Source of the DNA: Novosphingobium sp. KA1
Lineage (GTDB): Bacteria > Pseudomonadota > Alphaproteobacteria > Sphingomonadales > Sphingomonadaceae
Direction: 5' to 3'
DNA: 64,000 nt
Assembly: GCF_017309955.1 (NCBI RefSeq)
Contig: NZ_CP021248.1
Coordinates: 1,585,001 to 1,649,000 of the forward strand
Shown piece after piece: positions 1 to 64,000 of this stretch. How positions within the stretch are numbered: the first letter of the stretch is position 1; the number at the start of each line of letters is the position of its first letter. The translations under genes were made by a program, and so were the position numbers. Under the pieces are notes generated by a model. It ran no database searches and was not told the origin of the DNA. It saw only the letters and a list, made by a program, of their open reading frames with translations.

Positions 1-313
1 CCCTCATGGCGATCGTCGCGAAATGTTCGTCCTCAGCCACTTCCCACAGCACCGCGACGGGCTTCAGCGCCATGCCGCCATAGGGTTCGAGCGGGTTGGG
101 CGCGAGCCGGGTCCAGATCACGAAGCCGTCGCTTGCCGGATCGCCCGAGGCCACACCCAGCGTGAAGGGATCGCTGCCGAATTTCGGATCGGCCATGAGG
201 TTGCGCGGATAAGGGCGCTCCTGCCCGAAAGCTGTAAACGGCAGGGTGCCGATCAGGCCGGCACCGCCGGCACCGAGCAACTGAAGGGCGTGGCGACGAT
301 CGAAGGGGCGCAT
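1..313 (-). CDS. phoD: PhoD-family alkaline phosphatase, N-terminal part (cut by window edge)
   Basis: The frame opens at an ATG at 313 on the minus strand and runs off the left edge, so about 104 residues are visible. The start MRPFDRRHALQLLGAGGAG has an arginine-rich n-region and a hydrophobic stretch like a Tat signal. It is followed by FTLGVASGDPASDGFVIWTR, the N-terminal signature of PhoD phosphodiesterase/phosphatases, then LWEVAEDEHF. Known family role: periplasmic or secreted Ca/Fe-dependent hydrolysis of phosphate esters. The gene lies 54 bp downstream of the TonB receptor on the same strand and may be co-transcribed. The catalytic residues lie outside the window, so activity cannot be judged. 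Confidence 0.85.
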   Translation of the reverse strand, partial: MRPFDRRHALQLLGAGGAGLIGTLPFTAFGQERPYPRNLMADPKFGSDPFTLGVASGDPASDGFVIWTRLAPNPLEPYGGMALKPVAVLWEVAEDEHFATIAMR

Positions 314-367
314 GGGCTGGCTTTCTGCAGGGATCAGTCGGAAAGGCGGGTCTAGAGCAGTTTCCGG

Positions 368-3223
368 TCAACGGATTATAAGGTGGATGAAGGCGGTGCG
401 GCCGTAATCGTCCACCTCGGTGTAGTGCTGGAGCTTGTCGCCCATCAGCCACTTCGGCTTCTCCCCCAGCACGTTGTAGAACTCGTACTTGAGTGTTGCG
501 AACGAGGTGATCTTCTGGGTGAGGCTGAGGTCCACCGTGCCATAGCCCGCACGGCCTTCGTCCAGCCAGGGCGAGGCGCCGACGCTCTCGAGATACTTGC
601 CGCGATAGTTGTAGCGCGCGGTGAAGGCGCTGCGCAGGAACGGGGTGTGCCAGGTCACCCCGGCATTGGCGAGGATCTCGGGCTGATAGAGCATCCGGTC
701 GATGCTGCGGGTGCCGCTGTCGCTCACCACGTCCATGTGCCCCTTCATCCAGGTCAGGTTGGCGAAGAGGTCGAACTTCTGGCCGGCAAACTTGATGCCC
801 TTGTTCTCGATCCGGCCCTCGATACCGAAGATGCGCGAACCGGAAGCGTTGAGGGGCTGGCTGATCTTGTAGGTGGTATCGTCAACCGTCGTGTAGCTGG
901 TGAGGTCGTAGATGTCGTCGGCGATCCACTTGGCGAAGGCACTCACCCCGAACAGGCCCTTGTCGCCGTGGAAGCCCTGCGTGAAGGTCACGTCGAGATT
1001 GGTCGCCCGGCGGGGCTTGAGGTCGGGGTTGCCCTGGCTGATCGTGCAGCCCTCGCCGCCGTCGTCGGTCTCGCCGCAGCTCACGCTGCGGGCCTGGGCG
1101 ACATCGCCGGGCGTCGGGCGGCCGATGGTGCGACTGGCCGAACCGCTGAGCACGGTGCGGCGGGCCAGCCTATATTCCGCCGAGAACGAGGGCAGCGGGA
1201 AATCGTAGCCGCCGCGATTGCGGGTCATGCCATCGATCGCGCCTTCCGAGACGTAAGGCGTGTCCGCCGCAAAGCGCGTATGGTCGAGCCGCACGCCCCA
1301 GACGAGCGCCAGCCTGTCCGTTCGGTAGTGCAACGCGGCATAGGGCGTCAGCGTGGTCTCGTCATAACGATAGTCGGAGATCAGGCTGTCGTAAGCCGAA
1401 TTGCTCGCATCGACCGTCAGTTCCGCCATCTTGTCGACAAAGCGATAGTCGATCCACGGCATCGCCCCGATCGCCCCCAGCGCGGTATAGTCCGGCGTGA
1501 ACAGGTAGTCGGTCATGACCATGCCGGTCTTGTATTCGGTCTCGTCGAGGTTGCGGCGCAGGATCAGGTTGCGCCATTCCGCGCCGACCGCAAAACCCAG
1601 CCCGCGATCGTCCTCCTCGGCATTCCAGGTATAGTCGATGCGCGCATTGCCCATGTCCTCGCGGGCGACGCGAAACATGTCGTAGGCCGTGCTGAGGTTG
1701 TAGGTCGTCTTTGCCGGATCGAGCGCGTTCACATCGCTGAGCGAGGTCACGTAAGGCAGATTGCCCGGCCCACCGTTCGAGGCATAGGTGATATAGGCCG
1801 ATTTGGGATAGGCCCGCGCGACGATCGAGTACTGGTGATTGTCGTAGAGCGCCTTGTTGTAGCCGCCCCGGATTTCGAGAACACCCGCACCGGCCTTCCA
1901 CGAAAGATCGCCGATCACGCCGAACAACCGGCGGTCCCAGTTGTCGTGACGATAGCGCGTATAGATCGAATTGAGCTGCTGGCGGCCGCCGTCCTCGGTC
2001 TGGTCATAGATCGCGCTCTTGGTGTAGTAGTCCTGCTTGTTCATGGTGGAATCTTCGTAGCGGCGCCGTCCGAAGGCCATGATCGAGGCATAGAGGCTCT
2101 CGTCGGCCGACTGCCATTCGAGTTTGGCCGAACCGCCGTAAGAACGCAGCGTATTGGTATAGCTGGCATATTGCTGGTCGTACGGCACGATCAGGCCGTT
2201 CCAATTGGGATCCTGCGGGCTGGCCAGCTTCTTGCCGGCATCGCTGAAGTAGTACTTGGTTGCCTGCCAGTACTTGGCCGAGTTGCGGATGCGCTTCTGG
2301 TATTCACCGGAAAGCACGATGCCGAACTGGCCGCCGGGGCCGAAGCGATCGCTGACGACACCCTTGATGCCTTCGCCCCAGTGCGCGCCCGAACCCGTAA
2401 TGGCGTTGATGTGCGCCGGTCCGCGATAGGTCGAATAGATGCCGTTCAGGTCGATCACCTTGTAGAGCCCGTCGTGATCGAAGGCGCTGCGGGTGGCGAC
2501 GTTGACGACGCCGCCGATGGCGTCACCGGGAAGCTCGGGGGTAAAGCTCTTGTAGACCTCGTTTCCCGCGCTCATGTTCGAGGGCAGCAGTTGCAGGTTC
2601 ACCTGCCGCGAACCATCGCCGTCCGAACCGATCGAGGCGATGGAAAGACCGTCGATGGTGGTCGCGTTGAGATTGGCGGAAATGCCGCGGATCGAGATGA
2701 AGCGCGGGGTATCGCCTTCCTCGATGCCGGTCACACCGGGCAGGGTGACCAGCTGCTCGACCACCGAGCCATCGCCGCCCGCCAGTGTCGCCACATCGTC
2801 GAACCGCACGGTATCGACCACAGCCGTCGCCTTGCGGGTCATGCGCGAGGGCACGCGGCGGGCTTCGACAAGGATCGCACCGCCACGGTTCGGCGCGGCA
2901 ACCGCCGTGCCGTCACGCCGCCCCAGCGTGATGACGGTGCCGTCGATCGACATGACGTCCAGCCCGGTGCCGCGCAGCAGCCGGCCCAGCGCTTCATCGA
3001 TATCCAGATTGCCCTTCACCGCATTGGTGCGCCTGCCCCGCGTCAGGTCCTTTTCGACAAGGACCTGCACCCCGGCCTGCCGCGCAAAGCTCTGGATGCC
3101 CGCGGCGGCGGGCTGGGCGGGTACATCGATCGATGCGGTGCGGGCCTCCACGGCCACGGGCGCGCAGATCGCTGCCAGCCCGGCGCCAAGCATCCATATC
3201 GAAGTACGCGAAACCGAAAACAT
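368..3223 (-). CDS. TonB-dependent outer-membrane receptor with N-terminal STN signalling domain
   Basis: The 951-residue product has a signal peptide (about residues 1-27). A secretin/TonB short N-terminal domain follows (about 30-100, SIDVPAQPAAAGIQSFARQ...). Then come a plug domain (about 130-260) with VEQLVTLPGVTGIEEGD and a 22-strand-type barrel ending in an aromatic/hydrophobic C-terminus. The STN domain marks it as a transducer that talks to the FecR and sigma factor genes lying directly upstream on the same strand. A good ribosome site (GGTGGAGG) precedes the ATG at 3223. The adjacent PhoD gene suggests a phosphorus-containing substrate, but this is only context; the ligand cannot be read from the sequence. 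Length is typical for transducing receptors with large loops. Confidence 0.93.
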   Translation of the reverse strand: MFSVSRTSIWMLGAGLAAICAPVAVEARTASIDVPAQPAAAGIQSFARQAGVQVLVEKDLTRGRRTNAVKGNLDIDEALGRLLRGTGLDVMSIDGTVITLGRRDGTAVAAPNRGGAILVEARRVPSRMTRKATAVVDTVRFDDVATLAGGDGSVVEQLVTLPGVTGIEEGDTPRFISIRGISANLNATTIDGLSIASIGSDGDGSRQVNLQLLPSNMSAGNEVYKSFTPELPGDAIGGVVNVATRSAFDHDGLYKVIDLNGIYSTYRGPAHINAITGSGAHWGEGIKGVVSDRFGPGGQFGIVLSGEYQKRIRNSAKYWQATKYYFSDAGKKLASPQDPNWNGLIVPYDQQYASYTNTLRSYGGSAKLEWQSADESLYASIMAFGRRRYEDSTMNKQDYYTKSAIYDQTEDGGRQQLNSIYTRYRHDNWDRRLFGVIGDLSWKAGAGVLEIRGGYNKALYDNHQYSIVARAYPKSAYITYASNGGPGNLPYVTSLSDVNALDPAKTTYNLSTAYDMFRVAREDMGNARIDYTWNAEEDDRGLGFAVGAEWRNLILRRNLDETEYKTGMVMTDYLFTPDYTALGAIGAMPWIDYRFVDKMAELTVDASNSAYDSLISDYRYDETTLTPYAALHYRTDRLALVWGVRLDHTRFAADTPYVSEGAIDGMTRNRGGYDFPLPSFSAEYRLARRTVLSGSASRTIGRPTPGDVAQARSVSCGETDDGGEGCTISQGNPDLKPRRATNLDVTFTQGFHGDKGLFGVSAFAKWIADDIYDLTSYTTVDDTTYKISQPLNASGSRIFGIEGRIENKGIKFAGQKFDLFANLTWMKGHMDVVSDSGTRSIDRMLYQPEILANAGVTWHTPFLRSAFTARYNYRGKYLESVGASPWLDEGRAGYGTVDLSLTQKITSFATLKYEFYNVLGEKPKWLMGDKLQHYTEVDDYGRTAFIHLIIR

Positions 3224-3303
3224 GAAACCTCCACCTGTTGCTGCACAGGAAGAGGATCGACAAAAACAAACCCCTCACTTTTATTCAGAAAAATTTCAGA
3301 TTA

Positions 3304-4230
3304 CTATTCGATGACTATTTCATTTCCATTTGATGACACTTTAGCGTGCGTCAGACTTGCCAGCGCCTGTGCGAATTCCTGTGCCTGGCTGGTCTGGAAA
3401 TAGCCGACCAGCCGGTACTGTGCCGCACGCGGGTTCCGGATGCGGATCGGGCGCAGGCTATAGCGGTTGAATTCCGCCGCCGCCTGCAGACCCGTCTCGC
3501 CATCCAGCCCGATCTCGCCCCGCCGCCAGGCCAGCGCCTGATCCACGTCCACCGCCACCGGCGGTGCCTGCACGGCGATGTCGGTGCGCAGCAGCGCCTC
3601 GTCCCCGCGCGCGATGGCCATGGGGCGTTGCCCCGAGCCGTCGACCCAGGCCAGAACCCGTCCTTCGCTGACGACCACCCGCACGCCCTGCGCGACACTG
3701 CGCACCGAAAACGCGGTGCCGGTAGCCCGCACATGCACGCGGCCCACCGTGACTTCGAACGGCCGCGCGCGGTTGTGCGCAACCCTGAACCACGCTTCCC
3801 CCTGCCGCAGCGTCAGATCGCGGCGCGCGTGCGAATAGGCAACGTCGAGCTGGCTACCGGTGTTGAGCGCGGCAAGCGAGCCGTCCGCCAGCGTGACCTG
3901 ACGCTGTTCGCCGATTTCGGTGGCATAGTCCGGCGCGGTGGGCCCCAGCAGGAACAGCGCCAGTGAAGCAGCCATGGCGGCCAGGCCGCCCACCGCAGCC
4001 GCCACCGCAGCCGGGCGTATCCACCGCTGCCAGCGGGGCCCCGCCTGCTCCGCTTCCGGACGAGGCACCGCATCGAGCAGGTTCAGAACCGCCTGCGCGC
4101 GCACAAAAGCGCCGCGATGGCGGCGATCCGCATCGAGCCAGGCATCGAGTTCGGCCTGCTCCGCCGCATCGAGCACTCCCGCGTCGCCGCGCATGGCCCA
4201 GGCACCGGCGATATCGTCAATGGAGGGCAT
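3304..4230 (-). CDS. FecR-family anti-sigma/signal relay protein
   Basis: The N-terminal cytoplasmic DUF4880-like part (AGAWAMRGDAGVLDAAEQAELDAWL...) is followed by one membrane segment (about 50 residues later, AAVAAAVGGLAAMAASLALFLL). The periplasmic FecR domain then starts near TEIGEQRQVTLADGS, with VRATGTAFSVRS. It would relay receptor occupancy to the ECF sigma factor encoded just upstream. The frame also has a GTG at 4317, but that would overlap the sigma gene by 101 nt. The ATG at 4230, overlapping by 14 nt, still contains the whole conserved domain and was preferred; neither start has a strong ribosome site. The receptor gene follows 80 bp downstream. Confidence 0.88.
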   Translation of the reverse strand: MPSIDDIAGAWAMRGDAGVLDAAEQAELDAWLDADRRHRGAFVRAQAVLNLLDAVPRPEAEQAGPRWQRWIRPAAVAAAVGGLAAMAASLALFLLGPTAPDYATEIGEQRQVTLADGSLAALNTGSQLDVAYSHARRDLTLRQGEAWFRVAHNRARPFEVTVGRVHVRATGTAFSVRSVAQGVRVVVSEGRVLAWVDGSGQRPMAIARGDEALLRTDIAVQAPPVAVDVDQALAWRRGEIGLDGETGLQAAAEFNRYSLRPIRIRNPRAAQYRLVGYFQTSQAQEFAQALASLTHAKVSSNGNEIVIE

Positions 4231-4900
4231 GGATGGCAGGCTCGTCTCGGGTATCGGGCTTCGGGTCGGGAGTGCGGGCGCTGTCGGGCTTGCAGTCGTC
4301 ATGCCGGTCATCGTCACCGGCCATCATTTTCATCAGCAGGCGCAATCCGCGCAAGGCATTATTCTCGACCACTTTCTCGGTCACGCCAAGGTAGCTGGCG
4401 GTTTCCTTCTGCGAAAATCCATGGAGCCGGCGCATTTCCAGCGCATGGCGATAGGCCGGCGGCAGCGCGGCGATCAGGTCGAGCGCCCGGCGCAGTTGCA
4501 GCCGCGCGCCGACCGCCTGCTCGGGTGAAGGCGCTTCGTCCGGCATCCCGTCGATTTCGGCCTGATCCGCCGCCTCGAAAGGCACCAGCCGCGCCCGGCG
4601 CACGCCGTGGACGACGATCGAGCGAACCGTGGCGAAGAAGTAGGCACGGCCGTTCAGGATATGCCGGTGGTCTGGCAGTTCGGACAGCCGGCAATAGGCC
4701 TCCTGGACAACGTCGTCGACATCCCCCTGCCCGCGCAGGCTCCTGCGCAGCCACGCGCGGACTTCCGCCTCATGCGGCAATATCTGCGAGGTGATCCAGC
4801 GGATCCTCTCCTCGCGCAAATCCTGTGCGGACACCAGTGCGACCCATTGACCTAGGACCTGGACGGTCCGGCGCCCCAAAGCCACAACGGTGCGACACAT
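4217..4900 (-). CDS. ECF-subfamily RNA polymerase sigma factor (FecI-like)
   Basis: The 227-residue frame has sigma region 2 (about 45-110: RSLRGQGDVDDVVQEAYCRL, then ILNGRAYFFATVRSIVV) and region 4 (about 140-190: ALDLIAALPPAYRHALEMRRLHGFSQKETASYLGV). It heads a sigma-FecR-receptor set and should direct transcription of the receptor, released when FecR signals. The C-terminal 35 residues after region 4 are charged, proline-rich and unlike the family core. The first 25 residues are also not sigma-like, so the true start may be a later GTG; only 25 bp separate this frame from the porin gene upstream. Confidence 0.9.
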   Translation of the reverse strand: MCRTVVALGRRTVQVLGQWVALVSAQDLREERIRWITSQILPHEAEVRAWLRRSLRGQGDVDDVVQEAYCRLSELPDHRHILNGRAYFFATVRSIVVHGVRRARLVPFEAADQAEIDGMPDEAPSPEQAVGARLQLRRALDLIAALPPAYRHALEMRRLHGFSQKETASYLGVTEKVVENNALRGLRLLMKMMAGDDDRHDDCKPDSARTPDPKPDTRDEPAIHALH

Positions 4901-4925
4901 TCATGACATTACGCGATTTTTTACG

Positions 4926-6305
4926 TCATCGTCCCAGCAGGGTCGGCGCATCGATGGTGAACTTGAAGCCGAAGATCAACGCGTCCTTGATGTCCCTGGT
5001 GCGGAAGGGCGCGCCGGTCTGGTCGGGATGCAGGATGTACTGGACATTGGGCGATATGCGGATCGCCGGGCCGAGCTGGGCGCCATAGGCCAGTTCCATC
5101 ATGTACTGGTGACGCTGGATTTTGCCGTCGCCGCCCGCCGAGACCCGCGCGGCGCGCATGCGCTCCATGGCAAGGTCGCTGAAACGCTGGTCGCTGATCA
5201 TGAAGCCGATGGTATCGGCATCGCGCCCGGCGAAAGTGCCGGTCTGCACCACGCCGAAGTCGAAGAAGCGGCTCTCCTCGACGCGGCCGGACAGGTTCGT
5301 CATCGCCACGCCAAAGACACTGAGGCCGCGCTCTGAATTGGGATCGGGCCGGGTCAGGCGCTGATCGAAGCGGAAGTAAATGCCTGAGCGGCCGTTGCGG
5401 GTCTGCGCCTCGCGCCCGGTGAGGATGGCGATGCCGCCCTGATCGTCACGCAGCGGATCGGCATAGTCGCCCCGGTCGAACCAGCCACCGACGATGTAGT
5501 GGCCGGGCAGGCGCACGCCCTTGCCTTCATTGGAGTAGCCCAGTTCCCACGGCACGATCACGCCGGTGGCGTTCTTGATGCTCGGGTTGAAGCCGTGGTC
5601 GCTGGCGCGCTTGCGGTCCGGGTTGACCTCGTAAGCGCCGACATGGACGGTCACGTGCGGCAGGACTTCGGCCTTGGCGCGGATCATCCAGCTCGATGCC
5701 GGAAAATAGGTGAAGTTGCTGTTCTTGAAGACGAACGTCGGGTTGCCGCAGCCGGAGTTGCCCTGGAAGTTGCAGTAGATCGGCGAGTTCAGGAAATGGA
5801 TGTTCGCCTGGCTGCGCCCCGCCTCGATCATCAGGCGGTCGTTCAGCAGCTTCTGCTCCCAGGTCAGGATCGCGAGGTGGGTGTTCTGGGTGCCCCAGAT
5901 TTCCTGAACCGAGGTGTTGTTGCCCAGCGCCAGCGCCGAAAGGCTGTCGCCATGGCGGTTGGTGATCGCGGCGTGGATGGTGCCACCGCCGATGCCGACG
6001 ATACGGTCCATGTCGAGGTCCGCCCCGACATAGATCTGCCCGGCATAGGCAGCGTCGCGGCGCAGACCGCCGGTGACGTTCGTTGCCGCCTCTCCGGTGT
6101 AGCTGAGCGCGAGGGTTATGCCGTCATCGGCCAGCGGCTGCCACGGCTTGGTAGCTTCAGCCTGTGTCTCTGTGGCCGTTGTGTCCTCTGAAACCGCCTC
6201 CTGCGCCATGGCGGCAGACATGCCAGCAAACAAGGAAAGGGCGATGGCACCTGCGCAGCAGGCGCCCTTGAGCAGTGCGAACCGCATCGAAACGTATCCT
6301 CTCAT
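4926..6305 (-). CDS. oprB: OprB-family carbohydrate-selective porin
   Basis: A 459-residue outer-membrane protein with a cleavable signal (ending near AAMAQEA). It has the OprB pattern: TLALSYTGEAATNVTGGLR at the N-terminus, internal IYVGADLDMDRI, an NSPIYCNFQGNSGCGNP segment with two cysteines, YIVGGWFDRGDYADP, and a beta-rich C-terminus. Known role: passive uptake of sugars across the outer membrane. It lies 35 bp downstream of fruA on the same strand, so it is the likely entry port for fructose used by this operon. Start either 6305 or the internal ATG at 6287; the signal peptide works with both. Confidence 0.9.
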   Translation of the reverse strand: MRGYVSMRFALLKGACCAGAIALSLFAGMSAAMAQEAVSEDTTATETQAEATKPWQPLADDGITLALSYTGEAATNVTGGLRRDAAYAGQIYVGADLDMDRIVGIGGGTIHAAITNRHGDSLSALALGNNTSVQEIWGTQNTHLAILTWEQKLLNDRLMIEAGRSQANIHFLNSPIYCNFQGNSGCGNPTFVFKNSNFTYFPASSWMIRAKAEVLPHVTVHVGAYEVNPDRKRASDHGFNPSIKNATGVIVPWELGYSNEGKGVRLPGHYIVGGWFDRGDYADPLRDDQGGIAILTGREAQTRNGRSGIYFRFDQRLTRPDPNSERGLSVFGVAMTNLSGRVEESRFFDFGVVQTGTFAGRDADTIGFMISDQRFSDLAMERMRAARVSAGGDGKIQRHQYMMELAYGAQLGPAIRISPNVQYILHPDQTGAPFRTRDIKDALIFGFKFTIDAPTLLGR

Positions 6306-6340
6306 GGGTCGGCCCGGTCTTGTGCCGGACCGGAATTATG

Positions 6341-8035
6341 TCAGCCGGCGGCAGCTTCCGCCGAGGTCGGGCGCGGCTTGAGCAGGCCGACAAGGACCCC
6401 GCTCACCAGCACGCCCGCCAGAATGGCCACCCCGTAGACCGCCAGATGCGTGACCGCGCCGGGGATCGGCAGGACAAACACGCCGCCATGCGGCACCTTG
6501 AGTTCGACTCCCGCCGCCATCGAAATCGCCCCGGCAATCGCCGAGCCCGCCATCAGCGAGGGGATCACCCGGAACGGATCGCGCGCGGCGAAGGGGATCG
6601 CGCCCTCGGTGATGAAGGCGAGGCCCAGCACGGCGGCGGCGCCTCCGGCCTCGCGCTCCTCGGTCGTGAAACGATCGCGGAACAGGCGGGTGGCAAGGCC
6701 CACGGCGAGCGGCGGCACCATGCCTGCCGCCATCGTCGCGGCCATCGGCGTGTAGACCTGACTGGAAATCAGCCCGACCGAGAAGGCATAACCCGCCTTG
6801 TTGACCGGCCCGCCCATGTCGAAGGCCGACATCGCGCCCAGGATCACGCCCAGCAGGATCGCGCTCGATCCCTGCATCGAGCGCAGCCACTCGGTCAGGA
6901 ACGCCAGCGCGGCAGCGACCGGCGTGCCCACTGCGTAAATCATCAGCAGTCCGGTCAGCAGCGTGCCCAGCAGCGGCAGGATCAGCACCGGCTTCAGGCC
7001 CGCAAGGTTCTTGGGCAGCTTGATAAGCCGGTTCAGCCATTCGACGCCGTAACCGGCGATGAAGCCCGCAACGATGCCGCCCAGGAAACCCGCGCCCAGA
7101 TTGGCAGCCAGCATCCCGCCGATCATGCCCGGCGCGATGCCGGGACGGTCGGCCACCGAATAGGCGATATAGCCCGCCAGCGCCGGCACGATCAGCGCGA
7201 AACCGCCCTGCGCGCCGATGCGGAACAGGGCACCCGCAAGTGTACCCTCGGCCGCTGCGCCGTTGGCATTGATGCCCCCCAGCGCAAAGGCCATGGCAAT
7301 CATCAGGCCGCCCGCGACCACGAAGGGCAGCATGAAGGAAACGCCGGTCATCAGGTGCTTGTAGGGACCGGCCCGCTCGGCAGCGGCACCGGCGGTCTCG
7401 GCCGAAGCCGCGCCGCCCTGCACTTTTGCTTCGGTCAGCGCGCGTTCGATCAGCGTCTTGCCGCCCGAGATGGCGGGCTTGGTGCTCGATGCGAAGACCC
7501 GCTTGCCGGCGAAGCGCGCACGGTCGACCTCACGGTCCGCGGCGATGATGACAACATCGGCCGCAGCGATCTCTTCCGCCGTCAGCGGCGAACCGGCGCC
7601 GACAGAGCCCTGCGTTTCCACGCGGATCGCATAGCCCAGCTGCTTCGCGCCTTCCTGAAGGCCCTCCGCCGCCATGAAGGTGTGCGCAATGCCGGTGGGG
7701 CACGAGGTGATTGCCACCACGCGCGGCGTATCGGTGGACGCCTGCGGTTCCTGCACCAGCGCGGCGGCCGGATCGGCCAGCACAGCCTCCAGCGTCACCC
7801 GGCGCTGCGGGGCAAGCGGAAGCGCTGTTCCAGCCTCGTCATTGGCGGCGACCAGCAACAGCGTGTCGCCTGCCTGCAATTCCTCGGGCAGAGGGTTAAG
7901 CACGCCCTGTCCGGTGCGCACCTCGATCTCGATATCGCGGCCCCTGGCCCGCGCCGCCTTGCGCAGCGCCTCCCCGGCAAGCACGCCCTGTACGGCGGAA
8001 TCCGCCGCATCGATAACTGCGTAGAGCTTGGCCAT
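6341..8035 (-). CDS. fruA: Fructose-specific PTS EIIBC component
   Basis: The 564-residue permease has a degenerate first EIIB-like domain (1-90). A true EIIB-fru domain follows (about 104-200) with the phospho-accepting cysteine in [19 protein letters not shown] (Cys112). A membrane EIIC domain runs from about 230 to 555, with repeated hydrophobic segments and [16 protein letters not shown]. It transports fructose and phosphorylates it to fructose 1-phosphate. Its ATG overlaps the fruK stop codon by one base (TAATG), which indicates translational coupling. The gene order fruB-fruK-fruA is the standard fructose operon order. Confidence 0.96.
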
Positions 8036-9027
8036 TATTCCTCTCCAGCCCCAATTCCCGTTGTGGCTTTCTGCTGCTCCATCCAGCCGCGCGGCATGAA
8101 CGGGGCGACGCTGACTTCTTCGGCAAGCGCATGGACAGTCGGCAGATCGGGCAGGTTCGGCCCGGCCATGCCCAGCTTGGCAACCGCAAAGGCCGTGGCG
8201 AGGCGCGCGGTACGCTCAAGGTCCGCCCCCTCGCCCAGCGCCGCGACGATCCCCGCGACCATGGCATCCCCGGCGCCGACCGTGCTCGCCACTTGCCCGA
8301 TGGCGAGGCGCGCCGTGGCCGCGCCTTCTGCCGAAAGGAACAATGCCCCCTCCTCGCCCATCGACACGACCACCAGCGAAACACCGCGCGCGCGCAATTC
8401 ACTGGCCGCTTCGGAAAGCGCCGCCAGATCGGGGAGAGGACGGCCCAGCAACTGGGCCAGTTCCTCCCGGTTGGGCTTCACCACATCGGGCAGCACATCG
8501 GCCGTCAGCGCGCACTTCAGCGGCAGACCACTGGTGTCGAGCACCACACGGCACCCGGCGGCGCGCAGCCGCGCCACCAGCGTGACATAGCTATCCGGCG
8601 GACAGCCCGGCGGCAGGCTTCCCGCCAGCACCACCAGATCGCCCTCACGCGCGGCTTCGCAGATCGTCGCCGCCACCATTTCGGCGCGGCCCGCATCGAC
8701 GGCGATCCCGTCCAGATTGATATCGGTCGTGCCCGTCACATCGACCAGCTTGAGATTGACCCGCGTGGCTCCGGCAATGCGGATGAAGCGGTCCTCGATG
8801 GCCTTGGCGGCAAACAGCGCGTCGAAAGCGGCAGCATTGTCACTGCCGAGCAGGCCATAGGCGGCGACCGGCATGCCCCAGTCGGCCAGGCAACTGGCGA
8901 CGTTCACGCCTTTGCCGCCCGCGTTCTGGCGCACCGAGCGGGCGCGGTGGACTTCGCCCACGACCAGCCGATCCAGCAGGACGGTCTGATCGATGGCCGG
9001 GTTGAAGGTGACCGTAAGAGTGCGCAT
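8035..9027 (-). CDS. fruK: 1-phosphofructokinase
   Basis: A 330-residue PfkB-family sugar kinase. The N-terminus ([19 protein letters not shown]), [17 protein letters not shown], and the C-terminal anion-hole/catalytic motif around [16 protein letters not shown] are all present. It phosphorylates fructose 1-phosphate to fructose 1,6-bisphosphate in the cytoplasm. Its ATG at 9027 overlaps the fruB stop by one base (TGATG). Together with the fbp gene on the other side of the regulator, it places fructose 1,6-bisphosphate as the branch metabolite of this locus. Length is slightly above the family norm (about 310). Confidence 0.95.
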
Positions 9028-11549
9028 CAGCCTTCCCCTTCTTCGATTTCTGGCACATCGAGAGCGCGGATGTCGCCCGCGCTTTCCATATCGAGCGCTT
9101 TGGCGGCGAGTGCGCGCAGCCCTTCAAGGCTGGCGCCGCGAATGCGCGCCTTCACTGCCGGAATGTCACGCGGGGTCATCGAAAGCTCGCTGACGCCGAG
9201 CCCCACCAGCAGCGCCGCGCCGAAGGGATCACCGGCAATGCCGCCGCAGACGCCGACCCAGCGGCCATGCGCCTTTGCGCCCTCCACCGTCGCCGCGATC
9301 ATGCGCAGGACAGCCGGGTGCAGGCTTTCGGCATCGCCCGCCAGTTCCGGGTTCTGCCGGTCGATGGCGAGGACATATTGGGTAAGGTCGTTGGTGCCGA
9401 TCGAGAAGAAATCGGCATGGGCGGCCAGCGAGCGTGCCTGAACGGCGGCGGCGGGGACCTCGATCATGATGCCCACCGGCACCGCCGGCGCATCGAGTTC
9501 GGCGCGGATCGCCTCGCACCGGGCGCGCAAGGCAACCAGTTCGTGAACCGAGGTGATCATCGGGAACATGATCGAAAGATCGCCGCCTGCCTTGGCCGCG
9601 CGGTAAAGCGCGCGAAGCTGCGGCTCCAGCAAATCTGGCCGACGCAGCAGCAGCCGCGCGCCGCGCACGCCGAGGAAGGGGTTCTCCTCGCGCGGCAGGT
9701 CGAGATGCGGCACCTGCTTGTCGCCGCCGATGTCGAGCGCGCGGACGATCAGCGGGCGATCGCCGAGCGCCTCGGTCATGGCACGGTAGATTTCGGCCTG
9801 CTCATCCTCGCCCGGGCTGTCGCCGCGTTCGAGGAACAGGAATTCGGTGCGCATCAGGCCGACGCCCTCACCGCCCTGCGCCAGCGCGAACGCGACCTGA
9901 TCGGGGCGGTTGACGTTGGCAGCGATCTCCACGCGGTGGCCGTCGCGGGTTTCGGCAGGCTTGCCGCGCTCGGCCTCTTCGGCGGCGCGCTTTTCGGCAA
10001 GGTCCGCGATCCACCCGCGGGCAGAGGAAAGATCGGCGTCGGACGGGTTCAGCCAGACGCGGCCACTGTCACCATCGACGATGGCGGTGGCTCCGGCGGC
10101 AAGGCCGAGCAGGTCCGCACCGCCCGCCACCACCGAAGGCAGGCCCAGCGTGCGGGCCAGGATCGCACTGTGCGAGGTCGGCCCGCCGAGTGCCGTCGCA
10201 ATGCCGGCAACCCGCGTGGTATCGAGCGTAGCGGTATCCGAAGGCGAAAGGTCCGCGGCAACCAGCACGCAAGGCTCCTCGGGCAGATCGGTCAGCGACC
10301 CGGCCGCAAGCACGGGATCGATCTCTGCCAGAACGCGGCGGCCGATGTCGTGAAGGTCGGCCGCGCGGGCGGCGAGCACCGGATTGCCCAGAGCCGAAAG
10401 TTGCCCGGCGATCCGGTCCACCGCCTGATGCCACGACCATGCGACCCCGTGCCCCTCCACCATCAACTGGCAGGTGAGCGTGATGAGGTCGGTATCGTCG
10501 AGCAGTTCGGCCTGCGCCTTGAAGATCGCCGCATCGCCTGCGCCCAGACGGCGGGTGGTATCGTCGATCAGCGCCTTCATCTGTGCGCGGGTGCGGGTGA
10601 GCGCATCGTTGAGCTGGGTGCCACCACTGGCCAGATCGGTCGGCCGGTCGGGCACGTCGAGTTCCTGCGCGGAGAGCACATGGACCTTGCCGATGGCGAG
10701 GCCCGGGCTGGCGGCGACGCCGGCAATCATCTGCGGCTCGCCCACCGGCTTCCAGCCCCGGATCGGCGCGGCGGCCTTCTCGGCAGCGCGCGCGGCGTCT
10801 TCCTTCTCGCGCGCGGTCAGGCGGCGGACCACGGCGGCAAAGCTGTCCAGCGCCGCACGGCCCCCTGCCCCTTCGGCGGAGAGAGTCACCCGATCACCAG
10901 CACGCAGCCCCAGTTGGAGGAGGGAAACGAGGCTGCGAGGATCGGCGCTCTCCCCGCCGTGACGTACGCGCAGGCGCACGCCAGAGGCACGCGCCGCTTC
11001 GACCCAGGCCGAAGCGGGACGGGCATGGAGGCCGGTTGGGTAATCGACCGTCCATTCAATGGTTTCTGCATAGTCGGCCGCCGGTTCGGACGGGGAGGAC
11101 GCCTCCCCGTCTTCCCACAGGGCGCGCGAAAAGGCGGCCGGATCGTCGGTAGCGACAAGCGCGGCAAGGCGCGGCTCGTCCTGAATGAGGCGGGTCAGGC
11201 GGCGCAGGATGGCAATGTGGCTGTCCGAATTGGCAGCAATACCGACCACCAGATGAGCGCGCTGGCCGGGGTTCCATTCCACCCCGTCGCGCAGCTGGAG
11301 GATCGCCACGCCGTCGCGGCGGACCAGCCCCTTGTCCTCACCCAGACCATGCGGAATCGCGACGCCCGCGCCAAGGAAGGTGTTGGCCACACCCTCACGG
11401 CGGACCATGCTGTCCTCGTATCCGGGTGCGACGCATCCGGCGGCGACCAGAAGCTGGCCGACCTGGCGAATCGCATCGACCTTGTCTGCCGCACTGGCGT
11501 CAATTCGTACGAGATCCTCGACCCCCGAGGCGGGCGCATCTGCGAGCAT
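9027..11549 (-). CDS. fruB: Multiphosphoryl transfer protein: EIIA(Fru)-HPr-Enzyme I fusion
   Basis: An 840-residue fusion carrying the whole soluble PTS chain. EIIA covers about 5-150 with the phosphorylated histidine in GVAIPHGLGED (His67). HPr covers about 165-255 with DYPTGLHARPAS (His175). Enzyme I covers 275-835 with ALGGPTSHSAILART (His460) and C-terminal PEP-binding motifs such as GVGLMRTEFLF and FSIGTNDLTQY. It takes phosphate from PEP and hands it to FruA. The frame is open further upstream, but the ATG at 11549 is preceded by AGGAGAGG and begins exactly at the EIIA domain, while the upstream extension would run into the divergent regulator. First gene of the fructose operon. Confidence 0.95.
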   Translation of the reverse strand: MLADAPASGVEDLVRIDASAADKVDAIRQVGQLLVAAGCVAPGYEDSMVRREGVANTFLGAGVAIPHGLGEDKGLVRRDGVAILQLRDGVEWNPGQRAHLVVGIAANSDSHIAILRRLTRLIQDEPRLAALVATDDPAAFSRALWEDGEASSPSEPAADYAETIEWTVDYPTGLHARPASAWVEAARASGVRLRVRHGGESADPRSLVSLLQLGLRAGDRVTLSAEGAGGRAALDSFAAVVRRLTAREKEDAARAAEKAAAPIRGWKPVGEPQMIAGVAASPGLAIGKVHVLSAQELDVPDRPTDLASGGTQLNDALTRTRAQMKALIDDTTRRLGAGDAAIFKAQAELLDDTDLITLTCQLMVEGHGVAWSWHQAVDRIAGQLSALGNPVLAARAADLHDIGRRVLAEIDPVLAAGSLTDLPEEPCVLVAADLSPSDTATLDTTRVAGIATALGGPTSHSAILARTLGLPSVVAGGADLLGLAAGATAIVDGDSGRVWLNPSDADLSSARGWIADLAEKRAAEEAERGKPAETRDGHRVEIAANVNRPDQVAFALAQGGEGVGLMRTEFLFLERGDSPGEDEQAEIYRAMTEALGDRPLIVRALDIGGDKQVPHLDLPREENPFLGVRGARLLLRRPDLLEPQLRALYRAAKAGGDLSIMFPMITSVHELVALRARCEAIRAELDAPAVPVGIMIEVPAAAVQARSLAAHADFFSIGTNDLTQYVLAIDRQNPELAGDAESLHPAVLRMIAATVEGAKAHGRWVGVCGGIAGDPFGAALLVGLGVSELSMTPRDIPAVKARIRGASLEGLRALAAKALDMESAGDIRALDVPEIEEGEG

Positions 11550-11595
11550 TTCAAGCCTCTCCTGACCGTTTTGATAACGAGTCTTCGATGACTCT

Positions 11596-11609
11596 AGAAA
11601 ACGTTTTCT
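11596..11609. promoter_or_regulatory. Candidate LacI-family operator upstream of fruB
   Basis: A perfect 14-bp palindrome AGAAAACGTTTTCT with a central CG lies 47 bp upstream of the fruB start, in the 178-bp gap shared with the divergent LacI-type regulator. Central-CG palindromes are the usual operator form for this family. The binding itself is inferred. Confidence 0.6.
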
Positions 11610-11697
11610 CGCGATCGTTGTCAAGAGAATGCTTGCGATCATGCGAAGAGATGAGGCATAGTCCGCCGCAGGAGAGGGGCGAAACGCTCCAGCAAGT

Positions 11698-11711
11698 GAG
11701 AACGATTTCTC
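11698..11711. promoter_or_regulatory. Second, imperfect operator-like palindrome next to the lacI start
   Basis: GAGAACGATTTCTC has matching GAGAA/TTCTC arms but an off-centre CG. It resembles the perfect site about 100 bp away and ends 16 bp before the regulator's ATG, a position suited to autoregulation. Weaker than the first site. Confidence 0.4.
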
Positions 11712-11727
11712 GAATGGTGCACCACTG

Positions 11728-12738
11728 ATGGCAGTTGGAATCAAGGACGTAGCCCGGGTCGCCGAAGTGTCGCCCGCCACCGTTTCGCGGGTGCTGTCGG
11801 GACGCAGTGTCGATCCGGCGATGCAGGAACGGGTGCTCGCCGCGGTCAAGTCCACCGGCTACCGCCCCAACCTCGCCGCGCGGCGGCTGCGCTCGCAGCA
11901 TACCAACACCATCGGCCTGATCGTTGCCGATATCCGCAACCCCTTCTTCACCGCCGTCTCGCGCGCCATCGAAAACCTGGCCACCGCGCAGGGACTGCGG
12001 GTGATCCTGTGCAACACCGACGAGGACCCGGCCAAGGAAGCCGCCTACCTCGAACTCATGCACGAGGAACGCGTCACGGGGGTAATCTTCGCGCCCTGCC
12101 GCCAATGGGTGGAGAAGGCGGAGAGACTGGAGCCGGGCTTTCCCGTCGTCCTCATCGACCGCAGCCTGCCCTCGGCGGGGCTCGACAGTGTCCTGCTCGA
12201 CAATGAAAGCATGGCCGCCGAGCTGGTCGCCCACCTCCACGCACAGGGCCATCGCCGGATAGCGGGGCTGTTCGGCGCCGCCAGCAGCACGGGCATCGAG
12301 CGTCGCGCCGGGTTCGAACGGGCCGCACGCAAGCTGGGCATGGAAGCCACCGCCGTGGAAATGCCGCATGCCACCGAGGCGGCACAGCGTGTCGTCACCG
12401 ACTTGCTGTCCGGCCCGGTCCGGCCCGACGCGCTTGTCGCCAGCAACGGCGTCATGCTGCTGACGGTCCTGCGCGCCCTGCGGACCCTCGGTCTCGAAGC
12501 GCCCAGCGACATAGCCCTTGCCGGGTTCGACAACAACGACTGGATGGAATTCGTCGGCGGCGGCCTCAGCGTCATCGAACAGCCGGTCGAGGAGATCGGC
12601 CGGACCGCGATGACCATGCTGCTGGACCGGCTCGACCATCCCGATGCACCGGCCCGCAAGGTCGTGCTGGCAGGGCGCCTCATCACGCGTGGATCGAGCG
12701 GGCCCCGCGGCGCCGCCGCCCAACCTATCGGAGCCTGA
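11728..12738 (+). CDS. LacI-family transcriptional regulator of the fructose locus
   Basis: The 336-residue protein has an N-terminal helix-turn-helix (GIKDVARVAEVSPATVSRVLSG) and hinge (RPNLAARRLRSQHTNTIGLIV). A periplasmic-binding-protein-like sensor domain follows, through FDNNDWMEFVGGGLSVIEQP. It is divergent from fruBKA and overlooks two operator-like palindromes, so it probably represses or activates that operon in response to a fructose phosphate. Known FruR/Cra-type regulators behave this way, but the effector is not readable here. Only 6 bp separate it from the aroE-like gene downstream, so lacI-aroE-fbp is probably one transcript. Confidence 0.92.
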   Translation: MAVGIKDVARVAEVSPATVSRVLSGRSVDPAMQERVLAAVKSTGYRPNLAARRLRSQHTNTIGLIVADIRNPFFTAVSRAIENLATAQGLRVILCNTDEDPAKEAAYLELMHEERVTGVIFAPCRQWVEKAERLEPGFPVVLIDRSLPSAGLDSVLLDNESMAAELVAHLHAQGHRRIAGLFGAASSTGIERRAGFERAARKLGMEATAVEMPHATEAAQRVVTDLLSGPVRPDALVASNGVMLLTVLRALRTLGLEAPSDIALAGFDNNDWMEFVGGGLSVIEQPVEEIGRTAMTMLLDRLDHPDAPARKVVLAGRLITRGSSGPRGAAAQPIGA

Positions 12739-12744
12739 CCAACC

Positions 12745-13608
12745 ATGACCGACTTCAGCGCCAAGCAATCGATCGGCCGCGACACGCATCTCTGCATGTC
12801 GCTTTCGGCACGCCCCGGCAACGCCGGGTCGCGCCTGCACAACACGCTTTACGGACTGCTGGGGCTGGACTTCGTCTACAAGTCCTTCTCCACTACCGAT
12901 CTGCCGGCCGCCATCGGCGGCGTGCGGGCGCTTGGCATTCGCGGCTGCGCGATCTCGATGCCGTTCAAGGAAGCGGTGATCCCGCTGCTTGACGGGCTTG
13001 AGGATTCGGCCCGCGCGATCGACAGCGTGAACACCATCGTCAATGAAGACGGAGTGCTGACCGGCTACAATACCGACTATACGGCGGTGCGCGATCTGGT
13101 CGCCCGGCGCGGCATCGATCCCGCCACCCCCTTCCTGCTGCGCGGCAGCGGCGGCATGGCCAAGGCCGTGGCTGCAGCCCTGCGCGACCTCGGCTTCCGC
13201 GACGGAACCGTGATCGCCCGCAATGCCGAGGCCGGCCCCGCACTTGCTGCCCAATACGGTTTCCGCTGGCTACCCGAACTGCCCGAACAAAATGCGGCCA
13301 TGCTGGTCAACGTGACCCCGATCGGCATGGAAGGCGCCCAGGCCGGCGAACTCGCCTTCACGCCCGCGCAGATCGCGGCCTGCGAAATCGCTTTCGACGT
13401 TGTCGCGCAGCCCGCGGAGACACCGTTCATCAAGGCTGCTCTCGCGGCCGACAAGACGATTATTTCCGGCGCCGAAGTAATCGTTCTTCAGGCCGTCGAA
13501 CAATTCTTTCTCTACACCGGCATTCGTCCCGACGATGAAGCCATTGCCAAGGCCACCGCCTTCGCGCATGGCCCTGCCGTAGCCCAGCGGCTGCGCGACG
13601 CGGCGTAA
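12745..13608 (+). CDS. Shikimate dehydrogenase-like protein
   Basis: A 287-residue AroE-fold protein. The shikimate-site lysine in SMPFKEAVIPLL and aspartate in TGYNTDYTAV are present. The Rossmann glycine motif reads LLRGSGGMAKAVAAAL in place of the usual GAGGA, and VNVTPIGMEG is the conserved substrate loop. The N-terminal SLSARPGNAGSRLHN departs from the usual serine pair of housekeeping AroE. It more resembles the shikimate-dehydrogenase-like class (HI0607 type). It sits between the fructose regulator and fbp with tight spacing, so it is probably not the biosynthetic aroE. Its substrate in this locus is unknown. Confidence 0.82.
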   Translation: MTDFSAKQSIGRDTHLCMSLSARPGNAGSRLHNTLYGLLGLDFVYKSFSTTDLPAAIGGVRALGIRGCAISMPFKEAVIPLLDGLEDSARAIDSVNTIVNEDGVLTGYNTDYTAVRDLVARRGIDPATPFLLRGSGGMAKAVAAALRDLGFRDGTVIARNAEAGPALAAQYGFRWLPELPEQNAAMLVNVTPIGMEGAQAGELAFTPAQIAACEIAFDVVAQPAETPFIKAALAADKTIISGAEVIVLQAVEQFFLYTGIRPDDEAIAKATAFAHGPAVAQRLRDAA

Positions 13609-13681
13609 CGCCTGCCCCAAGGGGTGAACCCGCGCCGGCAATGCCATCGAACTGTCCGGAACATGGGGTAAGGGAACCATC

Positions 13682-14689
13682 ATGAGACCAACCACACTCA
13701 CCCGTTTCCTGCTTGAAAAGCAGCGCGAGCCGAACTCGACCTGTCCGCCCGAACTGCGCCTGCTGATCGAGACGGTCGCCCGCGCCTGCAAGGCGATCAA
13801 CCATGCCATCGCCAAGGGCGCGCTGGGCGACGTGCTTGGCAGCCTCGACAGCGAGAACGTCCAGGGCGAAGTCCAGAAGAAGCTCGATGTGCTCGCCAAC
13901 GAACTGCTGGTCGATGCCAACGAGTGGGGCGGCCATCTGGCCGGCATGGCCTCGGAAGAGATGGAGACGATCCACCCCATTCCGAACCGCTACCCCAGAG
14001 GCGAATACCTGCTGGTCTATGATCCGATCGATGGTTCCAGCAATGTCGACGTCAACCTGTCGGTCGGCACGATCTTTTCGGTTCTGCGCGCGCCCGAGGC
14101 CTGCGCCGGACGGGAAGTGCGCGAGGAAGATTTCCTGCAGCCCGGCACCGCGCAGGTCGCCGCCGGCTACGCGATCTACGGCCCGCAGACGCTGCTGGTG
14201 CTGACGATCGGTTCGGGCGTCTACGAATTCACGCTCGACCGTGAACTCGGCGCCTGGATCATGACCGACGGCCCGATGCAGATCCCCGCGGGCAACTGCG
14301 AGATCGCCATCAACATGGCGCGCCGTCCGCAATGGGCACCCGAAGTGGCCACGTTCATCGACGACCGCCTGACCTCCGGCAAGGGGCCGTGCGGGCGAGA
14401 TTACAACATGCGCTGGACCGCCTCGATGGTGGCCGACGTCCACCGCATCCTCAAGCGCGGCGGCGTGTTCCTCTATCCCGCCGACCATCGTACCCCCGGC
14501 AAGGCCCGCCTGCGCCTGCTCTACGAAGCCAATCCGATGAGCTTCCTCGTCGAACAGGCCGGCGGCGCCTCGATCGACGGTGCCGGACGCATCATGGAGG
14601 TCACGCCGGTCGGCCTGCACCAGCGTGTCGGCCTGATTCTGGGCGACAAGGACCAGGTGGCCGAACTGCGCAGCGCAGTTCCCGCCTGA
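13682..14689 (+). CDS. fbp: Class I fructose-1,6-bisphosphatase
   Basis: A 335-residue enzyme with the metal-binding signature [22 protein letters not shown] (around residues 112-132). Also present are the C-terminal [19 protein letters not shown] and an upstream [15 protein letters not shown] with the metal-binding EE in MASEEMETI. It hydrolyses fructose 1,6-bisphosphate to fructose 6-phosphate. Placed after the fructose regulator, it would recycle the FruK product into hexose phosphate, useful where catabolism goes through the Entner-Doudoroff route (inference). A ribosome site GGGTAAGGG-like stretch precedes the ATG; a strong hairpin follows the stop. Confidence 0.96.
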
Positions 14690-14694
14690 CGCGC

Positions 14695-14730
14695 AAGGAG
14701 GCCGCGTCCGGAATTGGGCGCGGCCTCCTT
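14695..14730 (+). terminator. Intrinsic terminator after fbp
   Basis: A 12-bp perfect stem (AAGGAGGCCGCG paired with CGCGGCCTCCTT) with a 12-nt loop begins 6 bp after the fbp stop and ends in TTTCC. It lies between convergent genes and may stop both transcripts. Confidence 0.8.
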
Positions 14731-14735
14731 TCCGT

Positions 14736-15575
14736 TCACGCGGCCGAAGCCAGCGGATAGCTGGCCGTCAGCGCTTCAAGCCGCCAGCGGATGTCCGCGG
14801 GCATCGGGAAACGGTCGCGGTTGTAGTCGCGGTGGCCGTTGCCGGCCTGCTCCACCAGATCGTCATGCATGCTGCCCATCAGCCCGTTGATGGCGCTGAG
14901 GAAGCGGGACATGCGATAGACCTGCTCGTCCGGTCGCAACGTGCGCATCGCATCGTAGAACGACACCTGCCGGCTCACGACCTTGCGCATCATGTGAAAA
15001 CGGTGCCCGGTGAGCGCGCCTTCACCAAGCCAGGACGCCAGACGCCGGAATTCGAGCTTGCGGAAGGCGAGAAAGCCCATGGCATCGTCGAGACGGACCT
15101 GCTCGACCTCGCGGCGCACCGCCAGCCATGCAGGCCAGAGCAGGAGAAGGCGCAGCAGGAGCGCGTAAGCAGGCACCGCCAGCCGCCGCCGATTGCGGAA
15201 GGCATCCTGCAAGTGCCCCATCAGCGCCACCGTCGAGCGGAACAGCAGGGGTGCCTTGTGGCGGCGGCCATACAGCACCAGGGCAAAGCGCAGTTGCTTG
15301 TAGGAAGCGCGGATATGCTTGTAGCGCACCCGTGCATCCTGCGGCAGATCGCCGGTGACCAGCAGTGTCGCGACAAGATCGCATAGGGCCCGGCGGTCCG
15401 CATGTTCGTGCCAGAACTGTACGCAGAGATCGAAGCAGGCCTTCATGTCCTCCTCGCTGCAGGCGACGGGGACCGGGTCGGGAAGACTGACGACGGGATC
15501 GACCACGTCGTCCATCTCCACCGCCTGGAACAGCGCGGCAAGGGTCTCGGCCTTGTAGCGGTGACGCGCGCTCAT
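14736..15575 (-). CDS. Uncharacterised helical protein in polysaccharide operon (CHAD-like?)
   Basis: A 279-residue soluble, arginine-rich, helical protein that I do not firmly recognise. Segments such as VRYKHIRASYKQLRFALVLY and FHMMRKVVSRQVSFYDAMRT, followed by INGLMGSMHDDLVEQ, recall the paired basic helices and the LGxxHD step of CHAD domains. That is a resemblance only. It is the last gene of a four-gene operon with a flippase and two thymidylate-kinase-like proteins, and its start overlaps the flippase stop by 4 bp. A role in making or exporting a surface polymer is inferred from context; no catalytic motif is visible. Confidence 0.7.
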   Translation of the reverse strand: MSARHRYKAETLAALFQAVEMDDVVDPVVSLPDPVPVACSEEDMKACFDLCVQFWHEHADRRALCDLVATLLVTGDLPQDARVRYKHIRASYKQLRFALVLYGRRHKAPLLFRSTVALMGHLQDAFRNRRRLAVPAYALLLRLLLLWPAWLAVRREVEQVRLDDAMGFLAFRKLEFRRLASWLGEGALTGHRFHMMRKVVSRQVSFYDAMRTLRPDEQVYRMSRFLSAINGLMGSMHDDLVEQAGNGHRDYNRDRFPMPADIRWRLEALTASYPLASAA

Positions 15576-16957
15576 GCCTGCGCCTCCGGCGCCATCACGG
15601 AAACGAGCATGTCCCGCTCCCGGTAGGCCCAGAGCGTGGGCAGCAACATGAACAGCGCCTTGAGCGACACCCCCGCCACATAGGCAAGGCCCGCGCCGGT
15701 GATGCCGAAGAAATGGATCAGCACAAACAGCAATAGCGCATAACCCGCCGCCGCCGTGCCTTCCGAGACCAGCGCGGAACGCTGGCGCCCGGCCATGTAG
15801 AGCAGCGATTCCAGCGGGAAACTGGCCATCGTCACGATCAGCGAAGCGGTCATCAGCTGAAGCAGGTCATAAGCCTCGACATAACGCTTGCCGAACACCA
15901 GGCCGATCACCGGTTCGCCGCCGACCATCACCACCAGCAGGATCAGGAGCCCCATGCCGCCCGAGATGAAGGCGCTGCGGATCGCCAGCTGCCAGGGATG
16001 CCGGCTGGCGGGGTCGAGGCGCATGATCTCGGGATAGAAGCTGCGCGACATGAGGTCGGCCGGCTTGCTGGCGGAATCGAAAAAGGTCGCGGCGATCTTG
16101 AACAGGCCCGCACTCGTCGGTCCGAGCATGGCGCCGACGATGAGGTTGCTCACCGGCCCCCAGGCCGCCCAGATCGAATGGGCGATGTTGGTCGTCCACA
16201 CGAAGTTCCAGGCCGTCTTGAGCCGCCGTCCCGGACCGATCAGGCCCGGACGCAGGGCGCCGGCGATGCCGCGGCGCCGCAGTTCGATCACCGACATGAT
16301 CCACAGGCACACGTCACCGGCAAGATCCGCGACAAACCAGGTGATCATGAAGCCGATGAAGCCGAAATTGCCGAAGTACGAGACCACGCCGCCCAGGGCC
16401 CGCAGGGCCGGGGTGACCAGCTGCTGCAGGGCCAGCTGGTCAAAGCGGTCCAGCACACGCAGGACACCCGTGGGCGTCGCGGCGGTCATCGTCGGGATCA
16501 ACAGGCAATAGACCATGGCGAGGTGGACGTCCTCGGCCGGAATGTCGAACCAGTCGGCCAGAAACGGCAGCAGCGCCAGGCCGCCGACCAGGCCCACAAG
16601 CCCGCTGGCAAGGTCCAGCCCGAAGGCAAAGCCGGTCACGTCGCGCAGTTCATCGATATCCCCGCGCCCGAGCGCCGGAGTGCCGTAGCGCACGATGAAC
16701 TGCCAGGTCTGGAACTTGACCAGCGCGCCCACGCCATTGGCATAGGAATGGATGATGACCAGCGTACCGAACAGCCCCGGCGTCATCCCCCGCCCGGCAC
16801 AGGCCAGCGCGACAAGGCCCAGAAGCGCCGCCACCAGCTTGCCCGAGCCGAGGTAGGAGGCATTGCGCACGATCGTGCGGAACACCCCGTCGGCGAACCA
16901 GTGCTTCACGTTGAGCGTATTGCGGTTGAACGACTTGATCGAGAGGCTTTTCATCAC
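15572..16957 (-). CDS. Polysaccharide/lipid-linked oligosaccharide flippase (Wzx-like membrane protein)
   Basis: A 461-residue integral membrane protein with about 12-14 hydrophobic segments. The pattern is that of the MATE/PST-type polysaccharide transporter superfamily: an N-terminal YLGSGKLVAALLGLVALACAGRGMTPGLFG and the mid-protein LIVGAMLGPTSAGLFKIAATF. It probably moves a lipid-linked glycan across the inner membrane. Its start overlaps the kinase-like gene upstream by 4 bp and its stop overlaps the downstream unknown by 4 bp, so the three are translationally coupled. No glycosyltransferases or polymerase lie beside it, so the rest of the pathway must be elsewhere. Confidence 0.87.
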   Translation of the reverse strand: MMKSLSIKSFNRNTLNVKHWFADGVFRTIVRNASYLGSGKLVAALLGLVALACAGRGMTPGLFGTLVIIHSYANGVGALVKFQTWQFIVRYGTPALGRGDIDELRDVTGFAFGLDLASGLVGLVGGLALLPFLADWFDIPAEDVHLAMVYCLLIPTMTAATPTGVLRVLDRFDQLALQQLVTPALRALGGVVSYFGNFGFIGFMITWFVADLAGDVCLWIMSVIELRRRGIAGALRPGLIGPGRRLKTAWNFVWTTNIAHSIWAAWGPVSNLIVGAMLGPTSAGLFKIAATFFDSASKPADLMSRSFYPEIMRLDPASRHPWQLAIRSAFISGGMGLLILLVVMVGGEPVIGLVFGKRYVEAYDLLQLMTASLIVTMASFPLESLLYMAGRQRSALVSEGTAAAGYALLLFVLIHFFGITGAGLAYVAGVSLKALFMLLPTLWAYRERDMLVSVMAPEAQA

Positions 16958-17670
16958 GCGGCCTCCTGCGCAGGGGCCGCGCCCAGCGCAAGCAGCCGCT
17001 CGGCGATGGCAGCGCGGGCCTGTGCAAGAACCTGTTCCAGCGGCTGCTCCGCGTCGATTTCGACGATCGGCGCCCCTTCAAAGGTCAGGCGCGGCACGTC
17101 GGCGACCTTGCGGGCAAGCGAGGAGAGCCGGTGGTCGGGCTTGCGGGCGACCGCCACGTCGAGCGAGACATTGAGCCGCAGCACGAGATCAGGGCGATTG
17201 GCGACCATCGCCGCGTAACGCCGGTGTTCGGCCCGCGCGAGCAGGCCGACAAGGCCCGAGGCCTCCATCGAACTGGCCAGTCCCAGCCCGTCCATCGGCC
17301 CGGGGACCCCGAGCTGCGGGAAACGGTCGCCGATCACGGCGAAACCTTCGCGCCGCAGCTTCATCATGCGCGCAAAGCGGTACACCCGGCGCATCGAGAA
17401 GAGGTAGATCACCAGCGCCGCGAGCAGGCCGGGGCCCTTGTCGGTCTGGGCTTTCTGCGCCTTGGCATGGATCGACTTGTCGAGCCTGCCGCCGAGCAGC
17501 GGCAGGCGCGCGATGGCGCGGCCGATATTGCCGGACTGCTTGCCGAGGTGGCAGATCCGCGTGGGACGGCGCTCGTTCATCCAGGCGCAGAGCGCCTCGG
17601 TCACGGTCGACTTGCCCGAGCCGTCGCAACCGACGACGGCGATGAGGGGAGGCAGGGTTTCGAATTTCAT
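16954..17670 (-). CDS. Thymidylate-kinase-like P-loop protein (second of a tandem pair)
   Basis: The 238-residue protein starts MKFETLPPLIAVVGCDGSGKST: a Walker A of the thymidylate kinase type within the first 20 residues. It has a DRFPQ segment in the place of the DR(Y/F) motif (AVIGDRFPQLGVPGP) and a lid-like basic region (RKPDHRLSSLARKV). It is probably not the housekeeping Tmk: it is paired with a paralogue, sits in a flippase operon, and has an unusual insertion with a hydrophobic LLAALVIYLFSMRR segment. A role phosphorylating a polymer precursor or lipid is an inference. The frame is open upstream, but the P-loop position fixes the start at 17670. Confidence 0.8.
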   Translation of the reverse strand: MKFETLPPLIAVVGCDGSGKSTVTEALCAWMNERRPTRICHLGKQSGNIGRAIARLPLLGGRLDKSIHAKAQKAQTDKGPGLLAALVIYLFSMRRVYRFARMMKLRREGFAVIGDRFPQLGVPGPMDGLGLASSMEASGLVGLLARAEHRRYAAMVANRPDLVLRLNVSLDVAVARKPDHRLSSLARKVADVPRLTFEGAPIVEIDAEQPLEQVLAQARAAIAERLLALGAAPAQEAA

Positions 17671-17699
17671 GGAGGAACCTGGGGTACTCGAATTGCGGG

Positions 17700-18497
17700 T
17701 CAGGACGGCATGCCGTGGCGGCGCAGCACGGCGCGGATGCCTTCCAGCACGTCGTGATAGGGGCGGGTCGCATCGACATCGACGATCTGGGCCCCGCCGA
17801 AGCGCAGCGTCGGCACGACCGCGATCTTCTTTTCCAGCATGGCGCGCTGGTGGTCGGACTTGCGCGCCAGTGCGGTGTCCACGTCGACGTTGAGGCGGAT
17901 CACCAGCGTCGGCCGATAGGAGGCCATGTCCTCGTAAAGCGCCCGTTCGCGCTGGGCGAGCCGCTCCACCAGCGCCGAGCCCTTGCGCGTCCACGAGAGG
18001 CCGGGGCCATCGAAGCTGCCGGGCACTTCGGCCTGCGGATAGCGATCGGTGATCACCTGCACGCCCTGCCGCCGATAGCCCAGCACCTGCCGGAAGCGCC
18101 GATAACGCGCGAGCGAGAAGCCGAACATCGCCAGCGCCGTGGCAAGGCCGGGCAGGCGCTTTTCCGTGTTGTTCCGGCGCGAAGCCGCCTGCCCTTCGTG
18201 CGCCTTGCTCGCCTTGCCGGTGAGGAAACGCTCGGCGATCGGGCCGATCAGCGGGATCCCGCCGATCCGCCGCCCGAGGTCGCCGGTGCCGAGGCCGAGG
18301 TACATCGAACGGGTCGGCGCCTCGCGGTTCAGCAGGGCCACGAGGTCGCTGGCGAGCGTCGATTTTCCCGAACCATCGCAGCCGATCAGCGCCACGCAGG
18401 GGGCGAGACCGGTACGGGGGCGGGCAAGTTTGCCGTCCGCCGCAGGCGCGAAGGCGGAATGGGACGCGAGCTCGCGGGGGGACTTGTGCAAGGTCAT
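17700..18497 (-). CDS. Thymidylate-kinase-like P-loop protein (first of a tandem pair)
   Basis: A 265-residue paralogue of the downstream gene. Residues 1-33 are a variable leader, then APCVALIGCDGSGKSTLASDL gives the same GCDGSGKST Walker A. The middle region has ALAMFGFSLARYRRFRQVL in the same place as the paralogue's hydrophobic segment, followed by VITDRYPQAEVPGSFDGPGL and ARKSDHQRAMLEKK. It is probably the first gene of the four-gene minus-strand operon, and the 233-bp gap upstream holds the promoter shared with the divergent two-component system. The two copies arose by duplication; the leader in this copy is longer. Confidence 0.8.
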   Translation of the reverse strand: MTLHKSPRELASHSAFAPAADGKLARPRTGLAPCVALIGCDGSGKSTLASDLVALLNREAPTRSMYLGLGTGDLGRRIGGIPLIGPIAERFLTGKASKAHEGQAASRRNNTEKRLPGLATALAMFGFSLARYRRFRQVLGYRRQGVQVITDRYPQAEVPGSFDGPGLSWTRKGSALVERLAQRERALYEDMASYRPTLVIRLNVDVDTALARKSDHQRAMLEKKIAVVPTLRFGGAQIVDVDATRPYHDVLEGIRAVLRRHGMPS

Positions 18498-18730
18498 GAT
18501 TTCGTTGGCCGTTTCTGGGCCTTCGCGAAGCGGGGGGCTGCGAAAAAGGCGCGTTTCTTCGGGTCGGGGAACCGCGGCTAGACCCCGAAACTGATGCGAA
18601 GCTGATGCGCCGGAAAAGTTTTTTGCCCGTTTGACGCCGGGGCAACAGCTGTCGTAGGTCCCGGGCTGAAACGCCCCTAGAGGGGGCTGAACCGACCCTA
18701 GACGGGCCTCAAGCGTACCGGAGCCCTCCC

Positions 18731-19399
18731 TTGCCGCGCCTGCTGATCGCCGAAGACGATGCCGACCTTGGCCCGGCGATGAAACGCGCGCTGGAGCTCG
18801 ACGGCTACGTTGTCGACCTCGTCGCGCGCGGCGACGAAGTCGGCGCCGCGCTCGCCGCCAGCGCTTACGACGTTGTCCTGCTCGACATCGGCTTGCCGCA
18901 CATGACCGGCCTCGAAGTGCTGCGCGAACTGCGTTCGCAGCGCAACGCGACGCCGGTCATCGTCATCACCGCGCTCGACCGCACCACCCACCGCGTCGCC
19001 GGGCTCGATGCCGGGGCGGACGACTATGTGGTCAAGCCCGTCGACCTCGAGGAACTGGCCGCCCGCATCCGCGCGCAGCTGCGCCGGCGCGACCGCCGCC
19101 ATGACGACAGCCTGTGCGTGGGCCGGGTCACGCTCGACTTCGCGGGCCATGTCGCCAGCATGGACGGCGAGGAAGTCCCGCTCACCGCCAAGGAATTCCG
19201 CGTCCTCGCGCTCCTGATGCGGCGCAGCCGCCGCTTCGTGTCCAAGGCCGACCTCGAGGGCGAGCTCTACGACCAGGACCAGTGGGTGGAATCGAACACC
19301 ATCGAGGTCGCCATCTCGGCCCTGCGCCGCAAGTTCGGGCGCGATTTCATCCGCACCGCGCGGGGGCTTGGCTACATGGTCGGCGGCATCGAGGCGTGA
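18731..19399 (+). CDS. OmpR-family DNA-binding response regulator
   Basis: A 222-residue protein starting at a TTG. The receiver domain (1-115) has the acidic pair EDD at 8-10, the phosphorylation site Asp52 in VLLDIGLPHMTG, Thr80 and Lys102 (DDYVVKPVD). The C-terminal winged helix (about 130-220) has LTAKEFRVLALLMRR and SNTIEVAISALRRKFG. The partner kinase gene overlaps it by 4 bp (GTGA). The target genes are unknown; the divergent flippase/kinase-like operon across the 233-bp gap is the obvious candidate. Confidence 0.95.
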   Translation: MPRLLIAEDDADLGPAMKRALELDGYVVDLVARGDEVGAALAASAYDVVLLDIGLPHMTGLEVLRELRSQRNATPVIVITALDRTTHRVAGLDAGADDYVVKPVDLEELAARIRAQLRRRDRRHDDSLCVGRVTLDFAGHVASMDGEEVPLTAKEFRVLALLMRRSRRFVSKADLEGELYDQDQWVESNTIEVAISALRRKFGRDFIRTARGLGYMVGGIEA

Positions 19400-20772
19400 G
19401 GCGCTCCTCGCTCTCGACCCGGCTCTATCGCCGCGTGCTGATCCTGCTGGCGCTGACCGGGCTCGCCATGGGCGCGGTGATCTACTCGGTCGCCAATGTC
19501 GAAGTCGGCCGGGCTGCGGACGCCCAGCTCGTCAACGCCTCGCGCCTGCTCTACATGATGATGCAGGACGAACTCACCGCCGGAGCGCTGGCCGCACGCG
19601 GCGGGGGGCTGGGCGCCGAGACCGATCCCCTGCTCTCCTCCGAAGAGCGCAAGGCGTTCCACGCCTCGTACGACTGGTGCATGTTCGCGGTGTTCTGGCA
19701 GGGCCAGCCGGTCGCGCGGTCGGGCTGGGGGGCGCCGATCGACCTCATCCCCAGGACGCCCGGGCTGCACGGCTTCACCGCCATGGGCGACCGCTGGCGC
19801 GGCTACGGCCTGCTCGGCAGCGATCCGCGCCTGCTGGTGGTCGTCGCCGAGCGCGATTCCATGCGCCAGTTCTCGATGGTGCCGGTGATCCGCAAGCTGG
19901 CGGTGCCGCTGATCCTGCTGATCGGCGCGGCCATGATCGTGCTCTGGTGGACGCTGCGCAAGAGCCTCTCGGAAGTGGAGCGGCTGGCCTCCTCGCTCAG
20001 CGCGCGCTCGCTGGCCGATCTCACGCCGTTGCAGCCCGAGGACTGGTCGCGCGATCTCGGGCCGCTGATCACCGCGCTCAACACGTTGTTCGCCCGGCTC
20101 GAACAGGCTTACGAGCTGGAGCAGGCCTTTACCGACGATGTCGCCCACGAACTGCGCACGCCGCTGGCCGCCATTCGCGCGCAGGCGCAGCTGATCCACC
20201 GCACCGCGCCGGACGCGCTGCACGAGGACCTGCGCCGCCTGCTCGCCGCCGTCGACCGCGCCAATGCCCTGATCGACGGCCTGCTCACGCTCGCCCGCCT
20301 CAACGCCACCTCGGTGGCCAGCCGCTCGGTCGACGTCCATGCGCTGGTGGCCGACGTGGTGGCCGAAGCGGTGATGAACCTGCCCCCCGAGGCGATGGAA
20401 TTCACCGTCACGCCCGATCACATCGTGCGCTGGCGCTGCGATCCGGGGGCCTTGCAGATCGCGCTCTCGGCGGTGATCGCCAATGCCGCGCTCCATGCCT
20501 GCGAGGGCGGCCACATCGACATCGCCGTGGTGCGCGGCGGCGACCGGCTGGTGATCACGGTCGGGGACCGGGGCAGCGGCGTCGCCAGCACCGATCGCGA
20601 GCGGGTGCTGCGCCGCTTCGAGCGCGGCGCCTCGCCCCGGCCCGGCAGCGGGCTCGGCCTGTCGATCGCGGTCAAGGCGATGGCGCTGGGCGGCGGCACC
20701 ATCCGCCTCGAGGACCGGCAGGACGGACCCGGCCTGCTGGTCGTGCTCACCCTGCCCGCCCGTCCCGATTGA
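19396..20772 (+). CDS. Sensor histidine kinase (HisKA/HATPase, two membrane segments)
   Basis: Starting at the GTG that overlaps the regulator's stop, the product has 458 residues. It has a first membrane helix (about 14-33), a periplasmic sensor of about 130 residues including a 2CSK_N-like WCMFAVFWQGQPVARSG, and a second helix (about 168-186). A HAMP-like linker leads to the HisKA box DDVAHELRTPLAAIRAQ (His251). The ATPase domain has N (VIANAALHACEGG), G1 (VGDRGSGV) and G2 (PGSGLGLSIAVKAM). It should phosphorylate the cognate regulator. The frame stays open upstream of 19396, but only as an overlap with the regulator gene. Confidence 0.93.
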   Translation: MRRSSLSTRLYRRVLILLALTGLAMGAVIYSVANVEVGRAADAQLVNASRLLYMMMQDELTAGALAARGGGLGAETDPLLSSEERKAFHASYDWCMFAVFWQGQPVARSGWGAPIDLIPRTPGLHGFTAMGDRWRGYGLLGSDPRLLVVVAERDSMRQFSMVPVIRKLAVPLILLIGAAMIVLWWTLRKSLSEVERLASSLSARSLADLTPLQPEDWSRDLGPLITALNTLFARLEQAYELEQAFTDDVAHELRTPLAAIRAQAQLIHRTAPDALHEDLRRLLAAVDRANALIDGLLTLARLNATSVASRSVDVHALVADVVAEAVMNLPPEAMEFTVTPDHIVRWRCDPGALQIALSAVIANAALHACEGGHIDIAVVRGGDRLVITVGDRGSGVASTDRERVLRRFERGASPRPGSGLGLSIAVKAMALGGGTIRLEDRQDGPGLLVVLTLPARPD

Positions 20773-20902
20773 CGCCCCGATTGACAGCCCTTCTGGACGT
20801 ACCGCGCCGCTGAGGCGCCCCATCGCATCGCCCCGTGCGCAGCGCGCCCATCCGGCGTAGGATGATGGCGTGGGGAATCGTGTGCCTGAACGGAGGTCGC
20901 GA

Positions 20903-21118
20903 ATGGCAAGATATACACTGAGATTCGATGCGGAAGGCCCGGGACCGGCAACCCAGATCGTGTTCGAGGCGCCGGATGCCGGCGGGGCCCTCGTGCAGGC
21001 GCACCGCGAGGCGCAGCTGCACGACCATCAGCCATGGCAGGCGGAACTGTGGCAGGGCGAGCGCAAGCTCTGCTCGATCATGCAGCCCGCCAACGACGTC
21101 TGGCGCGCGAGCCCCTAA
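20903..21118 (+). CDS. Small conserved-type protein of unknown function
   Basis: A 71-residue protein (MARYTLRFDAEGPGPATQIVFEA... ending DVWRASP), with GGAGG eight bases before the ATG. Alternating hydrophobic residues suggest a small beta-alpha fold; WQAELWQGERKLCSIMQ is the most distinctive part. No family is recognised. It lies 130 bp after the histidine kinase and is followed by a hairpin. A frame start 33 bp upstream exists but lacks a ribosome site. Confidence 0.6.
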   Translation: MARYTLRFDAEGPGPATQIVFEAPDAGGALVQAHREAQLHDHQPWQAELWQGERKLCSIMQPANDVWRASP

Positions 21119-21146
21119 GGCGGAAGAGCGGCGGTAGAGCGGCGGG

Positions 21147-21168
21147 AGGGCGCCCGATCAGGCGCCCT
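21147..21168 (+). terminator. Convergent hairpin after the small protein gene
   Basis: An 8-bp stem (AGGGCGCC/GGCGCCCT) with loop CGATCA, followed by T and overlapping the stop codon of the minus-strand gene at 21158. No long T-run, so terminator function is moderate evidence only. Confidence 0.5.
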
Positions 21169-21733
21169 TGATCAGCCGGAACGCCCCGGCCATCAGCGCA
21201 TCGACCGCCTCGGTGCCCAGCACGCATTGCGGCTCGTAACCAAGCCCTTGCCTGCGCACCTTGCGCCACTGGTCGACGTAGAGCCCCTTGTCATGGCCAA
21301 ACACCGAATGGACGTGGCGGGCCAGCACCGGCGGACAGTCCCGCTCGTTGGCGCGGCGGAACAGCGCCAGCTCGGCAATGTTCGGCCCGATCATGACCCA
21401 GACGTGGCCGCTAAAGCCATCCGCGCAGACATCGGCCGCCGTCACCGGCTGGCGGCTGCCCAGCACCGGCACGCCGTCGACGGTCAGGGTTCCGGCAACC
21501 ACCTGGATCGGCGCGTCCAGCACCCGGCCGAGCTGCACCGCAAAGGCGGCGGCGAGCTGCGCGCCGCTGCCCGGCGCCCGGGGGAACACTTTCAGCAGGG
21601 CGACCGCGCTGCCGGCGATGCGCGCGCGGTCGGCATCGGTCATCTCGAAGGCCTTGAAGGCCCGCGCCTCGTCCCAGCCCTGCGCCTGGGCGACGAGCTT
21701 GCCGAGCTGGATGAGGTCCTTTGCCGAAGTCAT
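21158..21733 (-). CDS. Uncharacterised protein, possibly transglutaminase-like fold
   Basis: A 191-residue protein not assigned to a named family. The C-terminal half has ADGFSGHVWVMIGPNIAELALF and KGLYVDQWRKVRRQGLGYEP. The GHVWV segment followed by a hydrophobic strand recalls the histidine strand of papain/transglutaminase-like proteins, but no catalytic cysteine is evident. It is the last of three minus-strand genes, 70 bp downstream of the alkylation-repair gene. Confidence 0.65.
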   Translation of the reverse strand: MTSAKDLIQLGKLVAQAQGWDEARAFKAFEMTDADRARIAGSAVALLKVFPRAPGSGAQLAAAFAVQLGRVLDAPIQVVAGTLTVDGVPVLGSRQPVTAADVCADGFSGHVWVMIGPNIAELALFRRANERDCPPVLARHVHSVFGHDKGLYVDQWRKVRRQGLGYEPQCVLGTEAVDALMAGAFRLIKGA

Positions 21734-21803
21734 GAAATGTCCGAATGCCTGAGGGAAGAGAAGCCGTGCCCATAGGCGACGGCGCCCACCCGGCCAAGCC
21801 CGC

Positions 21804-22952
21804 TTAGGGGAGATCCTGTTCCAAAACAAATTCGCCCCTTGCCACCGCCTTGCCGTTGACCAGCAGGTCGATCGCGTGGACGCCGGGATGATGCCGCTGC
21901 GTGGAAAAGTCGCGGATCGTCTGGCGGATGGCCAGACGCACCGTCTCGCCCGCGGCAAGGTCGAAAGTCCTGAGCTTGAACACCTTGGCAGCGCTCTTGC
22001 CCGAGGGCCGCGCATAGTGGAGGCGGTAATCCACCACCAGCCGCTGCACGTCCCGGCCGGTCGAGGTCAGTTCGGCGGCGATCGTGATCTCCCCGCCCAG
22101 CCGCAGCCGGGCCGGGGTGACGGTGAACTCGCCCGGTGTCACCTCCGCCCCGTGCCCGGCCCCGATCAGCGCAAGCGCGCGGGGATCGCCGTGCTTGATC
22201 AGGGTGCGCAAGGCATGGCGGACGATCCAGCGGGTCCGCGCATCGTCCTGCGGCCACTGGCCCAGCCGCGCGACGACCCAGTCCGGCGCGTCCTTGGCGA
22301 TGTCGTTGAGATGATTGGCGACCGACTTGCGCACATAGAGGCTGGGGTCCGCCTTCAGCCGTTCGAGGATCGCCGCGGCCAGCGTGGGATCGGCGGTCAG
22401 CGCCGGAATCCGCCCGGCCCACGGCAGGCGCGGGCGGCAGCCTTCGCTGGCGAGGCGGCGGACATGCGCGTCCTCGTGCCCGCTCCATTCCAGCATCGTG
22501 TCCAGCGTGCGCGCGGGGTCGGCGGCCAGGAACGGCCGCACCGCGAATTCGGCCGTGCCGTGGCGGGTGAGACGGGCGAGCGCGGCCATCGACAGGTCGA
22601 AATGATCGAGGCCGCGCCGGGCGACAAATTCGGTGACCGCGACGGCCTGGAAGGCATGGCCAAGGTGCGGCCCCATGGCGACAACGATCTCCAGCGCCTC
22701 GGGATAGGCCGGAGGCAAGGCCGCCGCCAGGGCATCGGCAATATGGCGCACCCGTTCCATGATCGAGAGCGATGCCAGCCCGGCCCGGGCGGTTTCGAGA
22801 AACCCGTCGTGATCGAACCGGCCAGAGGTTGCAGCTGCGGTGGCAGCTGCGGTGGAGGCGGCCGCCGCCGCACCGGCCGCCGCGATGACGCCGAGCGCCG
22901 CCTCGCCGAGCATGTCCTTCATCAGCGGCGCGGCGGGACGCGGCTCGCTCAT
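21804..22952 (-). CDS. HEAT-repeat DNA alkylation repair protein (AlkD-like/ALK family)
   Basis: A 382-residue all-helical protein. After an alanine-rich N-terminus it has repeated helical pairs (about 45-250) typical of DNA glycosylases of the AlkC/AlkD type: MLEWSGHEDAHVRRLASEGCRPRLPW, then LYVRKSVANHLNDIAKDAPDWVVARLGQW. A C-terminal beta domain (about 275-380, FTVTPARLRLGGEITIAAEL...) fits the AlkC subfamily, which carries an Ig-like domain. Known role: removal of N3- and N7-alkylated purines. The ATG overlaps the GH76 stop by 4 bp (ATGA), a surprising pairing in function. The start was set at 22952 from that overlap. Confidence 0.87.
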   Translation of the reverse strand: MSEPRPAAPLMKDMLGEAALGVIAAAGAAAAASTAAATAAATSGRFDHDGFLETARAGLASLSIMERVRHIADALAAALPPAYPEALEIVVAMGPHLGHAFQAVAVTEFVARRGLDHFDLSMAALARLTRHGTAEFAVRPFLAADPARTLDTMLEWSGHEDAHVRRLASEGCRPRLPWAGRIPALTADPTLAAAILERLKADPSLYVRKSVANHLNDIAKDAPDWVVARLGQWPQDDARTRWIVRHALRTLIKHGDPRALALIGAGHGAEVTPGEFTVTPARLRLGGEITIAAELTSTGRDVQRLVVDYRLHYARPSGKSAAKVFKLRTFDLAAGETVRLAIRQTIRDFSTQRHHPGVHAIDLLVNGKAVARGEFVLEQDLP

Positions 22953-24133
22953 CGTGCCTGCTCCGGCCCGCCCTCGGCCTGCACCACCGCTCGCGGCGGC
23001 GGGCCGCCCGCGGCCATGGCGGCCAGCAGCATGGCGAGCCCGGAGACCTGTGCCGCGGCGGCGGCGGTGGCGGTCTGGCCGTCGCGGGCGGCATCCCAGG
23101 TCGCCGCGTCGAGCGACCAGTCCGCCGCGATCCCCCGCGTGCCCGCCGCGCTCAGCCGCCATACCGCCTCGGCATTGGCAGCGGTCCAGCGGGCGAGTTC
23201 ACGCCGCTCGGCGCTGTCGGGCATGGCGTCGAGCAGATGGCCCAGGTGATAGGCAAACACGCCCTTGAACATCAGCCCGTCGGCACCGAGCGAGCCGACC
23301 GGCTCGCGCAGGATTCCGGCGGGAGTCGACAGCCTGCGCGTCGCCGCCAGCGCCGTGGCCACCGCGACGCCGCGGTACTGCGGATCGCCGGTGATGGCCG
23401 TCAGGTCGTTCAGCGCGCCGATCAGCACGCCCTGGTTGTAGGTGAAGCGCGCCTGCCCGTTGTTGCGGCAAAGCCCGTCGAGCCCGTCGTTGACCAGGCC
23501 GTCGGCACCGATCATCGAGGAGGCGCGAAACCACTGCCAGCTGCGCAGCGCCCAGTCCCGGTAACCCGCCTGCCCCGTCGCCAGGTAGAGCTGCGTCGCG
23601 GCGTAGAACAGCAGTTCGTTGGTGATCGCGTTCTTGTAGCTGCGCTTGGGATCCCACCAGATGCCGCCACCGCAGCGATCGTCCCAATAGGTCGTCACCA
23701 GCGTGCCGAACGTCGTGCCCGCATAGTCGAGCAGCGCCGGATCGCGATCGACCTGCCAGGCATGGACACTGGCGATGACCGCCCAGAGCGCGTCGTCGTT
23801 GAGATAGAGCCCCTCGCGGTTGCGCACGGCCGCGGCGATCCGGGGGCTCCATTGTCGCTCGCCGGTGCGCTGCTGGTAGTCGAGCAGGGCATCGACGATC
23901 ACGAAGCGCTGCCAGTTCTCGCTGGCGTTCCAGCCGCCCGGCCTGCCCCATTGCGCGTCGAGATAGGCCGCCGCCGCACCCGCCCGCTCAGCTGCCCGTG
24001 CGCCCTCCCGTACGCCGGCGCCGGTCTCGCCGGAAGCGCCCGCGATGGCGGGATCGGCGCCGCAAAGCGCAAGGGGCACGGCCAGCAGCAGCCATCTCGA
24101 TTTCGGCACAGTCACTCCGCGCGGGTCAGTCAT
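22949..24133 (-). CDS. Glycoside hydrolase family 76-like exported protein
   Basis: A 394-residue protein with a signal peptide (about 10-32, WLLLAVPLALCGADPAIAGA). The (alpha/alpha)6 domain carries LYLNDDALWAVIASVHAW, where the paired aspartates match the catalytic DD of GH76 alpha-1,6-mannanases. CGGGIWWDPKRSYKNAITNEL and FTYNQGVLIGALNDL are further family signatures. Predicted to act in the periplasm or outside the cell on alpha-mannan or a related glycan. It is co-transcribed with the alkylation-repair gene. The ATG at 24133 follows from the signal peptide; a longer frame would add uncharged lead-in. Confidence 0.88.
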   Translation of the reverse strand: MTDPRGVTVPKSRWLLLAVPLALCGADPAIAGASGETGAGVREGARAAERAGAAAAYLDAQWGRPGGWNASENWQRFVIVDALLDYQQRTGERQWSPRIAAAVRNREGLYLNDDALWAVIASVHAWQVDRDPALLDYAGTTFGTLVTTYWDDRCGGGIWWDPKRSYKNAITNELLFYAATQLYLATGQAGYRDWALRSWQWFRASSMIGADGLVNDGLDGLCRNNGQARFTYNQGVLIGALNDLTAITGDPQYRGVAVATALAATRRLSTPAGILREPVGSLGADGLMFKGVFAYHLGHLLDAMPDSAERRELARWTAANAEAVWRLSAAGTRGIAADWSLDAATWDAARDGQTATAAAAAQVSGLAMLLAAMAAGGPPPRAVVQAEGGPEQAR

Positions 24134-24251
24134 CCGCCTCCCGGATAGCGCCAAGTCCCGGGTCGATCCAAGCGCCCCCCGCACGAGAACGCGGGATAAC
24201 CCTCCTCACCGGCATGGACGCCGCCCCCTGCCCGGCGCTAGCGGCGCGCGC

Positions 24252-24452
24252 ATGAGTATCATTGCCCAGATCATGAATTCCACCACCGGCCAGCTCATCC
24301 AGAAGATGAAGTTCGAGCGCATGCCCAAGCCCTGGGTCACCTTCCACCTCGAAAACGGCGAACAGGTCACCGCCGACCGCGTCCACGTCGGCAAGCCGGC
24401 GCCGGGCAAGTTCATCACCCCGGTCGAGGTCTGGGTGACCCCCAAGGGATAG
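24252..24452 (+). CDS. Small basic protein of unknown function
   Basis: A 66-residue protein (MSIIAQIMNSTTGQLIQKMK...) ending EVWVTPKG, divergent from the GH76 gene across 118 bp. The pattern of short beta strands (WVTFHLENGEQVTADRVHVG) looks like a small barrel. No family recognised. A hairpin flanked by an A-run follows 33 bp after the stop. Confidence 0.6.
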   Translation: MSIIAQIMNSTTGQLIQKMKFERMPKPWVTFHLENGEQVTADRVHVGKPAPGKFITPVEVWVTPKG

Positions 24453-24485
24453 ATCCCGCCGCCGCATCGCAAGACGAACACAAAA

Positions 24486-24516
24486 AAGGGGGAGGCCGGT
24501 CCAGGCACTCCCCCTT
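24486..24516. terminator. Terminator-like hairpin, A-run on one side
   Basis: A 9-bp stem AAGGGGGAG/CTCCCCCTT with a 13-nt loop. The run of A before it makes a T-tract when read on the minus strand; on the plus strand only TT follows. It probably ends the small gene at 24452. Confidence 0.6.
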
Positions 24517-24640
24517 GCCATTTCACCGGACCCGCAGCGGCGTCCGAACGGACGATTGCAATATTATAGCTTTACTTATCGGCCGTTCGCGCGGAAGGAA
24601 CGATACCTGCTGTCCAAAATGGTATTCGGGAGCTTCACCG

Positions 24641-25684
24641 ATGTCTGACAACGATCAACCGGAACTGGCACGCCTCACCGTAGAATTGCTGAGCGCCTAC
24701 TTCGCCAACAACAGTGTCCCCAGCAGCGAGCTGCCCAGCCTGATCGAAGCCACAAGGACCGCGCTGCGCGGCGCGCCTGCGCCCGGCGAGGAGGTGATCG
24801 AGACTTACGTCGCCGCCGTCACGATCGAGGAAAGCCTGGCTTCGCCGCAGCACATCCTCAGCATGATCGACGGCAAGGGTTACAAGACGCTCAAGCGGCA
24901 TCTGTCGAACAACGGTCTCACGCCCGAGCAATACAAGGCGCGCTACAACCTGCCCGCCGACTATCCTCTCGTCGCCCCGGACTATTCCGTATTGCGCCGC
25001 AACTTTGCCCGCAAGCTCGGTCTTGGCGGACGTCCGGCAGAGGCGGCAACGCCCGCCATCGCGGCAAAGCCTGCCAGCAAGGCGCCTGCCAAGGCTGCGA
25101 CCACCAAGGCGCCGGCCACCGAAACTCCGCCTACCGAAACTCTGGCCGAGAAAGCTCCGGCGGCAAAAGCGCAGGCCGCCAAGCCTGCCCGCAAGGTGAC
25201 TGCCAAGAAGGCCGCCGCCCCGGCTGCCGCCGCCGCCAAGGACAGCCCGGCGCCCGCGATCGCCTCGGCCCCGGCGGTTGCCGCGGTTGCCACCCCCGCC
25301 AAGGCTGCGCCCGCGACAGGCGGCGCCAAGAAGCCCCGCCGCATGGCCCGGCCCGCTTCGCCGCCATCCACGCCGGCCAAGGCCGCCGCCGCCAAGGCTG
25401 CGCCCGCCAAGACCGCTGCAACCAAGTCCAAACCCACTCCGGCCAAGGCTGCTGCCGCCAAGCCCCAAAGCGCCAAACCCAAGAACGCCAAGGCCGCGCC
25501 CAAGGACAAGCCCGTGGCTCCCGCAGCCAGGCAGGCGACGCCCGCGGAAAAGAAGGCTCCGGCCAAGGCAGCGGCAAAAGCAGGCGCCAAGGCCAAGCCG
25601 GATGCGACCAGGACCGCCAAGGAAAAGCCCGCCGCAAAGCCGGCCGCAAAACCAGCTGCGAGCAGCCCGGCCCCTGACGCGTAA
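24641..25684 (+). CDS. Ros/MucR-type regulator lacking zinc ligands, fused to a histone-H1-like tail
   Basis: Residues 1-130 are a Ros/MucR protein: N-terminal LARLTVELLSAYFANNSVP, then the DNA-binding fold GKGYKTLKRHLSNNGLTPEQY, YNLPADYPLVAPDYS and RKLGLGG. In Ros the zinc ligands are Cys-Cys-His-His. Here the aligned positions are Ser74, Asp77, His87 and Asn/Gly, so three of four are gone. Residues 131-347 are a low-complexity tail of Ala, Lys and Pro (repeats like AKAAAAKAAPAKTA), as in histone H1-like nucleoid proteins. Family role: MucR binds AT-rich sites and oligomerises to silence or regulate genes. The tail suggests DNA compaction (inference). ATG at 24641; a longer upstream frame reads through non-MucR sequence. 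Confidence 0.85.
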   Translation: MSDNDQPELARLTVELLSAYFANNSVPSSELPSLIEATRTALRGAPAPGEEVIETYVAAVTIEESLASPQHILSMIDGKGYKTLKRHLSNNGLTPEQYKARYNLPADYPLVAPDYSVLRRNFARKLGLGGRPAEAATPAIAAKPASKAPAKAATTKAPATETPPTETLAEKAPAAKAQAAKPARKVTAKKAAAPAAAAAKDSPAPAIASAPAVAAVATPAKAAPATGGAKKPRRMARPASPPSTPAKAAAAKAAPAKTAATKSKPTPAKAAAAKPQSAKPKNAKAAPKDKPVAPAARQATPAEKKAPAKAAAKAGAKAKPDATRTAKEKPAAKPAAKPAASSPAPDA

Positions 25685-25691
25685 AAGGCTT

Positions 25692-25719
25692 CGAGGCCGG
25701 TTCAGCCGGACCGGCCTCG
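25692..25719 (+). terminator. Terminator-like hairpin after the MucR-like gene
   Basis: A 10-bp perfect stem (CGAGGCCGGT/ACCGGCCTCG) with an 8-nt loop starts 7 bp after the stop. There is no clear T-tract (GTGATGCTCCTTT follows). Confidence 0.6.
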
Positions 25720-26025
25720 TGATGCTCCTTTGCTCATGATGCGGCAGGGCCTGGAAGCAGAACCGGCATCAACCGGATCGTTTTCCATCCTGGGCTTCAC
25801 GAATACCGTCTAGGATCGTGCGTGTTCCGGGACGATGTGTGCCAGTACGGCAGTGTCAGGTCCGATAGCATCGGAGCGACTGCGTCAGCACTGTTCACCG
25901 CCCCCATACGGCCGACATGACCGCGCAGCTCATCACCGCGCAGGGCGCGCAGGCGCAGACGCACCGTGTCTTCCCGACAAGCTCCGGTCTCGCCCGCCCC
26001 GTTACGGATCCCGTTACGGATCCCG
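25720..26025. other. Gene-free stretch with a short triplicated 12-bp repeat
   Basis: No convincing coding frame lies here. It holds a small perfect inverted repeat TCCGAT-AGC-ATCGGA at 25861-25875. Near the right end is a tandem repeat of CCCGTTACGGAT (25998-26009, 26010-26021, partial 26022-26029), whose third copy runs into the stop codon of the response regulator gene. The function of neither is known. Confidence 0.6.
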
Positions 26026-27078
26026 TTACTGGCCCACCAGCCCCGGCGCCCTGAGGGCTGCACCGACCTTGCGCGCGTGCAGCTGCTCGGACAGATAGTC
26101 GATCAGTGGCTGTTCGAGATTGGGGTTGATGACCAGGAAGTGCCGCCGCCGGTCATGCTCGTCGGGCAGGCGGCACAGGACGTCTTCCGCGACAAGCCGC
26201 CGAACCAGCCGCAGGGCCGTGCTCATCGGCGCGCCCGAGGCAATGCAGGCGCTGGAAACCGCCACTTCGCGCCCCTCGATCTTGGCCAGCAGCAGATCCA
26301 GCAGCATTTCCCAGGCCGGATCGCCAAACAGTTCGCCCCCGCCGATCTCGCGGCGCTTGCTTTCCTTGCGCAGGATTTCGCGGATATAGGCGGTAAGCTC
26401 GCCCGGCTGGTGATCGTGCGACAGGCGGACGGAGGCCTGGGCCGGGCCGATCGGCCCGCCGGCAGCGCCCTGGGCGGCCGCGGCACCCTGCTGCTCCTCC
26501 GGTTCATCCAGCAATTGCGCCAGGCTGCGCAGTTCCTGGCTGAGATTGCTGATCTTGCCCAGCAGGTCCCCGCGCGCGCCGGGCGCATCGCGCAGCCCCT
26601 TGGTGCGCTGCAGCGCCCGCCGCAGATCGGCCTGCTGCACCGGCTTTTCCAGGAAATCGATCGCCGAGGCGCGCATCGCGTCAACCGCGACGTCCTTGCT
26701 GGCATTACCGGTGACCATGATGAACTGCAGCCGCCGCCCGCGCAGGTCAGCCCTTTGCGACAGCTCGTAGATCAGCGAGATGCCGTCCTGCCCGGGCATG
26801 TTGTAATCGACGATGACGATGGCGACGTCATTCTCGGCATAGAGGCGTTCCGCCTCGCGCGCGCTACCGGCCACCAGCGGGGCATATCCCATCGCCCGCA
26901 GGCTGAAGGCGCATTCCTCGCACCAGTCCGCATCGTCATCGACGATCAGCACCGTCTCGATCGGAAGCGAACCGGCGATCTCTTCTTCCACGGGTCTTGT
27001 CACCGTTGCGTTTGCCGGGCTGAGGATGGCCCCCAGCCGCGCTCTCCAGTTCGGTGTCATTTCATTCATATGCGCCAA
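26026..27078 (-). CDS. Response regulator with C-terminal winged helix, at the tad locus
   Basis: A 350-residue protein. A receiver domain (about 42-165) has the acidic cluster DDD at 47-49, phospho-site Asp91 in IVIVDYNMPGQDG, MVTG and the lysine in FLEKPV. A helical linker with an alanine/glutamine-rich stretch follows. The C-terminal MarR-like winged helix (about 255-335) has SSACIASGAPMSTALRLVRRLVAEDVLCR and DEHDRRRHFLV. It is transcribed in the same direction as flp, tadE and the peptidase-like gene (48 bp away). It probably controls or responds to attachment, which is inference. No sensor kinase is adjacent. Its third-copy overlap with the downstream 12-bp repeat is odd. Confidence 0.88.
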   Translation of the reverse strand: MAHMNEMTPNWRARLGAILSPANATVTRPVEEEIAGSLPIETVLIVDDDADWCEECAFSLRAMGYAPLVAGSAREAERLYAENDVAIVIVDYNMPGQDGISLIYELSQRADLRGRRLQFIMVTGNASKDVAVDAMRASAIDFLEKPVQQADLRRALQRTKGLRDAPGARGDLLGKISNLSQELRSLAQLLDEPEEQQGAAAAQGAAGGPIGPAQASVRLSHDHQPGELTAYIREILRKESKRREIGGGELFGDPAWEMLLDLLLAKIEGREVAVSSACIASGAPMSTALRLVRRLVAEDVLCRLPDEHDRRRHFLVINPNLEQPLIDYLSEQLHARKVGAALRAPGLVGQ

Positions 27079-27126
27079 AGACCTCCGAAAGCCTTTTCGG
27101 TCCGTTATCCAGGCATCCCCCGATTA

Positions 27127-27588
27127 TCAAACCAGCATCATGATCTGGCCGAATCCAGTGCAAAGTATCGCCATGACTGCGATAGCATTTGCATCCGGGC
27201 GCCTCCCTTTACTGCTTATGCTATAAATTGCCCCCATAATAAATAGCATTAACCCTGTTATCAATACCATGGCGCAAGCGGCGACAGGCCCGAGGTATAA
27301 GGCCGCCGATGACAGAAGTTTAATTTGTCCACCGGTGAGGATTTGCATTCCACTGGCAAACCGCAGTGCCGCAACCTGAGACAGGATAAGCGCAAGGCAT
27401 GCCGCCCCGGTGGCAAGGGCCAGGGCCGCGCCTTCGGGGCCCGAGCGGGCAAAGCCAAAGGCCAACCCCGCCAGGGCGATCGCGGCATAAGCCGCATCCG
27501 GTGCCCGGCGCCCTTCCCATGGCAATACCACCGGCGGCAGGACCAGCACGATCAATACCGCCAGGCGGATATAGTCCAGCGCCACCAT
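27127..27588 (-). CDS. Degenerate A24-type prepilin peptidase (CpaA/TadV-like) lacking both catalytic aspartates
   Basis: A 153-residue, five-to-six-segment membrane protein one base after tadE. The pattern fits CpaA/TadV: an N-terminal helix, an arginine-rich cytoplasmic turn (EGRRAPDAAYAAIALAGL), a central long hydrophobic region, and LTGGQIKLLSSAALYLGP at 85-101. The last aligns with the family motif GxGDxKLL. There the catalytic Asp is Gln (residue 88), and the first Asp, normally in D-x-R before the arginine turn, is missing too. So it looks like an inactive homologue. Its location with Flp and TadE supports the assignment; another small membrane protein is possible. Confidence 0.6.
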   Translation of the reverse strand: MVALDYIRLAVLIVLVLPPVVLPWEGRRAPDAAYAAIALAGLAFGFARSGPEGAALALATGAACLALILSQVAALRFASGMQILTGGQIKLLSSAALYLGPVAACAMVLITGLMLFIMGAIYSISSKGRRPDANAIAVMAILCTGFGQIMMLV

Positions 27589-27589
27589 C

Positions 27590-28027
27590 TCAATAGCCGC
27601 CGTTGGTCACGATGACGCTGGCACTGAGGTTCGCCGTCGGCAGCGGAACCATGTTGCCGTAACGCATGATCGGGCTCCTGCTCATGTCATAGCTGACCGC
27701 GACGGTGAAGGCGCCGGTGCCGTCGGCGCTGGCGGTGATAACCGGCGTGCTGCTGTTGCCGAGCAGCGTCTTGTAATTGTCCATCACCGCCGCCGCCCGG
27801 GCCCGGGCGAGGCTCGCCCGTTCCGGGGACGAGAGCCCGGCAACCGCCGCCCGCGCGCCTTCGGCAGCGGCCTGCCGCACGCCGATCAGCGCGCTGAAAT
27901 AGATCGAATAGACGATGGTGCCGAAGACCAGGAGAAGCAGCGCCGGAGCCAGGAAAACGAACTCCAGCGCCGCCATCCCGCGCGTGCACCTCCGTAACCG
28001 GGACAAGCATCCGGCGGACATGCGCAT
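27590..28027 (-). CDS. tadE: TadE-like minor pseudopilin
   Basis: A 145-residue protein with a short basic leader, the pilin-like CTRGMAALEFVFLAPALLLLVFGTIVYSIYFSA hydrophobic helix containing the processing-type G-MAALEF junction, and an extracytoplasmic domain (about 50-145). TadE and TadF are minor pseudopilins of the tight-adherence pilus and are cut by the Tad prepilin peptidase. It lies 15 bp after flp. Only one such gene is present. Confidence 0.85.
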   Translation of the reverse strand: MRMSAGCLSRLRRCTRGMAALEFVFLAPALLLLVFGTIVYSIYFSALIGVRQAAAEGARAAVAGLSSPERASLARARAAAVMDNYKTLLGNSSTPVITASADGTGAFTVAVSYDMSRSPIMRYGNMVPLPTANLSASVIVTNGGY

Positions 28028-28042
28028 GGCAGAACCTCCCGT

Positions 28043-28216
28043 TCAGGTCTGGTCGAACAGATGCCCGAATGCCGTCGAAAGATCGGCCTGGAACGCATCG
28101 CCGACCGCAACGATCCCGCCCACTACGATGGCGCCGAGAACCGCGTATTCAACGGCCGTGAGGCCGCGTTCATCGGTCTTGAGGCGGACCAGGAACTTGA
28201 GAACCATGTCCTTCAT
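28043..28216 (-). CDS. flp: Flp/Fap-type major pilin
   Basis: A 57-residue preprotein starting at 28216, where GGGGAG precedes the ATG. It has a basic leader, then DERGLTAVEYAVLGAIVVGGIVAVGDAF: the G-LTAVEY cleavage and Flp motif followed by one hydrophobic helix. It is the structural subunit of the Tad pilus. The longer 62-residue frame starts before the ribosome site and is less likely. Confidence 0.9.
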   Translation of the reverse strand: MKDMVLKFLVRLKTDERGLTAVEYAVLGAIVVGGIVAVGDAFQADLSTAFGHLFDQT

Positions 28217-28292
28217 CGTATTTCTCCCCATTGCCCCCCTTGAGAGTACCGATGCCGGACGGGGGCTTGCCCGGCATCGGTGTCCGTGAATG

Positions 28293-29082
28293 TCACACCA
28301 GCACGGGCACCCCGCAGCGTGCCCCGGTGGTCCAGACCCGCGCGGTGCCGAGCTGGATGCCGAGCGCGGTCAGCACATTGGTCAGCAGCGGATCGACCAC
28401 CGTGCCGACCAGATCGGTCACCGGCTGCACGAGCGCGGGCAGGACGGTGCCGGTGACGGTCGAAAGGCCGGTCGATTCCAGCAGCGAGCAGGCGAGCGGC
28501 AGGCAGGCCCCCAGAACGTCGAGCTTCACGTCGAGCCCGTCCGAGCGCAGCAGGCTGGTGGTGACGCTGCTGAGGGTCTGGCCGATCTTCACCGCATTGC
28601 CGATCGTCTGCGCATGCGTGGGCTGCGCGGGCGTGCCGGCGCCGGGGCCGAACGTCAGCGCCGCGCTCTGCGCCCCGGCGACCGGCTGCACCACCGCCCT
28701 GCCGCTGACGGTGGCGCCGATGCCCAGCAGCGAGATGCCGGCGATCTCGGTCTGCTTGAAGTCCGCCGCCTGCAGCGCCGGCAGCGTCCTGGCCATCGGA
28801 TCGAAGGCAGGCACATCGCCGACATAGGCATTGACGAGGCCGGAACTGGCCAGGACGTTCACCGTGGTGTCGCTGGCCTGTTCGCCGGTGTCGGGGCAGT
28901 TGATCCCGGTCACTTGCGCCTGCGCCGCGGCAACGTCGAGGATGACGGGCAGGTGCACGTTGACCGAGGCGACCGCGAGATTGACCGGCAGGTCGATCAG
29001 CACCTGCACCCGCAGCGCCGAGGTGGCGACGAAAGTTTCCCCCGCAGGCCCGAAGGCGAAACGGGGACGATCGCCCGCACCG
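28293..29082 (-). pseudogene. TadG-like pilus-locus protein, 5' part removed at an IS5-family element
   Basis: About 260 residues of a secreted/surface protein remain, rich in Ala, Val and Thr (VQVLIDLPVNLAVASVNVHLPVILDV, NCPDTGEQASDTTVNVLASSG), ending GVPVLV. Such sequences occur in TadG-like proteins beside flp genes, and it is the first gene of the tad group here. The reading frame enters from the IS end at 29083, so the ATG at 29099 belongs to the insertion. No TadG 5' end is found on the far side of the element, so sequence was also deleted. Confidence 0.6.
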
Positions 29083-29146
29083 CTAGGCTCAGGACCCATT
29101 GATTGGCAGAGGGCGATGTGATTCAGGCTCCGCGAGGAGACTGAGC

Positions 29147-29494
29147 ATGAGCGACCTGTATTGGCTGACGGAGGAGCAGATGGCGCGTCTGTCGCCTTAT
29201 TTCCCCAAGAGCCATGGCAAACCCCGGGTTGATGACCGGCGGGTGCTGAGCGGGATCATCTTCGTCAACCGCAACGGCCTGCGCTGGCGAGATGCGCCCA
29301 GGGAATATGGTCCGCACAAGACATTGTATAACCGCTGGAAACGGTGGGGCGCGATGGGAGTGTTCACCCGAATGATGGAGGGCCTGTCTGCCAAGAAGGC
29401 TGAGCCTCAGACCGTCATGATCGATGCAACCTATCTGAAGGCTCACCGCACGGCTTCCAGCCTTGGGGTAAAAAAGGGGATCTCGGCCGTCTGA
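29147..29494 (+). CDS. IS5-family transposase, OrfA part
   Basis: A 115-residue N-terminal transposase part (MSDLYWLTEEQMARLSPYFP..., GLRWRDAPREYGPHKTLYNRW) ending with the first catalytic aspartate in VMIDATYLKAHRTASSL. It stops 15 bases after the slippery AAAAAAG run at 29470-29476. A -1 slip there joins it to the second frame. GAGGAGA precedes the ATG. Confidence 0.88.
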   Translation: MSDLYWLTEEQMARLSPYFPKSHGKPRVDDRRVLSGIIFVNRNGLRWRDAPREYGPHKTLYNRWKRWGAMGVFTRMMEGLSAKKAEPQTVMIDATYLKAHRTASSLGVKKGISAV

Positions 29495-29514
29495 TCGGAC
29501 GGACCAAGGGCGGG

Positions 29515-29904
29515 ATGAATACCAAGCTTCACGCCGTCACGGATGCCAACGGCCGCCCCTTGAGCTTCTTCATCACGGCCGGCCAGGTGAGCGATTACAC
29601 CGGCGCGGCAGCCCTGCTCGATGATCTGCCCAAGGCGCAGTGGATGCTGGCTGACCGGGGCTATGACGCCGAGTGGTTCAGGGACGCGCTCGAGCGAAAG
29701 GGCATCAAGCCTTGCATTCCTGGCCGAAAATCTCGTTATTTTCCCGTCAAATACGACAAGCGCCGGTACAAACGGCGCAACCGCATCGAGATCATGTTTG
29801 GTCGCCTGAAAGACTGGCGTCGCGTGGCAACCCGCTACGACCGCTGCCCAACCGTCTTCTTCTCCGCCCTTGCTCTCGCGGCCACCGTACTCTTCTGGCT
29901 GTGA
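29515..29904 (+). CDS. IS5-family transposase, OrfB part (C-terminal catalytic half)
   Basis: A 129-residue frame, in the -1 frame relative to OrfA. It has the second aspartate region (MLADRGYDAEWFRDAL) and the Y/R-E region (RRYKRRNRIEIMFGRLKDWRR). It is probably made as a fusion through frameshifting at the six-A run rather than alone from the GTG/ATG near 29515. Confidence 0.87.
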   Translation: MNTKLHAVTDANGRPLSFFITAGQVSDYTGAAALLDDLPKAQWMLADRGYDAEWFRDALERKGIKPCIPGRKSRYFPVKYDKRRYKRRNRIEIMFGRLKDWRRVATRYDRCPTVFFSALALAATVLFWL

Positions 29905-29998
29905 TCAACGAGTCCTGAGCCTAGGCGGCGTGGACAAATTCCTCGAGGTCACGACCGGAGGCAAAACCCGTCAATTCAAGGAGAGGAGGCGCAGGACT

Positions 29999-30080
29999 AT
30001 GTCGATATTTCAAGACTTCCCGACGCAGCGCTGGGCCATTTTGCCATCAAACCTCGATGGTCCCGTTTATGCGTTTACGA
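29999..30080. repeat. Single arm of a dispersed inverted-repeat element
   Basis: Bases 29999-30038 are identical to the reverse complement of 56321-56360 (40 of 40). CCTCGATGGTCCCGTTTATG (30052-30071) and the following CGTTTACGA match the terminal repeat of the 150-bp element at 56284-56433. Only one arm is present. Its inner end lies next to the IS5-element flank and its outer end abuts the chloride-channel remnant. Confidence 0.8.
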
Positions 30081-30340
30081 CCTGACAAGGTCATGCGTTG
30101 CTCGTAGGCTGCGGCCAGTTCCTCGATCGCAAATGCCACTCCGGCGAGCGGCGTGTTGAAGGCAGCCGCGACGCCTGCCGCACCGCCAGCGATGTAAACC
30201 GACGATTTCAGAGGAATTCGGAATATCTTGTGAATGCGGCCCATCACGGCAGCCGCAATCTGGACAGTGGGCCCTTCCCTCCCGACCGAAGCGCCGATCG
30301 GTAGCGCGCCGATCGTGAGGAAGAACTTGGCAATGCGATG
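30081..30340 (-). pseudogene. ClC-type chloride channel/antiporter fragment
   Basis: About 86 codons of a ClC protein survive: FLTIGALPIGASVGREGPT carries the conserved GREGP selectivity motif, and VYIAGGAAGVAAAFNTPLAG and VAFAIEELAAAYEQRM follow. Both ends are missing. The 3' side runs straight into the dispersed repeat arm at 30080, where the frame reads nonsense until it stops. The 160 bp up to the marR stop holds no recognisable gene, only an inverted repeat TTGTTCC/GGAACAA (30463-30493) that may end the marR transcript. Confidence 0.75.
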
Positions 30341-30502
30341 TCGCCAAACTTCCGCTTCAGGACCATGCCGACGAAGAACTATTCACAGGCGGCCTCGCGC
30401 CACATCACGCTCAACCGGCTGGATGTCCACCTGGCAAGTCCGATATTTCTCCCCGCTCTGGATTGTTCCGCCTATCGCCGCTGCCGGGAACAAGCCGCTC
30501 TG

Positions 30503-30949
30503 TCAGTTCGGGCCTGCCACCTCGGGCGCGAGCAAGGCATCGAGCCGCTCGAGCCCGGCCAGGATCATCGCCTGTTCCCAGGCAGCAAGACCGGCAAACC
30601 CCTGACTGAAGCGCATCTGGAGCGGAAACGGCGAAGCCCTGAGCTTTTCCCGCCCCAGTTCGGTGACCTGCAACAGGACCTGCCGCTTATCGGCAAGACC
30701 GCGCGTTCGCGTTACGAGCTGCGCTGCCACGAGACGATCGACAATATTGGTGATCGTCGCCTGCCCAAAGCCCAGGACGCTGGCGACGGCGCTCGGCGTA
30801 ATCGTCTCATGGCCGCCGATCTGCCGCAGCACCAATGCCTGCGAGGAGGTCAGGCCCGTCGCGGCAGCCATTTTCCGGTTCTCCAACTCGGCCGCGTCAA
30901 GAATTTTTCGCAGGGCCAGAAGGGCCGCCGGCGTGAGGTCGATTTCCAT
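30503..30949 (-). CDS. ectR: MarR-family regulator, probably EctR-type
   Basis: A 148-residue MarR protein: dimerisation helix LLALRKILDAAELENRKMAAATG, recognition helices SAVASVLGFGQATITNIVDRL, and a wing with TRGLADKRQVLLQVTELGREKL. It is divergent from ectA across 293 bp. MarR-type EctR regulators next to ectABC are known repressors of ectoine synthesis at low salinity, so the name rests on family plus position. The ligand or salt-sensing mechanism cannot be read. Confidence 0.87.
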   Translation of the reverse strand: MEIDLTPAALLALRKILDAAELENRKMAAATGLTSSQALVLRQIGGHETITPSAVASVLGFGQATITNIVDRLVAAQLVTRTRGLADKRQVLLQVTELGREKLRASPFPLQMRFSQGFAGLAAWEQAMILAGLERLDALLAPEVAGPN

Positions 30950-31242
30950 GCCCGACAGCTAGCTTTCCTGCGGGTTTGCGCCAAGCGTGAAGATGCTTCG
31001 ATTGTCGAATTAATTGCACTTCAATGACAGCTTTGAGAGGTCATTTTCGACTCCGTACTGTTGCGCATCTTCTCGTAATGCCTATGGTAATGGCCGAGAA
31101 CCACGGATGACATGGCAACAGCCAAGCACGCGAACGTGCTTCGGAGGGTGAAGTAATATTTGATGATGATGTAAACAATGCCCGCCTGCGGAGCGATTCC
31201 GCGGGCCCGATCCGCGCGCACGCCGTCGGCCGTCGCACTTCA
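30950..31242. promoter_or_regulatory. Divergent ectR/ectA control region
   Basis: A 293-bp gap with locally AT-rich patches in a GC-rich context. One is ATTGTCGAATTAATTGCAC at about 30999-31017, including the palindrome AATTAATT. Another is AATATTTGATGATGATGTAA before ectA. These are likely sites for promoter and EctR binding, but no exact -10/-35 pair or operator is claimed. Confidence 0.45.
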
Positions 31243-31752
31243 GTGGACGCGGGCGCAGCGATTATCCTGCGCGAACCCAAAGCAGAGGATGGACCGGCCG
31301 TTTCCGCACTGATCGCCGCCTCGCCGCCGCTCGACGGCAACTCGGCTTATTGCAATCTCCTGCAGTGCAGCGATTTCGCCGGCACTTGCGTCGTTGCCGA
31401 GAGGAACGGCCGCATTGTCGGTTGGATTTCCGCCTATCGGCCTCCTTCGCATCCCGAGCGGCTGTTCGTCTGGCAGGTTGCCGTCGCGGCCGAAGCGCGC
31501 GGCCAAGGCCTCGGCGGGCGCATGCTCGACGCGCTGATCGTGCGCCCGGCATCGCGCGGCGCCTGCGAACTCACCACCACCATTACCGAGGCCAATCCGG
31601 CTTCCTGGGCCCTCTTCACGGCCTTCGCGCGGCGCCACGGCGCCGTGCTGACCCGCTCCGTGCGCTTCGATCGCGAAAGCCACTTTGCCGGAGCACACGA
31701 TACCGAATGGCAGGCGTGCATCGCCCCCCTGCCCTTCAATTCGTCCAACTGA
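31243..31752 (+). CDS. ectA: L-2,4-diaminobutyrate N-acetyltransferase
   Basis: A 169-residue GNAT enzyme: AVSALIAASPPLDGNSAYCNLLQC is the EctA substrate signature, VAAEARGQGLGGRMLDAL the acetyl-CoA loop, and LTTTITEANPASWALF the second signature. It acetylates diaminobutyrate to N-gamma-acetyl-diaminobutyrate. The frame begins with GTG at 31243, the only start that precedes the conserved IILREP strand. First gene of the ect operon, divergent from the MarR gene. Confidence 0.95.
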   Translation: MDAGAAIILREPKAEDGPAVSALIAASPPLDGNSAYCNLLQCSDFAGTCVVAERNGRIVGWISAYRPPSHPERLFVWQVAVAAEARGQGLGGRMLDALIVRPASRGACELTTTITEANPASWALFTAFARRHGAVLTRSVRFDRESHFAGAHDTEWQACIAPLPFNSSN

Positions 31753-31787
31753 ACGTCACTTCCAAACGAACAGGGGGTTTCCTCCAC

Positions 31788-33104
31788 ATGACGACGATTC
31801 CCACACCGAGCGCCGATGCGCCGGACACCAGCATCTATGACCGCCGAGAATCGCAGGTGCGCAGCTATTCGCGCGCCATGCCGCGCCAGTTCGACCGCGC
31901 CGAAGGCGTATGGCTGCACGACAGCAAGGGCGGGCGCTACCTCGACTTCCTCTCGGGCTGTTCCTCATTGAACTACGGTCACAACCATCCGGTACTGAAG
32001 CAGGCACTGATCGACTACATCGCGCGCGACGGCGTGACCCATGCGCTCGATCTGCATACCGAGGCCAAAACCCGGTTCCTGCGCGCGTTCGAGGACATAA
32101 TCCTGGAGCCGCGCGGGCTCGATTACCGCGCTATGTTCACCGGGCCGACCGGGACCAACGCGGTGGAAGCGGCCATCAAGCTGGCCCGCAAGGTGACCGG
32201 ACGCGAGATGGTCATCGCCTTCACCAACGGTTTCCACGGCATGACCCTGGGCGCGCTGGCCTGCACCGGCAATGCCGGAAAACGCAGCGGCGCCGGTGTC
32301 CCGCTGAGCCACGTCAGCCACGAGCCCTTCGACGGCTACTACGGACCCGACGTCGATACCGCGGACCTGCTCGAACAGCGCCTGTCGGACCCTTCGAGCG
32401 GGCTCGACTCACCCGCCGCCTTCCTTGTCGAGACCGTGCAAGGCGAAGGCGGCCTCAACGCGGCATCGCCTGAGTGGCTGCGCCGCATTGCCGCGATCGC
32501 CCGCAAGCATGGCGCCTTGCTGATCGTCGATGACATCCAGGCCGGCTGCGGGCGGACCGGCAGCTTCTTCAGCTTCGATGCAATGGGTTTCACACCCGAC
32601 ATCGTGACGCTTGCCAAATCGCTCTCGGGCATGGGCCTGCCTTTCGCGCTCACGCTGATGCGCCCCCACCTCGACCAGTGGGCGCCGGGCGAGCACAACG
32701 GGACGTTCCGCGGCAACAATCACGCCTTCGTCACCGCCACGGCCGCCTTGCGCGAGTTCTGGGCCGATCCCGCTTTCCAGGACGATATCACCCGGCGCGG
32801 CGATATCCTGGAGCGGCGGCTGGAACGCATGGCTACGCGCCATGGTCTCTCGACGCGCGGGCGGGGCATGATGCGCGGAATTGACGTGGGGAGCGGCGAG
32901 ATCGCCGCGAAGATCACCTCCGCCTGCTTCGCGCAGGGGCTCATCATCGAGACCAGCGGCGCGCATGACGAGATCGTCAAGGTGCTTGCCCCGCTCGTCA
33001 TCGACGATGCCGTGCTCAATGCCGGTCTCGACATTCTGGAAGAAGCCGTCGCCGAGGCGCTGCCTGCCTCGGCCGAGCAGCACGCGCTCGGCGTCGCGGC
33101 CTGA
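31788..33104 (+). CDS. ectB: Diaminobutyrate-2-oxoglutarate transaminase
   Basis: A 438-residue class III PLP aminotransferase. The N-terminus ([16 protein letters not shown]) is typical of Ect[47 protein letters not shown] and the PLP lysine in [14 protein letters not shown] are all present. It makes 2,4-diaminobutyrate from aspartate semialdehyde and glutamate. A longer frame upstream exists, but the ATG at 31788 gives the normal length and starts 35 bp after ectA. Confidence 0.96.
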
Positions 33105-33132
33105 GCCTCCTCCCACCAAAAGGAATTCACGC

Positions 33133-33519
33133 ATGATCGTTCGCAATCTCGAAGATATCCGCACGTCCGACCGCCACGTCGAGGGCAAAGGCTGGGTCAG
33201 TGACCGCCTGCTGCTCAAGGACGACCAGATGGGCTTTTCCTTCCACGTCACGACGATGTTCGCGGGCGAGGAACTGCACATGCACTACCAGAACCACCTG
33301 GAAGCCGTGCTTGTCCTTCAGGGCACCGGCACCATCGAGGATCTCGGCACCGGGCTCACCCACGAACTGAAGCCGGGCGTGATGTATGCGCTCAACGCCC
33401 ATGACCGCCACATCGTCCGGCCGACGCAGGACATCCTGTGTGCCTGCGCCTTCAACCCGCCGGTCACCGGCCGCGAGGTGCACGACGAGAACGGCGCCTA
33501 CCCGGCGCTCGCGGACTGA
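33133..33519 (+). CDS. ectC: L-ectoine synthase
   Basis: A 128-residue cupin: [20 protein letters not shown] and [22 protein letters not shown], which holds the metal-site Glu/Tyr/His of ectoine synthase. It closes N-acetyl-diaminobutyrate to ectoine with loss of water. The length is exactly that of the family. AAAGGAA precedes the ATG, 28 bp after ectB. Confidence 0.97.
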
Positions 33520-33540
33520 ACAGGGAGGGACAGGTTCAAG

Positions 33541-34467
33541 ATGCAGGATCTCTATCCGACCCGGTGCGCAAGCGAACCCCGGCTGTTGCCGCGCGGCGAA
33601 CCCGTCGCGCGCCGGGACTGGACCCCGCAGGCGCCGCTGAGCGCGGCACAAATCGAACAATTCGACCGGGACGGCTTCCTCGTTCTGGAGAACGTGTTTT
33701 CACCGCAGGAAGTCGCCGCCCTGCAGGCCGAAACCGGAAGCCTTCTGGCCGATCCGGCCGGCCTCAAGGATGAGACGGTCGTGATCGAGCCCGGCAGCCG
33801 CGAAGTGCGCTCGATCTTCGAAATCCATCTGCAGAGCGCGGTGATGGCTCGCCTGGTTGCCGACGCGCGACTGGCGGGCGTGGCCAGCTTCCTGCTCGAC
33901 GATGAAGTCTATCTCCACCAGTCGAGGCTCAACTACAAGCCGGGCTTCGCGGGCAAGGAATTCTACTGGCATTCCGACTTCGAAACCTGGCACGCCGAAG
34001 ACGGGATGCCCTCCATGCGGGCTCTGTCGATGTCGGTCCTGCTGGCCGAGAACACGCCGAACAACGGACCGCTCATGGTCTTGCCCGGTTCGCATCGCAC
34101 TTTTGTCTCCTGCGTCGGCGAGACCCCGCCCGATCACTACCGCCAGTCCCTGCGACGCCAGGAATATGGCGTGCCCGACGAGATGAGCCTTGCCGAACTG
34201 GCCCATCGGCACGGGATCGTCGCCCCTGTCGGCAAGCCGGGCACCGTGGTGCTGTTCGACTGCAACACGATGCACGGTTCGAACGGCAACATCACGCCTT
34301 TCCCCCGCGCCAATGCGTTCCTCGTCTACAACGCGGTCAGCAACCGGTTGAAAGATCCCTTCGCGGCCCCTGCCCGTCGCCCCGAATTCATTGCGACCCG
34401 CTTCGTTCGTCCCATCACGCCGGTTTCCGGCCCGATTGGCGGCATTACCCAGGGAGCACCGGCATGA
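33541..34467 (+). CDS. ectD: Ectoine 5-hydroxylase (2-oxoglutarate dioxygenase)
   Basis: A 308-residue PhyH-type enzyme. The signature FYWHSDFETWHAEDGMPSMR carries the iron ligands His and Asp. The distal His is in FDCNTMHGSNGNITPFPR, and RANAFLVYN follows. It hydroxylates ectoine to 5-hydroxyectoine. Its stop overlaps the aspartokinase start by 4 bp. Presence of ectD means the strain should make both solutes. Confidence 0.96.
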   Translation: MQDLYPTRCASEPRLLPRGEPVARRDWTPQAPLSAAQIEQFDRDGFLVLENVFSPQEVAALQAETGSLLADPAGLKDETVVIEPGSREVRSIFEIHLQSAVMARLVADARLAGVASFLLDDEVYLHQSRLNYKPGFAGKEFYWHSDFETWHAEDGMPSMRALSMSVLLAENTPNNGPLMVLPGSHRTFVSCVGETPPDHYRQSLRRQEYGVPDEMSLAELAHRHGIVAPVGKPGTVVLFDCNTMHGSNGNITPFPRANAFLVYNAVSNRLKDPFAAPARRPEFIATRFVRPITPVSGPIGGITQGAPA

Positions 34468-35903
34468 CGAGAACACACTGCGTCGAAAAGATCGGCGGCA
34501 CATCGATGGCGGCAACCTCCACCGTGTTCGAAAACGTCTTGATCGCCGGGCGGGAGGGCGCGGAGCTCTACAATCGGATCTTCGTTGTCTCTGCCTATGC
34601 CGGGATGACCGACCTGCTGCTCGAAAACAAGAAGACCGGCGCCCCCGGCGTCCATGGTCATTTTCTCCGCAATGAAACGCCGGGTGCCTGGCGCACGGCC
34701 CTGACCGACGTGCTCGGCGCGATGTGGGCCCGCAATGCCGAGATGTTCGCCCGCCCGGAAAGCCGCGAGGAAGCGGACCGTTTCGTGGCCGCGCGGATTG
34801 CGACGCTCGATGCCTGCCTCGAGGATCTCGACCGGCTGCGCAGTCGCGGCCATTTCTGCCTCAGTGAACAGATGAGCACCGTGCGCGAGATGCTGGCAGG
34901 GCTCGGCGAAGCTCATGCCGCGCACTCTACCGCGCTGCTGCTGCGCGATCGCGGCGTCAACGCCGTCTTCGTCGACCTTTCCGTCTGGAACCACGACGAT
35001 CTGGTCAGTCTGGATGAACGCATCCACGCCGCATTCGACACCATAGACCTGTCGCGCGAAATGCCGATCGTCACTGGATACGCAGGCTGCGAGGGCGGAA
35101 TGGTCCGCCGTTACGCGCGCGGTTATTCCGAAATGACGTTTTCGCGCATTGCCGTCGTCACCAGCGCCCGCGAAGCCATCATCCACAAGGAGTTCCATCT
35201 CTCCAGCGCCGATCCGCGCCTTGTGGGTGAAGAGCGGGCGCGCAAGATCGGTCGCACCAACTACGACGTCGCCGATCAGCTCGCCAATCTCGGCATGGAA
35301 GCCATCCATCCGCGCGCGGGCCGGGGCCTGCGCCAATCGGGCATCCCGCTCAGGGTTCGCAACACCTTCGAACGCCATGACAAGGGCACCTTGATCGAAG
35401 GGGACTTCGTTTCGAAAACGCCCCGCGTGGAAATCGTCACCGGGCTCGCCTCGGTCCAGGCATTGCAGTTCTTCGAGCAGGACATGGTGGGGGAGAAGGG
35501 TTACGACGCCGCGATCCTCGAAACACTCACGCGCCATGGCGCCTGGATCGTCAGCAAGAGCTCCAACGCCAATACGATTACCCACTACCTCAGCGGAACC
35601 GGTGCCGAACAGGCTGCACGGATCGTCGAGGACTTGCGCCGGCAATGGCCGGGCGCGCAAGTGACAGCGCAGGAAGTGGCGATGGTATCGGTGATCGGCA
35701 GCGCCTTGTCCGAACCGACACTGGTGCCGCGCGCGCTCGCCGCGCTCGACCGGGCGGGCATCGGTCTTGTCGCGCTCCAGCACCAGATCCAGGGCGTCGA
35801 CATCCAGTTCATCGTCGATCCGGCGGATTTCGAAGGCGCGATCCAGGCGCTGCACGCGGCACTCGTCGAGAGCGACGCCCTGACCGACCGCGCCGCGGCT
35901 TGA
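34464..35903 (+). CDS. ask: Ectoine-cluster aspartate kinase (Ask_Ect)
   Basis: A 479-residue aspartokinase: N-terminal VEKIGGTSMAATSTVFENVL, then VSAYAGMTDLLLENKKTG, VTGYAGCEGGMVRRYARGYS and a C-terminal ACT region (VSVIGSALSEPTLVPRALAAL). It matches the specialised Ask_Ect type that supplies aspartyl phosphate to ectoine synthesis and escapes normal feedback control. It follows ectD with a 4-bp overlap. A strong hairpin lies directly after the stop. Confidence 0.93.
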   Translation: MTRTHCVEKIGGTSMAATSTVFENVLIAGREGAELYNRIFVVSAYAGMTDLLLENKKTGAPGVHGHFLRNETPGAWRTALTDVLGAMWARNAEMFARPESREEADRFVAARIATLDACLEDLDRLRSRGHFCLSEQMSTVREMLAGLGEAHAAHSTALLLRDRGVNAVFVDLSVWNHDDLVSLDERIHAAFDTIDLSREMPIVTGYAGCEGGMVRRYARGYSEMTFSRIAVVTSAREAIIHKEFHLSSADPRLVGEERARKIGRTNYDVADQLANLGMEAIHPRAGRGLRQSGIPLRVRNTFERHDKGTLIEGDFVSKTPRVEIVTGLASVQALQFFEQDMVGEKGYDAAILETLTRHGAWIVSKSSNANTITHYLSGTGAEQAARIVEDLRRQWPGAQVTAQEVAMVSVIGSALSEPTLVPRALAALDRAGIGLVALQHQIQGVDIQFIVDPADFEGAIQALHAALVESDALTDRAAA

Positions 35904-35910
35904 TGGGAAA

Positions 35911-35944
35911 GCCCCCTTGCTGCCGCGACCGGCAGCAAGGGGGG
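35911..35944 (+). terminator. Strong hairpin between ask and the MFS genes
   Basis: A 13-bp stem CCCCCTTGCTGCC/GGCAGCAAGGGGG with a six-base loop, then GCCGTTTC. The stop of ask is only 8 bp upstream and the MFS start 8 bp downstream. It could end most ectABCD-ask transcripts while letting some read on into the transporter genes. Confidence 0.65.
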
Positions 35945-35951
35945 CCGTTTC

Positions 35952-37220
35952 ATGCTCAGCGCCATTCTTCCTGTCCGCAGCTTGCTGGCCGCCATTTTCC
36001 TGCTGATGGCGGGGGGCGGCTTCCTCAACACGCTCGTCGCCCTGCGACTGGAGCGGTCGGGAAGCGGTGCCCTGACGATCGGTCTTGTCGGCACGGCCTA
36101 TTTCGCTGGCCTGACCCTGGGTTCGATCCGGGTTCCGGCACTTGTCGGCCGCATCGGCCATATCCGCGCCTTTGCGACGTTCGTGGCGCTGCTGAGCGCT
36201 GACACCCTCGCTTACGCGCTTTATACCCACGCGCTGTTCTGGGGAGCGCTGCGCCTTGTCGACGGGCTTTGCCTCGCCGGGATCTACGTTTGCATCGAAA
36301 GCTGGCTGAACGAACGGGCCAGTCCCGAGCGCCGGGGCGTAGTGCTGGCAGGCTACATGATCCTGCTCTACGGCGGGCAGGCGGCGGGGCAATTCCTGAT
36401 CCGCCTCGGCGCCGGCAATCCGGCCATGCCGCTGCTGATCGGCTCGATCCTCGTTTCCGTCGCGGCGATCCCGGTGCTCCTTACCCGTATCGCCGCACCC
36501 GATACCGGCGCACTGGCCCCGCTGCCATTTGCCGAACTCTACAAGGCATCCCCGCTCGGAATGGTCGGCGCAGGACTGACCGGCATGATGCTCGGCGCGT
36601 TCTACGCACTCGGTGCGGTGTTCGCGCGCCGGCTGGGCATGGACCTTGCCGATACCACCCTTTTCATGAGTGCGGTGATCCTGGGCGGCGTGATCCTGCA
36701 ATGGCCGCTCGGCTGGCTGTCCGACCGCATCGACCGGCGCAAGGTGATCGTGCTCGTTCTTGCAGGTACGCTTGCCGCAGCGCTGACGATCGTCCTTGCG
36801 GCAGCCCCCGGATCGTTGCTGCTTGGTCTGGGCGCCTTGTTCGGCGGACTGAGCTTCGCGCTCTATCCCTTGTGCGTGGCGCACACCAACGATCACCTCT
36901 CCGCGGACCGGCGCGTGGCGGCAAGCGGCGGCCTCGTGCTTGTCTATTCGCTGGGTGCAGCGGCCGGTCCGGCGATCGGATCTCTTGCAGTGGCGCTGGC
37001 CGGAGCTTCGGGCCTGTTCCTGTTCATCGCCGCCTGCGCCAGCGCTGCCCTTTCGTTTGCGCTGATGCGGCAGGCCAGATCCGAGCCCGTGCCGGCTCAT
37101 CTGCAGGAAGACTTCGTCATCCTGCCGCGCACGTCGCCGCTGGCCGCCTCGCTTGATCCCCTCGCCTTGGATCCGGCGACCGGATCGGCTGAGCAAACCA
37201 AAACAGGGAGCACCCATTGA
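35952..37220 (+). CDS. MFS transporter (YcaD-like)
   Basis: A 422-residue, 12-segment major facilitator: GGGFLNTLVALRLERSG, IYVCIESWLNERASPERRG (a family mark of YcaD-like proteins), LGWLSDRIDRRKVIVLVL and FGGLSFALYPLCVAHTND. The substrate is unknown; its place after ask suggests ectoine export or uptake, but the family is broad. The C-terminal 30 residues are soluble and charged. It overlaps the next transporter by 4 bp. Confidence 0.88.
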   Translation: MLSAILPVRSLLAAIFLLMAGGGFLNTLVALRLERSGSGALTIGLVGTAYFAGLTLGSIRVPALVGRIGHIRAFATFVALLSADTLAYALYTHALFWGALRLVDGLCLAGIYVCIESWLNERASPERRGVVLAGYMILLYGGQAAGQFLIRLGAGNPAMPLLIGSILVSVAAIPVLLTRIAAPDTGALAPLPFAELYKASPLGMVGAGLTGMMLGAFYALGAVFARRLGMDLADTTLFMSAVILGGVILQWPLGWLSDRIDRRKVIVLVLAGTLAAALTIVLAAAPGSLLLGLGALFGGLSFALYPLCVAHTNDHLSADRRVAASGGLVLVYSLGAAAGPAIGSLAVALAGASGLFLFIAACASAALSFALMRQARSEPVPAHLQEDFVILPRTSPLAASLDPLALDPATGSAEQTKTGSTH

Positions 37221-38542
37221 ACCCGCCCATCCCCAAACCCGCCAGCCCATCTGCAAACCTGTCAGCAAGTCCACGCGCACTGCGCCGGGCGATCGCCGCC
37301 TCTGCCATCGGCAATGCCACCGAATGGTTCGACTACGGCATCTATGCTTACGGTGTGAGCTACATCTCCGCCGCGCTCTTTCCCGGCGAAACTGCCGACG
37401 CCACCCTGTTTGCGCTTGCCACGTTCGCGATCTCTTTCCTGGTTCGCCCACTGGGCGGCCTCTTCTGGGGACCGCTCGGCGACCGCTATGGCCGCAAGGC
37501 CGTTCTCGGGCTGACGATCCTGCTCATGGCCGGGGCGACCGTGGGCGTGGGCCTGATCCCCTCCTACGCTGCGATCGGCGTCTGGGCGCCGGCCCTCCTC
37601 ATCGCGATGCGCATGCTCCAGGGTTTCTCCACGGGCGGCGAATATGGCGGTGCCGCGATCTTCATGGCGGAGTACGCCCCGGACGAGAAGCGCGGCTTCT
37701 ATGGAAGTTTCCTAGAAGTCGGCACGCTGGCGGGCTTTTGTGCGGGCGCCCTGCTGATGCTGGGCTTTTCGCTGGCGCTGGGCGAGGAGGCCATGCGCCA
37801 ATGGGCCTGGCGCCTGCCGTTTCTGCTCGCCGGGCCGCTCGGCCTTGTCGGCGTCTACCTGCGTGCGCGCATGGCGGAAACGCCGTTGTTTCAGGAAGCG
37901 GAAGCACACCGCGACGACAGCCCGGCCGGCCATGGAGGCCTCGGCCACCTGCTGAAGCGCCATCGCCGCCCGCTTCTGGCGATGAGCGGCCTCGTCATTG
38001 CGCTCAACGTCGTCAACTACACGCTGCTCAGCTACATGCCGACGTATCTCGAACGCCGGCTGGGCCTCGCCACCGACACCGCGCTGATGGTACCGATCGC
38101 GGGCATGGTGTTCATGATGGTTCTCCTACCCCTGGCCGGTTCGCTGTCCGACCGGATCGGCCGCAAGCCGATGTGGCGTTTCTCGCTGCTGGGGCTGATC
38201 CTGCTGGTCATCCCGCTCTACCATCTCATGGGTCTGGGCACGGCGCCGGCCGCGATCGGCTACGTCCTGCTTGGCCTGCTCTATGTGCCGCAACTCGCCA
38301 CGATCTCGGCAACGTTTCCGGCATTCTTTCCGACACCGGTTCGCTTTGCGGGTTTCGCGCTTGCCTACAATCTTTCCACCTCGCTGTTCGGAGGAACCGC
38401 GCCGGCGTTCAATTCCTGGCTGATCGATGTGACGGGCAATCCGCTCGTTCCCGCCTATGTCATGATCGCCGCCTGCCTCTGCGGCCTGCTGGCGCTGCGT
38501 TTCACACCCGAAAGCGCGGGAAAACCCCTTCCGCGCACCTGA
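37217..38542 (+). CDS. MHS-family MFS transporter, ProP-like osmoprotectant symporter
   Basis: A 441-residue permease of the metabolite:H+ symporter family: IGNATEWFDYGIYAYG, FLVRPLGGLFWGPLGDRYGRKAVL, MLQGFSTGGEYGGAAIFMAEYAP and GSLSDRIGRKPMW. ProP itself carries proline, betaine and ectoine. The short C-terminus here lacks the coiled-coil osmosensor of E. coli ProP. The adjacent ect genes suggest uptake of ectoines or similar solutes (inference). Coupled to the previous gene by overlap. Confidence 0.9.
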   Translation: MNPPIPKPASPSANLSASPRALRRAIAASAIGNATEWFDYGIYAYGVSYISAALFPGETADATLFALATFAISFLVRPLGGLFWGPLGDRYGRKAVLGLTILLMAGATVGVGLIPSYAAIGVWAPALLIAMRMLQGFSTGGEYGGAAIFMAEYAPDEKRGFYGSFLEVGTLAGFCAGALLMLGFSLALGEEAMRQWAWRLPFLLAGPLGLVGVYLRARMAETPLFQEAEAHRDDSPAGHGGLGHLLKRHRRPLLAMSGLVIALNVVNYTLLSYMPTYLERRLGLATDTALMVPIAGMVFMMVLLPLAGSLSDRIGRKPMWRFSLLGLILLVIPLYHLMGLGTAPAAIGYVLLGLLYVPQLATISATFPAFFPTPVRFAGFALAYNLSTSLFGGTAPAFNSWLIDVTGNPLVPAYVMIAACLCGLLALRFTPESAGKPLPRT

Positions 38543-38576
38543 AGCCCCTTCCGCCTCCCGTCTCGAGTATTCTCCC

Positions 38577-39824
38577 TTGCCTGACCAGCCTTTCGTATCG
38601 ACCATCGTCTTCGCCGGCACCAACATGCCCTGGGCCCGCGAGCCCTGGATGCGGACGGGCCTCACGCTCCTCGCCCTTGCCGGAGGCGCCTGCCTTGCGA
38701 ACTGGGTGGCCAAGCGCATCGTCCTGAAAGGCGTGCTGCGGCTGCTCGGCCGCAGCCCGTTCGAGGCCGAAGCGCAGCATGTCGGTGCCATCGTCGCGCG
38801 CCTGTCCAACATCCTGCCCGCACTGATCGTCCAGTCCGGAATCGCCGCGGTCCCCGGATTGCCGGCCGAATTGGTCGCCTTCGTCCACAGCCTGAGCGCC
38901 GCGTTCATCATCCTCACCCTGGCGCTGGCTGTGACGACAACGCTGACGCTGGGCAACGAATTGTACCAGCGGCGGCCCGATGCAGGTAACCGGCCGATCA
39001 AGGGCTATGTCCAGGTTGCCAACCTGCTGGTCTATGCCGCCGCCGCGATCCTCGTGCTGGCGGCGCTCATGAACCAGTCCCCGCTGCTGCTCCTCTCGGG
39101 GCTAGGTGCGATGGCTGCCGTACTCCTGCTGGTGTTCAAGGACACCATTCTCTCATTGGTCGCCTCGGTCCAGATCGGCTCCAACGACATGGTGCGCGTG
39201 GGCGACTGGATCGAAATGCCCAAGCTCGACGCCAACGGCGATGTGATAGATATCGCGCTGCACACGGTGAAGGTTCAGAACTTCGACAAGACCATCACCA
39301 CCATCCCCACGCATCGGCTAATCACGGAAAGCTTCCGGAACTGGCGGGGAATGTCGGAATCGGGCGGCCGCCGCATCATGCGTGCGCTCATGATCGACCA
39401 GACCTCGATCGGCTTTCTCGATGATGAGGGTCTCGCCAAGGTCGCGCGCTTCGGCCTGCTTGGCGACTATCTGCGCGACCGTCAGGCGCAGGTCCGCAAC
39501 TGGAACGAAAGGAACGCACCCTCGGAAATCCTCGACGCACGCCGCCTCACCAACATCGGCACCTACCGCGCCTACGTGCTGGCCTATCTGAAAGCCCGGC
39601 CGGACATCGCCGAAGACAAGACCCTGCTGGTCCGCCAACTCGCGCCCGGTGAACACGGCCTGCCGCTTGAGATCTACGCTTTTGCCGCGACCACTGCCTG
39701 GGCGCATTACGAGGACATCCAGGCGGATATCTTCGATCATCTCATCGCGATCATGCCCGAATTCGGCCTACGAGTGTTCCAGCATCCGACCGGGGCGGAT
39801 TTTGCCTTTGTCCACGCCGCCTAG
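38577..39824 (+). CDS. MscS-family mechanosensitive channel (YbdG-like)
   Basis: A 415-residue protein. It has five hydrophobic segments (about 20-190), then FKDTILSLVASVQIGSNDMVRVGDWIEMP, the MscS beta domain. VKVQNFDKTITTIPTHRLITESFRNWRGMSESGGRRIMR follows, a YbdG/MscM-type signature with the family's extra insertion. Released solutes under hypo-osmotic shock include ectoine, so the location next to solute synthesis and uptake genes is sensible. A TTG start at 38577 is assumed; the ATG at 38625 is an alternative. Confidence 0.9.
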   Translation: MPDQPFVSTIVFAGTNMPWAREPWMRTGLTLLALAGGACLANWVAKRIVLKGVLRLLGRSPFEAEAQHVGAIVARLSNILPALIVQSGIAAVPGLPAELVAFVHSLSAAFIILTLALAVTTTLTLGNELYQRRPDAGNRPIKGYVQVANLLVYAAAAILVLAALMNQSPLLLLSGLGAMAAVLLLVFKDTILSLVASVQIGSNDMVRVGDWIEMPKLDANGDVIDIALHTVKVQNFDKTITTIPTHRLITESFRNWRGMSESGGRRIMRALMIDQTSIGFLDDEGLAKVARFGLLGDYLRDRQAQVRNWNERNAPSEILDARRLTNIGTYRAYVLAYLKARPDIAEDKTLLVRQLAPGEHGLPLEIYAFAATTAWAHYEDIQADIFDHLIAIMPEFGLRVFQHPTGADFAFVHAA

Positions 39825-39881
39825 CCCTGAACGCACGTTCCTGTCGCCCGCCTCCATGTCCTTTCAGCGGAACCCCTGACC

Positions 39882-40721
39882 ATGCCCCCCCGCCTCTCAA
39901 CCCAGCTGATCGGCCTTGCGGCCGCCACCTGTTCGCTCGCGCCGAGCGCCGCTCCGGCTCAGGTCCGCTCCCATTCGGCGGATCAGGGAACATACGTCGA
40001 CACGGTAGAGCTCTCCCAAAAGGCCGATCTGGTCGTACTGGCGAGGGTAACGCAAATGAAGCCTGTGCCGACCTCGACGCCAGGCGCACTGGTGCCAAGC
40101 CATCGCCGCTACTATGCAGAAGCCAGCACCAAGGCGCTGCTGTACGGCCAGAGCGGGATCGGGGGCTCGCTGCGATATCTGGTCGACCTGCCGGTGGCGC
40201 CAGGCCAAGGCAGCGCCGATTTGACAGGCAAGGATGTGTTTCTTTTCGCCTCGCCCGTTCCCGGCCGCCCCGAGGAAATAAAGCTGGTGGAACCTACGGC
40301 ACAGCAACTGTGGTCGCCGGAACGGGAAGATCGGCTGCGCGCCGTCCTTCGTGCTCTGGTCTCGCCGCACGCCCCGGCCCCGGTCACGGGGGTCAGGGAA
40401 CTCAGCTACGTTCCGGGCAATCTTGCAGGGCAAGGGCGCACGCAGATCTTCCTCGATACGAAAAAGGGGCCGGTGACCATCGCCGTTCGCCACCTGCCCG
40501 GCCAGGCCGAGACTTGGGGCGTCTCGCTTTCGGAAGTGACGGGAGGCGATCTGCGTCCCCCTGCCAGAGACACCCTCGAATGGTACAACCTTGCCTGTTT
40601 CATGCCGGCTTCGCCGCCGCAAAGTGCTTACGTGTCAGGCAGCTTTCCCTCCAAGCAGCAGGCTTATGCGGACTATCGCATGGTCCTTGCAGCGCTCGGC
40701 CCATGCGAACGCAGCCAGTGA
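39882..40721 (+). CDS. Exported protein of unknown function
   Basis: A 279-residue protein with a signal peptide (about 1-26, LIGLAAATCSLAPSAAPAQV). The mature part is beta-rich with one paired-strand region (VDTVELSQKADLVVLARVTQMKP...YYAEASTKALLYGQSGIGG) and another (YLVDLPVAPGQGSADLTGKDVFLF). These resemble domains of secreted hypothetical proteins of sphingomonads; no function known. It follows the mechanosensitive channel in the same direction with a 57-bp gap, and could be part of the osmotic block by location. Confidence 0.75.
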   Translation: MPPRLSTQLIGLAAATCSLAPSAAPAQVRSHSADQGTYVDTVELSQKADLVVLARVTQMKPVPTSTPGALVPSHRRYYAEASTKALLYGQSGIGGSLRYLVDLPVAPGQGSADLTGKDVFLFASPVPGRPEEIKLVEPTAQQLWSPEREDRLRAVLRALVSPHAPAPVTGVRELSYVPGNLAGQGRTQIFLDTKKGPVTIAVRHLPGQAETWGVSLSEVTGGDLRPPARDTLEWYNLACFMPASPPQSAYVSGSFPSKQQAYADYRMVLAALGPCERSQ

Positions 40722-40749
40722 ATGATCCGAACCGAAACGCGCTTGAAAA

Positions 40750-40779
40750 TTGCCGACTTTATGACGGAAACAGCATAAT
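40750..40779 (+). promoter_or_regulatory. Possible promoter for the DUF389/SLC13 pair
   Basis: TTGCCG and CATAAT lie 18 bp apart in the only AT-rich part of the 107-bp gap before the DUF389 gene. The match to a sigma-70 type promoter is modest and the transcript start is not known. Confidence 0.35.
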
Positions 40780-40828
40780 ATCAGGGACGTTGTTACCCTG
40801 ATCGAACAAGCCGACACGGAGAGCGGAT

Positions 40829-42400
40829 TTGGACAAAGCGAGCGCGCCATTGCCATCGCAGGATAACGTGGCAGCACATTTCCAGCACGTGCCGCTCTAT
40901 CGCTGGTGGCGGCGCGCGATCGTCGGCCGCGTCGATCACGCTCTCGTTCTGGAGCGTATCCAGGAGGATAGTGGCTGGTCACCGCGCTATGCCTTCATGG
41001 TGATGATGTCCGCGGGGATCGCAGTTCTCGGCCTGCTCCTGTCGTCTCCGGCAGTGGTAATCGGCGCGATGCTGATTTCCCCCCTGATGAGCCCGATCCT
41101 GGGGCTCGGCTTCAGCCTCGCCCTCTTCGATTTCTCCGAAATGCGCCGTTCGCTGACGGCTCTGGCCATCGGCGCGGTAGCTGCCGTCGTCTTCACCGCA
41201 CTTATCGTCGCGCTTTCGCCGCTGCAGGCCCCGACTGCCGAGATCATCGCGCGCACCCGGCCCAACCTGTTCGACCTTGCCGTCGCGCTGTTCGCGGCGC
41301 TCGCCGGAACATTCGCGATCATCCGGGGGCGCGGCGACACGATTGTCGGCGTCGCGATCGCTACGGCCCTCATGCCGCCGCTTGCAGTCGTGGGTTACGG
41401 CCTTGCGACCTGGAACATGCCGATCCTCGGCGGCGCCTTTGCCCTGTTCGTGACAAACTTCGTGACGATCGCATTGTCCGCCACGGTCATGGCGCGCTTC
41501 TATGGCTTTGGACACCACCTCAGCAGTCAGCAGACCTGGACGCAGACTTTCGTGCTGCTCTTCGTCTTCATGGGCATGGCAATCCCGCTCGGCATTTCCC
41601 TGCGGCAAATCGCCAGTGAAACCGTGACCCTCAACCAGACCCGGACGTTCCTGGCGCAGCGCTTCGGCGCGGACGCGCGCATTACCCAGCTCGACATCGA
41701 CTTCGACAGCAAGCCGCTGGTCGTGCGTGCCGTCGTCATCGCTCCGCGCGCAAGCCTCGAACGATCCAGCGGCTTGCAACAGGATTTGACCGAAAGGCTC
41801 GGACGGCCGTTGAAACTGCGGCTGGATCAGGTCGTCCTGGAGCCAGGAGCGGGCGCCATCGATGCGCAGCGCGAAGAGCTGCGCCAGGCAGGTGAAGCCG
41901 CCGCAATCGAGAGCCAGCGTATTGCCGCGCTTTCGCAGGTTCTGGCGCTTACGGCCGGCATTGCCCCTGACAGTGTCACCATCGACCGCGACCATCACCG
42001 CGCCATGGCAACGGCGGGTCCCTTGCCCGGAGCCTCGCTGGCAACCTACCGCACATTGGAGCGCCGCGTCGCCGCGCAGGCGCAAGGCTGGGACATTGTC
42101 CTGATCCCGCCGCAAATGGCCTATCCGCAAATCGCCTTTGTCGGCACCGACGACCAGCTGGACGCGCCTTCTCGCGAGGCGGTCCTGACCTCGGCGTGGG
42201 CGGCTCAGCGCTGGAACGTCCGCGCTCTCGCGGTTCCAGGTCTTCCTGAAGCTACACCCGAGACACCCTCGCTCACCGAGCGACGCGCTATTACGATTGC
42301 GGCACTTCTGCGCGAAAACGGTATCGAACCCAAGCCCGCCCCGGCCGCAGGCAGCCGAATTGCGCTCCGGGCCGCCACTGCTGACGAGGAACGGCCTTGA
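40829..42400 (+). CDS. DUF389 membrane protein
   Basis: A 523-residue protein from a TTG start. The DUF389 core (about 45-240) has six to seven membrane segments: VIGAMLISPLMSPILGLGFSLAL, GRGDTIVGVAIATALMPPLAVVGYG and ALFVTNFVTIALSA. The C-terminal 270 residues are soluble, with alternating helices and strands (LGRPLKLRLDQVVLEPGA...). The known family has no settled function; a transport or channel role is often suggested. It overlaps the next gene by 4 bp, so the two are co-translated. Confidence 0.88.
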   Translation: MDKASAPLPSQDNVAAHFQHVPLYRWWRRAIVGRVDHALVLERIQEDSGWSPRYAFMVMMSAGIAVLGLLLSSPAVVIGAMLISPLMSPILGLGFSLALFDFSEMRRSLTALAIGAVAAVVFTALIVALSPLQAPTAEIIARTRPNLFDLAVALFAALAGTFAIIRGRGDTIVGVAIATALMPPLAVVGYGLATWNMPILGGAFALFVTNFVTIALSATVMARFYGFGHHLSSQQTWTQTFVLLFVFMGMAIPLGISLRQIASETVTLNQTRTFLAQRFGADARITQLDIDFDSKPLVVRAVVIAPRASLERSSGLQQDLTERLGRPLKLRLDQVVLEPGAGAIDAQREELRQAGEAAAIESQRIAALSQVLALTAGIAPDSVTIDRDHHRAMATAGPLPGASLATYRTLERRVAAQAQGWDIVLIPPQMAYPQIAFVGTDDQLDAPSREAVLTSAWAAQRWNVRALAVPGLPEATPETPSLTERRAITIAALLRENGIEPKPAPAAGSRIALRAATADEERP

Positions 42401-44118
42401 GCCCTGCCCTCCTCAGCGCGCTGATCCTGCTCGGCGCGCTGGTCCTGTTCGTCTCGGAGCGAGTGCGGCACGATCTCGTGGCCCTGTTCGCGCTCATTGC
42501 CTGTCTTGCAGCCGGACTTGTGACGCCTGCCGAAGCCTTCACCGGCTTTGCCGACCCGGCCGTGATTGCCGTTGCCGCGGTGCTTGTGGTTGGCCGCGCC
42601 ATCGAACTCAGCGGTGCGGCAGCGGTTGTCGCCAGCAGGATCATTCCTCCCGGCGCACCGTTCGCGATCCGCCTCTCCAGCCTGCTTCTGGTTGGCGCCC
42701 TGCTCTCCGCCTTCATGAACAACATTGCCGCGCTGGTCATAACGATGCCGATCGCCTCCGAAATCGCACGGTCTGCAAGACGCCCGCCGGCGGCGACACT
42801 GATGCCGCTTGCCTTCGCGACGATCCTGGGCGGCATGACGACACTGATCGGCACGCCTGCCAATCTCATCCTCTCCTCGGTGCGCGAGACCCGGCTCGGC
42901 GCGCCTTTCGGCTTCTTCACCATGACGCCTGTGGGCATTGCCGTCACGATCGTGGGACTTGCCTATCTGGCGCTCATCGGCTGGCGTCTCCTGCCGAAGC
43001 GTGGCGGCGAGGTGACAGATGAAAAGGCCCCCTGGCGCGTCTATGAACTCGAAGTGCGCGATGAGACTTTCGATTTTGCTGAATTGCGCCAGCGCCTTCG
43101 CCGTTCCGGTGCGCGGCTCCTTGCAATGTTCCGCGATATCGAGCGGATCGAGGGCATCGATCGGCTGTTGCCCCAGGATCGGTTGCTGGTTCTCTCGCGA
43201 GAGAACCAATGGTCCGTCGCGGCCAAATCGGGCCTGGCCTCGGACGTTGCTGTAGACCGCGATCCCGATGCCGTTACGGGTCGGGTCGTTGTGGCTTACG
43301 GTTCGCCCCTCATCGGCATGGGCTATGACGAAGTCCGTACGCGTAGCCTGCAGCAATTGCAGGTTGTAGCCGTGGGCCCCAGGGTCGCCAAGGAACGGGT
43401 TCAGCTTGTCGACATGCGCATCGGCCCGGGGGACCAGCTCTACATCCGTGGCCCGCAGCGTGTTCTGGGTGCTTTCTGTGCCGGAGCACGCCTCCTCGAG
43501 ATCGATCGGCACGATCCGATATCCACGGCGCGCCCGCAGGCGCTCGCAATCCTCGCCATCTTTGCCGCAGCGATCGGCTCCATCGTCGCGCTGGGGCTAT
43601 CCCCTGCCCTCGCGTTTACCGGGGCAGCCGTGCTCATCGCCGCAGCGCGCCTTCTCCCGGCCGAGGAAATCTATCGCTCCATCGACTGGAGCGTGATCGT
43701 CCTGCTCGCCGCGATGATTCCGGTCGGTCAGAGTTTCGAGCATAGCGGGGCGGCGGCCATCGCCGCACAGTGGCTGGGACAGGCCCTCGGCGGGATTCCG
43801 CTCATCGGTGTGCTGGCAGCGTTGTGCGCGGTAACCTTGGTGCTGTCGATTTTCCTCAACAACGTGGCGACCGCGATCATCATGGGGCCGCTGGCGATCG
43901 ATGCGGCAAACCTCCTGCACGTCAGCCCGGATGCCGCGCTGCTGGCGGTACTGATCGGCGCGTCTTCGGATTTCCTGACGCCGATCGGCCACCAGAACAA
44001 CCTCCTGGTCATGGGGCCGGGAGGCTATCGGTTCGGCGACTACGCACGCATGGGCGCGCCGCTGGTGGCGCTCGTCGTGGGCTGCGCGGCGCTTACCCTC
44101 TCGTGGCTCTACGCCTGA
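42397..44118 (+). CDS. SLC13/DASS-type permease with TrkA-C (RCK_C) insert
   Basis: A 573-residue permease: two hydrophobic halves (1-200 and about 370-573), each with the ion-transporter pattern (LLSAFMNNIAALVITMPIA and SIFLNNVATAIIMGPLAI). A central soluble TrkA-C pair (about 210-360) has QDRLLVLSRENQ and GPGDQLYIRGPQRVL. Related permeases carry sulfate, dicarboxylates or Na+; this substrate is not predictable. The NN(I/V)A repeats at both halves match the family. Confidence 0.88.
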   Translation: MSPALLSALILLGALVLFVSERVRHDLVALFALIACLAAGLVTPAEAFTGFADPAVIAVAAVLVVGRAIELSGAAAVVASRIIPPGAPFAIRLSSLLLVGALLSAFMNNIAALVITMPIASEIARSARRPPAATLMPLAFATILGGMTTLIGTPANLILSSVRETRLGAPFGFFTMTPVGIAVTIVGLAYLALIGWRLLPKRGGEVTDEKAPWRVYELEVRDETFDFAELRQRLRRSGARLLAMFRDIERIEGIDRLLPQDRLLVLSRENQWSVAAKSGLASDVAVDRDPDAVTGRVVVAYGSPLIGMGYDEVRTRSLQQLQVVAVGPRVAKERVQLVDMRIGPGDQLYIRGPQRVLGAFCAGARLLEIDRHDPISTARPQALAILAIFAAAIGSIVALGLSPALAFTGAAVLIAAARLLPAEEIYRSIDWSVIVLLAAMIPVGQSFEHSGAAAIAAQWLGQALGGIPLIGVLAALCAVTLVLSIFLNNVATAIIMGPLAIDAANLLHVSPDAALLAVLIGASSDFLTPIGHQNNLLVMGPGGYRFGDYARMGAPLVALVVGCAALTLSWLYA

Positions 44119-44522
44119 TCCGGGACTTCCCGGTGCACCAGCCGCAAGACGACGAAGCCGGCGGCGAGGAAGGCGACGCGCAACTGCTCCGCATCATGGA
44201 GACGATGCAGGCCCTGCTGCGCAAAGGGCCAACCTTCCATCGTCCGCCGTTCGGTACCCTACGCCACCAACCGACCACCTTCGCGCAACAACCCGCGCAA
44301 GGAGCGCAACATGGTCTGATCTGCATCGTCGAAATAGAGCACGTTGAGCGCGAGGTCCTTGCCGAAGTCAAAAAGACCGATCGCGATCTCGAAAAGCTCG
44401 TCGACATCATGCTGCGAGGCGGCAATGTGGCCGAAGGCGTAACCGGCAAGCTGGCTTGAATGAGGATCGAGGATTTCTGATTTCAGATGGTTGCGTGAGG
44501 GTACGCAACCAAAGCAACGCAT
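44109..44522 (-). pseudogene. Probable SAM-methyltransferase remnant with internal stop
   Basis: The minus frame reads LFDFGKDLALNVLYFDDADQ, then LRSLRGLLREGGRLVA followed by an in-frame TAG at 44259-44261. After it, still in frame, comes FAQQGLHRLHDAEQLRVAFL with AAGFVVLRLVHREVP, ending at 44109. This is the second half of a class I methyltransferase (strand 4, 'LRPGGRLV'-like strand 5, and strands 6/7). The SAM-binding half is missing. It overlaps the SLC13 gene by 10 bp at the 3' end. The assignment rests on a pattern only. Confidence 0.5.
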
Positions 44523-44551
44523 CCCGATTAGGCAGTGTATTCCCGCGCCAA

Positions 44552-45523
44552 TCAGAACATCGCACGCACACCAAAGACCGCCGAAACGCCGGACACCCCC
44601 TCACCCGCAGTCCGCGCAATCCGGGCGGTTCCGCCAAGCTTGCGCTCCCAGTTCACGCCCACGTAAGGGTCCAGCGATCGGTTTCGCTCGTAGCGCAGTC
44701 TCGCACCCATTTCGAGGCGCTCGAAGCCCGCTCCGACGTTCAGCGCCGGTACGTCCTGAAAGGCGAAATTGACTTCAGCCTCGGGTTCGAGCACCAGCGA
44801 CTGGGTTATGCGCTGGGTATAGCCCGCCTTGCCGCGTGCGTGGACATCGCCCTTGTTCGAGACGAGCAACTGACCTTGCAGTTCGAACCAGTAAGGTGCC
44901 AGCCCCTCGATGCCGACCAGCGCGTAAGTGCGCTGCGGATCGGGCCGGAAGTCCTGCCGCATGCCGAGTTGCAGGTTGAACCAGGGATCGAGCGCGTGAC
45001 GCCAGTAGGCATTAAGCTCGATACGCTCGGCCCGCTCGCCGAAGGTGCCCTCGCCCTCGCTGGCAAGCACGATCCGGTCGATATCGCCGCCGTACCACGC
45101 CTGCCCTTCCCAGCCGAAACCGTCCCCGCCCTTGCCGGTGCGGAATTCCAGTTGGTCGACCTGAAGGGCGAAAGTGTTGAACTTCATCTCCTTCACCATC
45201 GCCGCGCGCGACGCCGCCATGCGATCGGGCGCGAAGAAGCGCTGCGCAGGAAAGTCGGTCGGCACCGGTGGCGGCGGGGCATCACCCGGCTCGTCGGAGA
45301 CCGTGCTTGCGGGGACGGCGTGAGCGGAGTGATCCATGCCCTTCATATCCGGCGCGCTCATGTCCATGCCGGACATGTCCATCTGCGAATGGTCCATGCT
45401 GCCATGATCCATTCCGGCATGTTCGTCGGCTTGAGGCGGTGTGGGATTAGCCTCCTGCGCTTGCACGGCCAAAGGGGAGGTCGCCAGCAGCAGCGAGGTG
45501 AGGACCGGGAAGAACCGAGCCAT
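44552..45523 (-). CDS. copB: Copper resistance outer-membrane protein CopB/PcoB
   Basis: A 323-residue outer-membrane protein. After a signal peptide comes the copper-binding Met/His/Asp-rich stretch (about 38-70, repeats like MDHGSMDHSQMDMSGMDMS). The CopB barrel then starts at about 100, with LEFRTGKGGDGFGWEGQAWYGGD, and ends FGVRAMF. Its start overlaps the copA stop (TGATG), the normal copAB arrangement, but only a stub of copA remains. So copper export would be incomplete from this locus. Confidence 0.93.
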   Translation of the reverse strand: MARFFPVLTSLLLATSPLAVQAQEANPTPPQADEHAGMDHGSMDHSQMDMSGMDMSAPDMKGMDHSAHAVPASTVSDEPGDAPPPPVPTDFPAQRFFAPDRMAASRAAMVKEMKFNTFALQVDQLEFRTGKGGDGFGWEGQAWYGGDIDRIVLASEGEGTFGERAERIELNAYWRHALDPWFNLQLGMRQDFRPDPQRTYALVGIEGLAPYWFELQGQLLVSNKGDVHARGKAGYTQRITQSLVLEPEAEVNFAFQDVPALNVGAGFERLEMGARLRYERNRSLDPYVGVNWERKLGGTARIARTAGEGVSGVSAVFGVRAMF

Positions 45524-45559
45524 CAGGCTTCTCCCTCCCGGCGCACCGTCACCACGCGC
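45523..45559 (-). pseudogene. copA: copA stub, cut by the IS3-family element
   Basis: The last 12 codons (ending VVTVRREGEA) of a gene upstream of copB, with the stop codon overlapping the copB start by one base. In this position copA, a multicopper oxidase, is expected, but the stub is too short to identify by itself. The IS terminal repeat starts at 45560. No direct repeat is visible on the two flanks (CGC and CTC), so the rest of copA was probably lost in a rearrangement. Confidence 0.5.
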
Positions 45560-45612
45560 TGAAGCGCCCCGGGTTTTCCGGAGGCTCCGATTTATGAGAA
45601 GGAGCTTTCGTT

Positions 45613-45936
45613 ATGAGCAGAACCCGGAACAAGTTTTCACCTGAGATCCGCGATCGTGCAGTGCGTATGGTTGGCGAACATCGCGCCGATTACGGTTCGG
45701 AGTGGGAGGCGATGTCTTCGATTGCCGCCAAGATTGGCTGTACGGCCGAGACGCTGCGCCGCTGGTGCCGCGAGGAGGCGAGCCGACGAGCGGGGCCAGC
45801 GGCGCTTGCCGCTGATGAGAAGGCCAGGATCAAGCTGCTCGAGCGCGAGGTAAAGGAGTTGCGGCGCGCGAACGAGATCCTGCGCAAGGCATCGGCGTAT
45901 TTTGCGCTGGCGGAGCTCGACCGCCGCGAGAGGTGA
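45613..45936 (+). CDS. IS3-family transposase OrfA
   Basis: A 107-residue helix-turn-helix and leucine-zipper protein ([20 protein letters not shown]..., then a zipper with [21 protein letters not shown]). It starts 53 bp inside the left repeat, behind AAGGAG. orfB overlaps it by 4 bp, in the usual IS3 frame arrangement. Confidence 0.9.
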
Positions 45937-46092
45937 TGATGTCGTTCATCGACGCGCATCGCGAGGACTTGGGTATCGAGCCGATCTGCCGCGAACTGGC
46001 GATCGCCCCGTCCTCCTATCGTGAACATGCTGCCCGTCTGGCCGACCCCGCCAGGCGTTCAGCACGTGCCCGGCGCGATGACGACATGCGCG

Positions 46093-46430
46093 AGCTGCCA
46101 GAGAAACTCCGTCAGTCACTCACGTGGGACCAAGGTGCCGAGATGGCCCAGCACGCAACGCTCCGGGTCGACAGTGGACTGAAAATCTACTTCTGCGATC
46201 CGCAAAGCCCATGGCAGCGTGGCTCAAATGAAAACACCAACGGCCTGCTCCGCCAATACTTCCCGAAGGGCACCGATCTCAGCCGGCACTCGATACCAGA
46301 ACTCGAAGCAGTTGCTCACGCCATGAACACGCGCCCGCGTAAGACGCTCGGATGGAAGACACCTGCAGAAGTCCTCGACCAGTTCCTCGCCCCGCAGCAG
46401 GAAGCAGGTGTTGCGACGACCGATTGAATC
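46093..46430 (+). pseudogene. IS30-family transposase C-terminal fragment
   Basis: The frame from 45933 continues into SLTWDQGAEMAQHATLRVDS, YFCDPQSPWQRGSNENTNGL and LNTRP-like MNTRPRKTLGWKTPAEVLD, which is the C-terminal third of IS30 transposases including the catalytic glutamate region. It is fused in frame to the IS3 OrfB N-terminus and stops at 46427. No complete IS30 ends are visible, so it arrived by recombination rather than transposition. Confidence 0.82.
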
Positions 46431-46519
46431 CGCCCAATACCTTGCCATGAACTACACCCAGCGCCTTGCCGAAGCCAACCTGGTTCCTTCAGTCGGCAGT
46501 GTCGGGGACTCTTACGACT

Positions 46520-47803
46520 GTGAGAAGATGCGTGCAGTCTGGAAGGTCTGACCCGTGCTTACGACTGACCACGTGTCATGGCGTTGATCTGTCGGCCCTC
46601 CAGGCTGCACCCGGGGCGTCGCGAAACGTGACTTGATAGGAGCCTGAGGGAGTGCCGTCCCGTCACAGTCCTGTCCGCTCGCGAAGGGCCTTCGGGTTCC
46701 ACCCGCCTGGAGGACCAATATGCATGATATCACACCAGACGCCGTCGTCATCGGCATCGACACCCATAAAGACGTTCACGTCGCGGTCGCGATCAACGGA
46801 TTGGGCGCGCGGCTTGCCACAGCATCGTTCCCGGTAACCAGCAAGGGCTATCGCCAGGTAGCAGCTTGGGCAACCGAGCACGGAACCGTGCACGCGTTCG
46901 GTATCGAAGGAACTGGCTCATACGGTGCCGGCCTCGCACGTGCGTTGGCTGCGAAGGGTTGGCGCGTCATTGAGGTCGGCCGGATCAACCGGCAGCTCCG
47001 GCGTCGATATGGCAAGACCGATACCGTGGATGCCGAGTCTGCTGCAAGGGCCGTGCTTGCGGGTGACGCTGGCGGTGAGCCCAAGCTCGGTGATGGCACC
47101 GTCGAAATGATCCGTCACCTCAAGATCGCCCGCGACACCGCGCTCAAAGCGCGAACACAAGCCATGGTCACGCTCAAGACAATGCTGGTGAACGCGCCCC
47201 AGGCGTTGCGCGAGCGGTTCATCAGCATGACCGGCAAGATGACGCTTATCCACGCGATCGCAGCGCTGCGCCCGGGGGCACTGCTATCCACCACTGCATC
47301 GGCGAAGATGGCGCTACGCGCATTGGCGAACCGATGGCTGATGCTGGATGCCGAGATCAAAGAGCACGAAGCCGTCCTCGAGCAGTTGGTGCGTGCCCAC
47401 GCACCGGCATTGATGGATGCGCCTGGCGTGTCGACCGGTACCATCGCCGACATGCTCATTGTCTTGGGCGACAATCCTCAGCGGATCCGATCCGAGGCCG
47501 CGTTCGCCAAGCTATGCGGCGTGTGCCCCGTGCCGGCATCAAGTGGCAAGACCAACCGTCACCGGCTCAACCGCGGTGGCAACCGGCGGGCGAATGCGGC
47601 TCTGTACCGCGTCGCCTTGGTTCGCATGCGCCACCATCCGCCGACCCGCGAATATATCCAGCGCCGAACCGCCGAAGGCAAGTCACCTCGCGAAATCCGG
47701 CGGTGCCTCAAGCGCTACATCGCTCGCGAAATCTACCAACACCTTTGCACTGAAAAGCCGCTCCCAGCAGCCGCGAAAGGCTCTTGACCAACATAGGAGC
47801 ATC
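46520..47803 (+). mobile_element. IS110-family insertion sequence
   Basis: An element of about 1,284 bp inserted into the IS3 orfB, at the junction of TACGAC and AACGCTTTGG. It has no terminal inverted repeats, as usual for IS110. The 200 bp before the transposase start may hold the bridge RNA of the family. The exact ends are uncertain by 1-2 bases because the flanks share a C. Confidence 0.75.
46720..47787 (+). CDS. IS110-family transposase (DEDD)
   Basis: A 355-residue transposase. The RuvC-like N-terminal domain has VIGIDTHKDVHVAV, GIEGTGSYGAGLARAL and YGKTDTVDAESAARAV, giving the DEDD set. The C-terminal Tnp domain has LMDAPGVSTGTIADML and the conserved serine in PVPASSGKTNRHRLNRGGNR. 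IS110 enzymes use a bridge RNA from the flanking non-coding part to choose targets. The gene is intact. Confidence 0.93.
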   Translation: MHDITPDAVVIGIDTHKDVHVAVAINGLGARLATASFPVTSKGYRQVAAWATEHGTVHAFGIEGTGSYGAGLARALAAKGWRVIEVGRINRQLRRRYGKTDTVDAESAARAVLAGDAGGEPKLGDGTVEMIRHLKIARDTALKARTQAMVTLKTMLVNAPQALRERFISMTGKMTLIHAIAALRPGALLSTTASAKMALRALANRWLMLDAEIKEHEAVLEQLVRAHAPALMDAPGVSTGTIADMLIVLGDNPQRIRSEAAFAKLCGVCPVPASSGKTNRHRLNRGGNRRANAALYRVALVRMRHHPPTREYIQRRTAEGKSPREIRRCLKRYIAREIYQHLCTEKPLPAAAKGS

Positions 47804-48113
47804 AACGCTTTGGCCGAAACAATCAATGGTCTCTACAAGGCAGAGGTAATCTGGCGCCAGCGCTCCTGGCCGAGTGCATCGGCCGTCGAAATGGCCACCT
47901 TGCGCTGGGTCCACTGGTACAACGAGCATCGCCTCTTCGGTCCCATCGGCTACATTCCGCCCGCCGAGGCAGAGGCAAATTACTATGCAGCCATCGAGAC
48001 CCTCGATATGGCTGCCTGAGCCAAACCGGATAGCCTCCGGAAAACCCGGGGCGCTTCACTCCCCAAGGGAGACCGCGAGCGGGAGGGAATGGTTCCGCGC
48101 CGGAGACGCGCTC

Positions 48114-48141
48114 AGAGGCCGTTTGGAAATTCGCGAAAAGC
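48114..48141 (+). repeat. CCGTTTG-hairpin module, copy A (plus orientation)
   Basis: GAGGCCGTTTGGAAATTCGC then GAAAAGCG. It shares CCGTTTGGAAATTCG with the copies at 56958-56990 and 63608-63645 but lies in the opposite orientation, and the second arm of its hairpin is degenerate. It has no gene in front of it on the plus strand: the IS3 element ends 55 bp upstream. Confidence 0.65.
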
Positions 48142-48163
48142 GCATTGCACGCCGCCAGCCTTC

Positions 48164-48185
48164 AAAATGCCCTGCCGGGCATTTT
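48164..48185 (-). terminator. Terminator of the parB-like gene
   Basis: A 9-bp stem AAAATGCCC/GGGCATTTT with loop TGCC, 12 bp after the parB stop in the direction of transcription and ending in TTTT. Nearly the same hairpin ends the oxygenase gene at 51148. Confidence 0.75.
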
Positions 48186-48196
48186 CCAGACAGACT

Positions 48197-49252
48197 TCAA
48201 TCCTCGCTGGCCAAGTCCTCGGCCAAGGCTCCATAGGGCGCTTGATCGGGCGTTTCATCAAGCGCGCCCTCCCGCGCCTCGCGCAGCGCCCGCTCGACCG
48301 CCTCCAGCACCCCGGCCAGCCCGCTGCCTTCGGCAACGAGAATCTCGACGGCCAGCCCCTCGCGCACATGGCGCAGGCGGCCGATCCGCGATCCGTCCAG
48401 CTCGATCGCCTGTTCGGCCTCGCGCAAGCGATCGGTCGTCTTGCCGGCCTGCTTGAGCCGTGCCAGCACGCTGGCCGCGGGGATCAGCCGCTCGCCAGTG
48501 GCGGCCAGCTTCTGCTGCTCCTCGGCGATGCCACGGGCCGCGCAGAGCACATGTTCGCGCTGCTGGGCCCGGCGCAGCAGCGGCGTCAGCACCTCGGAAT
48601 GGCGGACGCGCAGTTCGTCCTTGGTGGCGAAGGCGTCTACCACCTCGTCCGGCATCTGTGCCAGCGCCAGCAGGCGACTGAGCTGGCTGTTCGACAACCC
48701 GAGTGCTTCTGCCATGCGCGACTGGACGCCGCCGTAGAAACGATCGACCGCATTCTGATAGCTGCGCGCGCGATCGATCTCGGTGATGTCCTGACGTTCA
48801 CGGTTCTCGATATCGGCAAGGCGGAACGCCTCTTCGTCCGACAGGTCGACGATCAGCGCGTTCAGGCGGATTTCCGGCCGCCCGTTGTGATTGAGCCAGT
48901 CTATCGCGAAACGGCGCCGGCTCCCGACCAGCAACTGGTAGGGCAGGTCGGCGCCCGGAGGGTTGCGGCGGTCCAGGACGGGGATGCGATTGCCGTCTTC
49001 CAGCGCGATGGAATCGATCAGCGAGCGGCAACTATCGGCAGAGAGGCCCGGCACGTCGCGCGGGTTGCCGTCCCACACGCTGCAATCCGACGGCCGGATC
49101 GAGATCGCCCCGCGCGAACGGGTATTGTCCTGCACGAAATCCGACAGGCGCGCATCCAGCCGCGACAGCGCCGCGGCATCCGCAGGCCGCAATTCGGCCG
49201 GGGCAGGTTCGTAGGACAGGGTTGCGAGAATATCCTTGAGAAAACCTGCCAT
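48197..49252 (-). CDS. ParB/RepB-like partition or nucleoid protein, orphan
   Basis: A 351-residue ParB-family protein. The N-terminal ParB domain (about 45-145) has ISIRPSDCSVWDGNPRDVPG, LIDSIALEDGNRIPVLDRR and YQLLVGSRRRFAIDWL, with AFRLADIENRERQDITEIDR as the ParB box. A HTH follows (MAEALGLSNSQLSRLLALAQMP). The domain order is like RepB/ParB proteins of plasmids. No parA gene lies beside it, and its C-terminal third is unique. It may be left from an integrated plasmid or work as a nucleoid-binding protein. The ATG at 49252 gives a good domain start; an upstream Met at 49288 is possible. Confidence 0.85.
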   Translation of the reverse strand: MAGFLKDILATLSYEPAPAELRPADAAALSRLDARLSDFVQDNTRSRGAISIRPSDCSVWDGNPRDVPGLSADSCRSLIDSIALEDGNRIPVLDRRNPPGADLPYQLLVGSRRRFAIDWLNHNGRPEIRLNALIVDLSDEEAFRLADIENRERQDITEIDRARSYQNAVDRFYGGVQSRMAEALGLSNSQLSRLLALAQMPDEVVDAFATKDELRVRHSEVLTPLLRRAQQREHVLCAARGIAEEQQKLAATGERLIPAASVLARLKQAGKTTDRLREAEQAIELDGSRIGRLRHVREGLAVEILVAEGSGLAGVLEAVERALREAREGALDETPDQAPYGALAEDLASED

Positions 49253-49487
49253 CAAACCCTCCGATGGTGCGCTGCAAAGCCCGCACAAGGCGCCAGATCG
49301 GGACCGCCTGCCCCGCGCTTCGCGGCATTGCCGCCCCCTGGCCCACCGATGATACCGCCCCGCAGCGCCGGTGCTGCCCGAAACTGTGTTCGTTTCGACT
49401 GCATTTTCGGTGGACGCTTGCGGTATCGGGCGGCGCGGGAACCTGCCGCGCCGCCCAGCCCGTTCGGTGGTGCGACCCGAGGGCTAT

Positions 49488-50711
49488 TCAGAACCGCCTG
49501 CTGGCCGTGATCGCCAGCCCATGCACATGGCGATCGGCGGCAAATTCGCCCGAATAGGCAAGCCTTATGCTTATCCGCTCGCCGCTCGCCGCGGACAGTC
49601 CCGCCTTCACGACGGCGACGTCGCGGGCATACTGTGCCCCGGGCAAGACAAAGATCGGCGTATCACCGCCGGCAAACACGGCTTCGATCCGGCTATCGGG
49701 ATGGCCGCGCAATTCGCGTTGCCATTGTGCCTCGACGTTCGGCCTTACGGTCCACGAACCTGTTCGGGCCTTGGTCGAGGCACGCAGGCCAATGCTGCTG
49801 CGAACGGACTGCGTCTTGTACTGCGCCACGGCCAGAGCGGCCGCACCACCGTGTTCGACAAAGCCGCTTACATCAGCATAGCGGTAGTGCAGCCCGGCGA
49901 AGGGTTGCGCCCGAAGGGCGCCGAACTGCAGGATGCTACCAGCCTCGACGGTTGCGGCGGCGTTGTCTCCGCTCACGTTTGTCCTCAGCTGGTCGGAAAA
50001 GCCGCTCCAGCTGATCTGCCGGCGAAGCTTGTAATAACTGCGATTATAGACAGAAGTCGCGTCGATATAGAACGTGTTGGTCGAATAGCTGGCGTAAGGA
50101 CCGATATCGACGTTGAACTGCGTGATCCGGGGGTGCTGCGACCGGTCGAGGTTGGCATCGATGCCGTCGATCCCCAGCGTTGCCCCCAGAATCAGGCCTT
50201 TCGCCGGCGAGACATCCAGGCCGGAGCGGATCGACCGGCTGTCCGAATTGGCCGCGGGCCGGTCGATCCGCTGCTTGTAGGCAGCCTGCTTGAGCCCGAA
50301 GCTGAGCATGAAGCGAACCGTCTGGTCGGCAGGCGGCGGCGGCGCCGCCGCCGCGTCCCACGCCTGTTCGCGCCGCTCGGCCAGATAGCCCCGGATCTCG
50401 CTATCGCTGGCATCCATCGACTGGATCGCCAGTCGCGGCAAGAGCCGGTAATTGCGCGGCGAAAGCTGGCCCAGCGCATCGGCGCGCTCCGCCGAACTGC
50501 CCAGGCCGTCGATCGCTGCGAGCATGTCGCCATAAACGGTCGTGTCGGGGCTGGCGATGCTGTCCAGAGCGCCGGCCACGGCGCCTTGCGCGGGGGTTGC
50601 CGCATCCTCGCCATAAGTGGCGGCCTGCGCCGCGCTTCCCAGCGAAACCGCTGCCATCAGCGACAAGGCCGCCACCGCGCTGCGCTGGAAAAAGATGGTA
50701 TCGAAGCGCAA
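49488..50711 (-). CDS. Autotransporter-domain protein with very short passenger
   Basis: A 407-residue protein starting at a TTG with GGAGG six bases before it. It has a signal peptide ending at about AAQAATYG, a helical segment (about 30-105) and a C-terminal autotransporter barrel (about 125-407). The barrel is seen from the repeated beta hairpins, e.g. PFAGLHYRYADVSGFVEHGG, and the terminal ITASRRF. The passenger is tiny, so it may act as a membrane-anchored enzyme-free surface protein. An ATG in the same frame at 50837 lacks support because the region before 50711 is not protein-like. Confidence 0.82.
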   Translation of the reverse strand: MRFDTIFFQRSAVAALSLMAAVSLGSAAQAATYGEDAATPAQGAVAGALDSIASPDTTVYGDMLAAIDGLGSSAERADALGQLSPRNYRLLPRLAIQSMDASDSEIRGYLAERREQAWDAAAAPPPPADQTVRFMLSFGLKQAAYKQRIDRPAANSDSRSIRSGLDVSPAKGLILGATLGIDGIDANLDRSQHPRITQFNVDIGPYASYSTNTFYIDATSVYNRSYYKLRRQISWSGFSDQLRTNVSGDNAAATVEAGSILQFGALRAQPFAGLHYRYADVSGFVEHGGAAALAVAQYKTQSVRSSIGLRASTKARTGSWTVRPNVEAQWQRELRGHPDSRIEAVFAGGDTPIFVLPGAQYARDVAVVKAGLSAASGERISIRLAYSGEFAADRHVHGLAITASRRF

Positions 50712-51147
50712 GTTCGCCTCCTTCCATGGAGCGTTTTCCAGTCCGGCAGGAACACCGGTTTGGAAAACGCGAAAGACCGCCAGACCATGATCCGGATGCC
50801 CGCGGCAACCTTCACGACAAGGACAGATGATCGGCAATATTTACAATGAAGCAACGTGAATTGAATTCTGATCGGATGGTTATTATTGATCAATACTTAC
50901 AACAATCATCGATAACGCCGCGATAATTTCGCAATATCGTTCGTAATCCCGCTGATCGCGGAAAGATTCCAGAGCCTTTGCGCTCCACCGGCATTCCTTG
51001 CGCGCGCCCCTCGCCATGGCCGAAAAAAATACCGTCGATCCGGTTCCATTTTTTTCGTGGCACCGCGAAACCCAGATCCATCCCGTCGCGGCCATGATCC
51101 GGCACCAGCGCTCAAAATGCCCTTTCGGGCATTTTTCAAACGGACCC
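50712..51147. other. Gene-free stretch: autotransporter control region and oxygenase terminator
   Basis: No coding frame with normal codon use. The centre (about 50870-50940) is unusually AT-rich for this genome, with TTATTATTGATCAATACTTA, and probably holds the autotransporter promoter. The right end contains the oxygenase terminator with the CCGTTTG module. Confidence 0.55.
51114..51147 (-). terminator. Terminator of the oxygenase gene, CCGTTTG-hairpin module, copy B
   Basis: Directly after the stop, read on the minus strand: GGGTCCGTTTGAAAAATGCC, then CGAAAGGGCATTTTG. The stem AAAATGCCC/GGGCATTTT has a GAAA loop. The CCGTTTG block is shared with copies A, C and D although the stem sequence differs. 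Confidence 0.75.
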
Positions 51148-51708
51148 TCAACGCCAGTTCGGGCCTTCGATCCAGGTCACCAGGCTCTTGCGGCTACCCT
51201 GGCTGACGGACAGCACACGGTGCTGGAGAAACGAGGGAAAGATCAGCAGGCTGCCGCGATCGGCAAAGGTCGGCCCGGGGTTCTGGATGCCGAAGAACTC
51301 GAACTGCCCTCCATCGTAATCGCCGGGTGCCGAAAGCTGCACAACAACCGAAAGCTTGCGCGCGAACGGACGGTTCGATTCCAGCCAGACATCCTGATGC
51401 CAGTCGTAATGCCCCTTGTTTGTCGCGTGGTACTCGGTGAACTGCAGTTCGAACGGCGCAACGATGTCGGCACCGAAGTTCGAGCGGTTCGACGACTGCA
51501 CAAAGGACATGATGCGCGAGACGATGTCCTTCTCCCGCCCCGCATCGAACCAGCGGATGGTCGAACTGCGCTGGATGTGATCGCTGCGCAGGTCCGCCGC
51601 AAAACCGACCGTCGCGTCCTGCGGAGCGTAATGCGCCGCGCGATTGACGATCGCGTCACACTCCGCATCGCTCAGCGCCTTTGGCCAGACTTCCCAGACG
51701 TTTTTCAT
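51148..51708 (-). CDS. 2-oxoglutarate/Fe(II) oxygenase, PKHD/prolyl-4-hydroxylase-like
   Basis: A 186-residue protein from the ATG at 51708 (an upstream in-frame ATG at 51738 is less likely, with GAGGGGA before 51708). The iron motif is NKGHYDWHQDVW (HxD), the distal histidine SFLQHRVLSV and the 2-oxoglutarate residue in SRKSLVTWIEGP. It resembles PKHD-type hydroxylases that modify a proline or lysine, e.g. ones near siderophore receptors. Target unknown; the neighbours are the autotransporter and TpsB genes, so a surface protein is possible. Confidence 0.87.
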   Translation of the reverse strand: MKNVWEVWPKALSDAECDAIVNRAAHYAPQDATVGFAADLRSDHIQRSSTIRWFDAGREKDIVSRIMSFVQSSNRSNFGADIVAPFELQFTEYHATNKGHYDWHQDVWLESNRPFARKLSVVVQLSAPGDYDGGQFEFFGIQNPGPTFADRGSLLIFPSFLQHRVLSVSQGSRKSLVTWIEGPNWR

Positions 51709-51794
51709 TTCCCCTCCCACATCACAACTTTTCCTCATCGGACCATCGTCGATCCGGGACGCCGCTCAACCGTTTTGCGTATACGCAAAAGCGT

Positions 51795-53579
51795 TCAGAT
51801 CGAGCGCGCCAGACTGAACAGGAACCGCGCTTTCTTGCTGTAATTCGGTGAAATACTCTTGACTGGGGCCGCCACTTGTGCCTCGACGATCCAGCCCGGA
51901 ACCGGCGATACCCGCACTCCGCCGCCCGCCGTCGCCAGCGAATAATCGGCAGCCTTCAAGCCGTACGTCGGCCTGCCGTAACTATGGGCAAGCACACCAT
52001 CGCCATAGACAAAGGCCGTCAGCGCCCGCTTGCCTTGCGCGCCGCCAACGAGCTGCCACGCCACTTGCACCTGTCCCGCCACCGCCTTATCGGCGGTGAC
52101 GATCCCGGTCCGGTAGGCCAGGCCCGCGCCTTCCCCTCCCAGCGAAAACCGTTCGGTCGTCGCCAGCCGGTCGCGTGTGTATTGGCCGCGCAGGGTCGCC
52201 TGAAGCGATACCTTGCCGCCGACCTGCTTGACAAACGTGGTCTGGGCATTGGCCTTGCGGAAATCGGCCTGCGAATAGCCGGCCAGCGGCCGCGCGCCGA
52301 GCGCATCGAGCCCCTGGCTGATCGTGGCTGAAACGGCGTAACCACCGGTCTTGCCGATCGCGCTCCACGATGCCCCAAGCCGCAGGGCGCGGGTGCGGAA
52401 TTGCCCGAAGGCGGTATCGAGGTAGTAGTTGCTGCTGTTGGCGCCGTCGAGCGATGCATGCACCGTAAGGTTGCGGCGATAGGAGCGGATCACGGGATGC
52501 GACAGGGCGATGCCCACCTGGCGCGCTTCGCCGAGGATGTCGCTCGTGCGGGTGCGGGTGCGGACATAGGCGCCGCTCACCCCCAGCGTTGTTCCATCGC
52601 TGCCCAGCGGCGTCGCATGGCTGAGCGTGTAGAACTGATAATGCGCCGGCTGGAACGGCAGATAGGCGGAAGCACGCGTGACGTCCGCTTCGCGCAGCAG
52701 CCCGTTCGCCGCCACCGTGACCTGGGCCTGCACGCCGGAGGTCACGTTGACCACGCCGCCGTTGTTGAGGTTGACGCCCAGTTCGATCTGCTTGCGCTTC
52801 ACGGCAAGGTCGAGCGCCAGCTCGCCGGGCCGGGCGGTCCGCCGCAGCTTCGCCTCGACCCGCTGTCCGGGAATGTCGCGCAGCAGCGACAGGGTCCGCT
52901 CCAGCGTGGAGCGGCGTGTCGGCATCTCTTTCATCAGCCGTTTCATGCGCCGGTCGATCAGCCGCGTGGGAGTGCTCGGCGTCCGGTGGCCGAGCGCATA
53001 ATCGACGACCCGCCCCTCCACCGCGCGCACCAGCAGCACGCCGCCGGTCGGCGCCTGTGGGGGGATCGACACCGCGTAAAAGGCAATATCGCTGCGCGCA
53101 TAAGCCGCGGTCACCGCATTGGCGATGCCCTGCAGCACCTCCTTGTCGAGAGGCTTGCCGATCCACGGGCGCACGCAGGCCGCCAGGGTTTCTTCCGCAA
53201 GGGTGCTGCCGTCGAAACGCACCGCGGTGAGCACGGCAGCAGTCAGCGGCCCGGCGGCCCCGGGCCCGGCGGCCTTGAGTTCGGCCGGCAGATCGACGGG
53301 CGGGGCGACAGTCTGCGGCGCAGGAACCGGATCGCCTTGCGCGGGCCGCGGCAGGACCGGAACCGCGCGGTCGATACGGTCGCGGTCAATCGTCGGCACG
53401 GGATTGGCCTGGTCGGCAATCTGCGCCTGCGCAGGACGGCTGAGCGGCACCGTCACCATCGCCATGAGCAGGGCGATAGCAAGCAGCACGCGGCCGCCGA
53501 TCCGGGTCCACGCAGGCGATCCGGCACGCTCGTCCAACCGGCACGGAGGCAACAGGATGGGAATAGCCTCGACTGTCAT
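51795..53579 (-). CDS. TpsB/ShlB-type two-partner secretion transporter
   Basis: A 594-residue outer-membrane protein from the ATG at 53579, preceded by GGGAGG. Signal region about 28-52, a proline-rich linker, a POTRA domain (about 115-200: LTAVRFDGSTLAEETLAACV, IAFYAVSIPPQAP, VVDYALG) and an FhaC-type barrel (about 250-594) with SHPVIRSYRRNLTVHASLDG and AGGGVRVSP. It would secrete a large TpsA exoprotein. No TpsA gene lies within this window on either side. Confidence 0.88.
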   Translation of the reverse strand: MTVEAIPILLPPCRLDERAGSPAWTRIGGRVLLAIALLMAMVTVPLSRPAQAQIADQANPVPTIDRDRIDRAVPVLPRPAQGDPVPAPQTVAPPVDLPAELKAAGPGAAGPLTAAVLTAVRFDGSTLAEETLAACVRPWIGKPLDKEVLQGIANAVTAAYARSDIAFYAVSIPPQAPTGGVLLVRAVEGRVVDYALGHRTPSTPTRLIDRRMKRLMKEMPTRRSTLERTLSLLRDIPGQRVEAKLRRTARPGELALDLAVKRKQIELGVNLNNGGVVNVTSGVQAQVTVAANGLLREADVTRASAYLPFQPAHYQFYTLSHATPLGSDGTTLGVSGAYVRTRTRTSDILGEARQVGIALSHPVIRSYRRNLTVHASLDGANSSNYYLDTAFGQFRTRALRLGASWSAIGKTGGYAVSATISQGLDALGARPLAGYSQADFRKANAQTTFVKQVGGKVSLQATLRGQYTRDRLATTERFSLGGEGAGLAYRTGIVTADKAVAGQVQVAWQLVGGAQGKRALTAFVYGDGVLAHSYGRPTYGLKAADYSLATAGGGVRVSPVPGWIVEAQVAAPVKSISPNYSKKARFLFSLARSI

Positions 53580-54055
53580 TTCAGTACCTCCCGCCGGGAT
53601 CACCCGGGCCGTGCAATCGGCGCGCACAGCGAATGCGCTGCGCTGTTCCTGCTCCGGTCTAGGGAGTGCGGCAGGGCACCGCACGGCAAAGAGCAGCCGC
53701 TGCGAGGGTATCGGCGCGGGGCGCTCCGAACCGCACCGGCGGCGACATGTTCGGGGTGAAACCAATCCCGGCGGTCCCACGCAACAGGCTTGCGGAAAGC
53801 CGGAAAGACCTGTCGGCAGCGCTATCGCGCTGCGCACGATCAGGCCTGAACGAAACCCGGGAAAGGGGCCGCATAATACGCTTATTACATTGATATAAAA
53901 TGATTATACCTGCGGCGCCGACGATGCCTGGGCCATTGGGCCGCCGGGATCGCGCCTGCGCAAAGCGAGCGTCCAACGGGACAATGGCCGCCCCGATCGG
54001 CGCGCCGCAACAACCGGATCGGCGGCAAGACGCAGCCGGACCGGCTCAGACTTGC
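53580..54055. other. Gene-free stretch between TpsB and the hybrid kinase
   Basis: Read in all frames, nothing here has a familiar motif or a convincing ribosome site. The left part is the TpsB leader (promoter presumed), and the 53870-53910 part is AT-rich (TTATTACATTGATATAAAAT) and may hold a promoter. No TpsA-like gene was found. Confidence 0.55.
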
Positions 54056-56260
54056 TCAACCTTGTCCGGCCGCCTCGCCCGGAAGAACCTCGGGCAAAAC
54101 CTCGGGCAGCGACGATCGCACCAGCCAGCGTTCGAGCGTGCGCATCAGCACGGCCGGATCCACCGGCTTGGCGACATGATCGTTCATGCCGGCCGCAAGG
54201 CATCGCTGGCGCTCCTCCTCGTAAGCGTGCGCGGTCATCGCGATGATCGGCAACTGCTCCACCGGCCAGCGCCTGCGGATCACCCGGGTGGCTTCAAGAC
54301 CGTCCATTTCCGGCATCTGCACATCCATCAGGATCGCGGCATAAGCCCCCTGCCGCGCCTCCACCCCCGCGCAGGCGGCCAGGCCGTCGGCCGCACAGTC
54401 GACCTCCAGCCCGGCATCGCGCAGCAGTTCGGTGCCGATCTCGCGGTTGATCTCGTTGTCCTCCACCAGCAGCACGCGCAGCCCGCGCAGGCGCGGCGAA
54501 ACGACCGGTGCGATCGGCCCCGCCAGAGCGCTGCCCTCCATGAAGCCCGCGCCGGAAAAGACCGCCACGATCGTCTCGAGAAGCGTCTCGGGCACCAGCG
54601 GCTTGGGCAGAAATCCGTCGATGACGTCCGCGCCGGTCCCCAGGACCGCTTCTTCGGTGCCATAGGCGGTGACGAGGATCGTCTTGGGCAGCAACAGGCC
54701 GCGCAGCACCGTGCGGATCGCCTGCGCCGTTTCCAGACCGTCGAGCCCCGGCATCTTCCAGTCGATCAGGACCAGATCGTAGGGCCGGGCGATCTCCTCC
54801 GCCGCCCGCAGCGCACTCAGCGCCTCGCTTCCCGAAGCCACGAGGTCGAGCGACATGCCCCATCCGGCCAGCACTTCCTGCATGATCTGGCGCGAGGCGG
54901 AATTGTCGTCGGCAGCCAGCACCCGCAGGCCCTTCACCCAGTCGGGGACCGACACGTCGCGCGGCCCGTCCGCCGCCAGCAGCATCGGTATCCGGCACGT
55001 GAAAGTGCTGCCCTCGCCCGGCGCGCTCGCCACCGCGATGCCGCCGCCCATCTGCTCCAGGATCTGCCGGCAGATCGCCAGCCCGAGGCCGGTGCCGCCG
55101 AAGCGCCGGGTCGTGGTGCTGTCGGCCTGGGTGAAGGAGGTGAACAGGCCCGCCTGCTGCTGCGCGGTCATGCCGATGCCGGTATCGGCCACGCAAAGCG
55201 TGAGGACCACGCGGTCCTCCCCGTCCCGCTCGGCCGCCAGCCCGACCCGCACCATGCCCCCGGGGGAGAATTTCACCGCATTGTTGAGCAGATTGAGCAG
55301 GATCTGCCCGAAGCGGATCTCGTCCCCGCAGAGGCGCCGGGGAACGTCCGCGGCGATCTCGGTCACGACCATGACGCCTGCGAATTCGGCATCGTGGGCG
55401 ATCAGCTGGCGCTGGGCCTCGACGGCGGCGCGCACGTCGAACGGATGCGCTTCGAGCGACAGCTTGCCCGCCTCGTTCTTCGAGAAGTCGAGAATGTCGT
55501 TGATGACCCGCAGCAGCGAATTGCCCGCCTGGTTGATCTTGGCGACGTAGTCCTTCTGCCGGGCGTCGAGCCGGCTGCGGCCGATCAGATGGCAGAAGCC
55601 CAGGATCGCGTTCATCGGCGTACGGATTTCGTGGCTCATGTTGGCGAGGAACAGGCTCTTGGCGCGGTTGGCCTCTTCCGCCTCGCGGGTGCGTGCCTCC
55701 AGCGCCTCGTGCTTTGCCAGGATCTCGTCGGCCAGAGCTTTCTGCCGCGTGAAACTCTCGACCAGACGGTCGCTCAGCCAGACCAGGACCGCCGTCTGGA
55801 ACAGGACGATCACGGCATGCAGGACGACCCGCTCCACGCTGCCGCCACCGGGGAAGACAACCAGGGGCAGGAGATAGAGCAGCACCAGGTGATGCAGTAT
55901 CGTCGCCACGGCGGCGACGAGGATCGCCAGCCGGTCGCACCAGGCGATGGTCACCGCGAACATCGCGAAGAAGTACATGTGCATGTCCATCTGCCAGGGA
56001 TGCCCCCGCAGCAGGACCAGCAGGACCGCAGGTTCCCCGATCAGCACCACCGCCGAAACATAGCGCGTCGCCCGCGAAATCCCGCGGCGGTGCCACATCA
56101 GGTGATAGCATCCCGCCAGCGCCACGCCGGCCAGCGCGGCGCGCCAGGCGGAATTGCGGGTCATCACCGCCACGCCCGCCAGCAGCGGCACATGGGCCCA
56201 GACGAGGAACAGCAGGAAGCGGCCGACCCGGTGCCGCAGCGTGTCGAGTTCCGTAATCAT
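54056..56260 (-). CDS. Hybrid histidine kinase with two receiver domains
   Basis: A 734-residue inner-membrane protein. It has five to six membrane segments (about 12-165) and a coiled linker (about 170-200). HisKA has FLANMSHEIRTPMNAILGF (His near 211), and HATPase has LLNLLNNAVKFSPGGMVRV and FGGTGLGLAICRQILEQMGG. A first receiver (about 455-575) has VLIDWKMPGLDG, and a second (about 600-720) has AILMDVQMPEMDG and AMTAHAYEEERQRCLAAGMNDHVAKPVD. No Hpt domain is included, so an external phosphotransfer protein is needed. The membrane domain is of the 5TM type found with MASE-like sensors. Confidence 0.93.
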   Translation of the reverse strand: MITELDTLRHRVGRFLLFLVWAHVPLLAGVAVMTRNSAWRAALAGVALAGCYHLMWHRRGISRATRYVSAVVLIGEPAVLLVLLRGHPWQMDMHMYFFAMFAVTIAWCDRLAILVAAVATILHHLVLLYLLPLVVFPGGGSVERVVLHAVIVLFQTAVLVWLSDRLVESFTRQKALADEILAKHEALEARTREAEEANRAKSLFLANMSHEIRTPMNAILGFCHLIGRSRLDARQKDYVAKINQAGNSLLRVINDILDFSKNEAGKLSLEAHPFDVRAAVEAQRQLIAHDAEFAGVMVVTEIAADVPRRLCGDEIRFGQILLNLLNNAVKFSPGGMVRVGLAAERDGEDRVVLTLCVADTGIGMTAQQQAGLFTSFTQADSTTTRRFGGTGLGLAICRQILEQMGGGIAVASAPGEGSTFTCRIPMLLAADGPRDVSVPDWVKGLRVLAADDNSASRQIMQEVLAGWGMSLDLVASGSEALSALRAAEEIARPYDLVLIDWKMPGLDGLETAQAIRTVLRGLLLPKTILVTAYGTEEAVLGTGADVIDGFLPKPLVPETLLETIVAVFSGAGFMEGSALAGPIAPVVSPRLRGLRVLLVEDNEINREIGTELLRDAGLEVDCAADGLAACAGVEARQGAYAAILMDVQMPEMDGLEATRVIRRRWPVEQLPIIAMTAHAYEEERQRCLAAGMNDHVAKPVDPAVLMRTLERWLVRSSLPEVLPEVLPGEAAGQG

Positions 56261-56283
56261 CCGCCCCCTCTCCCCGCCTTAGC

Positions 56284-56433
56284 TCGTAAACTCATAAACG
56301 GCACCATCGAGGCGCCCAAATGGCCCAGCGCTGCGTCGGGAAGTCTTGAAATATCGACATATTCCAGCGCCTTCCCTCCTGCCGCTGCGCCATTTTGCCT
56401 CAAACCTCGATTGTGCCGTTTATGAGTTTACGA
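56284..56433. repeat. 150-bp inverted-repeat element (MITE-like)
   Basis: Terminal repeats TCGTAAACTCATAAACGG plus CACCATCGAGG (56284-56312) and its inverse (56405-56433) match at 28 of 29 positions. Homology of the arms extends inward as (G)CGCTG...GCCATTT. No gene inside. One arm is also found at 29999-30080. The element sits between the hybrid kinase start and the end of the next small gene; its right end even supplies that gene's stop codon region. Confidence 0.8.
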
Positions 56434-56434
56434 C

Positions 56435-56773
56435 CTAGTTGCCCTCGCAAGCGGCCCTTGCGCTCGTGCCGATCACCATCCACGCGCCGGCCTTGCGCAT
56501 GGACGATGCGAAGTCGGGCGCCGCCGAATCCACCACCAGACTGTTCGGCAAGGCACCCGCGCCGATCAGCCTGCCGTGCGAGCGCTGGACCAGCGTGACC
56601 GTCTCTCCCAGTCCCATGCCGCGCCCGGCCACGACCAGATAGCGCCCCGAATCCGCCGCCTGCATCACCGCTGCGGCGACAAGCAGCACCAGCAGCAGTG
56701 CCAGAATTCCGCCCGCGGGAGCAAAATCGCGGAGAGTGGGACGGTCGTCATCGCTGCGCTGTGCTACGGCCAT
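56435..56773 (-). CDS. Small membrane protein of unknown function, C-terminus at the repeat element
   Basis: A 112-residue protein with one membrane helix (about 20-40, GGILALLLVLLVAAAVMQAA) and an exported domain with SGRYLVVAGRGMGLGETVTL and SLVVDSAAPDF. No family recognised. The stop codon TAG (56435-56437) lies within the CTAG next to the element end, so the natural C-terminus may have been lost. Confidence 0.6.
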   Translation of the reverse strand: MAVAQRSDDDRPTLRDFAPAGGILALLLVLLVAAAVMQAADSGRYLVVAGRGMGLGETVTLVQRSHGRLIGAGALPNSLVVDSAAPDFASSMRKAGAWMVIGTSARAACEGN

Positions 56774-56957
56774 TTACATATTCAAGCACAGTTCGTTTCT
56801 TCATGGGTTAACAATTCGATCATTTTCCCTTCAATCGAGGGATCGTGACGATTTTACCCGGTGCAAGAAGCGGAAGGTGATTTCAGCAAGAGCCCGTTGG
56901 TTTTCGTTCAGGGGCGGACGGAAACCAGCGGGCCGGAGCCGGCGAGCCCGGCGCCGA

Positions 56958-56990
56958 GAAATTCGCCTTTCGCGAATTTCCAAACGGGCT
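56958..56990 (-). terminator. Terminator of the nucleoside hydrolase gene, CCGTTTG-hairpin module, copy C
   Basis: Reading the minus strand after the stop: GAGCCCGTTTGGAAATTCGC, then GAAAGGCGAATTTC. Stem GAAATTCGC/GCGAATTTC, loop GAAAG. It has the same CCGTTTGGAAATTCG as copies A and D. Confidence 0.75.
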
Positions 56991-56991
56991 C

Positions 56992-58053
56992 TCAGGCCGG
57001 GGCGCGCATGGCCGCGACGAAGTCGCTCAGCAACAGGCGGACATCGAGTTCCTCGATGACACGAATGGTGCGTCCGGGAATTTCGTCGCCGTAACGGGCG
57101 TCGTCGAGGATCCGGCGCGCCGTCTGGGTCCGGCTCCGGCTGGTCGCGGCCGAAATCGCGGTGAGCAGCACCAGCGCGCTGTCCCCGCAGCCGATCGTGC
57201 CGCCCAGTTTGACGAACGGCGGCAGCGCGGCATAGCGCTCGTAGAGCCACTGCGTCGTCGCCGAAATGTCGCGCACGTTGACTTCGAAGTCGGCGATCGA
57301 GATCTGGCACTGCGCGTAAATGGGCATCGGGATCTGCCACAGGGCAATGCCCGAGCGTTCGATGACGTAGCGCGCGGCGGCCAGATCGGCAGAGAGGTTG
57401 TACTCGTCGCCGCCACCCGGATAGCCATCGCCGCCCAGCCATACGAGCGTCATGCGCGCGGCGATCCGCGGTTCGATCCGCAGCGCCTGCGCGAGGTTGG
57501 TCAGCGGACCGCCGCAGGCAAAGAACAGCGGCAGCGGGTCATCGCGCATGGCTTCGGCAACGATCGCCTGCGCAGCCTGGGTGCCGCCCTTTGGCCCCGA
57601 CTCTGGCCCCGACACTGGCCCCGGGCTCTCGCTGCCGGCCAGCACCGGGCACAGGTCGCTCCGGCCCATCCTGGCCAGCAGGTCCCGCGCCGCCTTTGCC
57701 CCTAGTGCGGCGGTGGTATCGGGATCGAGGCCGCCCATTGCCGCGAAGCGGCGATCAAGCGTGGAACTGGTGATGAGCACGCAGCGGCTCGAGCGCGACG
57801 CGACCTGATGGGCGAGCGCGATGAGCCCATCGGGATCGCCGGCAAAGTCGTTGTCGACAATCACCCGGGCGAGGGGTTCGCGGCGCACCGCCGCAAAAGC
57901 CGTGCCGGGGATGGCAGCGCCGGGACCAACGGCCAGCGCCAGGCCGGCCGCCTTGCCGATCAAGCTGCGGCGATCAAGTTTGCCCAACACGGCTTTGTCC
58001 AACAACGGCCTTCTCCCACGTTTTGCCGCAGGCCTCGCAGGACAATCCATCAT
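56992..58053 (-). CDS. Exported nucleoside hydrolase (IunH family)
   Basis: A 353-residue protein. The N-terminus has a twin-arginine-like signal (KLDRRSLIGKAAGLALAVG, about 24-42). The hydrolase domain follows, with VIVDNDFAGDPDGLIALAHQ (the aspartates of the DxDxxxDD calcium site; here DNDFAGDPD), VWLGGDGYPGGGDEYNLSAD and EYNLSADLAAARYV. Family role: splitting of ribonucleosides into base and ribose. Tat export would place it in the periplasm, which is unusual for cytoplasmic IunH. Two start codons, 58053 and 58050, are adjacent. Confidence 0.85.
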   Translation of the reverse strand: MMDCPARPAAKRGRRPLLDKAVLGKLDRRSLIGKAAGLALAVGPGAAIPGTAFAAVRREPLARVIVDNDFAGDPDGLIALAHQVASRSSRCVLITSSTLDRRFAAMGGLDPDTTAALGAKAARDLLARMGRSDLCPVLAGSESPGPVSGPESGPKGGTQAAQAIVAEAMRDDPLPLFFACGGPLTNLAQALRIEPRIAARMTLVWLGGDGYPGGGDEYNLSADLAAARYVIERSGIALWQIPMPIYAQCQISIADFEVNVRDISATTQWLYERYAALPPFVKLGGTIGCGDSALVLLTAISAATSRSRTQTARRILDDARYGDEIPGRTIRVIEELDVRLLLSDFVAAMRAPA

Positions 58054-58091
58054 CGTCAAATCGTTAGAATTGTCATTTCCATAGAAAATTA

Positions 58092-58706
58092 CTATGGATT
58101 GGCAGCAGCCGGATCCAGGCCATAGGCTCTCAGGAACGCCTCGACGGCCAGCGCGACGGCGGTTTCGATGTCGTAGTCGGGGGCCGCGCCGAACAGCTGC
58201 GGCTCGTAGATTCCCGCCTCGAGCAGCGCGCGCAAGTGCGCGCCGACGATCATCGGATCCCCCTGCCTGAGCTTGCCCTGCTCCTGCATGCGCAAGACAA
58301 AACCGGCCATTTCGCGCGCGCCGCGCTTCGGCCCCAATTCGTAGAGCTGCGCGCCGAGCGTTGCATTCGCCCCTTCCGAGACCACCGTGCGGACGATGGA
58401 CAAGTGCTCCGGCGCGGAGAGGAACCGCACATAGGCCGCCCCGAACCGGCACAACACGACCCTGACGTCATCCGAGCCGGAATCGAGCAGGTCCAGCATT
58501 GCAATGCCCTGCTCTTCCATCGCCCCGACCATGGCAGCGGCGAAGAGATCGTCCTTGTTCTTGAAGTAGTTGTAGAGCGTGCCCTTCGACCCGCCGACGC
58601 GCGCGGCGATGGCGGCCATGCTGGCGCGCTCATACCCCACTTCCCGAAACAGCGCGAGCGCGGTGTCGAGGATCGCCTGTCGGCGGCTGTCTGTCTTCAC
58701 ACGCAT
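58092..58706 (-). CDS. TetR/AcrR-family repressor
   Basis: A 204-residue regulator: HTH RRQAILDTALALFREVGYERASMAAIAARVGGSKGTLYNYFKNKDDLF in the first 60 residues, then a helical ligand domain with VRFLSAPEHLSIVRTVVSEG and a TetR_C-type tail. It is divergent from the efflux genes across 109 bp with two operator-like repeats, so it almost certainly controls them. Confidence 0.93.
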   Translation of the reverse strand: MRVKTDSRRQAILDTALALFREVGYERASMAAIAARVGGSKGTLYNYFKNKDDLFAAAMVGAMEEQGIAMLDLLDSGSDDVRVVLCRFGAAYVRFLSAPEHLSIVRTVVSEGANATLGAQLYELGPKRGAREMAGFVLRMQEQGKLRQGDPMIVGAHLRALLEAGIYEPQLFGAAPDYDIETAVALAVEAFLRAYGLDPAAANP

Positions 58707-58726
58707 GGGCTGTCTTCCATTCCTGT

Positions 58727-58740
58727 ACCGGACTGTACGC
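58727..58740. promoter_or_regulatory. Operator-like repeat 1 of the TetR-type regulator
   Basis: ACCGGACTGTACGC, closely related to the second site at 58777-58791. Positioned 21 bp before the regulator start, suited to autorepression. Confidence 0.45.
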
Positions 58741-58776
58741 TTTTCGTTTGACGAGACAAGCGCGAATCCATAAATG

Positions 58777-58791
58777 ACCGAACTGTACGGT
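58777..58791. promoter_or_regulatory. Operator-like repeat 2, palindromic
   Basis: ACCGAACTGTACGGT, with ACCG/CGGT arms and a shared CTGTACG core. It lies 25 bp before the proposed efflux-operon start at 58816, so binding would block transcription or initiation. Confidence 0.5.
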
Positions 58792-58815
58792 TATAAGCCG
58801 ATCCTCCGAATCGAG

Positions 58816-60300
58816 ATGGAGTCGTTCGTGAAGCCACAGAATTCACGGCACTTGCGCAGTCTGAGGCACGCTCTGACGACAGGGCCGGCAACGGGGATCG
58901 CCTTGTTGCTTGGCGCCAATCTGCTGCTGTCAGGCTGCGCCGCCCTGCCCGCCAAAGCCGACCTCGAGCCGATCTCCGCGCCGCAGGCCTTCGCTGCCGA
59001 CCGGAGCCTTGCCGCCCCGGCGGCCGACTGGCCTTCGGACAACTGGTGGAAGGGCTTTGGCGATCCCCAACTCGACAGGCTGATCGCCGAAGGCCTTGCC
59101 GGGGCGACCGACCTCAGGGTCGCCGATGCGCGCTTCGCCAAGGCGCGGGCCATGGTCGGCACCAGCCGCGCGGCCACCCTGCCCTCGCTCGATGCCAGCG
59201 CGCAGGGCGGGCTCGCCCAGCAGAGCGACAACTACCTGTTCCCCTCCGGCTTCGCCCCGCGCGGCTGGCCGGACTACGCTCAGGGCAGCCTGAACCTCAA
59301 CTGGGACCTGGATTTCTTCGGCCGCAACCGCGCCGCGCTGGCCGCCGCGCGCGGCGATGCGGCCGCCGCAGGGGCCGAAGCGGCCTCGGCCCGCCTCGCG
59401 GTCTCGGCGGGCATCGCCGCCGCCTATGCCGATCTGGCCGATCATTACGCCCAGCGCGACGCTGCCGAAGGCGCGCTCAAGGTCCGCCGCCAGACGCTCG
59501 ACCTCATGCAGGGCCGCCGCGCCGCGCAGCTTGAGAACGAAGGCGCCGTCGCCCGCGCCCGCTCGGCCATGGCCAGCGCCGAGGGCGATCTTGCCGCACT
59601 CGACGAGACCATCGCGCTCGATCGCAACCGCATCGCCGCCCTGCTGGGGCAAGGACCGGATCGCGGCCTTGCCATCACCCGCCCGGCGGACATGGACCAC
59701 GCCGCCTTCGGCCTGCCCGCCAACCTCCCCGCCAGCCTGATCGGCCGCCGCCCCGACGTGATCGCCGCAAGGCAGCGCACCGAAGCCGCCGCCGCGCGCA
59801 TCAGGCAGGCACGGGCCTCCTTCTATCCCGACGTCAACCTCTCCGCGGCCATCGGCCTCCAGGCCATGGGCATCTCCAGCCTGTTCAAGACCGGTTCCGA
59901 CTACGGCAGCGTCGGCCCCGCACTCACCCTGCCGATCTTCGAGGGCGGCAAGCTGCGCGGCCAGCTGCACGGCGCCGAGGCAGACTATGAGGAAGCCGTC
60001 GCCCAGTACGACGGCACGCTGACACAGGCCCTGCGCGATGTCGCCGACGCCGCCGCCAGCCAGCGCGCGCTCGATACCCGCCTTGCCGCTGCGCAAAAGG
60101 CCGAACAGGCCGCCGAAACCGCGTGGATCGTTGCCGGAAACCGCTATCGCGGCGGCCTTGCCACCTATCTCGACGTGCTGACCGCCGAAGACTCGCTGAT
60201 CTCCGCGCGCCGCACCGTCGCCTCCCTGCAAACCCGTGCCTTTGCCCTCGACGTCGCTCTCATCCGCGCGCTCGGCGGCGGTTTCCGTTCCGAAGGATAA
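58816..60300 (+). CDS. NodT-family outer-membrane efflux lipoprotein
   Basis: A 494-residue protein (ATG at 58816; an upstream ATG at 58774 would put the operator inside the gene). It has a lipoprotein signal with LLLSGCAAL. A TolC-type repeat structure follows: WWKGFGDPQLDRLIAEGLAG, LNWDLDFFGRNRAALAAARG, GRRPDVIAARQRTEAAAARI and NRYRGGLATYLDVLTAEDSL. It forms the outer channel of the tripartite pump encoded with the two genes downstream. Confidence 0.93.
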   Translation: MESFVKPQNSRHLRSLRHALTTGPATGIALLLGANLLLSGCAALPAKADLEPISAPQAFAADRSLAAPAADWPSDNWWKGFGDPQLDRLIAEGLAGATDLRVADARFAKARAMVGTSRAATLPSLDASAQGGLAQQSDNYLFPSGFAPRGWPDYAQGSLNLNWDLDFFGRNRAALAAARGDAAAAGAEAASARLAVSAGIAAAYADLADHYAQRDAAEGALKVRRQTLDLMQGRRAAQLENEGAVARARSAMASAEGDLAALDETIALDRNRIAALLGQGPDRGLAITRPADMDHAAFGLPANLPASLIGRRPDVIAARQRTEAAAARIRQARASFYPDVNLSAAIGLQAMGISSLFKTGSDYGSVGPALTLPIFEGGKLRGQLHGAEADYEEAVAQYDGTLTQALRDVADAAASQRALDTRLAAAQKAEQAAETAWIVAGNRYRGGLATYLDVLTAEDSLISARRTVASLQTRAFALDVALIRALGGGFRSEG

Positions 60301-60307
60301 GTCCGCA

Positions 60308-61480
60308 ATGAACACTCACGCTCACCCCGAAACCGCCGAAGCCGTCCCCGCCGCCCCCGCCGATAGTGAAAGCCCCGCCGAAGAGGCCGCCCGCAAGGCG
60401 AAACGCAAGCGCGCCTTCACCGCGATGGCCGCCGTCGTCGCCGTGCTCGGCGGCGGCGTCTGGGCCTACGAGACTTTTGTCGCCGCGCGCCATGTCGAGA
60501 CCGACAATGCCTATGTCGGCGCCAATGTCGCGCAAGTGACGCCGCTGGTCGGCGGCCCGGTCGCCGAAGTGCTGGTGGACGATACGGTCCACGTGAAGAA
60601 GGGCGACGTGCTGGTCCGGCTCGACGATACCGACGCCCGCATCGCGCTGGCCAAGGCCGAGGCCGACCTTGCCCGCACCGAACGCAAGGTGCGCGGGACG
60701 ATGGCCAGCCTCACCGGCCTCGGCGCCCAGATCGCCTCGCGCGAAGCCGCACAGCTTCAGGCCGAGGCGAACTATGCCTCTGCGAAAAGTTCGCTGGAAA
60801 AGGCGCGGATCGACCTTCAGCGCCGTCAGGGCCTTGTCGCTTCGGGCTCGGTTTCCGGCGATGAAGTGACCACCGCCCGCAATGCCTTCGAGACCGCGCA
60901 GGCCAACTTGCGCGCCAGCGAGGCGGCCCGCGCCGCCGCCCGTGCCGACCGCGCCGCCATGATCGGTGACCGCGACGCCACCGGCGCGCTGGTCGAGAAT
61001 GCGACCGTGGAGACCAATCCCGAAGTGCTCGCCGCCCGCGCGGTGCGCGATCAGGCCCGCGTCGACCTTGCCCGCACGGTGATCCGCGCGCCGGTGGACG
61101 GCGTCGTCTCCCGGCGGCAGGTCCAGCCCGGCCAGCGGGTGCAGGCGGGGCAGGCGCTGATGTCGGTAGTGCCGATCAGGGCCGCCTACGTCGATGCCAA
61201 CTTCAAGGAAATCCAGCTCGCCAAGGTCCGCCCGGGCCAGAACGTGACGCTGGTGAGTGACCTCTACGGCGACGAGGTGGAGTTCCACGGCAAGGTCGTG
61301 GGTTTCTCCGGCGGCACCGGCGCGGCGTTTGCGGTGGTGCCCGCCCAGAACGCCACCGGCAACTGGATCAAGGTGGTGCAGCGCCTGCCGGTGCGTATCG
61401 CGCTGGACCCCAGGGAACTGGAACAGCACCCCTTGCGCGTCGGCCTTTCGATGGATGCCGATATCGACGTCTCCAACTGA
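60308..61480 (+). CDS. emrA: EmrA/HlyD-family membrane fusion protein
   Basis: A 390-residue adaptor: an N-terminal cytoplasmic part, a membrane helix (about 38-55), then HVETDNAYVGANVAQVTPLV (the EmrA signature). A lipoyl-type half (VKKGDVLVRLDDTDARIALA), a helical hairpin (about 110-215) and IRAPVDGVVSRRQVQPGQRV follow. It links the DHA2 pump to the outer-membrane protein. Starts 7 bp after the NodT gene. Confidence 0.94.
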   Translation: MNTHAHPETAEAVPAAPADSESPAEEAARKAKRKRAFTAMAAVVAVLGGGVWAYETFVAARHVETDNAYVGANVAQVTPLVGGPVAEVLVDDTVHVKKGDVLVRLDDTDARIALAKAEADLARTERKVRGTMASLTGLGAQIASREAAQLQAEANYASAKSSLEKARIDLQRRQGLVASGSVSGDEVTTARNAFETAQANLRASEAARAAARADRAAMIGDRDATGALVENATVETNPEVLAARAVRDQARVDLARTVIRAPVDGVVSRRQVQPGQRVQAGQALMSVVPIRAAYVDANFKEIQLAKVRPGQNVTLVSDLYGDEVEFHGKVVGFSGGTGAAFAVVPAQNATGNWIKVVQRLPVRIALDPRELEQHPLRVGLSMDADIDVSN

Positions 61481-61507
61481 CCTGAGCCTTTCGGGAGGCC
61501 ACGCATC

Positions 61508-63085
61508 ATGAGCCAATCCGCAGCCGCCCCAAGGGGGACCGGCGCCTTCTCGGCGTTCACCGCGCGCGAACCGGCAGGCCCGCTGACCGGCGGCAAGCTG
61601 TTCCTTGCCGCGCTCGCCATCGGGCTCGGCAATTTCCTGGTCGTGCTCGATACCAGCATCGCCAATGTCTCGGTCTCGACGATTTCCGGCGCGCTCGGGG
61701 TCTCCTCGACGCAGGGTACCTGGGTCATCACCTCCTATGCCGTGGCCGAGGCGATCACCGTACCGCTGACCGGCTGGCTCGCGATGCGCTTCGGCGCGCA
61801 GCGGGTGTTCATCGCCTGCTACCTCGCCTTCGCGGTGCTTTCGGTGTTCTGCGGCCTGTCCACCTCGCTGGGCATGCTGGTGGGGGGGCGCGTGATGCTG
61901 GGCCTTGTCGGCGGCCCGATCATGCCGCTTTCGCAGCTTCTGCTGCTGCGCGTGTTCCCGCCGGAAAAAGCCACGCAGGGCACCGTCTTATGGGCGATGA
62001 CCACGCTGGTCGGCCCGGTCGCCGGGCCGATCCTGGGCGGCGTCATCTGCGACAGCCTGCGCTGGAACGACATCTTCCTGCTGCCCGCCGTGGTCGCGGC
62101 CGCAGGCGGTCTGCTGACGATCTTCCTGCTGAGGGGCCAGCCCGATCCGCGCCAGAAGGCCTCGATCGACAAGGTCGGCTTCGCGCTGCTGGTGGTCTGG
62201 GTCGGCGCCTTCCAGATCATGCTGGACGAGGGCCGCAACCACGACTGGTTCGCCTCGCCCGAGATCTGCGCGCTGGCGGTGATCGCCGCGCTGGGCCTGG
62301 TCGCCTTCCTGATCTGGGAGATCACCGAAAAGAACCCGGTGGTGGACCTCAAGATCTTCCGCCACCGGGGTTTCACCGCCTCTGCCATTACTTTCGCGGC
62401 CGGGTTCGGGGCGTTCTTTGCCAATATCGTGATCCTGCCGCTGTGGCTGCAGCAGAACATGGGCTACACCTCGACCTGGGCCGGTTATGCGACCGGGATC
62501 ATGGGTGTGCTCGCCATCGCCTCGGCCCCGGCGGTAGGGGCGGCCGTAAACCGCTTCGACCCGCGCCTGATCGTCTCGATCGGCCTTGTCGGCCTCGGCG
62601 GGATGACCGCGTGGCGCATGGGCTTCAACCAGGACGTGACGTTCCTGCAGATGGCGATCCCGACGCTGCTGACAGGTCCGTTCATGGTCATGCTGTTCGT
62701 GCCGGTCACCGGCATCGCCATGGCCAGCGTGAAACCGGAGGAACAGGCCAGCGCGGCGGGGCTCTCCAATTTCATGCGCACGATGGGCGGCGCCATCGCC
62801 ACCTCGCTGGTCCAGACCGGCTGGTCGGATGCCGCGCGGGAGAACCAGACCGAACTGGCCGGCGCGATGACCTCCGCGAGCCAGACGGTCGACAGCTTCG
62901 TGGCGGGCGGCATGAGCCAGGACGGCGCGACCGCCACGCTGACGAGCATCGTCGAGAGCCAGAGCGTGATGCTGGCAACGCTCGACATGTTCGCGATCAT
63001 CACCGTCTGCTTCGCTTTTGCAGCGACGCTGATCTGGCTGGCCCCCAAGCCCAAGGGCCCGATCGACACCTCGGGCGGTCATTGA
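61508..63085 (+). CDS. emrB: EmrB/QacA-type DHA2 multidrug transporter
   Basis: A 525-residue 14-segment MFS pump: FLVVLDTSIANVSVSTISGA, TSYAVAEAITVPLTGWLAMRFG and GRVMLGLVGGPIMPLSQLLL (motif C-like). Long helices follow, ending with WLAPKPKG. With EmrA and the NodT protein it should export hydrophobic toxicants or antibiotics; substrates are not readable. Last gene of the TetR-controlled operon; a perfect palindromic terminator follows. Confidence 0.94.
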   Translation: MSQSAAAPRGTGAFSAFTAREPAGPLTGGKLFLAALAIGLGNFLVVLDTSIANVSVSTISGALGVSSTQGTWVITSYAVAEAITVPLTGWLAMRFGAQRVFIACYLAFAVLSVFCGLSTSLGMLVGGRVMLGLVGGPIMPLSQLLLLRVFPPEKATQGTVLWAMTTLVGPVAGPILGGVICDSLRWNDIFLLPAVVAAAGGLLTIFLLRGQPDPRQKASIDKVGFALLVVWVGAFQIMLDEGRNHDWFASPEICALAVIAALGLVAFLIWEITEKNPVVDLKIFRHRGFTASAITFAAGFGAFFANIVILPLWLQQNMGYTSTWAGYATGIMGVLAIASAPAVGAAVNRFDPRLIVSIGLVGLGGMTAWRMGFNQDVTFLQMAIPTLLTGPFMVMLFVPVTGIAMASVKPEEQASAAGLSNFMRTMGGAIATSLVQTGWSDAARENQTELAGAMTSASQTVDSFVAGGMSQDGATATLTSIVESQSVMLATLDMFAIITVCFAFAATLIWLAPKPKGPIDTSGGH

Positions 63086-63090
63086 CGCCC

Positions 63091-63120
63091 GGCGCAGGGG
63101 AAGCATGCTTCCCCTGCGCC
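63091..63120. terminator. Perfect 30-bp palindrome between convergent genes
   Basis: GGCGCAGGGGAAGC ATGCTTCCCCTGCGCC is a perfect palindrome, 6 bp after emrB. It would terminate the emrB transcript and, read from the other side, the DUF2322 transcript. No T-run, but the stem is very strong. Confidence 0.7.
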
Positions 63121-63147
63121 ATGCCACCATAAATCAGGCGGCGGGAA

Positions 63148-63480
63148 TCAGGCGGCGACGATGACCTCGATGGCCAGCGGGGCGCCGCCCGCCGCGATGG
63201 CAAGCAGGCGATCGATGTTGGGATGGGCACCGGGGCGGCTGCGCGCATCCTCGGTATGCTCGCCGAACACCGCCATGCCCAGTTCGGCGGCCCTGGCGTC
63301 GAGCGTGCCGAAGCGCTGCTGGAGATACTGGTAGACGGCCAGCGAGCCCTGCTTGCCGGGACGGTTCTCGATGCTGTCGACGACGCTGCCGGCCGCGTCC
63401 ACAAGGTCGATCCGCTCGATGCCGTCAATCGCAGGCAATTGCTGGAGATTGTCCTTGAACGAGGCGCCTGGCTCAAACAT
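63148..63480 (-). CDS. DUF2322 family protein
   Basis: A 110-residue protein: FKDNLQQLPAIDGIERIDLV, GKQGSLAVYQYLQQRFGTLD, then AELGMAVFGEHTEDARSRPG and HPNIDRLLAIAAGG, the DUF2322 signature. Function unknown. It is divergent from tenA, an arrangement that suggests a link with thiamine salvage, though this is inference. Confidence 0.85.
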   Translation of the reverse strand: MFEPGASFKDNLQQLPAIDGIERIDLVDAAGSVVDSIENRPGKQGSLAVYQYLQQRFGTLDARAAELGMAVFGEHTEDARSRPGAHPNIDRLLAIAAGGAPLAIEVIVAA

Positions 63481-63607
63481 GTCTGGTATTTCCTGCATTC
63501 CGAAGTGAACTGGCGGGCGCTCTTGCCGCTTGCGCGCGCCTTGCGCAATCGCCAAAGCGGCGGACCGGGCGGGAGCGATGCATTGAGCGCCGCGGCGCCG
63601 GTGCCGC

Positions 63608-63645
63608 GAAATTCGTTTTTTGACGAATTTCCAAACGGTCCTTAA
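63608..63645 (-). repeat. CCGTTTG-hairpin module, copy D, without a gene in front
   Basis: On the minus strand: TTAAGGACCGTTTGGAAATT, then CGTCAAAAAACGAATTTC; stem GAAATTCGT/ACGAATTTC. The TAA just before it looks like a former stop codon, but no gene ends there now: to the right begins the plus-strand tenA. The copy is in the 214-bp gap between DUF2322 and tenA. Confidence 0.65.
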
Positions 63646-63694
63646 GCGCGGCGGGTTCGCTCCGATCCCTCCTGCCGCCAAAGGACAATGCCCC

Positions 63695-64000
63695 ATGCAC
63701 TTCTGCGACACGATCTGGGAAGAAGTGGCGCCGCTGCGCCGGGCCATTCTCGATCATCCGTTTCTGAACGCCCTCGCAGGCGGCACGCTGGAGGCCGAGA
63801 GCTTCCGCCACTACATCGTGCAGGACAGCCTCTATCTGGCCGAATATGCCCGTGTCCTCGCGCTCGCCGCCGCGCGCGCGCCCAGCGCGGCCGGGCGGCT
63901 CGAATTCTCGGACGGGGCCAAAGTCGCCGTGCAGGTCGAGGAAGCGCTGCATCAGGCCTTCTTCGCGCAGTTCGGCGTCACCGCCGAGATGGCCCACGGC
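63695..64000 (+). CDS. tenA: TenA/thiaminase II family protein (cut by window edge)
   Basis: The first 102 residues are visible: MHFCDTIWEEVAPLRRAILD, then HPFLNALAGGTLEAESFRHY and IVQDSLYLAEYARVLALAAA, the TenA helical core with the active-site aspartate in QDSLYL. Family role: hydrolysis of aminopyrimidine in thiamine salvage. AAGGA lies nine bases before the ATG. No TPP riboswitch was recognised in the 214 bp before it. Confidence 0.92.
   Translation, partial: MHFCDTIWEEVAPLRRAILDHPFLNALAGGTLEAESFRHYIVQDSLYLAEYARVLALAAARAPSAAGRLEFSDGAKVAVQVEEALHQAFFAQFGVTAEMAHG

Follow-up and report, generated by a model that had tools for sequence, protein, structure and literature searches.

Only recently has MucR been counted among the H-NS-like proteins. 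Brucella abortus MucR and Agrobacterium Ros have an oligomerising region N-terminal to the DNA-binding domain, bind zinc and, as far as their description was accessible, lack a long tail, the constructs stopping at residue 142. Cys-Asp-His2 is an established zinc site in Ros/MucR proteins (PMC9779718, PMC5693944), and their basic C-terminal residues are described as required for DNA binding (PMC11662661). The oligomerisation triad is formed by L36, L39 and I40 in B. abortus MucR and by L34, L37 and I38 in Mesorhizobium loti Ml5 (PMC11662661). According to the same source, Ml5 carries Ser in place of the first Cys, contains no zinc and still bridges DNA, forms rings mostly of 12 protomers, and has a domain that melts at 310.7 K and is less stable than zinc-bound MucR. 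Both Ml4 and Ml5 are reported to fold and bind DNA without metal (PMC5693944), and zinc is reported to be bound via an unusual coordination sphere in S. meliloti MucR2 (PMC13297338).

Long cationic C-termini are described behind other domains. Pseudomonas AlgP and PhaF have an N-terminal domain other than Ros/MucR, followed by a long disordered Lys/Ala/Pro C-terminus with strong net positive charge; for AlgP the published account gives a net charge of +55, a disordered, KPAA-rich C-terminus of 195 aa and DNA binding by KPAA peptides (PMC9239181). Mycobacterial HupB, from a host far from sphingomonads, is a nucleoid protein with a HU domain in place of Ros/MucR and an H1-like PAKK/KAAK C-terminal domain, reported as required for nucleoid association (PMC5676037). 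Pmr (pCAR1) and Sfx (R6K), H-NS-family proteins unrelated to MucR in the accounts available, exemplify replicons with their own silencer.

The gene analyzed here, located in a window of 64,000 nucleotides (the whole stretch of DNA under study), combines traits of these systems. With Ml5 it shares the Ros/MucR domain, the Ser for the first zinc Cys and the LxxLI spacing, a likeness drawn from the published description of Ml5; it differs in its long Ala/Lys/Pro (AKP) tail, the Ml5 DNA-binding constructs described in PMC11662661 stopping at residue 149 or 154. The tail is of the kind found in AlgP, PhaF and HupB, yet only three perfect KPAA repeats are present versus 25 in AlgP (PMC9239181). The likeness to Pmr and Sfx lies in the role, which for the present group of proteins is only proposed. 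The reading favoured here, with a probability of about 0.6, is that the query protein serves as an accessory, H-NS-like silencer of the Ml5 type, its affinity for DNA being raised by a tail that resembles those of AlgP and HupB.

The family, the mode of zinc loss and the kind of tail are already known. For the combination, the clade, the plasmid traffic and the tail motifs, no paper on MucR with sphingomonads, plasmids or cationic tails was found among the matches listed; the word "sphingo" was absent from the MucR papers that were text-searched, and "MucR" from a review of silencers borne by plasmids, phages and islands. A clade without the zinc Cys, with long cationic tails and with members on sphingomonad plasmids would offer a natural way to find out how an H1-like tail alters a bacterial silencer, and whether plasmids of alphaproteobacteria, like those of Pseudomonas and enteric bacteria, bring silencers of their own.

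Gene structure and classes of relatives

Domain and tail of the 347-aa protein belong to one reading frame (Table 1), and ROS_MUCR was the only Pfam domain found by profile search, without a HU domain. Position, frame, length and family membership were thus as originally predicted, as was the basic tail: of the 216 residues past position 131, 87 are Ala, 36 Lys, 36 Pro and eight hydrophobic, and the net charge per residue is 0.15 (33/217). An alternative TTG start at 24515 (24515-25684) adds 42 residues; the ATG at 24641 agrees better with relatives. L31, L34 and I35 keep the LxxLI spacing, and the query may form oligomers.

Table 1. Features of the Ser-type Ros/MucR gene (positions in the window) and, in the last row, HIRAN-domain genes of other loci (positions in the locus named).
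Feature	Position	Strand	Description
Class B (Ser-type) Ros/MucR gene	24641..25684	+	Complete ORF, ATG at 24641, stop ends 25684, 347 aa
Ros/MucR region, residues 9-129	24665..25027	+	Pfam ROS_MUCR PF05443, 120.7 bits, cut-off 25.4
L31-P-S-L34-I35	24731..24745	+	Putative LxxLI oligomerisation triad; equivalence inferred from spacing in the sequence
S74-M-I-D77	24860..24871	+	Ser for first zinc Cys, Asp at second ligand position
LKRH87LSNN91	24890..24913	+	His retained as third ligand, Asn instead of the fourth His, loop shorter by one residue than that of Ros
Ala/Lys/Pro-rich tail, residues 131-347	25031..25681	+	Net charge +33
RRMARP motif, residues 233-238	25337..25354	+	Recurrent among class B tails
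HIRAN-domain genes	L225 8977-9396; L279 2177-2599; L281 2159-2581		

Sequences resembling the query or one of its relatives were gathered, in part under length limits, and sorted by their zinc-site residues. Those missed by the parsing rule were dropped before counting, and the 409 that could be parsed comprised 357 Ser-Asp-His, 49 Cys-Asp-His, two Cys-Cys-His and one Arg-Asp-His sequences; removal of duplicates left 311 proteins without the Cys (class B) and 46 with it (class A). The uniformity of class B is favoured by this mode of gathering. In a less selected family survey, 26 of 30 loci could be parsed (four were missed), all 26 with Ser and with tails of 13-223 residues. The two classes differ in tail length, with a median of 125 residues (13-274) in class B and 15 (5-45) in class A. 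In a midpoint-rooted tree, built on few columns from 69 rows of class B and 20 of class A and with many forks unresolved, the classes were split by one branch (support 100/98). Five short-tailed members (tails of 13-62 residues) branched off outside the main clade of class B, suggesting that loss of the zinc site preceded growth of the tail.

The same architecture occurs in other sphingomonads: in hundreds of relatives, domain and tail share one frame, and a tail encoded as a separate gene or out of frame was not seen in the homologues, among which frame-shifted tails would count as short-tailed. A frameshift or read-through join was rejected for the query. The proposed fusion to an H1-like protein, on the other hand, did not hold. 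Tail lengths are graded throughout class B, and the query tail matched no Pfam family (linker histone H1 and Hc1/HC2 included) at E values up to 10, in a search where low complexity is hard for profiles and HMMER filters discard weak matches; tail lengthening therefore fits better than gene fusion. The H1-like character stands by composition only, and AlgP of Pseudomonas is the closer likeness.

Drift, selection and motifs in the tail

The gene was DNA-identical in two near relatives, one of the same species (L036, G005) and one in the record "Sphingomonas sp. IC081 chromosome C2" (L066). In a further homologue (L038) the domain was 97% identical, while the tail was 61 residues shorter (156 vs. 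217 in the query). Such fast drift would suit an ordinary local regulator, acting on itself and a few promoters, whose tail is passive low-complexity sequence that a GC-rich genome tolerates; so would the several ROS_MUCR genes per genome (six here, 14 in one genus member), as with dispersed regulators, and the absence of either tail motif from most class B representatives. The pattern of substitution in the same pair argues against passivity. The tails differed by 33.5 synonymous changes per 128 sites vs. 33.5 non-synonymous changes per 340 sites (dN/dS 0.33; Fisher p 1.5e-5 on rounded counts), counts of both kinds being perhaps inflated by uncertain alignment of the repeats; dN/dS in the domain was 0.12. 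Moreover, a 32-residue block around RRMARP, as well as the last seven residues, was identical in both tails.

Recurrent motifs point in the same direction. Among the tails of 107 class B representatives (domain identity at most 85%), [RK][RK][MF]A[RH] occurred in 25 (mean 0.1 and maximum 1 in 200 shuffles) and [RK][KR][LI][GS][LIVAF] in 23 (mean 0.6, maximum 3), the patterns having been composed after inspection of the tails and shared descent lying outside the shuffle model. The same motifs ranked near the top in an unsupervised reduced-alphabet count of the tails. The AT-hook-like RGRK was found 18 times (shuffle mean 4.1, maximum 10), and GRP 13 times, no more than the shuffle maximum of 13. 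The dN/dS values and the motif counts above those of shuffles indicate that the tail is under some selection, mostly on composition, and the local-regulator explanation is accordingly regarded as unlikely.

A second possibility is that the tail serves as a tether or scaffold, in which the motifs would bind a partner (RNA polymerase, a partition or replication protein, or another nucleoid protein) and the AKP stretches would act as spacers. Both motif types persist where their flanks cannot be aligned, the distance between them is 29-33 residues in the seven representatives that have both, the RRMARP type may stand mid-tail or close to the extreme C-terminus, and two accessory MucRs of Cys type from the query's genome (L002, L003) also have a KKLGI-like end, all of which a tether would explain. 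It is nevertheless judged improbable: no partner is known, 82 of the 107 representatives are without the RRMARP type and 84 without the KKLGI type, the query has RRMARP and no KKLGI, and shared descent preserves part of the motif likeness.

Further observations were made on tails and tail ends. Long AKP tails containing RMAR[ED]P are also found in more divergent genes of the Ser type (L268-L270), one of which (L270, G030:C90) has a tandem KAEPKA repeat and RRMARDP in its tail. The accessory Cys-type proteins L002, L003, L275 and L276 carry KKLGV, RKLGI or KKLKV at or near their ends, like class B tails. KLGLF variants of the tail motif resemble a clamp-binding motif, a reading that was dropped because the Gln is missing. 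Large open frames of Cys-type genes from outside the family (L271-L273), considered as tails, proved to be upstream frame.

Zinc site and proposed mode of action

Residues 54-131 of the query aligned to the solved Ros domain 2jsp (E 1.6e-14), with Ser74, Asp77, His87 and then Asn90/Asn91 at the ligand positions and the two-His region one residue shorter than in Ros. The ligand assignments of the original prediction were hence confirmed, together with an altered site, while its count of a single kept ligand was too low: Asp at the second position is a normal zinc ligand in these proteins, so Asp77 is no loss and two of the four positions stay ligand-compatible. Judged from the alignment, the telling change of the site is that from Cys to Ser at the first ligand, no Cys being present there. 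Class B agrees in this respect, with Ser in 310 of 311 sequences (Arg in one) and no exception to Asp at the second position or His at the third; the fourth position is more variable (His 185, Asn 110, Arg 12, Lys 3, Gln 1). Continued metal binding by Asp77 and His87 together with further side chains, for which the invariant Asp and His, the fourth His of those 185 sequences and the unusual zinc sphere reported for S. meliloti MucR2 (PMC13297338) could be adduced, is very improbable given that Ml4 and Ml5 are described as folding and binding DNA metal-free (PMC5693944), that Ml5 has the same Cys-to-Ser change (PMC11662661) and that the fourth His of the query is also replaced, by Asn.

An accessory silencer with a DNA-binding tail remains the preferred reading. 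By comparison with its relatives, the query is likely to fold without zinc, to form rings and to bind AT-rich DNA. The N-terminal region would oligomerise and the Ros-like DNA-binding domain would keep its fold with no zinc bound; behind it would come the long cationic tail, probably disordered, and a ring would present many DNA-binding domains and equally many tails around one core. The domains would select AT-rich minor grooves, and the tails, by analogy with AlgP and HupB, would most likely contribute non-specific DNA affinity, bridging and compaction; silencing of accessory DNA is likewise the most likely function by analogy, with secondary replicons as the main target of silencing and packing. 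Net charge per residue of class B tails had a median of 0.128 and a minimum of -0.045 (n=311), and because the class includes tails with almost no net charge and tails of only 13-41 residues, its members may not have compaction by the tail in common. The AT content upstream of class B genes was 46% vs. 37% for the loci (79 loci), a difference that lacks a baseline from other genes and carries no argument.

Host genome and surroundings

The genome consists of three contigs, and the query lies on the second replicon (C2, 1,801,208 bp; C3 has 254,797 bp). A RepA-type replication gene (PF10134) at 2,893 of C2 is weak evidence for a plasmid origin, because the PF10134 match on C1 scores higher. Five of the eight HU genes of the genome are on C2. 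Profile search found six ROS_MUCR genes: L001 has a Cys-Asp-His-His site and a 16-residue tail; L002 (C3) and L003 (C2) have Cys-Cys-His sites, tails of 45 and 40 residues and K-L-G-V/I motifs at their ends; L004, L005 and the query (L006) have the Ser site and long tails, all on C2. Four of eight neighbouring ORFs matched Pfam families (glycoside hydrolase family 76, DNA-alkylation-repair-type HEAT, response regulator and TadE-like) and four did not, and the search for plasmid and HU markers gave no match within 6 kb of the query copy (L250). Two adjacent ORFs of the window (29099-29494 and 29515-29904, + strand) appear by eye to be the two halves of an IS transposase.

Distribution on chromosomes and plasmids

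With at most 10 candidates scored per genome, the class B profile (E 1e-43 or better) was matched in 52 of 397 Sphingomonadaceae genomes and 26 of 91 genera. ROS_MUCR as such was near-general in the genus (95 of 99 genomes), and class B is therefore considered accessory. Across 385 class-wide genomes, five of them Sphingomonadaceae, scores above 150 bits were reached only in the query's own genome and in G110 of the same family, whose locus was left unparsed. Copy number can be high within the genus: ROS_MUCR genes numbered 14 in G088 and 12 in G070, the latter with several copies resembling class B on a 2.25-Mb and a 720-kb contig.

In a plasmid collection, 498 records matched the query domain, and among the 60 matches listed 39 had at least 52% identity. 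A few Cys-type proteins also reach 52%, so identity alone does not separate the classes and loci were inspected singly. The 20 inspected (17 of the 39 plus H40, H41 and H43) yielded 18 parsed sequences, all with Ser and with tails of 14 to 236 residues, those of H41 and H43 (L223, L224) being unparsed. Strict confinement of class B to plasmids was ruled out by Ser-type genes in the single-contig genomes G611 and G751 (L196, L200). Cys-type variants likewise occur on plasmids, and none of 510 plasmid records was more than 80% identical to the chromosomal Cys-type L001.

A 12.4-kb stretch with a class B gene, a conjugative plasmid backbone according to plasmid typing, was 98% identical between Sphingobium sp. 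DEHP117 and several sphingomonads (Sphingopyxis and Rhizorhabdus MAGs, S. jiangsuense, pSWIT01 of R. wittichii RW1 and pSH2 of S. xenophagum) and, along 10 kb, Novosphingobium aquimarinum. Ten plasmid stretches with 8-kb flanks included an annotated ParB in five and a HU gene in four, and a fifth plasmid HU gene adjoins H14 (1.2-kb flanks). Comparison of neighbourhoods gave a clear contrast with Cys-type loci, but an exaggerated one, because the marker proteins were picked from class B plasmid neighbourhoods and the control consisted of the best-scoring Cys-type loci of the genus; any marker was nearby in 55 of 80 class B loci, many of which are near copies. General plasmid markers alone (ParB, RepA, Tra, VirB/D, PRTRC) were found near 23 of the 80 class B loci vs. 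0 of 21 Cys-type loci, and HU near 15 of 80 vs. 0 of 21. Another 17 class B loci from the genus had neither HU nor ParB nearby; among them, a strawberry-notch helicase was found at L248, DUF736 at L249, and VirD4 with a lytic transglycosylase at L258.

A broader view is that class B constitutes a replicon-level chromatin system, in which a zinc-independent MucR ring with a dozen cationic tails, spread among sphingomonads by conjugative plasmids, sometimes with a plasmid HU adjoining and with a partner recruited by the conserved tail motifs, would pack and silence accessory DNA apart from the chromosome governed by zinc-type MucR; this is put forward tentatively and considered unlikely. HU and class B mucR may possibly form a two-protein nucleoid cassette.

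The HU genes within 6 kb (15 of 80 loci) were on the same strand as mucR, 12 of them less than 1 kb upstream (L079, L088, L090, L094, L104, L109, L117, L128, L134, L135, L139 and L143) and three downstream (L129, L133 and L140). A HIRAN-domain gene directly follows class B mucR on three plasmids, pJE1, pTK2 and pEP1 (L225, L279 and L281; Table 1). Finally, a gene of Erythrobacter phage ZS04 (L227, 38668-39069), annotated as a ParB-like partition protein, matched the MucR domain with 49% identity.
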